This document shows positions 1 to 64,000 of a stretch of 64,000 bases of DNA, piece by piece; position 1 is the first letter of the stretch, and the number at the start of each line of letters is the position of its first letter. Source of the DNA: Ceratothoa steindachneri (taxonomy: Eukaryota; Arthropoda; Malacostraca; Isopoda; Cymothoidae); the NCBI GenBank assembly GCA_963969495.1, contig OZ018317.1:225848099-225912098 (forward strand), written 5' to 3'. Below the pieces are notes generated by a model. The model was not told the DNA's origin. It saw only the letters and a list, made by a program, of their open reading frames with translations, and made no database searches. The translations under genes were made by a program, and so were the position numbers.

Positions 1-1760
1 ATATATGAAAGGGCGTGACTTCACTATTTTTTACTGACCATAAGCCTTTAATCGGTTCTTGCTCGTCTCGTTCCATGCTTCCGGCTTACATCGCAATCGA
101 TAGTCGTCAATTTGACTTTATCCTGCAGACGACGAGCGATAATTGTTTTGTTCTTGGGTGGTCAAACGTCGTACCGGACGCGCTTTCTCGCATTTCCGCG
201 ATTTCGGGAACGCAACTCTCTCACACTGCGCCCATCGATCATGCAACAATAGCGCTGGCCCAGGAAACGGATAAAGACACCCAAACACTGCGTCACTCTT
301 TCCAACTCGTTGTTCGCGAAGTCAAATTATCAGACAGTCTTTCCAGACGCATCCTGGTTTACTATTCATTGCCTGACTGTCCTCGTCCTCTCATTTCTTT
401 TGCTTACCGTCGGCATAGTTTCGACCAAATTCATGGTCTTTCACATCCTGGTATCAATACAACACGCAAACTCGTAGCACAACGCCTCGTATGGCCAGGT
501 ATAAATGCCGACGTGGCCAAATGGACTCGATCATGCCTGCATGTCAGTGTGCCAAAGTTCATCGCCACACGAAAACTCTTCTGGTCCGTCTTCCTCTCAC
601 TTCGTCACGTTTTGACGCCGTTCACGTTGATCTAGTAGGTCCTTTTCCTTACTCCCATAGTTGCAATTATCTTCTCACCATGATCGATCGTTTTACTCGT
701 TGGCCACAGGCAGTTCAAATTACGGATATCAGATCCTCCACCGTCACTCGAGCATTCGTCTTAGGATGGGTTGCTCGTATTGGTGTTCCGTCCACGATCA
801 TGACCGACCGTGGTAGCTAACTTGAATCCCACCAATGGGATGCACTCATGGCTTCTTTCGCCTACGTACCATCGCGTACCATCCTCAAAGCACGCCGCGG
901 TTGAACGTCTATCCTGGACCCTCAAAGCAAGTTTACGCTCCACAGATCCCAATATCACTCGGGTGGACAAGCTACCTTTGATTCTCCTGGGCATTCGCTC
1001 TTCCTTAAAAGCGGATTTAGCCTCTTCTACAGCTGAACTCGTGTATGGTACTCAACTTCGTTTCCCTAGTTATTTTTTTTCGTCTTCTAACTGGCCTCTA
1101 CCTTCTTACCTCAATCCTGCTTCTTATGTACACGATTTTGTACGGGCGATTGCTGAGGTTATGGCTACCGCCGCTAGAGTGCTTGCCAATCACAAAACCT
1201 TGTCCGTCGCGATTCAACTCTCTCTTCCTTGCAACCTATTTATAATGGATCCTTTATCGTCATCTCTATAAAGCCGAATTTCTTGTCCTTCAGCTTGGCA
1301 TCAAGCAGGATACTGTTTCCACAGACCGCCTTAAACCTGCTTTTATTGAAAATGTTCTCCTTGAGTACCCTCTTTCCACTTCTTCTCCCAATATTACCCT
1401 TTAAGCTCCCCCAAATAACCTTCAAACCACTCTTATAATCACCCTGCTATACAAACTTCACCTTCCGTTTTGCTGCCTTCGCCTCTTGTGTTGCAGGAAC
1501 CCTCGTCGGCAGCGGTGTTCAGTCTGGAGTAAATCTCTCTACTACTAGTCACCCCGTCAGCAAAAAACCGGACTCAGGACTTCCACGTCCCGCTTGACGC
1601 AATCACGGAAGGAAAAAAGAGGCGAATCACCTTCGCTCCGTCAACCTCCTCTCGTGTCAGTGCCTCGCCCAACGTAACTGGCACTGCCACAGCGAATAAG
1701 TGTTCCGGTGCTCGCAGCCAAACCACTGGCACTCTGACACACTTTGGTCACGTCTTAAGT
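1..1760 (+). pseudogene. Ty3/gypsy pol relic: RNase H end, integrase, C-terminal tail
   Basis: Decayed 3' part of a gypsy-type polyprotein, entering the window from the left. In order I see the RNase H motif TDHKPL (after a frameshift in a T run near 30), the linker ending VPDALSR, the integrase zinc region (HGLSHPG then a C/C pair near 535, where the frame shifts), the integrase core with HVDLVGPF (first Asp, ~628), MTDRGS (second Asp, ~805) and VERL (third acid, ~900), then a YNGSF/DRLKPAF type C-terminal domain near 1250-1350. A TAA follows TDRGS where the family normally reads on. A purine-rich tract at ~1800-1815 could be the polypurine tract, but no LTR was recognised after it. RT, protease and gag lie outside or are lost. 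At least four frame breaks make it dead. Confidence 0.85.
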
Positions 1761-1980
1761 AGACCTCAATTTTTTTAGAACTAGCAAGACCATATTAAGA
1801 ATGGGAGGGGGAAAGGACTTCCTTTCGTAGGGAGTCTTTGTACCATTGCCAGATTCTTATAATCCTCAGTACTCCAAAAGTAAATAAAATAATATATATT
1901 ATGTGTTTCTGCAGTAGTCCAAAAATAATTAAAATCAATTTGTTATGCTTCAAAGTAAATTGCATCTGTAATTTAAATCT

Positions 1981-1983
<3 letters not shown>

Positions 1984-2048
<65 letters not shown>
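1984..2048. repeat. (TA)n microsatellite
   Basis: Pure TA dinucleotide run of about 65 bp just downstream of the gypsy relic. The IYIYIY open frame across it is an artefact. Confidence 0.98.
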
Positions 2049-2049
<1 letters not shown>

Positions 2050-3250
2050 CTCAATTTAGAATTTCCCTATTTTAAACAATTCCCCTAGAATTCCGGCACA
2101 CTATCTTAAATTTCTGAGCAATATTGGAACCGCCTTGCTTAAAATATCTTGCAACAACTTTGTTCTTCCTCATTGTGTTTTCACTCTCGCCTAGGCTTTC
2201 ATTTTAACAAGACCCCGATTTACTTATTACCATCATAATCCTGTTATTATCCGGTTAATATTCTTTATCGTGTTACTATCTAGTTAACATTCTTTATCCT
2301 GTTAATGCCTTATCCTTTTAAATGCCTTTTTTACATCTATTTAGTATCCTGTTATTATACATATAATTACCAATCAATATCTTGTGAAGTGTCTCTTTAA
2401 TTCTTTTACATATACATTAAATAATAATTCATTGTATATTAATTTGCATCGATATTATAACCAATCTCTTTGTTTTCATTGTTAATTCTTAAATACAATA
2501 TATTTTAATACTTTTTCGTATTCAAATCCCTCGTGTGTTTTCCGCATTTCGTCACGTAGGACTAATCTTAAAATTCAAACTTCATTCCTATCAAACAAAT
2601 TTATGTGTACAGGATATTATATTTATATGCTATCTAGATCAACAATAGAATAACCAATACACATAAAAATGGTTCCCAGAATTGAAAATCTCCCGCTATA
2701 TACTCGCATTCTTTCACGCACATCAATTCTAAAATTCATCCATTCTACCAATTACGATAATTCTCATTAATAAACGTCCCGTACATCCAAAAAGGATCAA
2801 AATGGTTAACCAATTATCGGGTAAAACATCGGTGAATGACCAAACGTCTTCAACAATGTAATCCTCAACTGAAACACAGCAAGTTTCAGTCAAAATCCAT
2901 CATAAATTTGTCTCACTACCGGTTATTGATGCATTAAACCCAATCCTTTGGCTGAAACTTTGTGACTTGATTCTCCACCCTCAAGCCATAACAGAAGTAG
3001 AGAAGATATCTGCTATAATATAAAAATTTCACATAAGTATCTTCATGGGAGAAAAATGGTAGCATATAACAAATTAAGGGAGGGGTTCCGAAAGGAATTT
3101 GGGAAGTCACAGGCTGAAGACTTAAGGTAGCTCTTTAATACTCAGGTGATGGGAGATAAGTGTCCCATTAGCTTTTTAAATCATTTGAAGGGCCTTAACA
3201 AGGCAAAATATGCGCAATCTGACCTTTTCGGCCTTCTCATATCCGAAATT
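2050..3250. other. AT-rich stretch, nothing recognised
   Basis: No open frame of note, no recognisable domain and no obvious tandem structure. It is uniformly AT-rich with short A and T runs. Confidence 0.6.
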
Positions 3251-3421
3251 TGGTGCTCAGACCCGGGAGGGGAAGCGTTAGCCCTTTGATAACATTTCCA
3301 ACCGGCCTTCTCTTCATTTCTTCTAAATACGCTCCGCTTCTAGGAGAGGGGTTGCGTAGCGTGCGAGAAGTGCAAGCTAGTGGCATTAAAGCTTTGCTTG
3401 AATAAGTCTTTTTCTGAGACT

Positions 3422-3496
3422 CAGGATGGCCGAGTGTATTCGTCACTAGCTAACACATGTCCAGCGACGCGGGAAGCTGTTTGCAATTCAGCTACG
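3422..3496 (+). other. tRNA-Ser(GCU)-like sequence, copy 1
   Basis: Contains GATGGCCGAGTG, close to a Pol III A box as found in serine tRNAs, then a GCTAA anticodon-loop-like segment, a long variable-arm-like stretch, and a T-arm-like loop TTGCAAT in a short stem. The stems are imperfect, so I read it as a tRNA-derived repeat and not a functional tRNA gene. Confidence 0.45.
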
Positions 3497-3721
3497 CTAC
3501 TTTCATTTTATATTTTTCCTTTGTCCCCTTTCCTACTCCCCTGTATCTATAATAGTGCCCAGAACTGGGAGGGGAAGCGTTAGCCCTTACATAATATTTC
3601 CAAATGGGTTCTTTTCATTTCTTCAAAATACGCTCCGCTTCTAGGAGGGGGTTGTGTAGCGTACGAGAAGTTCAGGCGAGCGGCTTAAAAACTTCGCTTG
3701 AATGAGTCTTTCCAAGAATCA

Positions 3722-3795
3722 GGATGGCTTAGTGGATTCGCCGCTTGCTAACAGTGGTCCAGCGACGAGAAAAACTATTCGCAACTTGCTTACGC
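3722..3795 (+). other. tRNA-Ser(GCU)-like sequence, copy 2
   Basis: Second copy of the tRNA-like core: GATGGCTTAGTGG (A-box-like) and TTGCTAA, which matches a seven-base anticodon loop with GCT. The T-arm is degenerate. It has a better anticodon loop than copy 1 but a poorer A box. Confidence 0.45.
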
Positions 3796-3959
3796 TATTA
3801 TTTCTCACTTTGCACCCTTTCCTACTCCTATCTATCTACAACAGAAAAACATAGTCCTAGGGACCATGGCTTCCGTGCGAGCTCCCCTGAAACTGCCTCT
3901 TTCAACGCCCCGTCACAAGATTTTGAGGCTTAACTGGGTCGGGTCCGGAAATACATAAC

Positions 3960-4560
3960 GTTAGGCATGAGTTGTGTTCTCTTCACTGACAAGAGTACGG
4001 CGACCCTTGATGAACCTGACGGTTTGGCGAATGTTTCGGTCTATTTCTGAGATGAACGTCACCAACGTTTGCGACGTCAACAACAGGGAAGAGGAAACAT
4101 GCTGTGGGGACTTAGTGGCCCAGTTAGGGTGCTTGATGGGATTAAAGTGACCGCAGCCGCCTACTGCAATCTCTTGAAGGAGGTCTTGGACCATTGGCCA
4201 GATAACATACAGATGTCACTTCTTAGGACCCTAGTTTTCATGCATGAACACGGTCCACCCCACGCTGTCAGGGCCACCCAAGCGTTCCCAGGCTCTTACA
4301 GAATACAAGGTGACAAGTTGATGGCGTGGCCGCCAGCCTATCTGGACCTCAACTCAATCGAAGATGTGTGATCCGTCATTAAACAAGATGTTTATGCCAA
4401 TGAACGTCATTTTTGGTCTAAAGAAGTCTTATGAGTGACATTCAAGGCTGCAGCAAAGGTACTCCAACATGCTAATATTAAGAAATGACAGATTCCATCC
4501 ATAATAGTGTCTTTGAAGTCATCCAACGAAATGGCGCTTATGTGGGAAAATGATTCATTA
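3960..4560 (+). pseudogene. Tc1/mariner-type transposase C-terminal half (DD37E-like spacing)
   Basis: Catalytic part of an IS630/Tc1 DDE transposase that once cut and pasted its own element. In one forward frame I see FTDKS (first catalytic Asp, ~3990), then MHEHGPPH, where the family has the second Asp but Glu stands here, then LDLNSIEDV (~4350) with the third acid, 37 residues after that Glu. At least three in-frame TGA codons interrupt it, including one right after IEDV where a Trp is usual. The N-terminal DNA-binding half is absent upstream and no terminal repeats were found. The tail runs into AT-rich DNA near 4560. Confidence 0.75.
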
Positions 4561-4689
4561 TGTTCTTCAATAATTATGTATTATAATTATGGATTTCTGT
4601 TAAATATACACGCAATGTATGCTTAATGTGTATAATTATCCTTGTGTTATCCAAAATATTTCTAGATGGGCTACTTTAATTCAAAAGCT

Positions 4690-4880
4690 GTTAGCATGGT
4701 TCACTGAAAAAACGACGAATCTGAAATAAAAATTGAATGATGTAACACAGCCAAATGAAAACAAAACATTAGTGTTGGCATATTGTGCAGAGCAGCTGGG
4801 AAAAGATTCATCAAAATTTATTCGCAGAGAGCCTAGAAATCCTAACTTTCCCTATCAAGCTATTAGCATGGTTCATGGTG
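4690..4880. repeat. Short segment bracketed by a 20-bp direct repeat
   Basis: gctgttagcatggttcac at ~4687 and gctattagcatggttcat at ~4859 form a near-identical pair. The ~150 bp between them has one short forward open frame that I do not recognise. Confidence 0.45.
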
Positions 4881-5255
4881 TAGAATGAGGAAGGGTAGCA
4901 GAATGATAGATATAGGATGAGCAAGGATGACATAAGGGTTGATATTGGAAAAGAAAATATAACAGAAGGATGGGTATAGGTTGATCAAAGATAACAGAGC
5001 ATAGATATGGAATGAGCAAGGATAAAATAAGGATAGTTATGGGAGGAGCAAATATAGCAGGAGGATAATTTATGATGAGCAAGGATAACAGAAGGGTGGA
5101 TATAGGATGGTCAAAGATAAAAGAAAGCTAGTTAGGGAGAAGCAACGATAACAGAAGGATGGATATGGGATGAGCAAAGATAACAGAAAGATGATTATGG
5201 CATGAGCAATGATAACAGAAGGATGCATTTGGGATAAGCAAAGATAATAGAAGGA
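4880..5255. repeat. 32-bp minisatellite, left block
   Basis: Degenerate tandem copies built on GGATAACAGAAGGATGG...GGATGAGCAA, about 32 bp per unit. The same repeat resumes at ~5885 after an insertion. Minus-strand open frames across it (YPSLCYPCSSNIH-like) are repeat artefacts. Confidence 0.9.
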
Positions 5256-5884
5256 TACAGGGTAACCCCCTCAAAAACCGGGCCCCAAAATTCGATGAGC
5301 CTTATTCATTTCTTAATTTTTTCTCGGAATTATAAGAAACTTCAGTTATAACTAGTTTATTGTGTTTGGAACATCAAATTGAAACATGAGTCATTGAGTT
5401 TTTCTTCTTCATTCTAGAACATGTGTTCGATATGCCCTTTATACATTTCTTGAGGCACAGCACAAAGTTGCCCAAGACGTCCTTACAAACAGATGAAGAA
5501 CGGCTCTTATCTCCTCCCTGATGGTTTCTTTGAGTTCAGTGATGGTGCTGGGTCTACCTGCGTACACTCGGTCCTTGATATAGTCCCAAAAGAAAGAAAT
5601 CTTCGGGGCTAAGGTCTGGGTTATGAGGTTTCCACTCAAAATCAGTCTTGAGTCTGATAACACGGCCTCCAAGCACCGTTTTAGGTGTCTCCTCCCCCCC
5701 CCCTCCACTGTTGCCTTATCTCTACAGATCAGCTGCCCACCTTCCTTTTCAACCCCGTTTCACCACCTTAATCTCTGTCTCTATCTTTCGTTCTGATCTG
5801 TGGAGATATGGCCACAGTAGGGGGACACCTGTGACGGTGCTTGCCGACCCCCATCGTCCATTTCTCGCTGATAACAGAATGAGT
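5256..5884. mobile_element. Insertion splitting the 32-bp satellite, carrying a mariner fragment
   Basis: The satellite stops at ~5255 and resumes at ~5885. The intervening ~630 bp contains a minus-strand transposase tail (5399-5640) and a C-rich segment at ~5690-5760 with no recognisable product. Ends and target duplication could not be resolved, because the flanking repeat masks them. Confidence 0.6.
5399..5640 (-). pseudogene. Mariner-like transposase C-terminal fragment
   Basis: The minus strand reads a tail of the DDE transposase type seen again at 43.5-44.8 kb: PDLSP-x-DFFL, then after a one-base frameshift WDYIKDRVYAGRP, TITELKETIREEI. In this family PDLxPCDFFLWGYIKDRVY holds the last catalytic acid. 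Here the expected Cys before DFF is Glu. Only ~80 residues remain, ending in a stop. Different enough from the 43.5-kb copy to be a separate family member. Confidence 0.75.
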
Positions 5885-6540
5885 GATATATAATCACGAA
5901 GGATAAGAGAAGGATTGTCATTGGATTAGCAAGGATAATAGAAAGAGTGATGTGGGATTAACAGGGATAATAGATACCTATAGAATGTGCTATGATAACA
6001 GAAGTCTAAATATAGGATGAACTAGGATGATATAATCATCTATATTGGATGAGCAAGGATAACATATTGATGGATATGGGATGAGTGAGAATAATATAAT
6101 CATTGTTATTGGATGAGCAAGGATAACATAAGGATGGATATGGGATGAACGAGGATAACAAAAGGATGGATATTGGATGAACAAGGATGACATAAGGATG
6201 GATATGGATTGAGCAAGGATAACATAAGGATAGTATTGGAAGAGCAAAGATAACATAAGAATGGATATGGGATAAGCGAGGATAACATAAGGATGGATAT
6301 TAGATAAACAAGGATAACATAAGGATGGATATTGGATGAGCAAGGATAACAAAAGGATCTATATGGGATAAGCGAGGATAACATAAGGATGGATATTGGA
6401 TGAGCGAGGATAACAAAGGATGGATATGGGATGAGTGAAGATAACATAATGATGGATGTTGGATGAGCGAGGTTAACATAAGGATGGATATTGAATGAGC
6501 AAAGATAATATAAGGATGGATATTGGATGAGCAAGGTATG
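5885..6540. repeat. 32-bp minisatellite, right block
   Basis: About 20 copies of GGATAACATAAGGATGGATA-type units (period 32 bp). Copies around 6240-6500 are the most regular. It continues the left block at 4880. Confidence 0.92.
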
Positions 6541-6644
6541 TTTAGAGCAGATAGGTTGGGTGTTCATAAAGTATGTACTGGATGTGAAATCAAGGAATAA
6601 TACATTTGAACTGGATTCTGAGTTCTGGATTCTGGGTTCTGGAT

Positions 6645-6770
6645 TCTGGGTTCTGGAGAAAGCATATGATCGTGTAAAGTAAGAAGTATTATGGCAAGTC
6701 CTAAGAATGTGTGTAATGTCTGAAGTGAGGGGTACGCTGATTGTCGATGTGAAGTGTTTTAATTTTTAAA
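6645..6770 (+). pseudogene. LINE reverse transcriptase scrap
   Basis: One forward frame reads EKAYDRVK, stop, EVLWQVLRM, matching the palm segment EKAYDRVxREALWxVLRxYG common to non-LTR reverse transcriptases, with the first catalytic Asp inside AYDRV. About 40 residues only. Immediately upstream is a short ATTCTGGGTTCTGG tandem repeat (~6610-6660). Confidence 0.65.
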
Positions 6771-6779
6771 TGATGGTTG

Positions 6780-9340
6780 TTAAAAGGTTAATGAAGTGTT
6801 GACCATCTTCCAATGAGTACCATAATGTTTTGACCTCGTGGGTACCCCCATAGTATTCATCTAATTGTAAAGTTTTGGCCTGGTTCCGGAGAGTTACCTC
6901 ACTTCCATCCCGATTCCCCCTCACTTTAACTCATCCCAACTTCACCACCTTCTTTACGAACGTAGGAAGTTTCTTACCCCTCGGGGGCTGGGGAAAGTTT
7001 TTATTCTCCAAACTTTTTTCTTCCCTTCTCTACTTTCTTCTCATCTTTCCATGAGAATCACCACTGGCTTTATGGATAGAATAATAAACACTAGTGTAGT
7101 TTCCCCACCTCCGTAGATGATCCTATTCCGTTCCGGGGGTCCATAAACTCCTTAGGCGTCCCCCCCCCCGCAAACTACAAGGGGTTTATTCGTGGCAAAT
7201 CTGATAAAAATGAAATTAAGACAAATTTATGGCGCGAAAAAAATCGAGCGAAAGGACGACGCCGTCAGTGGATATAAAAAACTTAAAAAACACGACTCTA
7301 CTCAAAGAATTTTAATACATTTTAACTCTTTAATGAAAAACTGGGGTTCTATCCATCGCATTTTAATACATTTTTAACCTTTTAATGAAGCCTCAAATCT
7401 AATTTTTTTTATGCTTCGTATCTTTCCTAAAGAGAGAAAAAGACGTTTCGGACCCTTTTTACATGTTATCGACACGTTCATCTTTGATTTATGCCCACAG
7501 AAAAGGCCGCCAAATTTATGAGGTAAGCTGAGGAAGAGGTTGAGCGGGGAGAGGGTGAGAATTTAGGGAGTTTCCCATAAGGTAGACGGGATTCAAAGGG
7601 TAAGTTATAAGTTTAACCTCCCAAACTAAGTAGGTTCAGAAAATTTGGGTCTCTATCGAGTGCCCTCTCTAGTCTCTTCTTAATGCTTATCCCGATATGT
7701 ATCTTTTGCCCTTTGACCCTACTTTAACTTCATTAGTTTCCTTATGAACTACTTTACGAAACAATTTGGCAAAGATGCCCTAGTTGGTTTTTCTTTCTCA
7801 GTTTGAGGTATCAATAATATTATTGATAATAATAATTATAATAATGTGTTTTGATTATGAACTTATTCAGGGCAAAAACCTCGGTTGTGTGGTCGAGGAG
7901 ATGATTTTATAGACTTATTCTGGGACCCATACCTTTATTATGTTGTTTTGGAATTAATTTCGTGTTTTAAACTAAGGACTGGCTCACAATCGATTGTCAT
8001 GCTGATTTTTATGTTGATTTTATTATCCGGGAGGGAGAGGGGAGAGGAGCATCTTTGCGAAGAGACAGATCGCATTCCCTACCTACATATCTACTGAAAA
8101 ATGTTTAATAAAAGACGGAATTAATTCCCGGACAATCTAAGATATTGAGAGGGGCCACTATGTCTTTTGCTGCGAAGGTGTTATACAAGGAATACGACGA
8201 TCACCATCGAGGTGTGAAATATGTTTATGAGTGTGTGAACTTCTCTGTCCTCAAAGGTGCTTGCGGCATATGTACAACCAGACTCTTCAGATCCAAATTA
8301 TTTTTGCGATCGTGTCATGAGAAATAATTTGTGGTGGAGTAATCACTCTTTTTTACAATTAGCTTACTAGGTGGCGTCCAGTTAACATGATTGTGAATGC
8401 CTAGTCTATGGAGAAAGGATGATGGTATCCGTAATTACTAATCGTAATGTAGTTACTTCAATTATAGACATGATCATGATTACATTTTTCTAAGGCTATT
8501 GGAGCATCATTGCATCCTAGGACATCCTAATACGTTGAAACTTAAATGACTAGGCCACAGAGACATTTACATACATGGGAGTAATAATACAATTATAGGC
8601 TAATGAAGTGTGTCGCTCGCGTGCAAAATAGAAAAGGGGACTATTTACATGGCTCAAAACAATGAAATATTGCCATAAATATATAGGAAAAATGTTATCT
8701 CAGGTGAATAATTGGTCAAATTGATACATCTTTGATCGTTCAGCTCAACATTACCAAGTTGATAGAGACTGAGCTAGGGAAAAGGGATCGGGTGTTGAAA
8801 GACAATTAAGGAATTCTCGGGAAGGAGTGTCGGTCCTAAGGCGTCGCTTGGAATAATCCCTTAAAGTTTGATCTCAAGTTCCACTTCACGGACTTTCGGG
8901 GAGGCGTTGTGGGAAGAAATACGTCTGGTTTCTCTGTTTTCATGAAAGCTGGTGTTAATTTGTGAATGTATTTGTAAATCTGTCCTTATTTTTCTGCAAG
9001 AAGTGAAAAAGTTTGGTTGCGCTGTATTATCTTGCATAGGCCGTTATTAGGGGGAAGGGGGACTTGCATGGACTTGGAGGTTTTTCATAAATTCGAGAGA
9101 GCACTCATCCAAATGTTTTGAATAAAAGTGTCTTGCTAAGTTAATTCTCTGCATACTATTGGGCATACTCAGATCATTGTGGATTGCAGGTCCTGAATGA
9201 ATTAAATCATGACTGGCCATTACATAAGGTGACAAATATATACCTACATATTTTGTGCTGGTAGGTATTTACTGTCTAAATTGTGAGTGTGACGAAACGA
9301 AGAGATAAAAATACGGAAGGTAGTTTTTCTCGCCACCGAG
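6780..9340. other. Unrecognised DNA with small open frames
   Basis: No domain recognised. At ~7295-7385 a ~50-bp segment (tttaatacatttt...ctttttaatga) is duplicated. Short open frames at 7885-8097, 8145-8327 (+) and 9047-9235 (-) lack supporting features and are probably chance. Poly-C/G runs occur at ~7160. Confidence 0.5.
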
Positions 9341-9354
9341 ATAGACAGCTTTTT

Positions 9355-10992
9355 GCTCCAAGGGAAGACTTCAGAGTCCGATGCAGGCTTTCAAGAACGC
9401 CTTTGGCCCGAAGGGAAAACTTCAGAGTCCGATGCAGGCTTTCAAGAACGCCTTTTGCTTGAAGTAAAAACTTCAGAGTCTGATGCAGGCTTTCAAGAAC
9501 GCCTTTTTCTCAAAGAAAAAACTTCAGAGTCCGATACAGGCTTTCAAGAACGCCTATTGCTCAAAGGGAAGACTTTAGAGTCCAATACAGGCTTTCAAGA
9601 ACGCCTTTTGCTCAAAGGGAAGACTTCAGAGTCCGATGCAGGCTTTCAAGAACGCCTTTTGCTTGAAGGGAAAACTTCAGAGTCCGATGCAGGCTTTCAG
9701 AAACGCCTTTTGCTCGAAGGGAAAGACTTCAAAGTCAAATGCAGGCTTTCAAGAACGCCTTTTGCTCGAAGAGAAGACTTCAAAGTCCGATGCAGGCTTT
9801 CAAGAACGCCTTTGGCTCGAAGGGAAAACTTCAGAGTCCGATGTAGGCTTTCAAGAACGCCTTTTGCTTGAAGAAAAAACTTCAGAGTCCGATACAGGCT
9901 TTCAAGAACGCCTTTTGCTCAAAGGGAAGACTTTAGAGTCCGATGCAGGCTTTCAAGAACGCCTTTTGCTCGAAGGGAAGAATTCAGATTCCGATGCAGG
10001 CTTTCAAGAACGCCTTTGGCTCAAAAGGAAAACTTCAGAGTCCAATGCAGGCTTTCAAGAACGCCTTTCGCTCGAAGGGAAGACTTCAGAGTCCGATGCA
10101 GGCTTTCAAGAACGACTTTTGCTTGAAGGGAAAACTTCAGACTCCGATGCAGGTTTTCAAAAACGCCTTTTGCTTGAAGGGAAAACTTCAGAGTCCGATG
10201 CAGGCTTTCAAAAACGCCTTTTGCTCGAAGGGAAGACTTCAAAGTTCGATGCAGGCTTTTAAGAACGCCTTTTGCTCGAAGGGAAGACTTTAAAGTCCGA
10301 TGCAGGCTTTCAAGAACGCCTTTGGCTCGAAGGGAAAACTTCAGAGTCCGATGCAGGCTTTCAAGAACGCTTTTTGCTTGAAGTGAAAACTTCAGAGTCC
10401 GATGCAGGCTTTCAAGAACGCCTTTTGCTCAAAGAAAAACTTCAGAGTCCGATACAGGCGTTCAAGAACACCTTTTGCTCAAAGGGAAGACTTTAGAGTC
10501 CGATGCAGGCTTTCAAGAACGCCTTTTGCTCGAAGGGAAGACTTCAGAGTCCGATACAGGCTTTCAAGAACGCTTCTTGCTCCAAAGTAAGACTTCAGAG
10601 TCCGATGCAGGCTTTCAAGAACGCCTTTTGCTCGAAGGGAAGACTGCAGAGTCCGATGCAGGCTTTCAAGAATGCCTTTTGCTCGAAGGGAGGACTTCAG
10701 AGTCTGATGCAGGCTTTCAAGAACGCCTTTTGCTCGAAAAAAAGACTTCAGAGTCCGATGCAGGCTTTCAAGAACGCCTTTTGCTCAAAGGAAAAACTTC
10801 AGAGTCCGATACATGCTTTCAAGAATGCCTTTTGCTCGAAGGTAAGACTTCAGAGTCCGATGCAGGCTTTCAAGAACGCTTTTTGCTCGAAAGGAAGACT
10901 TCAGAGTCCGATGCAGGCTTTCAAGAATGCCTCTTGCTCCAAAGGAAGACTTCAGAGTCCGATGCAGGCTTTCAAGGATGCCTTTTGCTCTT
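9355..10992. repeat. 51-bp minisatellite, ~32 copies
   Basis: Tandem units of 51 bp with core GAGTCCGATGCAGGCTTTCA followed by AGAACGCCTTTTGCTCGAAG. The unit has no stop in any forward frame, so several long open frames arise; in one frame each unit reads LLLEGKTSESDAGFQER. A few 1-bp indels (for example near 9723, 10430) shift between frames. The 51-bp period is a multiple of three, but openness in all frames argues against selection for one protein. No promoter, initiator or flanking coding sequence was seen. Confidence 0.95.
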
Positions 10993-10999
10993 ACGTTTC

Positions 11000-11365
11000 A
11001 TGGCTAATTCGAACGTGATCTGTCGTCGCCAGCTATAATAACTGGCCAAAGAGTGCTGACTAAAATCATATTGCGTTGTCAGAAATTATCAGTACCTGTG
11101 CGCTGAATCTGCCACAGATTTCGACGTCATGAGCTTGAGGGTAAAGCTTATAGGCACTTAGTGAATCTACAAATGTTGCGAAAGGACCAGGGATTCGGAA
11201 GTGACTGTGTGAACATTGTGAAAATCACAGATTATTGACACGTGAGAAGAAGGTAGAGTTACTTTATGTAGGTTGAGAAAAGTTAAAAGATAGGTTTGAA
11301 ATGAAATCAATTCCTAATCTGTGGATATAATGGAATGACCCGTAAGATTGGATTAAATGATTGAG
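11000..11365. other. Unrecognised spacer
   Basis: Non-repetitive sequence between the minisatellite and the gypsy relic. No coding signal seen. Confidence 0.5.
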
Positions 11366-11369
11366 GTCA

Positions 11370-12018
11370 GAAGATTGCCGTGTATAGAGAATGAGAGGAC
11401 GTCATGAGACGAGATGAGTGGTTTTCGCAAGAGAGCGCCGCTATAATTTTGACTACCTGAAAAGTGTCCGAAATCTTCGGTGCACTGAGTGATAAGCTCT
11501 TAAGGCAAGAGCGTCTCAAAGGGGTTGTTTCATGATATGAAAGTGAAACACTCCAAGATGGCGTGACAATTGGTGTGTACATAAAATTCACTACCCTCTA
11601 GGATGTATGCTAAACGCTTTAAAGCTAAAAATATACTTATTCGTTCCTTGCTAAATGTGGAAGTTAAGTTTGGCAGCCATATAGTCATAACTAAAGAAAC
11701 CGTTCTTTCCATTTCGTACGTAAAACTTTACTTCCGTATGAGGTAGTACATTTTAATCTAGTCCCAAGCGTAAAAAAATCCGCATTGAACTCCGAAGATG
11801 CACTTTGCAAGCTTGGTCTGCAACTTGTGCAACCTAGTTCTTAAGAATAGCTGTCTCAAGTGTTGCAAGTCTTCTTCCTTGTTCTTATTTACCATCAGAA
11901 AATCATCTATAAAAGCGGAAACTAACTCAAATCTACTCAAAACATTGTCCATGTATTGAACTTTCAAAAATACATAGCAATTTGGCAAATTTAAAGGATA
12001 GTCAGTTAAATAAAACAC
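11370..12018 (-). pseudogene. Ty3/gypsy pol relic: RT palm to RNase H
   Basis: On the minus strand, from 12018 downward: the RT catalytic motif FIDDFLMV (YxDD box, ~11900), then EEDLQHLRQLF, then LAKCIFGVQCGFF, the usual Ty3 thumb-side motif. Further down (11712-11530) ALKRLAYILEGSEFYVHTNCHA is the RNase H start, with the usual Asp of YTDHKPL replaced (HTNCH). The last part (~11500-11440) resembles the RNase H exit before ADALSR. Frames change at least twice. Together with the gag-like piece at 13.56-13.91 kb on the same strand it is probably one decayed element. Confidence 0.75.
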
Positions 12019-12189
12019 TGGATAGCTTTTTTCTATGTTTATATAATTTAATAATTGTAATCACAGATTTATCTATTATACTGATTTGATTCTGAGCTAA
12101 ATTAATATAGCTTGCGACAGGTGATTTTTAAGGGCAAATTTTTAGTCGCGTGCGACTCTATATCTCACTATGTCGATCGGTTGGTGCCC

Positions 12190-12835
12190 GTTTTGCTTTT
12201 TTGTTGTTTTAGTAATAACATTTTAACTATCGTGCTGATTTTAACTAAATTTGAAACCCTTATGTTGTTTTACATTTTCTTTCGAATAATATAATTGCTA
12301 AGAGCCTCCCAAGGTTAGCTCGGGAATTATTTTATTTTGGTAATAACATCATAACTATTCGGCCGATTCTAACGAAATTTGAAACACTTATGTTGTTTTA
12401 CATTATCTTTTACATTCTCTCACTCACGGGCTACTCTATATCTCACTATGTCGGTCGATTGATCGATCGGTCGGTCCCCGTTTTGCTTTTTTTGTTTTGC
12501 TAATAACATTGTAACTATTGGCCGATTCTAACGAAAGTTGAAACCCTTATGTTGTTTTACATTCTCTTTCGAATGATTTAATTGCCAAGGTCCTTCAAAG
12601 GTTAGTCCTGGAATTATTTCCTTTTTGGCAATAACATCATAACTATTCGGCAGATTCTAACAAATTCTAAACCTTTATGTGGTTTTACATTCTTTCGAAT
12701 GATATAATTTCCAAAGTCCACCCAAGGTTAGCCGGGGATTTATTTAGCAATAACTTCATAACTATTCGGCCGATTCTAACGAAATTTTAAACCATTATGT
12801 TGTTTTACCTTTCCTTTAGAATGAAAAAAATGACG
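12190..12835. repeat. Dispersed repeat in ~5 tandem degenerate copies
   Basis: The core taactattcggccgattcta, followed by acgaaatttgaaacccttat and a ttttacattctctttcgaat box, recurs at about 12225, 12345, 12520, 12640 and 12765. Two copies are preceded by a tctatatctcactatgtcg box. The same core occurs on the opposite strand at 60.83-60.97 kb, so this is an interspersed family with local tandem amplification. No coding capacity. Confidence 0.85.
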
Positions 12836-12899
12836 AGGTGCGCCGATATATGCCTATATGCCTCTGGGCATATAAGTAACCGGAGAGCCCTTAGTAATT

Positions 12900-13500
12900 A
12901 TTTCTGGGAGGAATAAATGGAAAGCTGGAAATGTTCATTACTTACAGCTTCACCACCTCCGTTTTTGACTTATATAAGTCACTAAACAATGAAAGAAGCG
13001 CATGGAAAGGTATTTTTTTAGATGGATAATGGTACTCTGAATGCTAAATCATGGCGCAAAACAACACTACTCACTATCTATTTGAGGCTCCCATCTGTTA
13101 ATTTTGCGTACTTAGGAATTACTAAGAAATTATAAGGGGAGAGAAAATCAGCACGATTTTCACATGGCAAATTAAGAAATTTTATGTGAAATTTCGTCGA
13201 ATCCCGAGAGAAAGCTTTTGAGTCCTCTATCTGTATAGGTATTCCGTCGCCGTCTGATGTGGAATGCAGGGATCTTCCATCTTCTTGTCGGAAACGATGC
13301 CGATATTATTGCAATAATTGATCCCATGTCAATAAGAAATCGCCTGCTCGTGATGGCATCATTAATGTGGAAGATGAGCTCAAAATGACGGTAAAAGGCA
13401 CATTTCCCACTACAGCCGTGCCTTTGAGTTTCCTTGCACGTTGTGGCATTGTTGTGGTTAACAGCAAAATCAGTTGTACAAGTAGAAATCTTTGACTAGG
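12900..13500. other. Unrecognised spacer inside the gypsy relic
   Basis: Between the tandem repeat and the gag-like fragment. No domain could be read, though by position it may be eroded retroelement sequence. Confidence 0.4.
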
Positions 13501-13561
13501 TGAAGAGGAGTTTCATGTCAGGTGGGATATTGTTTGCTCCAATTTTTACCAGCCACTTTGA

Positions 13562-13913
13562 TCATTCCTGTAATTCAAGGCACGTCTTTTTGAATGGATT
13601 CTCCTTGATTGGAATTACCTGCCTTTGGTTTGTTCTTCCCAAAATGCCTGTTTTGGCGGTGGCTACCTGGTCGAGAGGAGTGTCAGGCGGTGGAATCTCA
13701 AGCGCCTGCTGAATGTCGGACTGCAGCTGTCGCACGAAATATTCCATAAAGAACTCTTTTGAGGAGGTCAAAGGGGTGTAGATGTGAGAGTTTTGTGGTC
13801 CTCCTGACTAGCACATTCCTTTCAAAAATCGCGATCTTATATGCCGCGTGGGTGAAAGAGTTGTTAGGATTGCTTAATAATTGGGAGACACTCTCGTTTA
13901 CATGAACTAGCAT
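13562..13913 (-). pseudogene. Retrotransposon gag-like fragment (probable Ty3/gypsy)
   Basis: Two overlapping minus-strand frames. The downstream one reads FFMEYFVRQLQSDIQQALE ... TPLDQVATAKTGIL, resembling the end of gypsy gag proteins (LFLQRLP-x-NVQ-x-AI... ELAxxADKIL), which build the virus-like particle. The upstream frame (13698-13913) ends in QLLSNPNNSF and is not recognisable by itself. Orientation and order (gag upstream of the RT/RNase H relic at 11.4-12.0 kb) fit a single minus-strand element with DNA inserted between. The match is motif-level only. Confidence 0.45.
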
Positions 13914-13919
13914 GAACTA

Positions 13920-15325
13920 GGAATTTTAGCTTGTAGCGATCTTTCATGATTCTCTTCAGGCCTTAAATGAGCTCATTTGGTGTGAACCGAAATGTTGAGG
14001 AGTTGGTTTGGTACACAGAGAATGAAAAAGTGTTAACGGGTTGGCTTACTACGGCGTTCTGGTTGTTTGGTGCTTGTGTGCATTATATTTCTGCTTCTTG
14101 CGGTGGACTAGCATTCAATTAATCGCAGCTGAAAGAAGTTGCAGGAGTTTTGGCATGAAATTTCACTTGGAGTTATCATATGTTTAAGTTCAATTCAAGG
14201 GAGTAGCCATACTTGTTTCAGGGGTTGTCAGGCGCTCGTGCTTGACTTCGGCGACCAATTTCTTGACAAGGAAGAAACAATTGGCTTTAAAGGATATTTA
14301 ATAGGAAAAATATATTCTTCCTATTAAATGATTCATCACATTTATGAATATGGACCTAGGCTAACCATAAAATTTAATAAGACTAAAGGACAATTGTGGC
14401 AAGTGGATATGTTTTAGTCATCCCCTCAACTCACACACTAAGTTGAAGGTTTCGTCTTTTGGGGGCGTGTGTATTACGCTTCTAAACTTTCATTGATTGG
14501 CTTGACCAAGTCTAATATCCTCAATAAACAAAGATCTATGATAACCTGGTCATTTATGTTCCCAAAGGCTTAACCTTTGAACTAGTCACTCTGAAGTGGT
14601 TTGAAGGCCAACCGAGAATATTGCACTAGACAGTGAGCGTTAAGTGAGTGAACTTATAAGATCTTGGAACTCAGTACTCTAGCGTGACCACCTAACAAGT
14701 AAGTTAAGGGCTAAGATTAAACAATGAAACACGGACACCAATGGGGATAACAAGAATGACAACAGGGCGATAGTTAATGATCTTATTCGAGTTCAAATCT
14801 TTATATGTTTGATGCAAGCTAGATTTAGCTGCTGTTTACCAATCAGAAGCGCGGAATTTGTTGTGGGCTTGTCTTGGTAATCTGTTAAGCGTTGATTTGC
14901 CCAGTGTCAGATGGTATCAAGATTGCTTGTAAATGTTTGTTTTGTGTGCGTGTGCAAGTTGGTCGTTTGTAATTTGATTAGCTGCTAAAACTTGATTCGA
15001 TAAGAAAGAACGGAGGAATGTCTTCCATTTGCGTTAATCTGATAAATTCCTAAGGTTGTTTGATAAATTGAAGAATGGAAGATGTTTGCTCTCCTGGCCT
15101 TTCATTTTGGGCAATTTGTGTTTGCTTTTTAGGCTTCTGACCAAGCTTTTTTTTAATTAACTAATTTATATAATATTTTGTTATCTAATGTCCTACAAAG
15201 ATCTGGAATGATAAAAAAAGAATCCAACAATAGTTTACTAAAGTATGTGTTTTTGCACAACCTCATTTAGCATCTGATCGTTATACTGCAACGTTGTTCC
15301 ATCATGGCTAAGAGAAAAGAGCTTT
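13920..15325. other. Unrecognised AT-rich DNA with one perfect hairpin
   Basis: No coding signal. At 14296-14329 atttaataggaa and its exact complement ttcctattaaat form a 12-bp perfect stem with a 10-base loop. Nothing else stands out. Confidence 0.5.
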
Positions 15326-15329
15326 TTTG

Positions 15330-15553
15330 AACCCTCATAAGACTTACGCAGTACTAATGATGTTTGTAGGCATTCCAGTCATCATTTACGGCTTTGGTTA
15401 GGCGCGGAAAGCACATATTTTTCAAGATACTAGCACTCTAAGTACGACTCTATTTGCAGCGATACTATCTTAAAATTAATTGCTTTCCGCGCAAAAATGA
15501 AGGAGTAAATGATGAATAAAATGCCTAAAACCACCATTAGTACTGTTTTTACA
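15330..15553. repeat. Foldback (MITE-like) hairpin
   Basis: gcagtactaatgatgtttgt...gcgcggaaagcac at 15348-15413 is the inverted partner of tgctttccgcgc...ccaccattagtactg at 15481-15543, giving arms of roughly 85 bp at about three-quarters identity. A third copy in the second orientation lies at 16242-16345. The same ends at three places suggest a non-autonomous transposon family. Confidence 0.75.
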
Positions 15554-15589
15554 TAGTTACTATTTATTTAAAGATTATTCGTATATATG

Positions 15590-16240
15590 TTTGGTTACTG
15601 GAAGCCATTATCGAGCCACGCACCGGGTTATCGTTATTGGGGGTCTCCGCCGCCTATATCGCCCTAGCTCGCTTCGCTCGCGCCTCAGGAACAAATAATA
15701 CACAATTTGAAAGCCTATCAAAACTAAATACGCAAAAAACACACGGCAAAACTTAAAAGTTAACAAAGTTCAAAAGTATAACAATATCCAAGTAAACACT
15801 GTCAAAAATGTAATTTTAAAAATAATTTGCGCCCAACCACACTTTCGCCGTTTTTGCTTGCGAAAGGAAACATATTTGTCACATCTCCACCTTTTACTAT
15901 TGTAATCGAGCTGCACTTCTTTTCCACACCTGTAGAAAATGTTTGCTATTAAAATAAGGCCATGATCTATAAAAAAAGTCTATTAAATTGACCGAGGAAT
16001 TAACAAAAGTCGTATTAATGTCCAACAAATTGTATGTGCAAAACTCGCAAGCCACCATAATTAACAAACGGGTTTTGGTATTAAATTTTAAATCGGCGCT
16101 CTATTAACTGTTTAAAATAAAGTTGAATTAAAAATTGCTAGTGTGTGAAAATAATGTTTTGCTTTCACATTAAGAGAAAGCAAAGCTCACGTATTTAAAT
16201 GTCAATTTTAACCCCTTCAAGGTATAGTATCTTAAAAGTA
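15590..16240. other. Interior between inverted repeats, non-coding
   Basis: Contains a GC-rich patch with a small self-complementary motif, ctcgcttcgctcgcg (~15668), then AT-rich DNA. If the 15330 and 16345 copies are the ends of one element, this is its interior; no transposase is visible. Confidence 0.45.
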
Positions 16241-16241
16241 T

Positions 16242-16345
16242 GTACTTTCCGCGCCAAACCGAAACCATATATGCCGACTAGAATGCCTAAAACACCATGA
16301 GGACCTTCATAAAACTAAAAATACGGCGTAGGTCTTCTGAAGATT
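16242..16345. repeat. Third copy of the foldback arm, inverted to 15330-15437
   Basis: gtactttccgcgccaaaccg ... aatgcctaaaacaccatgag ... acggcgtaggtctt aligns as the inverse of 15330-15437 over about 100 bp with scattered mismatches. With the 15330 copy it could define a ~1.0-kb element. Confidence 0.7.
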
Positions 16346-16365
16346 GACCAGAGCTTTCAACACAT

Positions 16366-16781
16366 TTGAAAAGTAAGTTAATGGAGCATCAGAAAGAAGA
16401 TAAACTTCATATAGGCATTTTCACAGCCTTGCGTCTTCCTCTACATCCCGTAGGTTGGATTCTAAAAATTGAGAGGTTTCAAGAACCACTGCAAACCTTC
16501 CTCAATATGTGGCTCCAAGAAAACTATCTCAAAAAGCTCGCCAACGCCTGTTGAAGTCGGTACCAAAAATCCCTTTGATATCTAAACTAGAACTGCAAGA
16601 CGATCTGCGTATAGTTAGTCATTTGTTAATAAAAAAACAATTAGTAATGAGCTCAATAGATCAATCGATCACCACGCAAGAGCCCATTTCTGGAGAAAGC
16701 TCATTTGTTAGCACGACTGAAGTTTACTTAGGAGCTCATAGAGAACCCAGATCAATTTTGGATGAATGTGCTTTGATCTGA
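16366..16781 (+). other. Two overlapping short open frames, not recognised
   Basis: 16366-16554 (62 codons) and 16509-16781 (90 codons, starting MAPRKLSQKARQRLLKS) overlap in different frames. They lie just right of the inverted repeat and could be a frameshifted transposon remnant, but no motif supports any family. Confidence 0.25.
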
Positions 16782-16789
16782 TGAGACCA

Positions 16790-17640
16790 AAATTGAAATC
16801 TTTGGCCCAAATGCAGCTCGATCATCTTTCATCTCACGCTTTTAGTGTAGTTGGATGTTCAAATAACCTAACAAAACTATCTGCCTCTGCACCACACTAG
16901 AAAAAGATACACGTTTAGAAATTCATCGACATAGGTCCCCCATACCGCGAGAGTGAAATGACCGATTTAATATTAGTCAAGGTCGAAGGATCGCTATTTG
17001 TGTACAACCAGTGGGAAATAGTGACATTAAAGAATAAGATTGAGAGAGAAACAGTATGGTGATGGCATTAATATTGATAGCAAATCGCGACTTCACTTTT
17101 AGCGTGACAGATTTTTCTTGTTATGTGCCTCTTTTGTTTCCAATCAGTCTGTGTTAGACCTCAAACGACTAACGAGCGAAAGCGAACGAAAGTTCTGCCT
17201 AAAACGACTAATACTGAACGGAGCTATTTCGATTTCTTTCTTTAATAATGTTTTAAAACTGTTTATTGAACGTTTAATCCACGTTATTTTGGATGGCGTC
17301 CTATGACCACCGTAATGTTATAAAGTTATATATTGTTAGAATTATTTTCAAAACGATATATTTTTGGCCTCTACCTTCCTTTCATCTTCCCTTTTTTTCC
17401 TATTTAATTTAACCTCTGTCAAGTTTCTCGAATATTCTTCTTCAAAACATTTACCCCTATTTATGACATTTATTTTCAAAATGTAAATTGAAAATTGAAA
17501 TTGATGTAATAAGTAGGAAATGTGTGGTAGGTATATAAAGATAAAAAGAAGTTGAGTTTTGCCCTGGTGTAGAGGGCTTCTCTCAGGTTTTTCTTCTGTT
17601 AGTTTGTTTTTTCTTCCTCCCATTTATTATTATTATTATT
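16790..17640. other. Unrecognised AT-rich DNA
   Basis: Short open frames here (17118-17306 +, 17348-17623 -) show no domain. Nothing further seen. Confidence 0.5.
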
Positions 17641-17654
17641 ATATATATATTTTA

Positions 17655-17656
<2 letters not shown>

Positions 17657-17753
<97 letters not shown>
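17657..17753. repeat. (TA)n followed by (TG)n microsatellite
   Basis: About 80 bp of TA, running into a short TG tract ending at ~17753. It borders the large palindrome at 17791. Confidence 0.97.
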
Positions 17754-17790
17754 AAATTAAAAATCACATGACGCGTGATTTTTTTATAGA

Positions 17791-18172
17791 TGTATTTTTA
17801 AAGGCCCAAAGAAATGAAAATTTGTGACACAACCCGGAAAAACACTTAGGAGTATATCACGTGAACCAATCAAAGCTTAAGAAGGAAAATGGGAGACGTA
17901 GGGAACGGAAAGATAGGACAAACTATTTTAACCGTTAAATGAAAATAAATAAAGAAGTTGGATTTGAACCTGTATCATTAAGCGCTCATCGCTTATATGA
18001 CCAACTTCTTTATTTATTTTCATATACCGGTTAAAATAGTTTGTCCTATCTTTCCGTTCTCTACGTCTACCATTTTCATTCTTAAGCTTTGATTGGTTCA
18101 CGTGATATTCTCCTAAGTGTTTTTCCGGGTTGTCTCACCTATTTGTTATTTCCTTGGGCCTTTAAAAATACA
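17791..18172. repeat. Large palindrome, ~171-bp arms, tRNA-like loop
   Basis: Left arm 17791-17961 and right arm 18001-18172 are inverted copies with few mismatches, from tgtatttttaaaggccc to its complement gggcctttaaaaataca, separated by a 39-base centre. The centre read on the minus strand contains TAAGC-GATGAGC-GCTTA (five-bp stem, seven-base loop) and then GGTTCAAATCC, a good Pol III B box, closed by AAGTTGG/CCAACTT from the arms. It thus resembles a shortened tRNA lacking a D arm. The outer ends border TA-rich DNA. Non-coding foldback element. Confidence 0.92.
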
Positions 18173-18499
18173 TATATATGTGTATATATATATATATGTT
18201 GTTGTTTGTTTTTTTTGTTGTTTTTTAATTAAATAAATAAATAAATAAATTTGTTTCTTTCTTCCGTCGTGGCATTCCTGTTTTTCAAGTTTTTTGTTTG
18301 CTATATGTATATTTTTTTGTTATTTTAAATAGCAATTTATAACTCTTATTTTGCCGGGGTTTAGGTTGTTATTTCACTTCTGTTTATTTTTTTGTTATAA
18401 TGATGGGCACTTCGCCTCTTTTTCTTCAGTTTTTATTACACTTAGGTGTTTGCGCTTTTCTTGATCAAGTATAGATTTCAATTTGGTTTTCTTGGGAGC

Positions 18500-20489
18500 A
18501 GTTTCTTCCACTTGGGAATAGGGCTTGCCTGGTGGCGCGTCCCCTAACTGCTCTCGGAATGTCTAGATCGAGGTTCATATTCGGGAGTATTTCATTTTCG
18601 ATCATGTCCCAGGTCTTTCTCCCTAGCCTTTGGAGTTCCATATTCAGTGTGTTCAGACCTGCTCTGCGTGCAGTTCTGTTTGCTGAATATGGTCCATCCT
18701 TCGAGCTCCAGCTATAAGCGGGGCTGCTTTGTTCTGCACTCTCTGCATTTGTTTGAGAGAGGTAGAACTCGCAGCCTGCATGACCAATGCTGGGTACGCT
18801 AAGGTTGAGCGCACCAGAGCATTGTACAGCTTTTTAAGGTTTTTGGAGCTGAAGATCTTAAATCTATACAGTTTTCCTGAGCTGTATTTTGGCTAGGAAG
18901 ATTCTGCTGCTAATGTGCAATTTGTTTCCTTTGGATGTTGATTGCAGACTTAGGCCTTTGACTTCATTTCTGCACGGGTATACTTCGCCGTTCACTAAGA
19001 CATCCACACGTTTCGGCGATTAATTGGAAGGATCTGGAACTTTCGGTGGTTGGTCTTGATTTTCCACTTTCGTTCGTATCGAATGATGTTACCGATTTCG
19101 ATGGCTGTCTGCCTTGCTTGAAATCCAGCATGTTATAGTAACTGGGGACGATTTATGTGATATCGTCTGCAAACTACATCATTTCCTCCCCTACTGGACC
19201 AGGTAAGTCCAGTGTGTACAAAAGGTACAGCAGCGGACTCAAACAGCCGCCTTGTGGAACACCCGCCTCAAGTTCTAACTTGGGTCTTCTGTAGCCCTCG
19301 ATCGAAATTCGGGCTTTTCTGCGCATGATGTAGTCGCAGAGGACCCTTTTCAAGATTTGGTTCAGCTGGAGGCCTAAGATCTTGTATTGTAGGCCTCTTA
19401 GCCAAAATTTATCGAAGGCCTTTTGTACATCTCGCATCACCACGTCTTCATATTTCCTCTCAGCTTTACAACTGGCGAGCTTTTCGGTGAGAAGGGCAAG
19501 GGCTGTGTCAGTCCCCCTTCTCTTGCGGAACCCGTGTTTCTGAGGGCTGTGAGCTTCCATCTCGTTCTTGTAACCTGTTGGCTAGAAGTTTCTCGTAGAC
19601 ATTGCTTATAATCTTCAGGAGGGATATTGGCCTGTAGTCCACCAGTTGATCAGACTTCCTCCCTTTAGGTATAAAGATGATTTTAGCTATCTTTAAACCG
19701 TCGAGAAAGTAGCCCGTATTCAGGGAAGCATTGTAGATGTTCGTGATTCCCTGAATGATCTGCCGGGGGGCATGCACCAAGTTATTTTTGGTGATGCCCG
19801 TCCAGGTTTTTATGACTGCTATGACCTATTCAAGTGTAGTTGGGCGGCCATGGTCTGTCAAAATACTTCCTTCATCGACATAGGCATGTGGGAAAGTCCG
19901 ATGCACAATCTGATTAAGATCTTCAATCAGTTGGCCCTCGAATTCCTGGTAGAATTCCGCATTGTCTTTTGTGGTGTTATCTTGAAGACATCCTTCCAGA
20001 ATGTGCGGAATCTTTCTTCCAATACTGGCGGGTCTTCCAAGTAGTCATTGCCCTCCTTAATGCGGGTCTTTTCTCTACTTGTAAGCGCTTTCAACTTGTT
20101 CACAAGTCGCCAGAACACATCGGGTCGCACCTCGATGTCAACTTTTTCAATCAGGCTGTCCCAGATTTCAGCCTGTTGCTGGTTAATAGCCTGCTTAAGT
20201 TCTTCATTTAGGCGTCGTAGCAGTGTGGTTCTTTCCCGATTTGTACCTTATCTCCTGATTTCCTCGTACACCTTCCTGTGCACTCTAGCGATCTCTCTCT
20301 CATTTCTTTGGTCCATCTGGGTTTGGGGAGAATTTTGTACCTCTTCATCGGTACACTCTCGCGATCTGCTTCGATGATGTGGGTAGTTATCTTCTCCAGC
20401 TCCTCATCGATCCTCTCTAGCCTTGCTCCGTTTAGGTCCGCTGGTTCAAATTTATCAAGGATTTCCTTGTAGCGTTCCCAGTTGGCCAA
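18500..20489 (-). pseudogene. LINE ORF2, reverse transcriptase and C-terminal part
   Basis: After the linker (20489-19930) the RT domain shows VDYRPISLLKIISNVYEKLL (~19650), HGFRKRRGTDTALALL (~19520), DVQKAFDKFW with the first catalytic Asp (~19430), GVPQGGCLSPLLY (~19250) and FADDIT (~19165), where Jockey elements have YADD. A TAG precedes FADD. The thumb follows as LYNALVRSTLAYPALVMQAA (~18830-18780). Several frame changes occur (near 19780, 19520, 19165, 18900). Phe for Tyr in the YxDD box is found in many Jockey-type enzymes and is not itself a defect. Confidence 0.88.
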
Positions 20490-21186
20490 AGCGTAGCTTT
20501 TTCGAAGAGGGATGGAAGCTGTATTCGCGCGAGAGAAATGGTCGTCAAGATCGCTATGTGGTCGCTTGGGACTGTTGGGCCTGGCTCACTACGGTAATTA
20601 AAGGGAAAGCCATCGCTTGTCATGATTATGTCGGGCTTTGGTGCTGACCTTACGGTAAAATAGGTCGGAAAATCCGGACCTATCCGCTGGATGTTTTTCC
20701 TTCGCATAATCATTTCCAAGTTATGGCCTCTTTCGTTCGTGTTACCATAGACAGCCGTTCGGCATCTGGCATTGAGGTCACCCCCAAGGAATACCATTCT
20801 GCCGTGGCCAAACAGGGTGTAGAAGCTTGTGAGAGGAAGGTACTTTCGTCGAGATGGTTGGTATGCCGCCGCGATTATGAGCTTGCTCACTAAAGTGTGC
20901 ATCTCTACCGCCACGAAGGACTCGTCCATATCAGGAAGGTGTCTGAACGAGAGATTCCTTCTAACGGCAACGGCAGCACCTTCGTACCTCTCCTGAGAAT
21001 GTTTTTTGAGATCACTCTGTAGCCTGGTATCTTTAACTGCTTGTTAGTCGTATCGATATCATTCTCCGTGATTAATATGATGTCAGGATTATGCACAAGG
21101 AATATGTTTCCGTATGCCGTGGCTTTTCCCTCCCATCCATTCTGGTTGAGTGTCAAGATCCTTAACCTGTTGTTCTGGTTTTCCAT
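20432..21186 (-). pseudogene. LINE ORF2, AP-like endonuclease domain
   Basis: Starts MENQNNRLRILTLNQNGWEG at 21186, the usual opening of Jockey-type endonucleases (ILQWNxNG). PDIILITENDI carries the catalytic Glu. After a frameshift near 20920 the domain continues through FLGGDLNAR (~20780) and ends with SDHIAI (~20560), the conserved SDH motif. The enzyme nicks target DNA to prime reverse transcription. The domain is broken by one frameshift but its active-site motifs are still visible. Confidence 0.88.
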
Positions 21187-21212
21187 TCTCTGTTCTGGCT
21201 TAGGTGGATGAC

Positions 21213-22656
21213 TTAGTGTTTACGGGTTGTTGACTTGCGTTTCCCGTTCCTCTTCTTTGTGAACTCTGCTAGGGAGAGTTCAATAAATGTTTCCTGGTAG
21301 TAGTCGACGTTTTGGTTGTATAGGGCTTCCTCAACCGATTCTTCCTCGCATTGAGCGTTGAAGTACCATTTATAGTATTTTTTGTTTAAGTACCACGCAA
21401 ATTTTGTTTGCGTCCCAGTCGTTCGGAAAGGGAAATTGTTCGCTCGCGTAGATGCAGAGGTTAATTTGGCCTGCATCTATCTTTTTCTTTGTTCCTTTTT
21501 TGCATTCACTGAGTCTGAGGTGTCCGTGGTTTCAGAGGATTCAGTTTCTACCTGTTCCTCGTCCATGGCTTGGTCGAGTGTGCTAATTTTGTGGCCGCCT
21601 CCCTCTCTTTTTTGGCCTCAATTCTTGGGTCAGGCCGTCTATTTTCATCTTCTTTTATTTTCTTTTGGCTCTTTCCTAGCATCTGTTTAGGGTTCAGCTG
21701 CAGTTGCAGTACATCCCCTGAGGGAGGGTTATCTGGAAACCACATTTTGCTCATGCCGTTTTTTGCGAGCATTTGATTGCGTTCCTTCGCAAATACTCCT
21801 GGTTGAGTTAGATTCCTGACGTGAGTGTATAAGATGCAGGGCACTATCTTCGTCGAGTTTTCATTCTCGATTCTAAAGTATGTATTTTTGTTCTCATTTT
21901 CTGTGAATACTGCTTTTGCCGCCTGAGCATATGATGTTTTGCTTCAGCGTTCATGCTCGTCTTTCTTTAGCTGCACCTTCTTTTTTACGAGTATAAGATC
22001 CTTTTTCGTTGGGCAGGCCATGACCATGGAAGGATGTCCTTGGCCGCAGTTTGCACACTTCTCCCTGGGACTGTTGCAGTTCTTCCAGTGGTGCTCTGGC
22101 TCACTGAACCTTGAACATATTGCCTGTGGCTCTGTGCATTCTTGTGTTGTGTGCGTCTCCATTTTATAACAGTGGAAGCAGAATTGTATAGGAGTGAATT
22201 CTTCTCTCTGAATCTGCTCCCCACTGATCTTTGCATTAAAAAGCAGTAATCCATTCTCCTTTTCCTTTTGTGCAATTGTGGTGTCGGAGAAGACAACCTT
22301 GAACACGTGAGTGTATTCAGAATTGTCCTTCTTTTTCCAAAACTTAATAATTTCGGATACTTTGGCCCACGGTTGATTTTTGGAAATTTCTGGTTTTATC
22401 TCTTCCTTAGAGTGCTGTCCTATCCAAGGGTCCAGTCGTCGAAAAAATACGCTCCTGTGGCTTAGGATCTGCGGTAGAATTGCCGGTTATAGGCCTATTC
22501 CACGGAGTGATTCCACTGCTTCTTCTTTTGTAATATACTTCAGATCCTTCTCCTTTTCACATATCGCAACATAACTTGTTGTTACTTCGATCAGTCGTAG
22601 CATTGCGATCTTTAACTTTCGGTAAACAACTTCCAAGACCTTCTCTCGGCTAGGCA
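21213..22656 (-). pseudogene. LINE ORF1 protein relic with three zinc knuckles
   Basis: Starts at ATG 22656 (MPSREKVLEVVYRKL). The middle has three zinc-knuckle motifs: CFHCYKMETHTTQEC, a second with its first Cys pair damaged (CSRFSEPEHHWKNC), and CANCGQGHPSMVMAC (~22045-22180). Such ORF1 proteins coat the element RNA and escort it to the nucleus. Downstream lies a conserved block (NLTQPGVFAKERNQMLAKNG then WFPDNPPSG) that is shared with the related ORF1 at 24.1-25.5 kb, then a charged C-terminus. Stops and shifts occur near 22464, 21945 and 21545. It ends at ~21213, about 27 bp before the ORF2 start. Confidence 0.8.
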
Positions 22657-22660
22657 TGCT

Positions 22661-23400
22661 GCTTTAGCTGATGGTGCGCAGCTGAATCCGAGTGGTCCCA
22701 TTTTGTTCCATTTTTCCCCAGGGGGGCGGCCCCTTGGGCTGTCTTTCTTCTTGTTGTGTCTTATATGCGGCTTCTGGTTATTCGTCGCTGTATTGAATGT
22801 TTTCCCTTTATTGTAGGGTCCGCTTCTTCTTCTTGTTAGAGCGCTTTGAATGCCACCCCCTCCTCATGCAAACGAGTCTCCATGAACATGAACTGCAGAA
22901 TATAATGGATAAATGATAGGGGGGGGGGGGTAACCCGCGGAGGCCCCTTAGATGGATGAAATGTGGCGAACTTAATGATGAGTGGTGATCGAATGAACTA
23001 CCAACACCCGGGAGTGCCGCCCTGTCTGTGGTTTGGTTATCGATGCTGCTTCCAACTTACACAAAAACAGTTGTTTGTCCCCCTGTGGTGCTAGCCCGAA
23101 ACTACCCTTAGATATTAGGGCGTACTCTTCCCCAAAGATTTCAGCATCGCCTCGTAACCGGGTCATCCCTTCCGTAGAGTTCGACAGTAGGCTAATCCTC
23201 AAACCTGCTTTGCTTTACGTCTCCAATTACGAGTATGTCTATCTAAGTTGACCGATATAGTTGGAGCGAGACTAGGTGAATGGCAATTCAGTTCATTTCA
23301 GCTCCCTTGCACAGATGAGGGGGCTGCGGGGGGGGAAGAGGTGGCGTAGCCAGACATGGGTCGGCTATCCGTGGTTCTGGTTATATTAATACCTCTTTTT
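22661..23400. other. Probable 5' region of the LINE; G run
   Basis: Non-coding, with a run of 12 or so G at ~22919. By position it is the 5' untranslated region of the minus-strand LINE, but no boundary or target duplication was found. Confidence 0.4.
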
Positions 23401-23524
23401 TCGTTTAAAACTTTATTTTGGTAGCACTTTATGATATTACTATTTACACAAGAGTTAAATTATTATCTAATCTGTTAAATAGTTGTAATTATATTTTTAT
23501 TCTCGTTTAGCTTAATCGTTAGTT

Positions 23525-23645
23525 TATTATTCTAGATTTCACACTATTAGACCATTTTAATTATTATTCGCTCGATTCATTCTCTTATTATTCTATATTT
23601 AACACTATTAGACCATTTTAATTATTATTCACTCGATTCATTCAC
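23525..23645. repeat. 61-bp tandem duplication
   Basis: ttattctagatttcacacta... and ttattctatatttaacacta... repeat with three or four differences, each ending in cgattcattc. It lies between the two LINE relics. Confidence 0.85.
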
Positions 23646-23733
23646 TTTTCGCACTTTAGATTGCTTATTTTAGACGCTTTAATTGTTCAATTGTTCGCAC
23701 TTTTGACCACTTGTTTTAATCACTTTAATTTGT

Positions 23734-25451
23734 TCACTTATATATTTGTTCACTAGTTGCTTTTTTGAAGGTTAAGTAATACTCCGAAGTCTTGTGGCCA
23801 TTCTCCATTACCTTAAAGACAGCTGGATCGATGGTGTGTAAGTACGGTCCGGGATGTAATTCGCGCGCTCCATCAATAGTCCACCTATTTCTTTCGGGGA
23901 CCATGGTCCTTCGTATGTCCATTTGTATTTGCCTTTGTTGATTCCGTCGAGCAGTTTTTCATTGTCTCCCTTAAAGGGTCAGCATTGAGGGGGACCATGG
24001 ACTTTAAGGTGTACGTCCATGGCGTCGAAGAAACAGCCTCGCAGAAGGATATCCCTTTTCTCCGTAAGTGGAAATCCCGGCTACTTTAGCATTTCACCTT
24101 CGTCTGAGCTTTCTTGAGATTGGCTTGTTTCCTCTTCTTTATTTGCCTCTTGTTCCACTTCTCTTTTCTTTTTTCTTATTTGTTTTTTCTTCTTTGTGAA
24201 CTTGTTAGTGTTTCCGTATTTTACCAAGTCTTCTTCCGTTGTGACTTCTTCCTCCGATGTTTTATAGGACTGATTCACAACCTCTTTTCCAGTGTTCTTT
24301 TGCTGGGCAACGTCGATGAATTGTATCCTTAACATTTCTTGCGATGCGGGGTTGGGCGGGAACCAAACCTTTTTCTGAAACCCGTTCTTTTGCAAGAGAT
24401 GATTTAAGTCCTGTGCAAAGGAGTCGGGGTTAGCTAGATTTGCTAAGTAAGCAAAGACGATCATGGTCATAATCTCCTTGGACTTACCTGGCATTACAAG
24501 TTTTGGGGCAGAGTTTTCTGTGTTGCTGGTCTTGGTTGATGCCACTGCCTTGACGTAGGTCTTTGATTTTGCCTCCTTTACCTGCTTCATCCCATCGCGT
24601 TTTGCCCGAATGGCTTCCGTGCGGATGGGACACCTCATGGCCACTGCTTTATGGTCCCCTCCGCAGTTAGCGCATTTTTGTCTCTCGGAAGTGCACTCTT
24701 TCCATCCGTGACCGAGTCTGGAGCAGATGGAGCAAGTGACGTCAGCCGCCATACATTATTTAGTGGGATGGTGTTACACGGCCAGGCAGCGTTGGCAGAA
24801 CTCGAGTTGAATAAACTACTCCGCTTCAACTTGTTCTGGGGCGATACGAAGGAAGAATCCCAGGAGTCCATCCTGGATGGACCTCTGAGCCATCTCGATG
24901 TTTGCAAAGATTACTTTGACTATGTTTTTACCGAATTTTTCGACTTTGTCGATTTTTGCACAATTCTTTTGTTTAGTTAGCTCGACCTTGATGTCCTCAC
25001 AACAAGAGTTGTCCGCGAAGAACGGGTCGAGTCTCCTAAGTATGATAGTTTGGCGTGCGAGGATTTCCTTGAAGAGAACAGCTTCGAGGCCAATCGCACG
25101 TAGGGGCTCATTGGCTTTCTCCGATATCTTCGTCTTTCCAGCACACTGCTGCGTAGCCGTTGGGGGTATCAATGAGCCTAATTAGAGATATATTGAGCAT
25201 ACCGAAGATGGTTTGCATGACTATTGGAATTGGTGCTTTGGTCGCTCCACCGATAGTGCAGAGGCGCACCTTCTTTTAGTCCCGGTTGGGAGGCCCAATG
25301 GCCCCCTTCGGGCTTTTTACTCCTCTACGTATGATCCATCTTCTTCTAGAGGATATTCTTGTTCCGAATCATGAGGCTCGAATATGAGATTGTCTGGTGA
25401 GTGCATCTTAGCATACCTTACCCTTAACTTTTCCTCCTTTGCCACGACCAT
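23734..25451 (-). pseudogene. ORF1 relic of a second, related LINE family
   Basis: Minus-strand reading begins near ATG 25451 (MVVAKEEKLRVRY), shifts frame around 25310 and 25170, continues through ILRRLDPFFADNSCCEDIKV (25172-24816), and then 24752-24081 with zinc knuckles CSICSRLGHGWKEC and CANCGGDHKAVAMRC, followed by FAQDLNHLLQKNG and WFPPNPASQ. These blocks match those in the 21.2-22.7-kb ORF1, so the two are homologous but clearly different families. The C-terminus is an acidic/lysine-rich tail ending at a stop at 24081. No endonuclease or RT follows before 23.7 kb, so this copy is only a 5' part. Confidence 0.75.
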
Positions 25452-25639
25452 ACTCACTCCTTCAAAATGTAAGCTTAACAACGGGTGGTTTTATAGCTCA
25501 CTTCCCTTGTCAGTAGATATTTGTGGAACTTTTCCCCACAGTATTGGAGCTATGGTATGGCTTCAGTCAAAACTCTCCCTCTTCCTTTGCGGGAGGGTGA
25601 GCTTTCCTGATGTTGGAATGAACTGTTAAACTCAAAAAC

Positions 25640-27580
25640 GAAAAAGGGCTGCACGAAAACAGTTAACAAAAGCTACAGGGCAAGTCAAACATTTCAAACT
25701 TACCTCAAAGTAAATCCTCTTTCCAAATCCTGCAAACATTCCTACAATTTTCTCTATAACTCAAAGCTTCATCATTTCACTCTTTAACTTACATATTAAG
25801 TATTTTTAATATTGAGTTCTAACGGTAAGTCAATCAAATTCCTATCAAGCCGTGAGATATATAAGTAACCGTATTATTATATTTACTCTTCTAGGTCAAA
25901 CTCCAAATCCTTTAAACTCTATTCAGACTAAAATTATGCTTACTTTATTCAAACTTAAATATTTAAACTATTAACTGAAATCCTATTTTCCCTTCAAAGA
26001 GGGAATCCGCGAACTAAAACAGTTTCGGCCATCTCTGGAAAAGGCAACAATCTTTTTCAAATCAAAATTAATTTATTTCCGATCGTTTCATACTTTTTTT
26101 AGCAGCATCAACATGAAACTAGTACGATACCCGATTTAAAACCTGGCTCTGATGTAGATATACTGAAGAATAATAATTATTCCAACCGGATAAAACGATT
26201 CAAAATTAATATTGAGTAGTTTATCTACACGGTCTAGAATTATTGGCTACCTGGAATAGACTTCCTGCAGATTTACAGGTTAAATAATAAAAAGTAACGT
26301 TATACTCCTCTGCCCTAACTGATTATGCCAGAGTTCACACAAAGAGGTGTCCCTCTCCCTCTCAATATCAAAAAAGTGTCATTTGAAAATTTAGGGCTAT
26401 TATATATCATAAACGATCTTAAAGCATTTTTCTTTTGAGGTAGACGTCCTTTAGTTCACCAACTTAACTTCCAATATATGGGAAAACGAAAGTATTGCAT
26501 TCTCTCTGCTTTCTATTGTAAAAAGAAAACACATTTCGCCATTATAATGTGTTCGAATCGCTTAGGATTCAAAGATAACAAAGACTCGAGTCATATAATA
26601 TTGATTAAATCAGAGTAAATTACATTTTACGAATATGTATCTAGTTGTGCTTTCTGTATGAATATTACGCGCGCGTATATTTATATTGTAAGCGTACCTT
26701 GTAATGAAATAATAAATACTTTCAAGACATGAGATCTCGGGCAAATATTAAAACACTGTTGCCATCTCTGTAATTCTAACGCAGTCTGTCCACGCCCTTT
26801 GAGTGAAGGTATTATTGCATGTATTAAAAATACTCCTTTTATATTACATATTTGCTATCACTTTTTGATCTGAGATTATTTCAACGATCAACAAGTATAA
26901 TAATTGAAAGATCCTTAAAAAAATACATGAAATGTAATAAAAAGAAATTACATATACGATATTTCGCACTGAAATGCGTCTGGCAGAGTCGAGCAATTTT
27001 AGAATATTTGAGGCAATAATTTTTACTCGTTGGAAAGGCATCATAGAACCACGAATTTAATCATATAAGAATAAAGACATAAAAGAAATTCGAAAATAAA
27101 AAATTCCTCACTTGGACGCAGAAAAAATAATTCTTAAATACCAAAGGATTAAAGCATTAAGACTAATCTACAAGTCTGTCGTGATTTACCGGTTTTGAAG
27201 GGACTGGGGGGTGGGAGTCCGTGATTTTGTATGTCCAATCAATTTCCCCGCTTCATCTCCCCATAGGGATTGAGTTGTGCATCTCCCCCCTACTATGAAG
27301 TCCCCATGTCACTAATTTGTTAAATTAGTTGCCCCAAATGTGGGTTTTGCGACGCAAACCATCCAGCAGAGATGCTGTAATAGGGGCCATTACGTGGCCA
27401 CCTCCATCATTAAAATTCCCGCCCACGAATTAGCCCTGATTACTTTATTTATAATTATTTGTTTTCCATTTAATTTGTGTGCATGTACGTAAACGTGCGT
27501 GTGTATGACCCACTATATGCGTTCCCAGTTTGTAAGCCATAACATATGTACGTTAACATATGTACCTGTTCCAGTATGTT
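25640..27580. other. AT-rich DNA, nothing recognised
   Basis: Poor in open frames. A G-rich patch lies at ~27205-27220. No repeat structure or RNA gene was seen. Confidence 0.55.
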
Positions 27581-27590
27581 GAGAATGTAT

Positions 27591-27591
<1 letters not shown>

Positions 27592-27662
<71 letters not shown>
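27592..27662. repeat. (TA)n microsatellite
   Basis: Pure TA run of about 70 bp in a TATGTA-rich neighbourhood (27480-28110). Confidence 0.97.
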
Positions 27663-27665
<3 letters not shown>

Positions 27666-28260
27666 CGTGTTAATTTATGTATGTTTGTGCGGTTGAGAAA
27701 ATGAGCGTATTTCGTGTGTAGATATGTTATGTATTGTTTTATATACATAGAAAGAGTGGGTATACATTCTTGAATAGTAAAAGTGTATGGACATATGTAT
27801 TCTTATGTAAATGGGTGGAACTTTATAGCTATGGATGTACCCACATGTGTGTCCATGCACACTTTATTGCCGTGTATTTATTTATATATGTGTAATAGAC
27901 GTGTAAATTTGTATTCCTTAGCATGGGTGTACATATGTAATGTTTAAATGAAGAGAAGTCTTTATTCCTGAGCCGTGCATTTGGGTGATTTTCATGTAGA
28001 CTTTATCACTGTGTATATATTTGTATATAAGTGAATTTACTTATCATCGTGTACGTGAATGTAAATGGGTGGAACTTTGTCTTTTAGCAGTGTACATATG
28101 TGATATTTATGTACGCTTTCTCGCGATCGTAATTAGACGCACACTTTAATTTAAGCAAATATAATTTTCGAAAATTCGACAGGTCCACTTCAAACTAATT
28201 TTGAAACTTCACTTTTATGGAAATTTGAGGACGCGACTCTCATAAATAACTCCCCCCTCC

Positions 28261-28263
<3 letters not shown>

Positions 28264-28346
<83 letters not shown>
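28264..28346. repeat. (CT)n microsatellite
   Basis: CT run of about 80 bp with one TTT interruption near 28335. The RERERE minus-strand frames are artefacts. Confidence 0.97.
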
Positions 28347-28347
<1 letters not shown>

Positions 28348-28479
28348 GAGGGGAGCCCTTTCTTCTCTTAGGTGGAGGGGGGGGCTTTGGAAGACTGTAC
28401 CATACATACACATGCAAATCCGCACAGAGGTGTGTACCTATGCTTGCCATTATTCAAATTCAGTTCCGAAGGATAAGGA

Positions 28480-29540
28480 AAATAATGATTCCGGCACTTT
28501 CGTCTATATTTAATAACACTGCTCAACAGCACCAAGAATGGTTACGACCTGTTTTTAACAGATTGTACTCCATTTAGTGACCATAAATCACAATTTGAGC
28601 TCAAAATTTATCTATCATGTAACCTTGGCACTCTATAAAGCCATTTTTAACGAGTATAGAAAAATAAATGAATACCAAGATTCAAATATAAATAGCATTT
28701 AATAAAAAGAACATACGAACGAATCATAGCAAAACCGTGAACATTAAAAGTACTTTTGAGGTTGTTTTTGCGTTCGTAGGTACAATTGGGTGTTATTTTA
28801 CCCCGGGAGATTTACGCTACAGGGTGATCAAAATTAATTTTCTGCACCTCATTTTTAATGGCCATAAAACATCAAATCATATAATGATGATGAATTTAAT
28901 GATAATAAGAACATCCGCTTCGTATCAAATCCTCAATTATATTAGTTATAATTTATTAATGATCATTATAATAAAAACAACTAACCTAACCGTACATTTC
29001 AGTACCGTAGACTATGGATGTTGTGGATATTGCTGTTAAATTGAACAGGTGTCACCGATTATACCCGCACCGTAAAGTACACAGTACCGTAGAGAACGCT
29101 GTAAAGTTCAACTGTTGTCACCGATAATATTTCTATTGAATTAATCTTGATATGAACCTTCTATGATTGCGATTTCTTTTAGAAATCGTCCCCTCTGTTC
29201 ATTTTGGTCATCATAAACAGAACCGAAAATTCGTGGGAACAAATCTAAATGAGAATGGATGAAATATATCTTGATGGACATTCGACTCCTGAGTTATTGG
29301 TAACTTTTTAACCACTTTTCCACAAGTACGGAAAGTAAAAACCTTTCCAAAAGTTCTTCACAACTTTAAGGTGTAAAACTTAAGAGATTCTTGATTAGAA
29401 CCATCAAGCAATCCCAAACAGTCATTTTGTGCTCTGAAAATAGAGATCGCTCCTTCTAAGGCGCATTTGTGCGCCGTCAAAAGCAACCTCAGACGACGCT
29501 GAGATCCCTTTGAACGTCGCTAACAGGCGGCGAAAACAGG
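28480..29540. other. Unrecognised AT-rich DNA
   Basis: A ~60-bp segment containing cagtaccgtaga...gtcaccgat is partly duplicated at 29000-29125. Otherwise nothing seen. Confidence 0.5.
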
Positions 29541-29551
29541 CACCGTCTGGA

Positions 29552-29622
29552 GCTCTCGCTAGCCAAGTGGATGCGACGCTGAACTTCTAACGTCAAGGTA
29601 CAGGGTCAATCCCAGCGAACGC
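29552..29622 (+). other. tRNA-Arg(UCU)-like SINE head
   Basis: TAGCCAAGTGGATGCG fits an A box and D arm, ACTTCTAAC fits an anticodon loop with TCT, and CAGGGTCAATCCC is a B box one or two bases short of consensus. TCGCT/AGCGA closes part of an acceptor-like stem. Stem mismatches and the short T arm mean it is not a working tRNA gene. Unrelated sequence continues directly for ~100 bp, as in tRNA-derived SINEs. Confidence 0.5.
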
Positions 29623-29639
29623 GGATAAAAGACTTTCAG

Positions 29640-31970
29640 AGCGCGACGAGCTAGTTGGCTATTGGCGGATACGCCGATACCCCCGTAGGAGTGAATAGCT
29701 CAACATTATTCACGTATTTAGCCAAACACAACACCGCTATCCTTTTTTATCCCGTCTTTACAACACAACAGACCCCCTCTCTCCTTCGTTCCTAAACCTT
29801 GCTGATCAAGTACTAATAACCCCCGCTCCTCATACCCCTTGATGTTGAGCACTAGCTATGTGGAAACTCATATTCACATATCCCTGACGCGTAACGGGTA
29901 CCCTCAGCCGTGGGGTGGTCCCTATACCTCTCGGACACATTCTTCCAACGAAAAGCGACTCCCCGTGCCTTCCGAATTGAAAATGATTTTCATTCTGATC
30001 TTTATGTAGATTTCATTATCCATGGGAGATCTCGTTCACAACGCGAGGGGCGAATGGGGAAACATACCTACCACCACCACCTGTATCCATGGCTTTCACA
30101 CAGTTCTTCCCTAAGACCGTTTCAAATGAAGTGGTGGAGAGAATACCTTCTCAGGGTCAACGCAAAGATTGTGAAGATCATTGAATCTAGTCTAATTGTC
30201 TGATCGTGGCTGAATGTTTATTTTTAGGGGTTCTTTTGCGCCCATCTAACGACTCTCACCAAGGACCTACCTCGTCGCCATTCAAATTTCAGTCTAGTAA
30301 AAGGCTACTCTAAAATTGCCCCCCAAAAGCAAACAAATAAAACAATAAAAACAAAATGAAAAAGCAAACAACCAAAAAAAACCTACTAGTACCATAACAT
30401 CTTCCCAGATTAGTTGGCTAATAGCTTCAGTGTACAAAAGACTGTTTGATGCCATTTCTAAACAAGAAAGTTACATAGACAAATAAAGTACAGCACCAAC
30501 AATTTAATTGTGTTTGTTTCATATTTTTTGCTGCTCTTTATCGGTAGCCTGTTTCATTATTACAATAAAATTGTAATATAACGATAATACTTTGTTTCAT
30601 TGCCTTAAATTTGCATTTTCGTACACCTGCAATAAAGCGAGACAGTTGAAAGCACATTTGTATGTATTTAATCAATACGATTGAAATGTTAACTGCGAAC
30701 GTACCTACCTAGGATATTTCAGTGGACCAAGTTTCACGTTTTTACAATGTTTAATATTCAAAATATCAGCCAAACTCTGACCTGCAATAAAGCGTTGTCA
30801 CAGTTTATGTTGATTGCCCATTTCTTGTCTAAATCAACAGCAGGGTAGAGGAAGTATTGTTTATATGCATGTTTTACACTTCATGCATTGTTTATTTTGC
30901 TGGATTAATAGTTTCGAAAACATTGAAGTTAACATGCAATGAGGTGAAATTAAGTATCTACCGCATTTGGCATAGTATGCAGTGAAGGATTACTTCAAAT
31001 TAAGTTTGTAAAAATACAAATGAATATGTAATTTATGAACACTAATTTTTGGAGTGAATTATAAAAAGAACTAGAAAATTAAAAAAAAACTATGGATGCA
31101 AAACAGAGAGCTTAAATACATTAGAATAATTAAGAGTTGTCTTACTTTTATGTGTAACTGAAATTTCTAGTTTCGATGGTACCCATGGTTTCCAAAAGAA
31201 ATCATATTCAAATCTACAGGTTCGAAATAGTTTGAAGAACTTCACGTTATACAAGAAAGTGAAGGGTGAAGAAAAAAAGGGGCCACTCGGAACACAAAGT
31301 AGTAGCGTATGTTGAGATGCGAACAAATAGATTCGTCATCGCTACGATGATATCGAAAAGCGTTCGAAACCGTCTCCCGAAGCTTAGAAAACTGCGCTTA
31401 AATGGAGCTTATAACCAGCCTACCATCACATCAACCACGCTACAAACCCTAAAAAAACTTAGCATTTTCTTTTGTTCAGTTTATATTCAAACTATGAAAT
31501 AGCCAAAGGTGAATGTCGTTGTTCGTTAAAACTGAGAAGCGAAGCTCAACGAGGCCATCGTCAGAAAGTTTGTGAGGAGAGAACAGTCAGGAAAGGGTGA
31601 AGATGAAGGAAGTGAAAATATGTGTAAGATATTCAACCGCAGATCCACCTGCGGACGTTGGGCCTGAGGGCACGCAATTCTTCAGCTTTCAAATAAAGCA
31701 TGGTTGCTCATGTCACACATTAAACCCTCTTCGGAGGCAGTATATGATGTAAAAGGGGTAGTCTTTAATAGTTGCCTCATCACGGCCATCTCGCTGTTTG
31801 CCTCTTAGCTGTCTCTATGATCGATCATTGATCACTTCCATCGTAATCTCTATGGTATAGTAGCCTATAGTCTGCAACAAGCCATGGCAGGACTGGTTGC
31901 TATTTTTACGAAGGCAGTGGGGCTTCATCCAGAAAGGGTGGCGTGATATCATCTTCGACTTCTATAGCTT
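29640..31970. other. Unrecognised DNA
   Basis: Open frames at 29910-30203 (+), 31266-31502 (+) and 31090-31326 (-) have no recognisable motif; the last two overlap antisense. An A/C-rich patch occurs at ~30320-30380. No supported feature. Confidence 0.45.
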
Positions 31971-32020
31971 AATTCATGCTCGGAAAACAGGTTCCAAGAT
32001 TATATTATTATTATGAAAGG

Positions 32021-32022
<2 letters not shown>

Positions 32023-32063
<41 letters not shown>
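32023..32063. repeat. (TA)n microsatellite, left of a pair
   Basis: TA run of ~40 bp. The next one begins 165 bp away at 32229, with a non-coding spacer between. Confidence 0.95.
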
Positions 32064-32065
<2 letters not shown>

Positions 32066-32226
32066 TATGTGTGTGGGTGTGTTTCTTCTTTTTTTCTGAT
32101 CTGTACGCTATTTATAGACTTTGGTAACATTCTCATTCTCAGTATACGACTGAAGAGGGTATGATAAACTACATACCGAAACTAGTCTCGTAAATTAAAA
32201 TTTGGCTCCTATACAGTGGTTTCCCT

Positions 32227-32228
<2 letters not shown>

Positions 32229-32283
<55 letters not shown>
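32229..32283. repeat. (TA)n microsatellite, right of a pair
   Basis: TA run of ~55 bp. The spacer 32064-32228 between the two tracts resembles in layout the TA-flanked elements at 17.8 and 44.9 kb, though no inverted repeat was seen here. Confidence 0.95.
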
Positions 32284-32286
<3 letters not shown>

Positions 32287-32839
32287 TAGATTTACACAAG
32301 CCCTTTCAGTTAGATAATCGATAGCTGAAATCGTGTGCAATGTGTTGTCTTCCTTATGACGCAGGCACTGTTTAAGCAGGTTTGTTTTTCCTTCTGAACT
32401 GGGGAAGGGGGACAAGGCATGATGATCCCATCTCCCAAGATGAAATCCAATCTTGTCATTAATAATTATTTAGTATCATTTTAATGTATTAAATGCATCA
32501 AAAAATATTTTGTAAATAAAATCTATCTAAATATATCCGCAAAAGTAGCCTTTTTTTTAGTTTGAAAACGGAAGAAAATTTAATATTTTAAAAACATTTA
32601 GAATCTGGCTCAGTGGTCACCCTGTATATGCATATTGCCATCAAATGGGTGTCATGGGTAATTCTAACAATCATGCTGCAGCTAACATCTGAAGGATTAC
32701 ATGCACTCGGTCTCAAAGCTCGCAGGTCCATCTTCCTCGCATTTTCACTTTCTCCATATTCATCATATTCTTTACAAATCTCTCCTTACAAACTTCCTGA
32801 TGAAGATATCTTCGTTGGTCTCCCTTCGTAATTTAAAGT

Positions 32840-33920
32840 AATGATAAATAACAATTATCCTCTGCTGGTCCTCCTCAACACTAGGAACTGCCACTTTGCT
32901 AGACTAAAAAAGGCGCCGCCTTCCTCGCTTGATAACCACTCGCGCACAAATTTCCTAACCGATTATCTTCTGTCATCAGACATATGCCGTTGTCATGTCC
33001 TGGCTAGTTAGACGACCTCGCTAACCTAAGGTTTTATTTAAATCTTTTTTTTTTTTATTAATCTAAAATTTTAACTCGATCTTTTAAGTCAATTTAAAGT
33101 TTTAATTCAATCTTTTACTGCAATATAACTTTTTCTGAATCTAAAATTTTAACTCAATCTAAAGTTTCAATTCAATCTTATACCCCAATATACAATTTTG
33201 GATTCTTTAAACTTTAATTCAATCTAAAGTTTAAATTCAATCTTATACCACAATATTTTTTTTTCCTTAATCTAAAGTTTTAATCTTTTAAATCTTTTTA
33301 TTTTAATTTAATGTTCTGGCGTCCGTTTGCTGCCATTATAAATGATTTGTCATTAACCCCCTCATTATCAGCTCCATCCTTGTTGAGGATAGTGTCAACT
33401 AGTACTTTTATTCCATAGCCTTTATTTGTCCTTGGCATTCTTTGTCCCTTCTCGGTATATTGAGATTAACTGTTTCACTACAGTACTTAGCTTTGTACCT
33501 CGCAACGAGCAGATTTTTTGGGCTGTAATCTTTTTGTTGTCATTGACCTATCTCTAATTGCATTTGATTTATGAATAATTATATATTAAATAACTAATGA
33601 TATCAAATCTAATGTGACATCGAAAGAATTTTCTTACAATTAGAGTTGATAAGAGCAATGTTTTCCCGACCTGCATTGAATATATGAAAATTTAAAGGAA
33701 ATTTTAATTGCCAAATTCAACTATTCCATAAATTTTATATATGAATTTAATGATTTATAGTTATATGAATCTGGGAAGTAACGTGTATCCTGAATAGGCT
33801 CGTTCTGCACCCTGGCTAAATTCCTTATTTTTTTTGTTTTGCCAGGTTGAATTTTACAGTGCGAGGAGTTTCTCTGCTAAAAAAAACAAAAACACTGATC
33901 GGTAAGAGTACATGCTCAAG
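32840..33920. other. AT-rich DNA with degenerate ATCTAAA(G/A)TTTTAA repeat
   Basis: From ~33040 to ~33310 a loose repeat on taatctaaagttttaattca (roughly 30-55 bp spacing) recurs six or more times. The rest is unrecognised AT-rich DNA. Confidence 0.6.
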
Positions 33921-33929
33921 TGGCATCAA

Positions 33930-34560
33930 AAAGGACTACAGATTATCCAGCTTTTAAATAGGACTATACATTAAAATAGCCTAAAAAAAGCGTAGAAATT
34001 ACTAAAATTTAAGAAGGGTATGGACATTACAACAACTTAAAATTGTCTATACATTAGTGCAGCTTAATAAAGATATTGCCATTACTACTTCTTAATTATT
34101 AGAGTTTAAAAAAGGCTTAGACATTACTACAACTTAGAAAATAATAAGTTATTACTATAACCTAAATAAAGGCTTAGATATGACTACAGCATATAAATAC
34201 CTAGAGATTAATACAGCATAAAAAAGCCTAGACATTACTACAGCTTAAATAAAAGCCTATATATTTACAACTTAAAAACGGCATTGACCTTACTATAGCT
34301 TAAAATGACCTAGTCAAATGAAAAATGATCTATACATTACTAGAACTTTAAAAGGCTTAGGCATGACTACAGCATGAAAATGGCCTAGATGTTACTACAG
34401 TTTCAAAAAGGCCTAGATATTACTACAGCTTAATTAAAAGATGGATATACATTACTACAGTTAAAAAATACCTAGTTATTATTACAGCTTAAAAACGCCT
34501 AGTTATCATTACAGCTAAATATGAGCATTGACTTAACCTATCTTAAGAAAGGACTAGACG
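33930..34560. repeat. Degenerate ~28-bp minisatellite, main block
   Basis: Over 20 diverged copies of GGCCTAGACATTACTACAGC followed by TTAAAAA. Further short runs of the same unit appear at ~34795-34850 and ~35588-35645, separated by unrelated DNA, so the array has been interrupted at least twice. Confidence 0.85.
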
Positions 34561-34859
34561 AAGGCCTTATTGGCCATTAATTGTAGTCTTCTGAATGAAT
34601 TCTAATTTTGCAACAAAGTCATTAAAAGATTAATTAACTTCAGAGTTCTTTTTTTTAAGGTGATACCCAGCAGTATTTATTAGTTTTATTGAAAATACTG
34701 AGCAAGTTGCAATGAATCTGATTAAAATATAAGGAATGCGGCCTAAGTCTAACTTAATGCCGCCTTTAACACACGAGAAAAGTTCCCTACCCTTGGCTTA
34801 GACATTACTACCAATTAAAAAAAAAGCCTACACATTAATACAGTAAATGACCTTGTAAG

Positions 34860-35587
34860 GGAAAGGGAAACCAAGAAAGAATATCCCCTTAATTTGTTCC
34901 ATGAATTCCTTCCCACTCTCTGTCTTCTAAGTATAACTCCACGTGGAGTAACCTCGGACCCTCCATCCCCAAAGAAAAAGAAAAAAGAATTTGAATACCC
35001 GCCAGCTGCCTCACAGGCACAGTTAATTAAGTTGGATGTGCTAAAAGCTTTTATCCCACCAAGAAAACGCTAATCTCCGTATTCTGAAGGCTGCTAGCCG
35101 AAAGTTTCCCGCTCACATCGTAAAAGCCATTAAAACTTGGGTCAAGCAACAAACGCTAATCCCTCTGGCCACCTGAAGTATTCAGCTAGGTGTCTGAGTC
35201 TGCCAACGAGGAGAAACCTCCCCAAAATGGCCGTCATATAAATACCCTAGGTTTTCAAATATCGGGAGATTGAGTTTGAGAACCTGTTGCCTTCGGGTCA
35301 GATCATGTGTCTGTTTCCCCAAGTCCTTGGTATTCGCTAATACCATCGAGGTTGGATCTCACCAGGCAGACCCATCTCTTTTGTGAAGCCTTACTCTGTT
35401 CGGAGCAAGCCTCGAATCGTTTTCGTCCCCAAAGGATTGGCTGGGATTCCTCTCGTCTCATCTGAACCCCCTTCCCTCAAGGATCTTCAGTTTCCCGTGT
35501 AGGACTTCGCACCGAGCCGCGTCAGAGTCTCGATTTTTGAAAGTTGTACTTTTCTGGACCATAGGTGCCATCGCCCGTCTTCAAGTA
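34860..35587. other. ~730-bp non-coding block inside the 28-bp minisatellite
   Basis: Begins at ~34860 within a minisatellite unit and ends where the unit resumes at ~35588. Richer in G+C than its surroundings. No coding or terminal repeat recognised; it is likely an inserted element of unknown type. Confidence 0.5.
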
Positions 35588-35879
35588 GAAAAGGCTTAGA
35601 GATAACTACAGCTTAAAAATTCATTGCCATTACTACAGCTAATTTAAGTGTATCTTTTAAAGGGGGGAGAGGAGTAAATCCATGAAATTTGGATATGTTT
35701 GGGGGAAATGCCCGTTGAATAATTATGTCAATAGTTTGGTCTAGGGAGATGTTTGTGAAGAAGGACGATATCATCAAAACTGCTCATAAAGGAAGGGTGT
35801 AGATGTTGAAAATTTTGCAATTCTGTAACAAAGGTGAAGCTATTTTGAATTTTATAATGGTTGGAGGATAAAGGAGTTA

Positions 35880-36917
35880 ATAGTTGTCAAGGACAATTCA
35901 CATTCAATAACGAAACATATTTTCAAATATATGGGGTGGGCATGGACAGCCCCTTGGGCCCTGTCTTCGCCGATATCTTTATTTCCTGGTTCGAAGATCA
36001 ACTATTCAACTAAAATTCAGAAAATATTAGACCTATTCTCTACCGCCTTTTTTTAAGATACATACCTCCTATTCAACTCCGAAGATTTCTTTGCAAATAT
36101 CCTACAACTCGTCAACCTCATACATCCCATTATCCACTTTACCTACGTAAAAGAGCTCAATGGTTCCTACTGGATTCTTAACCAATATTTTTCGAAAACC
36201 AACCTCCAGTGTTCAAGGCCTCAACTTCTTCAGTTTCTGTAACCTTTCATTCAAAATTAGTGCAATAAAAACACTAATATTCCGTGCCTGCAACATTTGC
36301 TCAACCTACACTGATTTCCACAATGAAGTTGAATTTTTGTGCAATTACTTCAAAGGGAACGGCTTTCCCGTGTCGCTGGTAGAGAAAATTACATCCAATT
36401 TTTTAAACAACCTCTACCAACCGAAATTAAAACTTCCTACTGTATGTGAAGACACCCGTTATATAGGTTTCCAGGATATGGGTTTCTTAAACCCAAAATT
36501 CTTAAAAGAAATAACAACAATATTAAAGAAATTCTTTTATCATACTGAGTTTAAGATCATTTTTTTTAAAATAAACATCTTCTTGGACAATATTTTAATT
36601 GTAAAGACAGAATGCCGCCGGAAGCCAAGTGCTCCGTCATTTACAAATTCACTTGCCCCGGATGCAATTTGGGTACTTACATAGGAAGTACGGTGCGCTC
36701 GCTGAAGGCGAGATTCTGTTCTCATCTGGGAATTAGCCACAGGACCGAAAGGGTTCTATCAAAGAAAGAGTTTTCACCTGTTCGGCTACATTTTATCCTA
36801 TGTAAAACTGATGTATCCATCGAAGATTTTAAAATCTTAAAGACTATTCCTGGCCCATTATCCTTACGTATTCAAGAATCAATGTTCAGAATTTTTTTTT
36901 CCAACTCTAAATTCTGA
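35880..36917 (+). pseudogene. Penelope-like element: RT C-terminal part and GIY-YIG endonuclease
   Basis: Penelope-like elements encode a telomerase-related RT fused to a GIY-YIG nuclease. Here YGVGMDSPLGPVFADIF (~35930) matches the RT palm; the YxDD segment that should follow is destroyed near 36050. After a frame change, 36160-36600 reads FRKPTSSVQGLNFFSFC and FRACNICSTYTDFHNEVEFL, typical of the RT thumb side. In another frame (36612-36917) CSVIYKFTCPGCNLGTYIGS gives the GIY and YIG halves with the CxxC pair, then SLKARFCSH with the conserved Arg. The element is 5'-truncated and frameshifted. Its 3' flank is where the LTR element inserted at 37300. Confidence 0.85.
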
Positions 36918-37299
36918 CTCTTCTTCCCACCTACTTCTCAAAATAAACCAACCCCCTGAATTTTTCTTTTTTCTTGCACCCCTCACACTTTCCCGCCCAG
37001 TCTCCGTTTAACGGCTATTCGCAAAAGGCTAGTGTTTTTCCTTAAATGCTATCCAGTGTTATCTCCATTTATTTTTGTTAAATTCCATTATCAATTGAAG
37101 TAACAATTCAGTAACCTGTAAAGCTCTATATTTCCCCTGCCCATATTTTAAGACTGATTCATCTACTACACCCATAATTTTTGAATGTTTAAATTATCAA
37201 CGTATAATATTAGTCTTTTACGAATTTTTGTAATTTTTCCATTACCAGAAGATAGATGAACCATGCGCCTGAAACGTTGTACACATCACGTAAACAAAT

Positions 37300-38442
37300 T
37301 GTCACACACGTAATATCTGATAATTTGACTTTATTTTCTGACGAGAGCTGTGACGTGATATCGTGGGACCTACGTTCGCTTAATTGAGGCTGACACGTCA
37401 TCCAAAGGAATTCTAGAATTTTCGTTCGCTTTGATCGGCCAGTTTCCCTCCTAATTATTTTATTGAATATTAAATTGGATTAAGATTATTGCGTTTTTGT
37501 CATGAAAGAAAGCATTTGATGTCTGGAGTTAAGAATTCTCATTGTATGTTGATGTAGCATTGGGATTTTGAATGATCCGTATTTGTTAGTGTTCCGAGGA
37601 ATTCAATGTCGAGGACTTCATTCTTCACAGAAGACAGACCATTTTTTTTTGTGCTTGGAGAAGAAAGTTGTGTTCGGGAGCAGAGTGGATTTCGTGTACT
37701 TATTTTCCGGTTTCGTGCGTCTCGGAAGGCTATTGCTATTTAGGCTATTGCTATTTAGGCTATTGCTATTTAAGGCTATTGTAATTTAAGGCTATTGTAA
37801 TTTAAGGCTATCCTGATTTAAGGCTACCGTGAGTTGGGTTACCGTGAGTTAAGGTTACCCTGAGTTAAGTTTATTGTGGTTGATTGACTTAGTATAAGAC
37901 AACTGGCAGAGTTGTACCCCTTTTGCATTTTAATGCGGGTTTACCGCGAGTGTTGTGCCTCTCGTGCATCTTTGGTAGGACAACCGTGTGTGGTGTCCTT
38001 GTTTTTGTGTGGCCCATACTAGGCCTGATATTGGTGGTCGTGAGTGCTCCTTTATTTTTGTACACGTAGGTACATTGTAGTTACGTTACCGGTGAGTGCT
38101 TTCCTCTGTGGCTCAACCTTCTTTCTCCGTGGTCTCATAGATAGGAATATCATACGTGCGTTATTTTTGTGTACATATTTGTTCTTGTGTCTTCCATACT
38201 CTAAATATTTTTACATGTTCCAAAAGGTCATTCCTCAGCTCAAACTATCAAGGTTGTAATTAATTTTTAGGTCCTTTCTCTGATAATTTAGTCTTAGAAT
38301 ATATCGGCATTTTCAAGTCGATTCATTTATCAAACATTTGTAAATAAAGTTTTTTCGTTTTAAGTCGACGCATCTTCTATCCTTGGCTATCAACTTTTGA
38401 GGTAAAGAATTTGGGCATGTCACCTGACCCGAGTTTGTGACA
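37300..38442 (+). repeat. 5' LTR (1143 bp)
   Basis: TGTCACACAC to GTTTGTGACA. Contains a short run of ggctattgYtatttA and gagttaaggttacc units (37735-37870) that corresponds to the huge array in the 3' LTR. A polyadenylation signal AATAAA is intact at ~38343. Confidence 0.95.
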
Positions 38443-38446
38443 TTAA

Positions 38447-38464
38447 TGGCGACCTTGCCAGGAT
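38447..38464 (+). promoter_or_regulatory. Primer-binding site
   Basis: TGGCGACCTTGCCAGGAT starts 4 bases after the 5' LTR. TGG is the complement of tRNA CCA. The TGGCGACC start resembles the primer sites of 412/mdg1-type gypsy elements, which use a tRNA-Arg; the exact tRNA here is an inference. Confidence 0.8.
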
Positions 38465-38717
38465 AGCTTTATAGGAGAGTATCGAACGTCGACTTGAAAT
38501 AGAAAACCTTGAGAGCAGCGATAGAATGTCGTATTTTCGGGTGAAACTTTGATAGACGCTTTTAGAGAAATTTGGTGGTACCATATTTATTTATTTTTTA
38601 TGTATTCATATATACTTTTTACGTTGATATTCCGCTATTTTGGGGGTGTATGCTCTTTATATTGCATTTTGGTTGGGTATTGTGATATATATATATAGAT
38701 AATTACCTACTTTTACC

Positions 38718-39848
38718 ATGGAAAAAATGCTGCAGGAGGCCAAACTTCTTGGTTTGGATGGCAAAGAAATACAAGATTATGTCAGAGAACAACAGGCAGC
38801 TGCGCGTGAGGAGAGAAGAGCTGAGTGGAAGGCTATTAAACTCCAAGCCGAGCAGGAGGCCGCTAAACTCCAAGCTGAGCAGGCAGCCGCTAAACTCCAA
38901 GCTGAGCAGGCAGCTGCTAAACTCCAAGCTAAGCAGGCAGCTGCTAAACTCCAAACTGAGCAGGCAGCTACGCGTGAAGAAAGAGAAGCCGACCACGAAG
39001 AAAAGCAGCGGAAGCACGAACTTGAGATGAAAAGGTTGGAACTCGAGTTAGCTCGTACCACCGCTAGTCCGGCTGCTGTCACGTCTGCGAAAATTCCAAA
39101 ATTGCCCTGCTTCGTCGATGGGAAGGATGCCATCGATAGTTACCTTCTACGATTTGAGAGATTTGCCAGGCAGCAGGGATGGCATGAAAACCAATGGGAC
39201 ACCGCATTAAGTGCATTGTTGGCTGGAAGGGCATTAGAGACATATTCAAGAATGCCCGATGAAGATGCGGCACAATATAATTTGCTTAAGTCCGCCTTAT
39301 TCGTAAGGTATGATTTAACAGAAGATGGCTACCGGAAAAAATTCCGTAGTTCGAAGCCTGAAACGTGCGAAAGTCCGGATCAGTTCATCGATTGGCTACG
39401 GAACTATCTGATGAAATGGATAAGGCTATCGAATACTGATGAAAGCTTTGAGGTTCTGGTAAATTTGTTCATTAAGGAGCAGTTCATGGATGCAGTATCA
39501 CAGGACCTGGCCATTCATTTGCGAGAGCGGAATCCAAAAACGCTCCAAGGCATTGGAAACATGGCTGCGCAGTACTTGACGGCACACCATGAAACTCTAT
39601 CATCATCTCGGCCGAAGTCACTTTCTCACATCGATTTTTGTTCTGACCAAGGATCCTTGAACCACCGAAAAGGCTTGACCGACCGCGCCATCTCGCAGAG
39701 ACCAGCGCAGAAGTGTTTTCGATGCGGTAAACCAGGGCACGCAGCAAGAGAGTGTTGGTCTAATCCTATTTCCCCCAGCCGGCAATCAAGTGTTTCAAAT
39801 GTGGCAAGCCTGGCCACAGAATACAAAATTGCAGGGAACGGACGGTAA
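38718..39848 (+). CDS. gag: Gag-like protein with coiled coil, SCAN-like domain and zinc knuckle
   Basis: 376-residue open frame, probably intact in its first ~350 residues. Residues 41-87 are five 9-residue repeats of KLQAEQAAA type (27-bp DNA repeat), giving a strong helical coiled coil with the surrounding charged residues. Residues ~127-300 form the retrotransposon gag core (PKLPCFVDGKDAIDSYLLRF ... FIDWLRNYLMKWIRL ... LVNLFIKEQF), of the SCAN-like type found in many metazoan gypsy elements, which drives particle assembly. Residues 333-346 are a zinc knuckle, CFRCGKPGHAAREC. A second knuckle, CFKCGKPGHRIQNC at ~39791, follows in another frame, so a frameshift lies between them and the annotated C-terminus is not original. 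Confidence 0.9.
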   Translation: MEKMLQEAKLLGLDGKEIQDYVREQQAAAREERRAEWKAIKLQAEQEAAKLQAEQAAAKLQAEQAAAKLQAKQAAAKLQTEQAATREEREADHEEKQRKHELEMKRLELELARTTASPAAVTSAKIPKLPCFVDGKDAIDSYLLRFERFARQQGWHENQWDTALSALLAGRALETYSRMPDEDAAQYNLLKSALFVRYDLTEDGYRKKFRSSKPETCESPDQFIDWLRNYLMKWIRLSNTDESFEVLVNLFIKEQFMDAVSQDLAIHLRERNPKTLQGIGNMAAQYLTAHHETLSSSRPKSLSHIDFCSDQGSLNHRKGLTDRAISQRPAQKCFRCGKPGHAARECWSNPISPSRQSSVSNVASLATEYKIAGNGR

Positions 39849-40334
39849 ATATTGCAACATCAGTTTAAAAGGACACTGAGAGCCATCCCACAGAAATGTC
39901 CGCATTATGCGCCATAGCAAACGAGGAATACGCTGAGAAAGCTACCTAAAAGGAGATTGAGTCTTTTGTGAAAGATAACAAGCTACTCCTACCCAACGGG
40001 AAGTTTGTGCCTTACTTGGACGCGTGTTTCGTGAGTAGGAGAGGCAGTTCCATGCCTGTAACCATGGAGAGAGTTGGAAATCAACTGGTCGACACACTAA
40101 GAGATACAGGCTGTAGTGGTATCATAGTGAGGAAATCCCTTGTATCAGACAACCAGCTCACAGGAAAAATCACTGCATTGAGGTTTGTGGACGGCACGTT
40201 AAAAGATCCACATTGACACCCCCTACTTAACCGGTGAAGTGGATGCAGTATGCATAGAGAACTCCATATGTGTGCAGGTGATTGGAAATGTCCCCAAGGC
40301 TCTCCCTGCGGATAGTCCTGACCCCAAATGGCAG
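39788..40334 (+). pseudogene. Broken aspartic protease region
   Basis: Continues from the second zinc knuckle in a frame different from gag, with in-frame stops near 39868 and 39949. The open part 39968-40216 reads LLPNGKFVPY ... VDTLRDTGCSGIIVRKSLV, where DTG is the retropepsin catalytic triad (~40105). A frameshift near 40215 separates it from TPYLTGEVDAVCI and the VIGNVP motif (~40270-40290), which mark the end of the protease in this gag-pol group. The PDPKWQ at ~40325 is the last retrotransposon-like sequence before eIF3a. Confidence 0.8.
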
Positions 40335-41095
40335 GAGAAGATGGAGCCGTTACACGCCCAAGCCATCCAGCTCTACCAGCAGACGCGCTTGAAGGAGCAC
40401 CAGCTCATTCTCCAGCACCCGCGCAGAGAAGCCAGCAAGTGCGAGAAGAAGCTAAAAGACTTCAACGTTCGATTGGAGTTCGAGCGCAGGAACCGACCCC
40501 TCGAACGCAAGGAGCAGAGGCGCACGGAACGGCGCGAAGCCTTCTATCGCCAGAAGGAGGAAGAGGAGCAGTCCCTGCGTGATGAACTGAAGAAGCAGCA
40601 CGAATAGGAAGAGAGGAAGAAGTTGGAACTCTCAAAGGAGGAGGAAGAGCAATTAATCCGTCGCAAGGGGGGCGACCTGCAGCGGGAAAAAATTCCTACC
40701 CGCTCAGACGCCGAGCGCAATGGCGAAATCAAATAGGACAAGTCAACTCCTTGGCGCCCCACCAAGAATATGGCGTGGCGCGATAAGAAAAAGGCAAAGA
40801 TCGACACGAGGCGTATCAAGGACGAAGGGCGAGAGCCCCTGTTGGAGCGCCTATCGAGCCGGGACATCCGGTGAATGGATCCGCCCAAGGAGAAGCCCCC
40901 ACCGAGCCGCAACGGCAACGAGCGCTGGAGGAGCGACAGACGAGACACCTCGGCGCAAGGACGACCGCCGAGGACCTTCTAAAGCTGACGAAGCAACCAC
41001 ATGGAGAAGATCGGAGCCTGTAAGCGAGCCTAAGAAGTTCGGTTTTCGAAGTCAGCCGAAGAAGACTTCTAATGCCTGGCGGGTCGGCGGCCATG
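40335..41095 (+). pseudogene. eIF3a: Captured host eIF3a C-terminal segment
   Basis: eIF3a is the largest subunit of translation initiation factor 3. One frame from ~40335 reads eIF3a-like sequence: KKLKDFNVRLEFERRNRPLE, RKEQRRTERREAFYRQKEEE, then EQSLRDELKKQ, matching the conserved LKxFxxRLxxERxxR...ERRxxxYRxKEEEEQ block of animal eIF3a. It is followed by the Trp-Arg-rich tail typical of the family (STPWRPTKN, AWRDKKK, ERWRSDRR and, after a frameshift near 40975, TTWRRSEP and NAWRVGG). Stops occur at 40605 (TAG), 40734 (TAG) and ~40872 (TGA). No intron-like gap and no poly(A) tail are visible. It shares the strand of gag and fills the space where RT, RNase H and integrase belong. Human eIF3a is ~1380 residues; about 250 are represented. 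Confidence 0.85.
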
Positions 41096-41175
41096 GGTCA
41101 TTACCCGCCAATCAGGATCCAACGTGTGTGTCTGGGATAAATTTTATTGGTAAATTTATTCTCAGTGGGGGGATA
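41096..41175 (+). promoter_or_regulatory. Interior 3' end with polypurine tract
   Basis: AGTGGGGGGATA directly precedes the 3' LTR at 41176 and serves as plus-strand primer in LTR elements. The sequence from ~41100 on (ISGKFILSGG-type reading) looks like retrotransposon 3' end again. Confidence 0.8.
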
Positions 41176-43418
41176 TGTCACACACGTAATATCTGATAAT
41201 TTGACTTTATTTTCTGACGAGAGCTGTGACGTGATATCGTGGGACCTACGTTCGCTTAATTGAGGCTGACACGTCATCCAAAGGAATTCTAGAATTTTCG
41301 TTCGCTTTGATCGGCCAGATTCCCTCCTAAATATTTTATTGAATATTAAATTGGATTAAGATTATTGCGTTTATGTCATGAAAGAAAGCATTGGATGTCT
41401 GGAGTTAAGAATTCTCATTGTATGTTGATGTAGCATTGGGATTTTGAATGATCCGTATTTGTTAGTGTTCCGAGGAATTCAATGTCGAGGCCTTCATTCT
41501 TCACAGAAGACAGACCATTTTTTTGTGTTTGGAGAAGAAAGTTGTGTTCGGGAGCAGAGTGGATTTCGTGTACTTATTTTCCGGTTTCGTGCGTCTCGGA
41601 AGGCTATTGCTATTTAGGCTATTGCTATTTAAGGCTATTGTAATTTAAAGCCATCCTGAGTTAAGGTTACCGTGAGTTAGTTTACCGTGAGTTAGTTTAC
41701 CGTGAGTTAAGGTTGCCCTGAGTTAAGGTTGCCCTGAGTTAAGGTTGCCCTGAGTTAAGGTTGCCCTGAGTTAAGGTTGCCCTGAGTTAAGGTTGCCCTG
41801 AGTTAAGGTTGCCCTGGGTTAAGGTTGCCCTGGGTTAAGGTTGCCCTGGGTTAAGGTTGCCCTGGGTTAAGGTTGCCCCGAGTTAAGGTTGCCCCGAGTT
41901 AAGGTTGCCCCGAGTTAAGGTTGCCCCGAGTTAAGGTTGCCCCGAGTTAAGGTTGCCCCGAGTTAAGGTTGCCCCGAGTTAAGGTTGCCCCGAGTTAAGG
42001 TTGCCCCGAGTTAAGGTTGCCCCGAGTTAAGGTTGCCCCGAGTTAAGGTTGCCCCGAGTTAAGGTTGCCCCGAGTTAAGGTTGCCCCGAGTTAAGGTTGC
42101 CCCGAGTTAAGGTTGCCCCGAGTTAAGGTTGCCCCGAGTTAAGGTTGCCCCGAGTTAAGGTTGCCCCGAGTTAAGGTTGCCCCGAGTTAAGGTTGCCCCG
42201 AGTTAAGGTTGCCCCGAGTTAAGGTTGCCCCGAGTTAAGGTTGCCCCGAGTTAAGGTTGCCCCGAGTAGCGGTTGCCCCGAGTAGCGGTTGCCCCGAGTA
42301 GCGGTTGCCCCGAGTAGCGGTTACCCCGAGTAGCGGTTACCCCGAGTAGCGGTTACCCCGAGTAGCGGTTACCCCGAGTAGCGGTTACCCCGAGTAGCGG
42401 TTACCCCGAGTAGCGGTTACCCCGAGTAGCGGTTACCCCGAGTAGCGGTTACCCCGAGTAGCGGTTACCCCGAGTAGCGGTTACCCCGAGTAGCGGTTAC
42501 CCCGAGTAGCGGTTACCCCGAGTAGCGGTTACCCCGAGTAGCGGTTACCCCGAGTAGCGGTTACCCCGAGTAGCGGTTACCCCGAGTAGCGGTTACCCCG
42601 AGTAGCGGTTACCCCGAGTAGCGGTTACCCCGAGTAGCGGTTACCCCGAGTAGCGGTTACCCCGAGTAGCGGTTACCCCGAGTAGCGGTTACCCCGAGTA
42701 GCGGTTACCCCGAGTTACGGTTACCCCGAGTTACGGTTACCCCGAGTTACGGTTACCCCGAGTTACGGTTACCCCGAGTTACGGTTACCCCGAGTTACGG
42801 TTACCCCGAGTTACGGTTACCCTGAGTTACGGTTACCCTGAGTTAAGGTTATTGTGGTTGATTGACTTAGTGTAAAACAACCGGCAGAGTTGTACCCCTT
42901 TTGCATTTTAGTGCGGGTTTACCGCGAGTGTTGTGCCTCTCGTGCACCTTTGGTAGGACAACCGTGTGTGGTGTCCTTGTTTTGTGTGGCCCATACTAGG
43001 CCTGATATTGGTGGTCGTAAGTGTTTCTTTTTTTGTAAGCGTAGATACATTGTAGTTACGTTACCGGTGAGTGCTTTCCTCTGTGGCTCAACTTTCTTTC
43101 TCCCTGGTCTCATAGATAGGTATGTCATACGTGCGTTATTTTTGTGTACATATTTGTTCTTGTATCTTCTATACTCTAAATATTTTTACATGTTCCAAAA
43201 GGTAATTCCTTAGCTCGAGCTATCAAGGTTATTATTAATTTTTAGGTCCTTTCTCTGATAATTTAGTCTTGGAATATAGCGGCATTTTCAAGTCGATTCA
43301 TTTATCAAACATTTGTAAACAAGGTTTTTTTCGTTTTAAGTCGACGCATCTTCTATCCTTGGCTATCAACCTTTGGGTTAAAGAATCTGGGCATGTCACC
43401 TTTCCCCAGTTTGTGACA
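41176..43418 (+). repeat. 3' LTR (2243 bp), enlarged by a minisatellite
   Basis: Collinear with the 5' LTR at both ends (41176-41650 with 37300-37770; 42840-43418 with 37860-38442). About 1.1 kb longer, entirely from the 16-bp array. The poly(A) signal AATAAA of the 5' LTR is AACAAG here (~43317). Confidence 0.95.
41655..42850. repeat. 16-bp minisatellite inside the 3' LTR
   Basis: About 70-75 tandem 16-bp units. Variants are arranged in ordered blocks: AAGGTTGCCCTGAGTT, AAGGTTGCCCTGGGTT, AAGGTTGCCCCGAGTT (longest early block), then CGGTTGCCCCGAGTAG, CGGTTACCCCGAGTAG, CGGTTACCCCGAGTTA and back to CCCTGAGTTA. The 5' LTR keeps only three or four related units. Ordered blocks point to successive local duplications. 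Confidence 0.97.
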
Positions 43419-43509
43419 CAAATGAACTTCCTCTTTTTCGTCATATCCTTCCTCCTGCAAACTAAATTACAGCTCAATAGGAGAAGCCCTTATCAATATA
43501 TATATAAAA

Positions 43510-44824
43510 GGTTATTCAAAAAGAATGAACCGATTTCATGACGCATTGCTTCATTTTTCAAGCATCGTCATGGAATGTGTCAGTGACTATTTGGAAGAGG
43601 GTTTTTTTAAGTTTTGAATGGCTGCCACAAGGGTGATGGAGTCACCTCGCGTCGTTCCTCCGGCAAAGTTAAGTTGTTTCTTTACCCTCGGAATGGTGAC
43701 TCCTCAGCAAAAGGCGTTCCGCGTTCTGCGTTCGCGAAAACAAATTCGGTTGTCACGGTGCAGCGTTCTTTTCGAAGGCGATTTGACATTAATGCGCCAT
43801 CTCCTAAGAACATTCGACAGTTTCAAGATGGCGGGTATCTGTGTAAAGGAAAAAGTCCAGGACAATCACGAGTTTTGGCGGAACAAGTGGCGAGAATCCG
43901 TGTTGCATTTGAGGGGAGCCCGCCGTGAGCTTGCGATCCCTAAATCCACTATCTGGCGTGTGCTAAGAAGACTTCTACATTTGAAACCGTACAGACTACG
44001 CCTCGTTCAGGCACTTACCAAAGACGACAAGAGGAAGCGGATGGAATTTTGCGATTCGATGCTGGATATGATGGAAGATGAAACCTTCATTTCACTTTTA
44101 TTTTTTTAGTGATGAAGTGATTTTTCACTTGCGCGGCACAGTCAATCGTCACAATGTGCGTATTTGGGGAATAGAGCACTCACATCAAACAGTTGAGCAT
44201 GAAAGAAATTCCCCTAAGGTGAACATCTTCTGTGCTGTGTGTCGGGACAAGGTTTATGGTCCCTTTTTCTTTGAAGGAGACACCGTTACAGGGCAAACCT
44301 CTCACCATATGCTCCAAAGCTGGCTCTTCACTTCAGGGCAAGCAGATTTGCATGACTTCATTTTTCAAGAAGATGGAGCACCGCCCCATTGACACCTGAT
44401 GGTTCGAGCTTTTTTAGATGAAAAAGTGCCCCAGCGATGGATTGGTCGGAAGGGAGCCCAAGACCTTGCTCTTTGTGCTTGGCCTGCGCGATCCCCAGAC
44501 CTGACCGTGTGTGATTTTTTCTTGTGAGGATATGTAAAATATCGCGTTTATGTTTCACCGCTACCCACTAACCTCGATGACCTTAAACATCGAATAACAA
44601 CAGCGATCAACTCAGTGGATCCTTGATATGCTGATACGCGTCTGGGAGGAATTCTCTTATCGCATTGATGTTGCCCGTGCTGCAGGTAGTGGCCACATTG
44701 AACACTTGTAAGATAGGAAATAAAATTTGATTGTGAGCAGAATACTTGTGACTTTGCTGGATTTTTCAATTGCTTTTCCTTAATAAAATATTGCCTAATG
44801 AAATAAGTTAATTCTTTTTTAACA

Positions 44825-44827
<3 letters not shown>
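43510..44827 (+). mobile_element. Mariner-type transposon with degenerate terminal inverted repeats
   Basis: Left end ggttattcaaaaagaatgaa (43510) and right end read inward ggctgttaaaaaagaattaa (44827) match at about 15 of 22 positions. Both sides border TA-rich DNA (TATATATAAAA left, ATATATA right), as expected for TA-targeting elements. Total ~1.3 kb, a normal mariner size. Confidence 0.85.
43614..44700 (+). pseudogene. DUF4817/mariner-type transposase, frameshifted
   Basis: Homolog of the arthropod transposase family with an N-terminal DUF4817 helix-turn-helix. In order: VVTVQRSFRRRF and IRQFQDGGYLCKGKSPG (first HTH, ~43750-43860), frame shift, RRELAIPKSTIWRVLRRLLH (second HTH, ~43925), KPYRLRLVQAL, MEDETFISLLF, then a frame change at 44100 and SDEVIFHLRGTVNRHNVRIW with the first catalytic Asp, VNIFCAVCRDKVYGPFFFE, FQEDGAPPH with the second Asp (~44375), a TGA, then SPDLTVCDFFL with the third (~44500). 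About 41 residues separate the second and third Asp, a DD41D-like spacing. A stop replaces the Trp after DFFL. Not functional. Confidence 0.88.

Positions 44828-44886
<59 letters not shown>
44828..44886. repeat. (TA)n microsatellite
   Basis: TA run of ~60 bp that begins at the right end of the mariner and runs up to the MITE. Confidence 0.97.
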
Positions 44887-44888
<2 letters not shown>

Positions 44889-44930
44889 GAAAAAAAACTC
44901 ACATGGTGGCACGTGAGGAAAGCAATAATA

Positions 44931-45145
44931 TGAAAATTAACCCACGGGAAAATGAAAAGATGAATCCAAGCACTTTCGAACTATATTTGCAAGTTCATTT
45001 TCAAGAAATAGCATGAAAATGGAGAAGACAACCTTATATAGGGTACTAAGATACAAAGGGAACGCCCATCACATAGTAAAACCAATGGAAAAAAACATAA
45101 TTCGAAAGTGCTTGGATTCATCTTTTCATTTTCCTGTGGGTTAAT

Positions 45146-45150
<5 letters not shown>
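44931..45150. mobile_element. 220-bp MITE with 50-bp near-perfect terminal inverted repeats
   Basis: 44931-44980 (tgaaaattaacccacgggaa ... gcactttcgaa) and 45101-45150 are inverted copies with a single mismatch. The interior is ~120 bp and non-coding. The right end passes directly into the next (TA)n tract; on the left, ~44 bp (44887-44930) lie between the first TA tract and the arm. Confidence 0.92.

Positions 45151-45207
<57 letters not shown>
45151..45207. repeat. (TA)n microsatellite
   Basis: TA run of ~57 bp on the right of the MITE. Confidence 0.97.
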
Positions 45208-45209
<2 letters not shown>

Positions 45210-45213
<4 letters not shown>

Positions 45214-45720
45214 ACTTTCTCCCAACTTCACTACTTTTGAATTAACATTTTCCAACCTTTGTTGTAAAATTGACGTCGGAGGCGATCGCTTTGTTTGCTT
45301 TTCGATGTCTACAAGGTTTTGGTCCGGTGAATACGTGCAGATATTTTGATCATTTGTAGGTATCTATGGCAACGGAAATTCGGTTAATTTATTTAACGCT
45401 ATGCATAGACTATGTGGTCTCTATGGCTACCTGGTATATTTCATATATAACGCTGCTATGCGTAAGCTTGACATTGCATCAAATTCTAATATCTACCTTT
45501 TCTCCCTAATTAAATAATGAGGTCGTGATAAGTTCTAATCTAAGGAGAAGTTCGCGCTGTTTTCGATTACCGCTAAAGCACAGAAATTCTTTGCAGATGG
45601 CAATAGGAAATTACCCGGATGATAGCAAACAAGCATTGCAAATAAAGCCGATTACCTACAACATCTTTCCTCTCCAGAAGATTAATTGTTTGGTTTTCTT
45701 GAATAAATGTTATTAAGCGA
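45210..45720. other. Unrecognised AT-rich DNA
   Basis: No domain or repeat recognised; a 63-codon open frame at 45525-45716 has no support. Confidence 0.5.
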
Positions 45721-45774
45721 AAAAAATGGATAAACAACCTTTAGAAATAAATAGAAAAAATGAGACTAATTTTC

Positions 45775-46110
45775 TTTTGCCAGGAACGTTTGAAGTATAT
45801 TTGCCTTTTCCTATCCCTTGCAGACTATTTTTACCTTTTCAGGCACTCTTTGACTATTTTTCTCGGCTCCTGATAGTCCTAATTTGTCTTTACTTGCCCT
45901 CTTGGGCTGATTTTGTTTTTCATTTCAATTTTGCACTAATTTTGCCTTATTCTATCATTTTTGGACTAATTTTATCATTTTCTTAAATACCTAGACTAAT
46001 TTGGTCTTTTCCTATAACATTACATGAAACTAAGTTTGTCTTTTTCTGCTACCTAAGAACTCTATTTTTCTTTTGGTCTCTGTAGACGAATTTTTTATTT
46101 ATTTTTCTTT
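45775..46110. repeat. Degenerate T-rich minisatellite
   Basis: Loose copies of gactaattttgtctttttctat-type units at 30-40-bp spacing. The 45726-45986 open frame, hydrophobic and Phe/Leu-rich, simply follows the repeat and is not a membrane protein gene. Confidence 0.6.
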
Positions 46111-46249
46111 ACTTCAGAGTTATGGGTTTTTTTGTATATAAATTGCCCTTTTCTCGCAACATGGACCAATTTTTTGCGAGCATTTTTCTCGTGTTTTTTT
46201 ATCCTAAAAATGATAAACCTTTGTTGGCTTTTTTTAATAATTTTATAGA

Positions 46250-46740
46250 ATTAATAAAGTATGTTAAAGAAAAGGTTCAATAAAAAAAACAACAGATAAA
46301 CAACTTGGGGTGATTCTATTCAACAAGAAGTGCAACATCTGATACAAGTCAGTTTAGCCAGGATTATCCACAAAAGCCTAGGATCATCTTTACCGATTAA
46401 CAGAACCAACCACCTCAGTAACCAGATTGCAACCGCTTAGAAAACTGCATTTGGAAACCTCTTAAAGCCATGGTTTATAAAGATCGAGAGAAAAAAATCT
46501 GGCAAAAACGAAAAACAATTGCATTAAATTTATAATGGAAAGGACGAGAAAGTATATAATGTTTTAACATTAAACTGCATTGTACGTAGCTAGGGGAAAC
46601 GGTTACCATGACAATGCTAAACCTTCTCGACACTGAATCGGGCATGCTTAGGAGATACTCCTCGTCCACGCCATTTGAGTCACTGTACCCAATAGACCAC
46701 CAATCTAACAGGCATAAAAATTACTATTTCAAATAGCTAT
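46250..46740. other. Unrecognised DNA
   Basis: One minus-strand open frame (46475-46669) without motif. Nothing else seen. Confidence 0.45.
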
Positions 46741-46748
46741 TTTAAATT

Positions 46749-46853
46749 CCACTCTTACCGTCCCCAAGCACGGGATCGTTTTCACATAATACAGTTTGCC
46801 CCTACGCGTGGGTGAAAACGATTCTGTGTCCGGCTAGGGCAAGAGTGAGAGTT
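46749..46853. repeat. ~105-bp imperfect foldback
   Basis: ccactcttaccgtcc...gggatcgttttcac (46749-46786) pairs with gtgaaaacgattctgtgtcc...caagagtga (~46813-46850) as an imperfect inverted repeat with two well-matched stretches. A small MITE is the likeliest reading. Confidence 0.55.
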
Positions 46854-47029
46854 AAAAGAACCCCATGATACAGTTCATTTTAAGGTTGTTGGTTTGATCT
46901 AATGGGTAAAACCCCTTACTTGCATTCCCATCGCGTGCCAGAAGCAGTATCGAGAAGTGTCAAGATCGCTCCATTGACCGTCAAGAGTATCACGCATGAA
47001 CCAAAATAATGGAAATATTTCCCAAGAAA

Positions 47030-47200
47030 ACGATGGACATGAGGGGTATTGAAGTGTGGAACCCCGAGTCTACACACATGCTCACACATGAGCACATTCA
47101 AACACGTACACACACATGATCTTGCACCCAGAGTTCCCCCTCTTCCCCCCTTATTGGTTTGTCGCCAAAATGTTTACAAAAAACTCTAGGTCAGTGATAA
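47030..47200. repeat. Inverted repeat flanking the Polinton, left copy
   Basis: gagcacattcaaacacgtac, a C-rich ccctcttcccccc tract, and ctaggtcagtga are found in the same order on the opposite strand at 53085-53255. Two weaker partial copies follow at 47210-47280 and 47645-47755. Either a Polinton end or a dispersed repeat. Confidence 0.65.
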
Positions 47201-48249
47201 TTTTGTCGAGGTAATCAGAGTCTACACACGCACAAAGACACATTGGTTTGTCGTAAAAATGTTCCCAGCCCCATGAACCACGCCCTACTCCACCCTTGTC
47301 TACGAGTTTTTAGTATTCAGGTATTGTCTCTTTTCATTCCACATTAGTAAATACTTAAAAGTAATTAGAAGTGTTTAGTGAGGCGAGGAGATGGTTATCG
47401 CTATTCAAACATTTTAGTGACCTTTTTTTTCGATAAATGATTACCTCCGTCTGCGGCACATTTAACATTAATTTATATCGGAAGATTAATCAAATATTAT
47501 AACGTCTGGAACATATTTAACATATTTGGCATCAACAAGGGTTTTCTTTTGAGTGAAATTAATTGAAAAATAATTTGGATGGCTTAATGAGCCAGAGGTA
47601 AACATCGTTTTTCAACTATTTTAATGACCATATTGATTCCCTGCAAACACATACACAAACATGAATATACACACCTATTACCCTTTCAATGGACCCAGCC
47701 TCCACCCCTCTGATTAGTTTGACGTCAGAATGCTCTCAGCCCCGTCACCCCCCCCCCTCCCGCTATTATCAGTAGAGATATAAAAACCCATTCGAAACCT
47801 TCCTCATATATCACTATAATTCGTAGCTTGGCTGGTAAGAAGACCTATTTTCCTCTATGTACAGCTAATCGAACTTTAAGTTTTTAAGTAAACATAAGAA
47901 AATGGGGCAATTAATAGAAAATAAATGGAGTTCATGTGGCGAGATCTACGATTTTTTCGAACATTTCACAGTTTCGCAGTTTTCAGCTTCTCTGACAGAG
48001 TAAGTCATTTTTTTTAAGTCATGGTTGTTATAATGACTTATTTTTCATTTAATTTTAAATATGCATACATCTTCTGCAGATTAGTAAATCGAAAAAAATA
48101 TTTAATTGATACTAACCAGATTACATAGTGCCATATAATATATAAAAATTTAGTTGATAGATTACACAGTTACACATTTCCAACTAACAAATAATATTTA
48201 TTGAGTGTATAATATTAATTTTCTTTACATTCTACTATAAGTATTCCTT

Positions 48250-48663
48250 ACACTGATTTCTTCATTTTTTTTATCATTATAAGAATCAAATTGTTCAATA
48301 AAAGCTTGATAAGATTTACTGATTGTCACCTGCTGAATGAAATAGACACAAAACAAGCCGCAAGAGTCTAAAAAGTAACTGAACTGTGAATGGATTGACG
48401 ATAATAATTGTATTCATTTTTACTAAGTTTTTACAAATATAAACATCATTTTGGAACCTTAAACATAGTGTTCCAGAAAATCTTGTCAACGAACAAAGCA
48501 ATCCAATCCGGACCATGTCGAGGGTTGCTGTCCAGATTAATGATATGAGCTGCTAGCAGTCTTAAAGGTAGACATAGCTGAGTGTCTCTCTCAAAACAGC
48601 CATGAAAAACTCGTTTTGTACTTTATTTCGATAAAATAGTTCTTCTATTTCTATTGCATTCAT
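48250..48663 (-). pseudogene. Adenain-like cysteine protease relic (Polinton)
   Basis: Starts at ATG 48663 with MNAIEIEELFYRNKVQNEFF, which matches the N-terminus of Polinton maturation proteases. After a frame change it reads IINLDSNPRHGPDWIALFVD (~48550-48485); the family has PG-x-HW here, with the catalytic His, and this copy shows GPDW with Asp. Further on, SIHSS ... LAACFVSI (~48390-48335) aligns with the block carrying the catalytic Cys. Stops interrupt it at least three times. The enzyme would process capsid precursors. It lies just downstream of the capsid gene with ~15 bp between. Confidence 0.75.
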
Positions 48664-48677
48664 TTTATTAAAAAACA

Positions 48678-49897
48678 CTAGTACGTTCTAGACTTATCTC
48701 GATCAATAACAGACTGAAACTGCATATATAACAAGGGAGACCGGGTCTATTAATGGAGATCTAAGCTGTTACTGTATTGATAATGTGCCCTGTTGTATAG
48801 GGTTAAAGCATTCTTCAAGACAAGTAGTACTCTTGTCCTGATTTAGGTTAATACAATAAATATTTTTACTTTTCAGAAATTGCTCATACGTAAGTCCAAT
48901 TCTCTGACCACCTTCAATACACCTTACTCTGTTATAACGAGTAAAAAGCCCTTGAAGCAACTAGATCTGCATCGTCCGAATAGTCTAATTCAAATGGTCT
49001 TTTAACTTCATTCCCGTTTATATAGATAGTGATGCGATTCACATTATAAGGTTTAAATTCAAATGGTGAGGCATTATAGCTACCAGAAAATACCGAATAG
49101 TCAACTATGCCGCGTAGGTATTCTCCCTATGGCGATATTATCCACTCTTCATTGATATTCTACTCACAATTGTTAAATTTCGCATACGTACTTGTGTTAT
49201 GGGGTACTTAACCTTTGATGGTAGCGACCTATTTTCCATCTTCAGGTGAGTTGATGCTGAAAGGGAGACTTTTCTCAGGTAAAGGAAACTCTCTAATCAT
49301 TCTAGTTTAGCTTCTAAACTGGTCTGGCTTCTAAATAGTGCAAATAAATGCGGTGTTCTTGCTAACGTTATCTAGAGTGAGGCTCCATTCATCAACAGCT
49401 TATGTTTTGAGAAGACACCAGCGTGTAGTTTTCTATATACTTCAATTAGTTTTTTTTTCAATCTGCTTTATTGCTTTTCTATACTTTCTTTACTAGAGTA
49501 ATATCCTGCAATGGAACAAATGTAGATATTTCTTTTTCAGTATAGTTAAACAGGGTCTCGAATTATGCACGAGATGAGTAATTATTTGCAATGGAATTTA
49601 CAATATGAACATTGCTAAACAAAGTATTAAGAATATCATTTTCCGGAAAAATATTCTCCATCTTTAAATTCGCTTCCATTTGCCTTCACAATTCTTGCTT
49701 TAATATCAAGATACATAAACCTCTCTCGGGTCTATATAATACTTTCCGCTACCAGATATATAATACTCAATCGAGGTGAGATCTAATGAGATATTAGTAA
49801 GTGAAGAGTAAGACTGATAATTGCTCTCAATGATAGAAGTTTGGGAGGGTGAAATGGTAAACAAATCGAGTTCTGTCTTCAAACAGAAATAACTTCT
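48678..49897 (-). pseudogene. Polinton major capsid protein relic
   Basis: Double jelly-roll capsid protein. Reading from 49897 down: FCLKTELDLFTISPSQTS (N-terminal signature), EYYISGSGKYYIDPRERFMY, LFSNVHIVNSIANN, then a poorly preserved middle, then GIVDYSVFSGSYNASPFEFK and NRITIYINGNEV (~49115-49005), GLTYEQFLKSKNIYCINL (~48905-48850) and NPIQQGTLSIQ near the C-terminus, with a final stop around 48678. More than six stops or shifts occur. The first ~20 residues expected before FCLKTEL are missing because the polymerase relic begins there on the other strand. Length otherwise fits a full-size protein. Confidence 0.85.
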
Positions 49898-49908
49898 TGT
49901 AAAAGAAG
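49893..49908. other. Perfect 6-bp hairpin at the capsid/polymerase junction
   Basis: CTTCTTGTAAAAGAAG: CTTCTT, four-base loop, AAGAAG. The capsid reading (minus) runs up to it from the left and the polymerase reading (plus) starts within it. Confidence 0.8.
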
Positions 49909-50302
49909 ATTCATTTTTACACGTGTTGATTTACAACCGATGAAAGTTAATGTTCTCCATCCTAATGATATGTATATTCCAGTTCTCCCTCAATCCATAA
50001 GTGGTAATCTTACTTTCACACTCTGCATCACATACGCTCAGCAAAACTCACGCGAGTGCGATCACTCTGAAAAGCAACGTATGATTTGCGGAGTGTACAC
50101 AACCCGAAATTTGCCCTGGAAAAGATGTATAAGATCAAGAAAATTTACGAGTTTTGGGAGTTTGGGTTGTTCGCAAAGTATATAGAAACCTTTTTAGAAG
50201 AAAAATTAGAAGCTTCTGGATTCCCGAAAGAGTGTATGGAGAGAAGGAGAAAATAGAATATGTGAAGAGGGTGAATCAGGCTGAGGGGATAAACATACAA
50301 AT

Positions 50303-51283
50303 TGTTAGAATTATTACCCCGAAAGCAGGGTAGGGCTGAGCAAGATGGTGGCGCTTAAATGAGACATTAGAGTCCAATTAATTTGGAAAGTATAGTGACC
50401 TCTCCAGAAAACTTATTCAAAACGATGTTCAATTCCAAATGCCTTCGTTAGTTAGAGTTTAGTTTAATGGTAGTTGAGAGTTTGAGGAGAGTTTGAGAGA
50501 AGTTTGATGGTTCTAAAATGGATAGAAGGTTAAGAGTTTGGAGGACCGAAGGTTAAAATAATTTATGCAAGAGCGGAGGGGGCAAAGGGGAGATAGAGTT
50601 TGATGGGAATTCGAGGGAACGCGCAGAACCAATGCGAGAAAGAGGGTATAAATACTTAACTTGGCCGGATAACCCGGGCAAGGACCTGACTTGCAAGGAG
50701 GAGTGAGTCGTTCACGTTGCCTCACACTTCAGAAGGTTACCGTCTGGCCGAGTCCCAGCGTTTGAAGAGAGTTTTGAGTGTAGATGGTTCTTTCTTCTTC
50801 CAAGCTTTGCAACGGTTCTGCCCAGAGACCAGGAGTTTGGCTAGATATTGGTTTCAGCAAGTTGTTTCTTCCTCCAGCTTGTGATGAATAGTGGCTCTTT
50901 GTCTCTCCTGCAAGGGGGTTTTCAAGGAATGGGAAAGGGTGGAGTTGGGGGATGATTAGGGGGAAGGAGTCGAGGGAAGCTGTGGTGCGAGGTTCAAAAC
51001 GCGTAATTCCCTGTGCCTAAAATTAACCAATAAAACACCGAGGTGGGGAGTGGTGCTAAGCGTCTCGTCTCTATGTCTAAGAAAACCAACTGACCTTTTC
51101 CCATTGTATAACAATAAACTATAAAGGTCAGTCTTCGACCGCTAAAAAATGGGCAATAGAGAGGAGGGGGGGAAGAACCCAATACAGGAGGAAATCCAAA
51201 CTATCTTCTTTGGAATTACATGCGTTCATGCACGCACACAGACACATGTGTAAGACTGTGCAATAGGCCCTGCAATCTTAACA
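50303..51283. mobile_element. Probable solo LTR inside the polymerase relic
   Basis: TGTTAG...CTTAACA ends with a 4-bp direct duplication AAAT on both sides (50299-50302, 51284-51287). Inside are a TATA-like gggtataaatac (~50646) and an AATAAA (~51111), in LTR order. Removing it with one AAAT keeps the polymerase reading collinear. Family not determined. Confidence 0.65.
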
Positions 51284-51342
51284 AAATATACAACATTTAA
51301 AGGAATCCTGGAAAACTTTTTAGAGCAAAGGTCTGTCTAAAC

Positions 51343-51533
51343 ATATGAGAATTTCTTCCTGCGATTATTTCTTTCTTTTGTAATATATGTATTATATTCA
51401 AAATGTAATTTTTATAAATATTAAAACATTGTACAGCGAGTATGAAGTCAATAATTTCTAAAACCTGAAGGTTATAATAATAATAATACAAAACAAACAA
51501 CCCATTAATCCTGATCATATTTTCTTCCTTTAC
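51343..51533. other. 191-bp insert in polymerase relic, ATATGAG...TTTAC
   Basis: Lies exactly between the codon for Asn and the Ser-Phe-Trp-Gly motif of the polymerase. It starts AT and ends AC after a pyrimidine stretch (tttcttcctttac). It could be an AT-AC intron, or a small insertion flanked by a 3-bp ACA. AT-rich and non-coding. Confidence 0.55.
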
Positions 51534-52411
51534 AGTTTCTGGGGATAGTTCGTTCAGAGGATTCGCGGTATGAAATCGGTCATCTGTGGTTCGGACCATG
51601 ATGTAATAGAGCTAATCAAAAAAGACGATTACATTGTGAACTTTTTGAATGTAGTTGGCAATGCATTCATAGCGAAAGTGGAGAATACGAAAAATTTAGA
51701 AGTTAACTCCCACGTAACGAATCTTCCAAAACCGCCTATGCTCAAATCAAGCTCTATTGACTCTTAGACTCGTTCAAAGAACGGTTGTTGCACTGTGACA
51801 CAGACAGTGCCATTTTCATTGCTAGGAAAGATGACCCACAACCTAGACTTGGAGAATTCCTAGGTGATCTCACCGATTAGATCGGTGATGTGTACGGTGC
51901 CGATGCGTATGGAGATTCATTCTTCTATACCTGTTTCAAATCCTTTTCGGTACATATCCAATCGACGACTGGGGTGAAATATATACTTTGTGCTAAAGGA
52001 TTAACCATTAACACTCAGACGAAGGATAGAATAACCTACGATGCTATGAAACACCTAGTTGGAGCCGATGAGGATAGAGAGAATGCTGATAGGTATAGCC
52101 CTGTCCATTTATGGATTTCATAGCCGAGGAACATGGTGGAGTGAAAGAGATGAGAGGGGAAAAGGTTTTGAGAACAACATTTCGTAAATGGGTTCAACTT
52201 CCAGGGAGTTATCGAACCATACCTCTCGGTTTCAAAGGGATCTTACATGACATTTAAAAAAAGTTACTATACATTGAATCATTTTCAGCTATTATGAACT
52301 CTTTATGTATAGAAATTTTTTAATCATTTATAATATTCTCTGATTAATATGAATTAAATAGTCTACAAAATAACTCATCACATTCTCTTGATCCTGTGAG
52401 AAGGAGAATCC

Positions 52412-52916
52412 TTAAATTCTTGCCTCCTCAATCTTGGTTTTCATCATATTAGTGAGCTGATGTAAATACCATGAGAGAAAACGAAATAACAGTGATTTTG
52501 TGTCAAATATAGCGATGTTCACTACTTTCTCACCATCATTCACCATGTTAGAATGTAATATGCAGAAAAACTTATCCTTCCATGTACTGTGATGATTGGA
52601 TAGAACTCTTACAAAGAAAAACTGATCCATAAGCTCGTTTTTTTAATTTTTCACCCATGGTGAAATCTTCTAAACCCATAAGCGGAGATTTTCAAGCACT
52701 TTTTTCCGTTATTTTAGTTTAAAGGTGCTGGACTGACCCACTATACAGAAATTCAATCCAATAAATTGGGTGTTCATGAATAAGTCGACGAAGATGATAA
52801 AAGAAATCAACCGTAGATGAATAGTCTGGGCTAAATTTATAATCTGATCCGCACACATCTTTGTTTGCAAAATATTTACTAATTCTGCTTGTGACAGGGT
52901 GTGGATGGTTGATCAC
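52412..52916 (-). other. Two minus-strand open frames, not recognised
   Basis: 52719-52916 and 52412-52630 sit just downstream of the polymerase, in the opposite orientation, in consecutive order and different frames. By position they may be one further Polinton gene, but I see no ATPase, penton or integrase motif. Confidence 0.35.
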
Positions 52917-53084
52917 CTTAGAACGTGTGACACATAGAGTAGTTTAGTGACAAATGATTTAAAAGATGGCGACTAGACGGATCAATTAAATAATTGTAAA
53001 AAGTTAAGTGGCAACTCCACTGTTATGCTAATACGAAACAATACATTAAAATTCAAACTGCGTCAAAGAAACCCTACCATTTTT

Positions 53085-53255
53085 CCAAAAAAAAAGGTCA
53101 CTGACCTAAGGGAAACTTTTTGGCTACAAACATATAAGGGGGGAGGGAAGAAGTAGACTCGGAATGCAAGGTCATGTTTGTGTGTACGTGTTTGAATGTG
53201 CTCATGAATGTGTGTAGTTTCAAGGTCCACTCTTCACTACTACTGACATGTCTAT
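53085..53255. repeat. Inverted repeat flanking the Polinton, right copy
   Basis: Opposite-strand partner of 47030-47200: ggtcactgacctaaggg, a G-rich ggggggaggga tract, gtacgtgtttgaatgtgctc. Roughly 75 percent alike over ~150 bp by eye. Confidence 0.65.
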
Positions 53256-53259
53256 TATC

Positions 53260-54780
53260 TTCCTAAGGTGCAAACTATCTTTAAAGGAGATAAGATAAGG
53301 CGACCGTAGAAAACATGTTTGTCAAGTTTAAACTGTCAGTTCAAGTTGTACTTTACCTCGCCTGGAATTTGGTTGTGCGGAAGTAATAAACTTATAACAT
53401 ATGGTGAAGTTAAAAGACCTTAATATATAAATTTCCGATGTGATTTGAAGATAGAACTCTTTACTCATTTCAGCAACGATGAACACGGTTGAATGATGCT
53501 TTCATTTCTCGCCCAGTACCTGCACTCTTTCCCTTTCCTTCTTTACAGAGATCAAACCTTCCCTAAGAAGAAAAAATAGGGTTCTAGAAATCTCTTTGAT
53601 CCACAGAACAAGGGGGGAGGGAGGGTGCGGCTAGCCGCTAAGCTGATTTAATTAAGGGTGACCTCGATCCCTAATATATTTCCATTAGAAGCCCTTAAAA
53701 AGCCAACATGACCCAATAATTAGGTATTTTTCTCCCAATAATAAATGTCTCATATGACTGGATAGCCCCCCAAATTGGCAATTTTCCGTTAATCCGGAGA
53801 AGAGGTGCCATAATTGAGCTGATTTACATAACCCGGGTCCACAACCAGAGGACTGCGGCGTTGGGCTACGAACAACAAGGGCCCTGAGAGCAATTTTCAG
53901 GGGTATAGGGTAACAGAGTGCCCTAAGGATTCATTTGTTAGAAAGAAAACCAACGAAGGTATCGTTGACAAAGTTAGGGTGCAACGTGTACGTGTTCAAT
54001 ACTCCACCGCATGCGGAGTGGTCGTTCCTCGAATGCCTATATTCGTAATACGAACAGCTGGCCCCAGCATTTAGGGACCTGAATTGTACTTTTCACACTT
54101 CGAGGCTTTTACGGGCTCTGGGCTGGTACTCAGTGGCACTCTCCTGGTAGTGCCACCGGCAACCTGCCTTTTCAGTTTCGAAAAAAGTGTAGGTTATGAA
54201 AGTGCGTGGAGGGAGCGCAAGTGTGTGGATGCGTGGGAGGGGGTGGAAGCACTGCTGTAGGTGGATGTGTACATATATGCGAGGGGTTGAATTAATCTAG
54301 GTGTGGTGTGCGAATGTGCGTGTATGTGTACAGAAGGGTGCATATGTAAGACGAAGGGAGCTAAAAGTAATATAATATTAGATTCCTGACATTTTCATTT
54401 TCCCTAACTTTACCACGATCCTCACAAAATTCGGGCGGAATTTCGCTCATAATATTTAAGTAAATAATAAATCCGCTCACGCTGAAAAGCGACAGCGCAA
54501 ATATGGCGTTTGTGGGTCGTGGTTGTGGTTGTTGTTGTCGTCGTGGCCGCTCAGAAGAAGGCCGTGCCTGCATACCGCAGGGAAGGGGGGGGGGGATGCT
54601 CGTTTCACGTGAGCGGGTATTTGGAGCTGCGAGGAGTGGAAGGATGGGAGATGGGGGAGTGGGGAGTGTCACGGCCCTAGAAGGGGGAGGAGGGACAAAG
54701 AGGGCAGCGCACACATACACAGAGCCATAAAAGAGGCTAATTCGTACATGGCAAGTGACGCACACGTAAACACAGTATGA
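53260..54780. other. Unrecognised DNA, becoming G-rich
   Basis: No coding support. Open frames at 54361-54765 (-) and 54503-54730 (+) overlap antisense in GT/GC-rich sequence. A G run lies at ~54587. Confidence 0.45.
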
Positions 54781-54789
54781 GGTAAAATA

Positions 54790-55190
54790 TAGGGAGGAGG
54801 AGTATAAGAATGTGGGTAGTGGAGTAGGATAAGGGGGTAGGGGAGTGGGATAGAAGGGGGGAGTATGAGAATGGGGTTAGATGAGAGTAGGAGAATGGGG
54901 GTAGAGGGAGTAGACAAATGGGGGTAGGGGATTAGGAAAATGGGTTAGAGGGAGCAGGCGGATGAGGGTATGAGAGTAGGAAAATGGGGGTATTGGGAGT
55001 AGGCAAATAGGGGTAGGGGGAGTAGAGGGAGTAGGGGAAGTAGGAGAATGGGGGTAGAGGGAGTAGGCGAATGGGGGTAGGGGAAGTAGGAGAATGGGGG
55101 TAGAGGGAGTAGGCGAATGGGGGTAGGGGAAGTAGGAGAATGGGGGTAGAGGGAGTAGGCGAATGAGGTAGGAGAATGAGGTTATATTCG
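54790..55190. repeat. G-rich purine minisatellite
   Basis: Tandem copies of GGGGGTAGAGGGAGTAGGCGA and GGGGAAGTAGGAGAAT type units, most regular at 55030-55160 (period ~46 bp, with three near-identical copies). Many GGG/GGGGG runs give potential for G-quadruplex on the plus strand. Confidence 0.88.
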
Positions 55191-55765
55191 ATTACCCCCT
55201 AATCCCTCCCTCTTCACTTACCTTGCCCTCCATTTCGAAGGGGATCAAAGGTCGGAAACGGGGAAGGGGGGTCTCCCTTAATATCGATGAAGTGGAATAG
55301 GGGAATGAAAGTGGGGCGTCTCTTTAAGTGCGTTAATATCCCGCCGGTGGGGGGAAAGCGAAAGGCAGAATTAACGATAAAAGCGAATCGGTATTTAACA
55401 AATAGCCCCCCCTCCCCCGCCCTACCTCTTACTCCAGCTCGGGCCGTGATTAGTGCCAGGGAACGGCACAGAGCCTCGCGCCGGCCTGACCTGAAAGTGA
55501 GGTAGGGCAGGGGTAAGTAGGGGGAGGGGACATGAGTTATTGATAGGGGACAGGGGGGGGTATAAATGGGGTCGCGCTGTTTGGGCGAAGCGGGGTCACT
55601 CCAGGGCAGCGGGATTCCGGCTCAAGTTGCGAGGTCACCCCCTCCGGGACCCTGTATTGGTGCCAATTATCCATGGAGAGGGTAGGGTCAAATGGGGAGT
55701 TCGTTTTGTGCCCTTCCCCCCCTTTCCCTCCATCACTGGCACCCGCAAAGCGCTTCTCGGGTTGA

Positions 55766-55865
55766 TGACGTCACTTACAATGGTCCTTCTACTTCTCATT
55801 CTCGAATTTGGGCTGATAGCGTCATATATAATGGTCCTTGTCGTCCTCGACGTCACTTATAATGG
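55766..55865. promoter_or_regulatory. Three CRE-like repeats
   Basis: ACGTCACTTACAATGG (55768, with a full TGACGTCA), GCGTCATATATAATGG (55819) and ACGTCACTTATAATGG (55850) recur with TATAATGG-like tails. Another TGACGTCA is at 56209. They could bind CREB/ATF-type factors, or simply be a short tandem duplication. Confidence 0.45.
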
Positions 55866-55892
55866 AGAAAGGGAGGTTAGTCATCTAGATGT

Positions 55893-55916
55893 CAGCAGCA
55901 GCAGCAGCAGCAGCAG
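55893..55916. repeat. (CAG)8 microsatellite
   Basis: Eight CAG units. The 147-codon open frame spanning it (55540-55983) has no other support. Confidence 0.95.
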
Positions 55917-55984
55917 TTTGATTTTCCCTGCTAAGCTTGATCCCCATTTGCAGTCTCTGAATGGTGTGCTATGTAGGCTATGAG

Positions 55985-56840
55985 GCTCAGGGTAGGCTCC
56001 CGGCGTGCTTCCAGGCAGACCCCTTGCAGGCAGGTTCGGAGCATGAAGAAGGCCATGAGCAGGCTACGATATTTGAACCCTACTCCCAGCATGAGCGTGC
56101 AACATTATATTTAATTATCAACATTAAAGTGTCGCAGTTAAATAATTAGAATGAAGGAGCGGATAAATCAAAGGCGCTACAAAATCTTGGCATTTCAATT
56201 CCAACTTATGACGTCATCAGGGAGGGCTCATAGGTAAGCTTATCTCAATGGCCTTTTGGAAGGCTTGAATGGATTTGTCTTTTGGGATCAAAGGAAGATC
56301 ATTTCTTGCGGTGCGTTGAAGTCTTGGCCGAGGGTTCCATAGAAATCTACTTATCCAAATCATCCGCATGAAGTGCGATTGAGATACTTACGCCTGCCTG
56401 AAAAATGCATGCATCATAGCATGGCTTCGAGGCAAAAGATTATGGAAGTGTGACTTCCCACGTCTGCTGCAGGCTCACTGGTGGTTAAGGAAGCCGACAA
56501 GGGACGGGCAGATCCTGTCGCAGCAGTTGCATGGGAAAGGCGGTCTTGTGTTTGGCAGGTCAGAGATGTGGTTCTCTCTCTATCTCCGTCTGTCCTCAAG
56601 AACTAAGCGCCCCCCATCCCCCGCCAGACGTGCGTCATCGAAGAAACAGACAGCCTGACGAACGGTGACTTTCCAGCTTTCATGGTCAGAAGCCACAGCG
56701 GACCACTTAGCATGGTCGTAGACGTTGGCCTACCCATCCGGCCTGCAAAATGAGTTTTTCGATGGACTACGCAGTATTTGGTCTACCCTCTACATGCCCC
56801 CTGGTTTGATTGGACATTAGAGCATATTGTGGCAACCAAT
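55985..56840. other. Unrecognised DNA
   Basis: Mixed composition, no domain; open frame 56414-56599 (-) has no support. Confidence 0.45.
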
Positions 56841-56844
56841 TTTA

Positions 56845-59727
56845 AGGCACATTTCAGGTTTTGTAGAGCAGACCATCCAAAATTTGGAAATTAAGACAAA
56901 AAAAATCTGAAAAAATCGTAAAAACCCGTTGTTGTTGTTTTGTTTGTTTTTTTGGGGAGGACAACCTTTGCTAAAACATTATCCTTTCCGTAGGGTGAGG
57001 CTGGTTGTATTTAGTCATTATATTTCTAGGCTCTGAAGCTACAAATTGCTAATTTTCGTACAGGAAGAAAATTTGCCCTTTAACTCCTTATGTATCTAAG
57101 GTTTAGACAATTTTGGATTGAGGAATTCCTTGTTTGTAAATTATTCGGAGGCCACTTATAAATTAATCGATGTCTGACGAATTTACGAGATATTTACAGT
57201 GTATTTCCTATGGAGGGATATGGTTTCACCTTTCTAAATGTATGTTATAGATTTACTCGCCACATGTATTATTTCTGTTTTATACTAACGGGTCTTTTTA
57301 TTATTCATTTTCAGGGCTGAGATGAGTAAAAGAACTAGAACATCAACAAGTCAGTGTCTTTGGCTTACCACTTCCATAACTTCCTCATTATGAGCTGCCA
57401 AAAAAACAACAGGTTGGAAGATATATTGAGTATGTGAAAGACAATAAATAGAAGAGGAACAATGATGTTATTCCTGAAGTATCCAAGGTCTTTACTGAGA
57501 TTTTAGAAAAAGCCAGTATTCCAGTTCAGCCGATCAAGAATGTTAAAACCAAATTGCTCCGAGTGATGAAAGAAGCGTCTGTGGTAACAAAACAAGGAAT
57601 GAATGCCACTAAAAGTAAAGAGTTTATCTCATCTTTGGGTCAAGTTTTTGATATACCAGGCTGCTAGAGTGTTAATCTCTTGGATTGCAAGTGTGGAAAG
57701 AACATGAAAGTGCCACGCCGAGAGCATGAATTTCTTATTGACCAAAGAACTGGGCGTCACATGAAAATTGGAGGTGTGGATGTAAAAACAAGTCAAATGA
57801 ATAAAAAGAGAAAAATCAGAGAAGATGGAATTCAGGAAAGAAGAGAAGAAGAGGAGAGGAAAGATAAAAATGCAATTTCAGAGGAAGCCTTGGATGAAGA
57901 AGCCTCATCTTCTGACATTTCTGATGATGAATGGAAGAAAGTCTTTGCGAGAACAGAAAACAACATTATACCAATACCAACAATTGCCATGGAAGAAGAT
58001 CGGTATTCTGGGTCAAAAAGAGCTGCTGCTGCTATTAGTAGCGCAGCCCAATTCGACTATGGTATTATAAATTCCAAAGACCGCTCTCATGTAAATGGCA
58101 TCACAAAGTCTGGAGGGCACGACAGAAGATAAGGAGGAATTACACCAAGTCTAAATGTTTGGGAGATAAGAAAATTACTGCTTTCTTTTTTATGGGAAAA
58201 GCGACACAACACTAACTAAAAAGAAGAAAGGAAACAAATGGTATGGAGCAGAAGAAATTCAAGCTCACTCGGTGCATGTAGGAGAACCTGGTACTGTCTA
58301 TTTAGATCATCTAACTATTGAACGAGGAGCAAGTACAAGTATTTCAGATGGACTAGTGAAATGCCATGTTGAAAATGGTATTAAAGATGAGATAAAGGCA
58401 GTAGGAGCTGACAGCACGGCAACAAATACTGGCTACAAGAATGGAGTCACAAGAGGGCTGGAATGTCAATTACGTCGTCCTTTACAGTGGATCATCTGCA
58501 GCTTGCATCTAAATGAACTTCCTTTGAGGAACCTGTGCAGTCAATATATTGGTCCAACAGAAAGTGGGACTCAATGGAAATGACCACTTGTTAAAGCCCT
58601 AACTACCTGTGAAACTCTACCGGTATCACTAAATGGCTTTTTAATGTATTGATGAAGGAGCTCTTCTTCCAGATATAGATGTGAATGAGCTTAGTCATGA
58701 CTAAGCTTACCTGTACAGAATTATCAGTGTTATTAGAAGTGGTGTAATTGACGATGAAACCAGGGCCAATATCTCATGCAAGATGGCTCACCACTGCCAA
58801 CAGATTATGTCGACTTTATGTGGCAACATAAAAACGTAATAATGACTTGTATGGCATCACAGAGTTTGTCTTGTGTCATTATGGGCCCATCTGGTCTCAC
58901 ATCAAATTCTCTCCTAAATGCACGGAGGGATATAAACATCTCCTGGAAAAAATCAATCTTCTGCAAATACTCCAACCTGCCAGTGAAGCCATAGCATGGC
59001 AAACAATCCAAAGGAGTTCATACCGGGCACATCCTGAAAACTTCCCTTTAGCAATGCTGGCAGACGTTGATCAGAAGAACAGGAAATTAGCTATTGACAG
59101 AATCAACAAGATTCGACAAGTTACTCTGTATGAGGAAGATATACGTGATTTTAGGCCACCGAAAATAGATAAGACTACTAAAAATCTAACAGATCTACTT
59201 TCCCCTGAAAAGGAGTTCAGGTTTGAGCCACTAATTACAATGCGTCTATCTAAGGCGGACCTGCAAAATATTGTCGACGAGCCACTCTTTATTAACATTC
59301 CATACCATTCTCAAGGTGTGGATCGGTGTGTGCGAATGGTGATAGAAGCCTCTGGCGAAGTTTACGGAAAAGAAGCAAGAGATGGCTACATTCGGGCGGT
59401 GCTAAACTCCTGTGACTTCATGCCATCGTTTGAAACAAAGCATGAATTTAATGTATCAGTTGACAAATAGTATGTATCAGTTAGATAATAAAAGTTAAAA
59501 TCCACACTTGTTTGTATTTATCCTTCAGTTTAAACTCAATTATAATGTATTTAGAAGCACTTATAACAACAGACCAACAACTCTGATGGTGATCTTTCTG
59601 TGTCGAAAATTTAAAACAATGAAATTTTGACCTAAAAAAGGGGGTGTTTCAAATATTTCTCCCCAAATTTTTTTTCCACCTTTTTAATATGTGTACTCAG
59701 GTGTACAAACCTGAAATGTGAATGTTG
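56845..59727 (+). mobile_element. hAT-like (CxxH) DNA transposon relic with inverted ends
   Basis: cacatttcaggttttgta at ~56849 and gtacaaacctgaaatgtg at ~59701-59718 are inverted partners, with A/T-rich partly complementary sequence inside each end. They bracket the transposase-like relic 57314-59470. About 2.9 kb, a normal size for a hAT-type element. Confidence 0.7.
57314..59470 (+). pseudogene. hAT-like transposase relic of an arthropod family without a common name
   Basis: Opens after a good splice-acceptor-like ttattattcattttcag (ending 57314). N-terminal part 57385-57660 has two stops (57449, 57665). 57680-58132 starts LDCKCGKNMKVPRREHEFL with a CxC pair, then a Lys/Glu-rich stretch. 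After a frameshift: HVGEPGTVYLDHLTIERG (~58280), GADSTATNTG (~58408, likely first catalytic Asp), WIICSLHLNELPLRNL (~58490) with the C-x-x-H motif typical of hAT transposases, and after further shifts 58847-59470 with FRFEPLITMRLSKADL and RCVRMVIEASGEVYGKEARD (~59320), whose Glu fits the third catalytic position. It ends with FETKHEFNVSVDK and a stop. I recognise this C-terminus from uncharacterised arthropod proteins; the hAT link rests on the D, CxxH and E motifs. Confidence 0.75.
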
Positions 59728-59729
59728 AT

Positions 59730-60825
59730 TTGCTGAAATTTGTTTACTGATGCTACGGCTTATTGGACATAGCCAAGCAAGCTGGGATCGGTAGCTGTGA
59801 TGTCTTAGAGGGCTCGTAGGTATAACATAGGGGTGTCCTTCGCCTAGATGGATGACCTAACATTGCCCACGAGCTCCATGTGTCCAGATCTGTGGTCAAT
59901 GTCCTTTCTCTTAGGTCTTTGTATTACGCCGAAAATTTCATTTTTAGCGACCGAAAGGAAATTAACAACTCACGTAAAGGGTAATAAAGAAGTATTTATT
60001 ATTTTAAGTTTCCTAAATAAAGAGACATTTATGAAAGCACAATTATTAGATAGTAATTTATGCATGCAAATGCATTCAATTGAATTAAATGAAATTTATA
60101 CATTTGCAGAGGGAGCTTAACGTTTTTTAAACGAGCGCCTACAACCTTTTCTTGCCTGCCGCCCACTTTTAGGATTTTGTGCGAATTAAATTGATCCCCA
60201 ACAAAATCCAAAATCCAAAATACATAAAAAAATATGTATGGTACAATACATGCATATATTATAGGCGTAATAAAACATTGTGTAGAGAATTTAATTTACT
60301 TACCAGATTTTTCCAAACAGTTTTGGTTTATTTTTCAAAATTCCAAATTTGTTAAATTTTACATAACTTTATCAATTTTGTGACCGCTCGAATGACCCAG
60401 ATAGTGTGTGGCATCGACTAGGTTGAAAATCAATAGTATCTACCATCAATTTTGATGATGAGTTGATGGCGACTGGACTGAATAGCGTGACAAGGACTTG
60501 ACCCTACCTTTACTCTAGTAGACCCACGTGCTGAAGAGGGTGGTATGAGGAAAGTCCGTCCTTAGACCTATGGTATGCCCGGATGGGCCCTATTGTAATA
60601 GTGGAGTGAAAATAGTTTGTACCGTGAACTCCCGTCAGTATTCTCGACGGGACTCAATGTTACTCTCGCTCACACTTTGTAAATCCTCGTTTGATTAAAC
60701 AAGGTCGACACACCTAAGTCGCGTGCTCTCAATTATTCTCACTTATGACCTTACGACCTTCAAAACTTTACATAATTCCCGGACTAACCTTGTGATGACA
60801 TTAGAAAGTATATATCTCGAAAGAG
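59730..60825. other. Unrecognised DNA
   Basis: A 90-codon frame at 59848-60120 has no motif. The block 60380-60760 is richer in G+C than its surroundings but unassigned. Confidence 0.45.
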
Positions 60826-60827
60826 AA

Positions 60828-60985
60828 TGTAAACCAACATAAGGGTTTCAAATCTCGTTAGAATCGGCCGAATAGTTACGATGTTATTGCCAAAAAACTC
60901 ATTGAAAAGTAAAATGCTTACCAAGCGACCGACGGACCTACGAACCGACCTAGTAACTTATAAAGTCGCACGCGACTAAAAATAT
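60828..60985 (-). repeat. Inverted copy of the 12.2-12.8-kb dispersed repeat
   Basis: gaaagagaatgtaaaccaac, then cgttagaatcggccgaatag, then gtcgcacgcgactaaaaata: all three boxes match the complement of the 12.1-12.8-kb repeat in the same order. A single copy. Confidence 0.85.
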
Positions 60986-60999
60986 CAACAATTGATATT

Positions 61000-62870
61000 T
61001 TTTTATACTTTTGAAATTGTTTCAAAATAAACTTGAAAATTCTTTGCTTAGAAAACATTCGTTTGAAATGGTCCGAAATTGTATCATTGATCGTTACGGA
61101 ATTAAGCAGAATTGGTCTTACGGGACTCCAAATCTGCCCTTGAGGGATCAAGTGAGGGCGATCCCTTAAATTGGATCTACATATTATTTGACTCCCTTAG
61201 TGAAATCCCTTAATGAAATCTCCCTTAAATTGGGTTTAATCCCATCGCAATTAATCCTTTAGTGGGATCCAGTGTAATTAGGGTTCGGACTTGGTATTGT
61301 AGACTTAATATTTATCAATATTTTTCCTTTATTCCGCCGGTTATTCTCCTCTTCGCATCGAAAAATGCCTTGTTCATAACTCGATGTGGTTTATTTGAAT
61401 TGCTTATGAGTCCTCCACTTCCCCTTGTACTCGTCGAGTACATAGGGATATACTCGCATTTCTCCTAGTTTTGTACTCTTTTACTCCCTTGAGTTGTTCT
61501 TTCTTTTCTATTTAACTTTAATTCAATTTTCTTTCTGCTCCTTTTCTTTGGTTCAATTTTCTTTCTGCTCCTTTTCTTAATTCAATTTTATGTTTCCTGT
61601 CTTGCCCTTTTTTCTCATCCAGTTCCTTGATCTTCCATTCCATCCTTTTTTTCTTCCCGCTTCTCTTTTCATTTTTTTCCGAATATTTTTCCTAATAAAT
61701 TACAAAAGAAAACGAAAAATTTAAAAAGAGTAGAAGAAGAAGAAAAACTACAGAATGAAGAGCAGATAAGATCTTAAGATTCATTCAAGGCTAGGGCTAA
61801 AAAGATGTGATTCAAGGTCTGCCCTAGTACAACTAGAATAGATGAGAAAGCTCTTTCAAAAGCAAACTTCATCATTACACCAGAATAATTTTCGTACAAT
61901 TAAATTGGGCTCAAATCTTAGATCGATACCTGGAGATACCTTTTGCATGCGTCCTAAAAGTATGGCCATGGTTCTTTTATTGGTATTTTATGCTTGGTTT
62001 AGGACTAAAGATACACAATTGTCTAGGTGTGTAGCCATGATTCATGTAGGAATCTAATGGAACTCCTTTGAATAAACATTCACAACGCAGAATAGAATAG
62101 GTAAACAGGCAGTACAGTAATAAGAATTTTGGAAAAGAAATTTGGAAAACACATTTATATACATGCGTTTAAGTGGACGAATCTCTGGCATCATTTTCCT
62201 TCACTTCTATAACGGAGAACTACAGAATTAAGGCTCCAAGAACTAATAGAGTAAATGGAAAAGAAAAAAACACCCTAAATCATCCACGCATTCAATCCTA
62301 ATCAACACACCCATTTTAAACCTCTCCCTTTGTCAGTCTGTGACGATACTGAGTTGTTATTTAGAACCTTCCCACGTAAGGTAACAGTCTACTCCAGGAC
62401 GCCCCAGGCCGCCCACCGGCCTCCTCGCAGAACATCTCGATTCCGGAATCCGACGAAAGGCGAGACTGGATATGACCTCGCGAGGAACCTGACTCCAGGG
62501 AATCAATCACCCAAGTTTATACGTTTCTTGTTGATCCTTCGCGAGGTTTTCATTTGCGAAAATCGACGCGAGAATAAATGATTTTTTTGAAGTTATGTGA
62601 TGATTGAATCTTCGTTGGATCGGTCCATGACCCTTGTACTCCAGGTTTGATGAAATGAGCAGATTGGAGCAGATTATCATAATTCATTGCGTGCATTTCA
62701 AGATCCGTGTGATTGAGACCGTGCGTGTTGCCGTATTTTGAGTGAAAAAAATAGAAAATTTAAAATAAAATTAAGTGAAATAAGTTAGGAACCTACAAAA
62801 ATATGTACAGACAGACTCAGAGCCAGATTTATTATTAATAGCGAATTTTCTCAGGTGATCATCTAAGTGA
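61000..62870. other. Unrecognised DNA, pyrimidine-rich patch
   Basis: 61490-61690 is T/C-rich with a ~30-bp duplication (ttcaattttctttctgctcc). Open frames at 61842-62057 and 62330-62581 show no motif. Confidence 0.45.
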
Positions 62871-63160
62871 TGTGTTATAGAGCTGCTATTGAGAACCCTT
62901 TATGAGGCCTTTTAGATATCTAATGCTACAAGTTGCTTAGACAGTTTGTAAGCGCAATTCAAAAGTAACTGAGACAATTCTTATCTATAGAGCCGCTAGG
63001 AAGAACCCGTTCTGGTAGATAAATCCAAAAGTGACCATTACAATTCTTATTTATAGAGCTTTACTAAGATTATATTTGAGTCACCCAGACATTTATACTA
63101 TTTATGGAGCTTTTATCGAGAGCCTCTTCGGGTAGATGACTGTGCTGCAAAAGTGACTAA
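62870..63160. repeat. Degenerate ~80-110-bp tandem repeat
   Basis: Three to four diverged copies of a unit with ttatNtatagagctNct, gagaaccctttnng, and aaaagtgactaagacaattc boxes, starting near 62875, 62990, 63055 and 63110. Confidence 0.6.
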
Positions 63161-63164
63161 GACC

Positions 63165-64000
63165 TAAACCCATTTTTAGTGGTGAAATTGAGGACTCTTT
63201 CACGTCACTTTTACACACCTAAATCTCCTTATATAAGTAGAACTCTTCATCTATTGTGGTTAATATTGGTAAAGATCCTTCAAGATCATTTTACCACCTG
63301 CAACTATCTTGTCTAATTGGAGTCATCTCCACCGAATACAAGTCAATCTGTTCAAATACTCTTCATAAGGCTTCTGTCTCCAGCGTTGGTGCATCCCCGT
63401 CACTACATTCTTCTTCGATTAAAAGTGTGGAAGTGAGAGGGTGAATTAGGTCATTAGGAGAACCGACGAGGGTACTTTTCTCATCATTAAAAGTACCCCA
63501 AATGTGCTGTATACGCAAAAAGACAATTAAAATTATCCATTATACCCCATTGGGTAAAAGGTTTAGTATGTAGAATAAACGTTGTTCAAATGAGTCAATA
63601 AAAGAAATGTTGTGAAAGGAATATATTGAATTTTGAGTATGGATGTGCTTTCAGGGCTTCTTATCCTCATCTCATATTTTACTCCACAATTTATAATACA
63701 GTTGAAAGATGAGGCAAGACACTAGAAACTAGTTCTGCACTAAGAAAAAAATGCTCGAATATCTTTTCTTCTGACAATTTTGTTTAGTGAAGATTTTCTG
63801 CTTAAATTCACCGGTTGAAGGTAGGTAAGAAATGCCGTCTTTCGCGTCGTGAGATGGATAAAGAAATACACATGAAGATAAGAATGACAATCACTGGTGA
63901 TATCGATTGTACCAGGGACGGCCCTTGTTGGGGTCAGAGGATAGTAATGTTTTTTTCTCAAAAACAAGGATCGGGTAACCCTTCGAAACTCGAGAGAAAG
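63165..64000. other. Unrecognised DNA to window end
   Basis: No domain, repeat or RNA gene seen. Confidence 0.45.

What the first reader, a model, noticed from the sequence alone, without database searches (positions are those of the whole stretch)
40335..41095. Host eIF3a coding sequence captured inside an LTR retrotransposon
Seen: in an element with matching LTR ends, target duplication, primer site, gag and protease, the space for RT/RNase H/integrase instead encodes an eIF3a-like segment on the same strand. The match covers a specific conserved block (ERRNRPLERKEQRR, YRQKEEEEQ) and the WR-rich tail. No intron-like gaps and no poly(A) tail, so a processed pseudogene dropped into the element is less likely. 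Known: retroviral and rare plant LTR-element capture of cellular cDNA. Inference: template switching onto eIF3a mRNA made a gag-protease-eIF3a hybrid that then retrotransposed, since both LTRs and a target duplication enclose it. Animal LTR elements carrying a translation-factor fragment would be unusual.
Basis: partly seen in the sequence, partly recalled or inferred. Interest (0 to 1): 0.92.

Follow-up and report, generated by a model that had tools for sequence, protein, structure and literature searches.

The report
Retrotransposon family carrying captured eIF3a mRNA
A mobile genetic element in an unnamed invertebrate replaced its own replication enzymes with a spliced piece of a host translation-factor gene and still spread to dozens of places in the genome, leaving copies that show the capture step by step.

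Summary
At 37295-43423 lies an LTR element (TSD CAAAT, two LTRs, gag, protease) whose pol region is replaced by host eIF3a coding sequence. The host eIF3a gene lies about 14 Mb away on the same contig. The piece matches parts of eight exons; across the family five introns are removed exactly at GT/AG sites (four in the window copy), with no 3'UTR or poly(A).

It is a family: at least 58 eIF3a-bearing loci and at least 24 loci with the matching RT, none shared among those found. The RT-bearing relative has the Gmr1 order (gag-PR-IN-RT-RH). Four early-form copies keep part of integrase and join eIF3a at an 8-nt microhomology (GCCAGAAG), showing where reverse transcriptase switched template. Later copies lost the integrase remnant and parts of eIF3a.

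On internal branches gag and PR are under purifying selection (omega 0.21, 0.38); eIF3a residues drift neutrally (1.2-1.3), although stops are rarer than expected. Best reading: a helper-dependent transducing LTR retrotransposon with eIF3a mostly as cargo. Capture by LTR elements is known in plants and animals; this multi-copy family with intermediates looks unusual, but the main animal survey (Tan 2016) was not readable.

The parts
37295..37299 (+). target-site duplication CAAAT, left
   Evidence: sequence
37300..38442 (+). 5' LTR (TGTCACAC...TTTGTGACA)
   Evidence: direct repeat; ends read
38447..38464 (+). likely primer-binding site (TGGCGACC...); tRNA not tested
   Evidence: position just inside the LTR; motif recalled
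38703..39848 (+). gag open frame (ATG at 38718), SCAN-like region and CCHC knuckle
   Evidence: Pfam SCAN E 3.3e-8, zf-CCHC E 8.5e-5; family members 62-92% identical elsewhere
39950..40335 (+). protease-like region (RDTGCSG), frame broken in this copy
   Evidence: PR of copy L010 aligns to P0122 and P0123; no Pfam match for 39950-40213
40336..41118 (+). captured eIF3a coding sequence (whole)
   Evidence: blastn to host gene exons
40332..40416 (+). matches host exon A (C1:239946302-239946386)
   Evidence: 94%
40414..40460 (+). matches host exon A2, joined by an internal deletion
   Evidence: 85%
40444..40520 (+). matches host exon B, joined by an internal deletion
   Evidence: 92%
40518..40719 (+). 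host exon C, joined to B at the splice site
   Evidence: 91%; GT/AG
40720..40770 (+). host exon D, joined to C at the splice site
   Evidence: 90%; GT/AG
40769..40960 (+). host exon E without its 3' end, joined to D at the splice site
   Evidence: 92%; GT/AG
40947..41037 (+). 3' part of host exon F (first part deleted in this subfamily, so the E|F splice junction is missing here)
   Evidence: 90%
41044..41118 (+). 5' part of last coding host exon G, joined to F at the splice site; ends 157 nt before the host stop
   Evidence: 87%
41119..41175 (+). element 3' tail and purine tract, shared with the RT-bearing relative from 41124 on
   Evidence: L072 2229-, 96%
41176..43418 (+). 3' LTR with an expanded 16-bp minisatellite
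43419..43423 (+). target-site duplication CAAAT, right

Best explanation
A Gmr1-like Ty3/gypsy element (gag-PR-IN-RT-RH) packaged a spliced host eIF3a mRNA. During minus-strand synthesis the reverse transcriptase switched from the element's 3' tail onto the eIF3a mRNA inside its last coding exon, copied it with internal jumps, and switched back into integrase at the 8-nt match GCCAGAAG. The result, LTR-gag-PR-IN(zinc-binding part)-eIF3a-LTR, had no RT or RNase H and no complete integrase. It was mobilised in trans by its RT-bearing relative. Descendants shed the integrase remnant (by deletion between the imperfect repeats ATGGCAGGAG and ATGCCAGAAG) and parts of eIF3a, and split into subfamilies; the window holds a decayed copy of the shortest form. 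Gag and protease stayed under selection; eIF3a was carried largely as neutral sequence. Shown: structure, spliced origin, junctions, subfamily series, selection pattern. Inferred: co-packaging, order of switches, help in trans, mechanism of the integrase deletion.
For: Host gene: four PF22591 exons at one locus; captured exons collinear with separate host exons, five junctions (B|C, C|D, D|E, E|F, F|G) at GT/AG sites. Capture ends in exons A and G, both coding; the host sequence just 3' of the capture has one match in the genome, itself. RT-bearing relative: L051 PR-IN frame (Integrase_H2C2 E 9e-22; rve E 2e-6, below its curated cut-off) and L072 RT/RNase H frame plus an LTR 89% identical. The integrase/eIF3a junction is the same in L063, L075 and L076 and, with a few base differences, in L074; I suspected 7 early-form places and read these 4. 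Integrase matches at six further loci also stop at residue 294-300. On the host-rooted eIF3a tree L076, L063 and L075 are basal and L074 falls in the next group. 58 eIF3a loci, 24 RT loci, none within 8 kb of each other (lower bounds). Capture-bearing copies only: internal-branch omega gag 0.21 (22N/41S, p 2e-9), PR 0.38 (19N/19S, p 0.003), eIF3a 1.32 (71N/25S, p 0.27).
Against: The 3' junction has no clear microhomology: five bases (CCAAC) match neither host nor L072 there. Stops in eIF3a on internal branches are fewer than expected (0 against 5.1, p 0.006; FastTree 1 against 6.1, p 0.016), the root branch of the eIF3a tree has omega 0.25 (6N/11S, p 0.007; it mixes host-gene and element change), and subfamily deletions of 3 and 99 nt keep frame, so 'pure cargo' may be too simple. 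L074 has the integrase remnant yet shares the 99-nt deletion with copies that lack the remnant, so integrase was lost more than once or copies recombined. The gag tree rejects a single clade of capture-bearing copies (AU p 0.034), which needs recombination. No expression or mobility data; no RT-bearing copy was shown intact.
Confidence: 0.9

Rival explanations
1. A LINE-made processed eIF3a pseudogene inserted into the element and was then amplified.
For: Intronless sequence.
Against: No 3'UTR or poly(A); the capture ends inside coding exon G; no other place in the genome holds the host sequence past it (1 match, the host). The piece replaces everything from an integrase microhomology to about 18 nt after the RNase H stop, which an insertion alone would not do. 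No target duplication was noticed at the junctions printed, but none was searched for formally.
Confidence: 0.04
2. The Gag-PR-eIF3a protein has a selected job, for example tethering Gag to the translation machinery or to RNA.
For: In-frame fusion with gag-PR; few internal-branch stops; shared 3- and 99-nt deletions keep frame; one fetched copy (L007) has a 630-aa frame through gag, PR and the first part of eIF3a.
Against: Amino-acid change at the neutral rate on internal branches (omega 1.2-1.3) while gag and PR are constrained. Weaker reasons for avoiding stops, such as mRNA decay from a long 3'UTR, suffice.
Confidence: 0.1
3. The segment is an element-own coiled-coil or Lys/Glu-rich region that only resembles eIF3a.
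For: The protein match alone is weak and of low complexity.
Against: 80-97% DNA identity to eight host exons in order, with exact splice junctions.
Confidence: 0.005

Closest known systems
LTR-mediated retroposition in metazoans (Tan et al. 2016, not held; described in PMC5408686 and PMC8232201, passages read)
   Same: spliced host mRNA between LTRs, microsimilarity-guided template switching
   Different: here the chimera keeps gag and PR in frame with the host piece, formed subfamilies and reached at least 58 loci, with capture intermediates still present; whether Tan et al. saw such families I could not check
Bs1 of maize (passages of PMC5408686 and PMC13317346)
   Same: LTR element that took cellular gene fragments into a hybrid reading frame
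   Different: plant; three host genes there, one here; Bs1 copy number not checked
Gmr1-like Ty3/gypsy elements (passages of PMC3587641 and PMC8220671)
   Same: the RT-bearing relative has IN before RT; gag hits the SCAN model
   Different: the eIF3a form has no RT or RNase H
Acute transforming retroviruses (recalled, no call)
   Same: gag-host gene fusion replacing pol, dependent on a helper
   Different: no env or disease link seen, germline amplification; eIF3a residues look neutral

Membership tests
Gmr1-like Ty3/gypsy | integrase upstream of reverse transcriptase | tested here: met
   L051 PR-IN followed by L072 RT/RNase H at the same place; 5 of 5 RT relatives scanned have rve before RVT, chosen from 120 listed because PF00665 was listed for them
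Gmr1-like Ty3/gypsy | SCAN-related Gag | tested here: met
   Pfam SCAN E 3.3e-8; that Gmr1 gag is SCAN-related is recalled; only lists papers holding both terms
Gmr1-like Ty3/gypsy | RT groups with named Gmr1 elements in a tree | not tested
   no labelled Gmr1 reference sequence was at hand
LTR-mediated retroposition | host sequence spliced, flanked by LTRs and element sequence | tested here: met
LTR-mediated retroposition | microhomology at switch points | tested here: met
   5' junction GCCAGAAG; internal jumps AGCG and AGAAG; 3' junction without clear microhomology
LINE-type processed pseudogene | 3'UTR with poly(A) and its own target duplication | tested here: not met
   3'UTR and poly(A): capture ends in coding exon G and no other copy holds the downstream host sequence; own target duplication not formally searched
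Helper-dependent (non-autonomous) LTR element | lacks RT, shares LTR and tail with an RT-bearing relative | tested here: met
   actual help in trans not testable here

The most novel reading that the evidence does not exclude
The eIF3a extension is not mere cargo: the Gag-PR-eIF3a protein, or the eIF3a RNA itself, helped the chimera outcompete its RT-bearing relative (at least 58 loci against at least 24, both counts being capped), for instance by drawing Gag to translating or eIF3-bound RNA, with selection on openness and charge rather than on exact residues.
Probability: 0.1. Interest if true: 0.85.

Novelty: new variant of a known kind. Interest (0 to 1): 0.63.

Why it matters
Here one animal genome keeps the donor gene, the RT-bearing relative, early copies with the integrase/eIF3a junction and later shortened subfamilies, so the path from a template switch to a spreading chimeric family can be read base by base and used to test how helper-dependent elements form and whether captured genes are selected.

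Tried and rejected
Protein search with the 134-aa PR-eIF3a piece: 11 candidates, none scored. A 281-aa region of the L010 frame: 2 hits; their significant alignments cover the zinc-knuckle/PR part (P0123) and PR (P0122), not eIF3a, so no fusion in another species was found in that database; this is weak, since candidates are limited by length and shared words. Naming the species: COX1 from contig C529 reads under code 5 and hits COX1 structures of many organisms. Ending exon B at 25198 gave a frame error and was corrected to 25197. Paper searches listed no report of an eIF3a capture in titles or abstract starts; the lists were capped at 10-15 rows and Tan et al. 2016 is not held.

Rows dropped before counts. 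Selection on eIF3a used 38 of 40 copies given (L018 and L029 too short), gag 43 of 46, PR 44 of 46. The capture-only rerun used 36 gag and 39 PR copies, leaving out L043, L051, L069, L071, L060, L064, the reference and duplicate L018. The first run with relatives gave gag 0.40, PR 0.34, eIF3a 0.99 on internal branches; that eIF3a figure included the branch to the host. LTR divergence came from 8 of 9 pairs tried; L067/L018 had no 3' LTR match. score only part of their candidates (150 of 189, 40 of 71, 150 of 20620, 81 of 76824, 101 of 37356), so counts are lower bounds; the 58 include short fragments and a few segmental duplicates.

Full report
What is in the window. An LTR element runs from 37300 to 43418 between CAAAT duplications. 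It encodes a Gag with a SCAN-like region and a CCHC knuckle, a protease-like stretch with the DTGC motif, and then, on the same strand, eIF3a-like sequence to 41118, a short 3' tail with a purine tract, and the 3' LTR. The protein match to eIF3a alone is weak: four PDB sequences, all eIF3a, E 0.02-0.05.

The donor gene. Pfam PF22591 (eIF3a PCI/TPR) finds four exons at one locus, C1:239930738-239940575, about 14 Mb from the window. DNA comparison of five copies with this gene aligns the element piece to exons A, A2, B, C, D, E, F and G at 80-96% identity; two early copies give 83-97%. At B|C, C|D, D|E, E|F and F|G the exons meet at GT/AG sites, so a spliced mRNA was the source. The window copy lacks E|F, which was lost in a later deletion; longer copies such as L010, L013 and L074 span it. 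The host gene ends in ...GWTTIKR-stop (read). The capture starts inside exon A and stops inside exon G, 157 nt before that stop, so there is no 3'UTR or poly(A). The host sequence just past this limit has one match in the genome, the gene itself. Internal jumps A/A2 and A2/B lie at AGCG and AGAAG matches.

A family and its RT-bearing relative. A 134-aa PR-eIF3a query gives 122 matches, many to PR only; a DNA query over the eIF3a body gives 40 scored loci of 71 candidates, 14 in the short form seen here and 26 with a longer form. Clustering gives 58 eIF3a-bearing loci. Gag relatives form a discrete group of 62-92% identity; the next matches are at 33-39%. Some gag relatives lack eIF3a: L043, L051, L069 and L071 go from PR into integrase. 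At C8:208131247-208138700, L051 and L072 together show PR, integrase (H2C2, and rve below its cut-off), then RT and RNase H, then the same 3' tail and an LTR 89% identical to the window's 5' LTR. IN before RT is the Gmr1 order (passages). RT of this family occurs at 24 scored loci of 74% identity or more before identity falls to 42%; none lies within 8 kb of an eIF3a locus.

The early junction is still in the genome. L063 keeps integrase sequence between PR and eIF3a. Of six further suspected places I fetched three (L074-L076). L063, L075 and L076 run ...GATGCATGCCAGAAG then GAGATGGAG...; L074 shows the same join with a few base differences. Integrase and host share GCCAGAAG at that point. In L076 the bases after the junction equal the host for the stretch printed. 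The L063 locus also has a smaller deletion in exon F (39386 to 39812, against 39319 to 39815 in later copies). On a host-rooted tree of 38 copies L076, L063 and L075 are basal, then a group with a 99-nt deletion that includes L074, then L013/L022, L025, L016 and the derived long and short forms. Later copies lost the integrase remnant, probably by a deletion between ATGGCAGGAG and ATGCCAGAAG. The 3' junction, with CCAAC of unknown origin, reads the same in the window copy and most of the 13 copies printed, and the L063 locus agrees in translation.

Selection. Changes were placed by parsimony and scaled by the spectrum of terminal branches. With capture-bearing copies only, internal branches give omega 0.21 for gag (22N, 41S, p 2e-9) and 0.38 for PR (19N, 19S, p 0.003). 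eIF3a gives 1.32 (71N, 25S, p 0.27), or 1.18 on a FastTree topology (78N, 30S, p 0.47). Terminal eIF3a branches give 1.08 with 50 stops against 45.8 expected; terminal gag branches give 0.79 (p 0.006). So Gag and PR were needed while the family spread; eIF3a residues were not conserved. Against pure cargo: eIF3a stops on internal branches are 0 against 5.1 expected (p 0.006), or 1 against 6.1 (p 0.016); the root branch, which mixes host and element change, has omega 0.25; and the shared 3- and 99-nt deletions keep frame. Keeping the stop codon near the 3' end, to avoid mRNA decay, would explain the stops; that is inference. Ten of 38 copies have no stop among the gap-free aligned eIF3a codons.

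Recombination and age. In the gag tree early copy L063 groups with RT-family L069 and L071, while L043 and L051 group among derived chimeras; forcing all capture-bearing copies together is rejected weakly (AU p 0.034). Since the shared junctions argue for one capture, this suggests chimeric and full RNAs were packaged together and recombined. LTR pairs of eight copies, the window's included, differ by 1.3-6.3% over 109-353 bp. No rate is known, so no date is given. The window copy's LTRs differ at 6 of 432 sites in the first part and 36 of 576 in the second, as if partly converted.

Placement. The event type, LTR-mediated retroposition, is known in animals and plants (passages). The gag-PR-host frame, the spread to dozens of loci, the coexisting RT-bearing relative and the early-form copies make this an unusual, well-documented variant. 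Searches listed no paper reporting an eIF3a capture in their titles or abstract starts; the main animal survey was not readable.

Noticed in passing
41600-42860: The 3' LTR carries an expanded 16-bp minisatellite (over 1 kb); the 5' LTR has only about 120-150 bp of it.
   Followed up: no
37300-38442 and 41176-43418: First part of the two LTRs is 1.4% divergent, second part 6.6%, suggesting partial gene conversion despite intact target duplications.
   Followed up: partly
36570-36917: ORF that looks like a GIY-YIG end of a Penelope-like element just upstream (recalled motif, not searched).
   Followed up: no
43618-44109: ORF resembling part of a mariner-type transposase just downstream (recalled, not searched).
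   Followed up: no
L047 2815-2940: A family member with a fragment of eIF3a in reverse orientation after PR.
   Followed up: partly
G000:C11:80664803-80665369: Two overlapping eIF3a matches in a row, probably a tandem partial duplication within one copy.
   Followed up: no
G000:C529 (29,607 bases): The contig holding COX1 is about twice a usual animal mitochondrial genome; nuclear COX1 matches also exist, for example on C11 and C14.
   Followed up: no
rows at 40-42% identity: Other related elements have many RT copies in open frames of about 490-1500 aa, apparently recently active.
   Followed up: no
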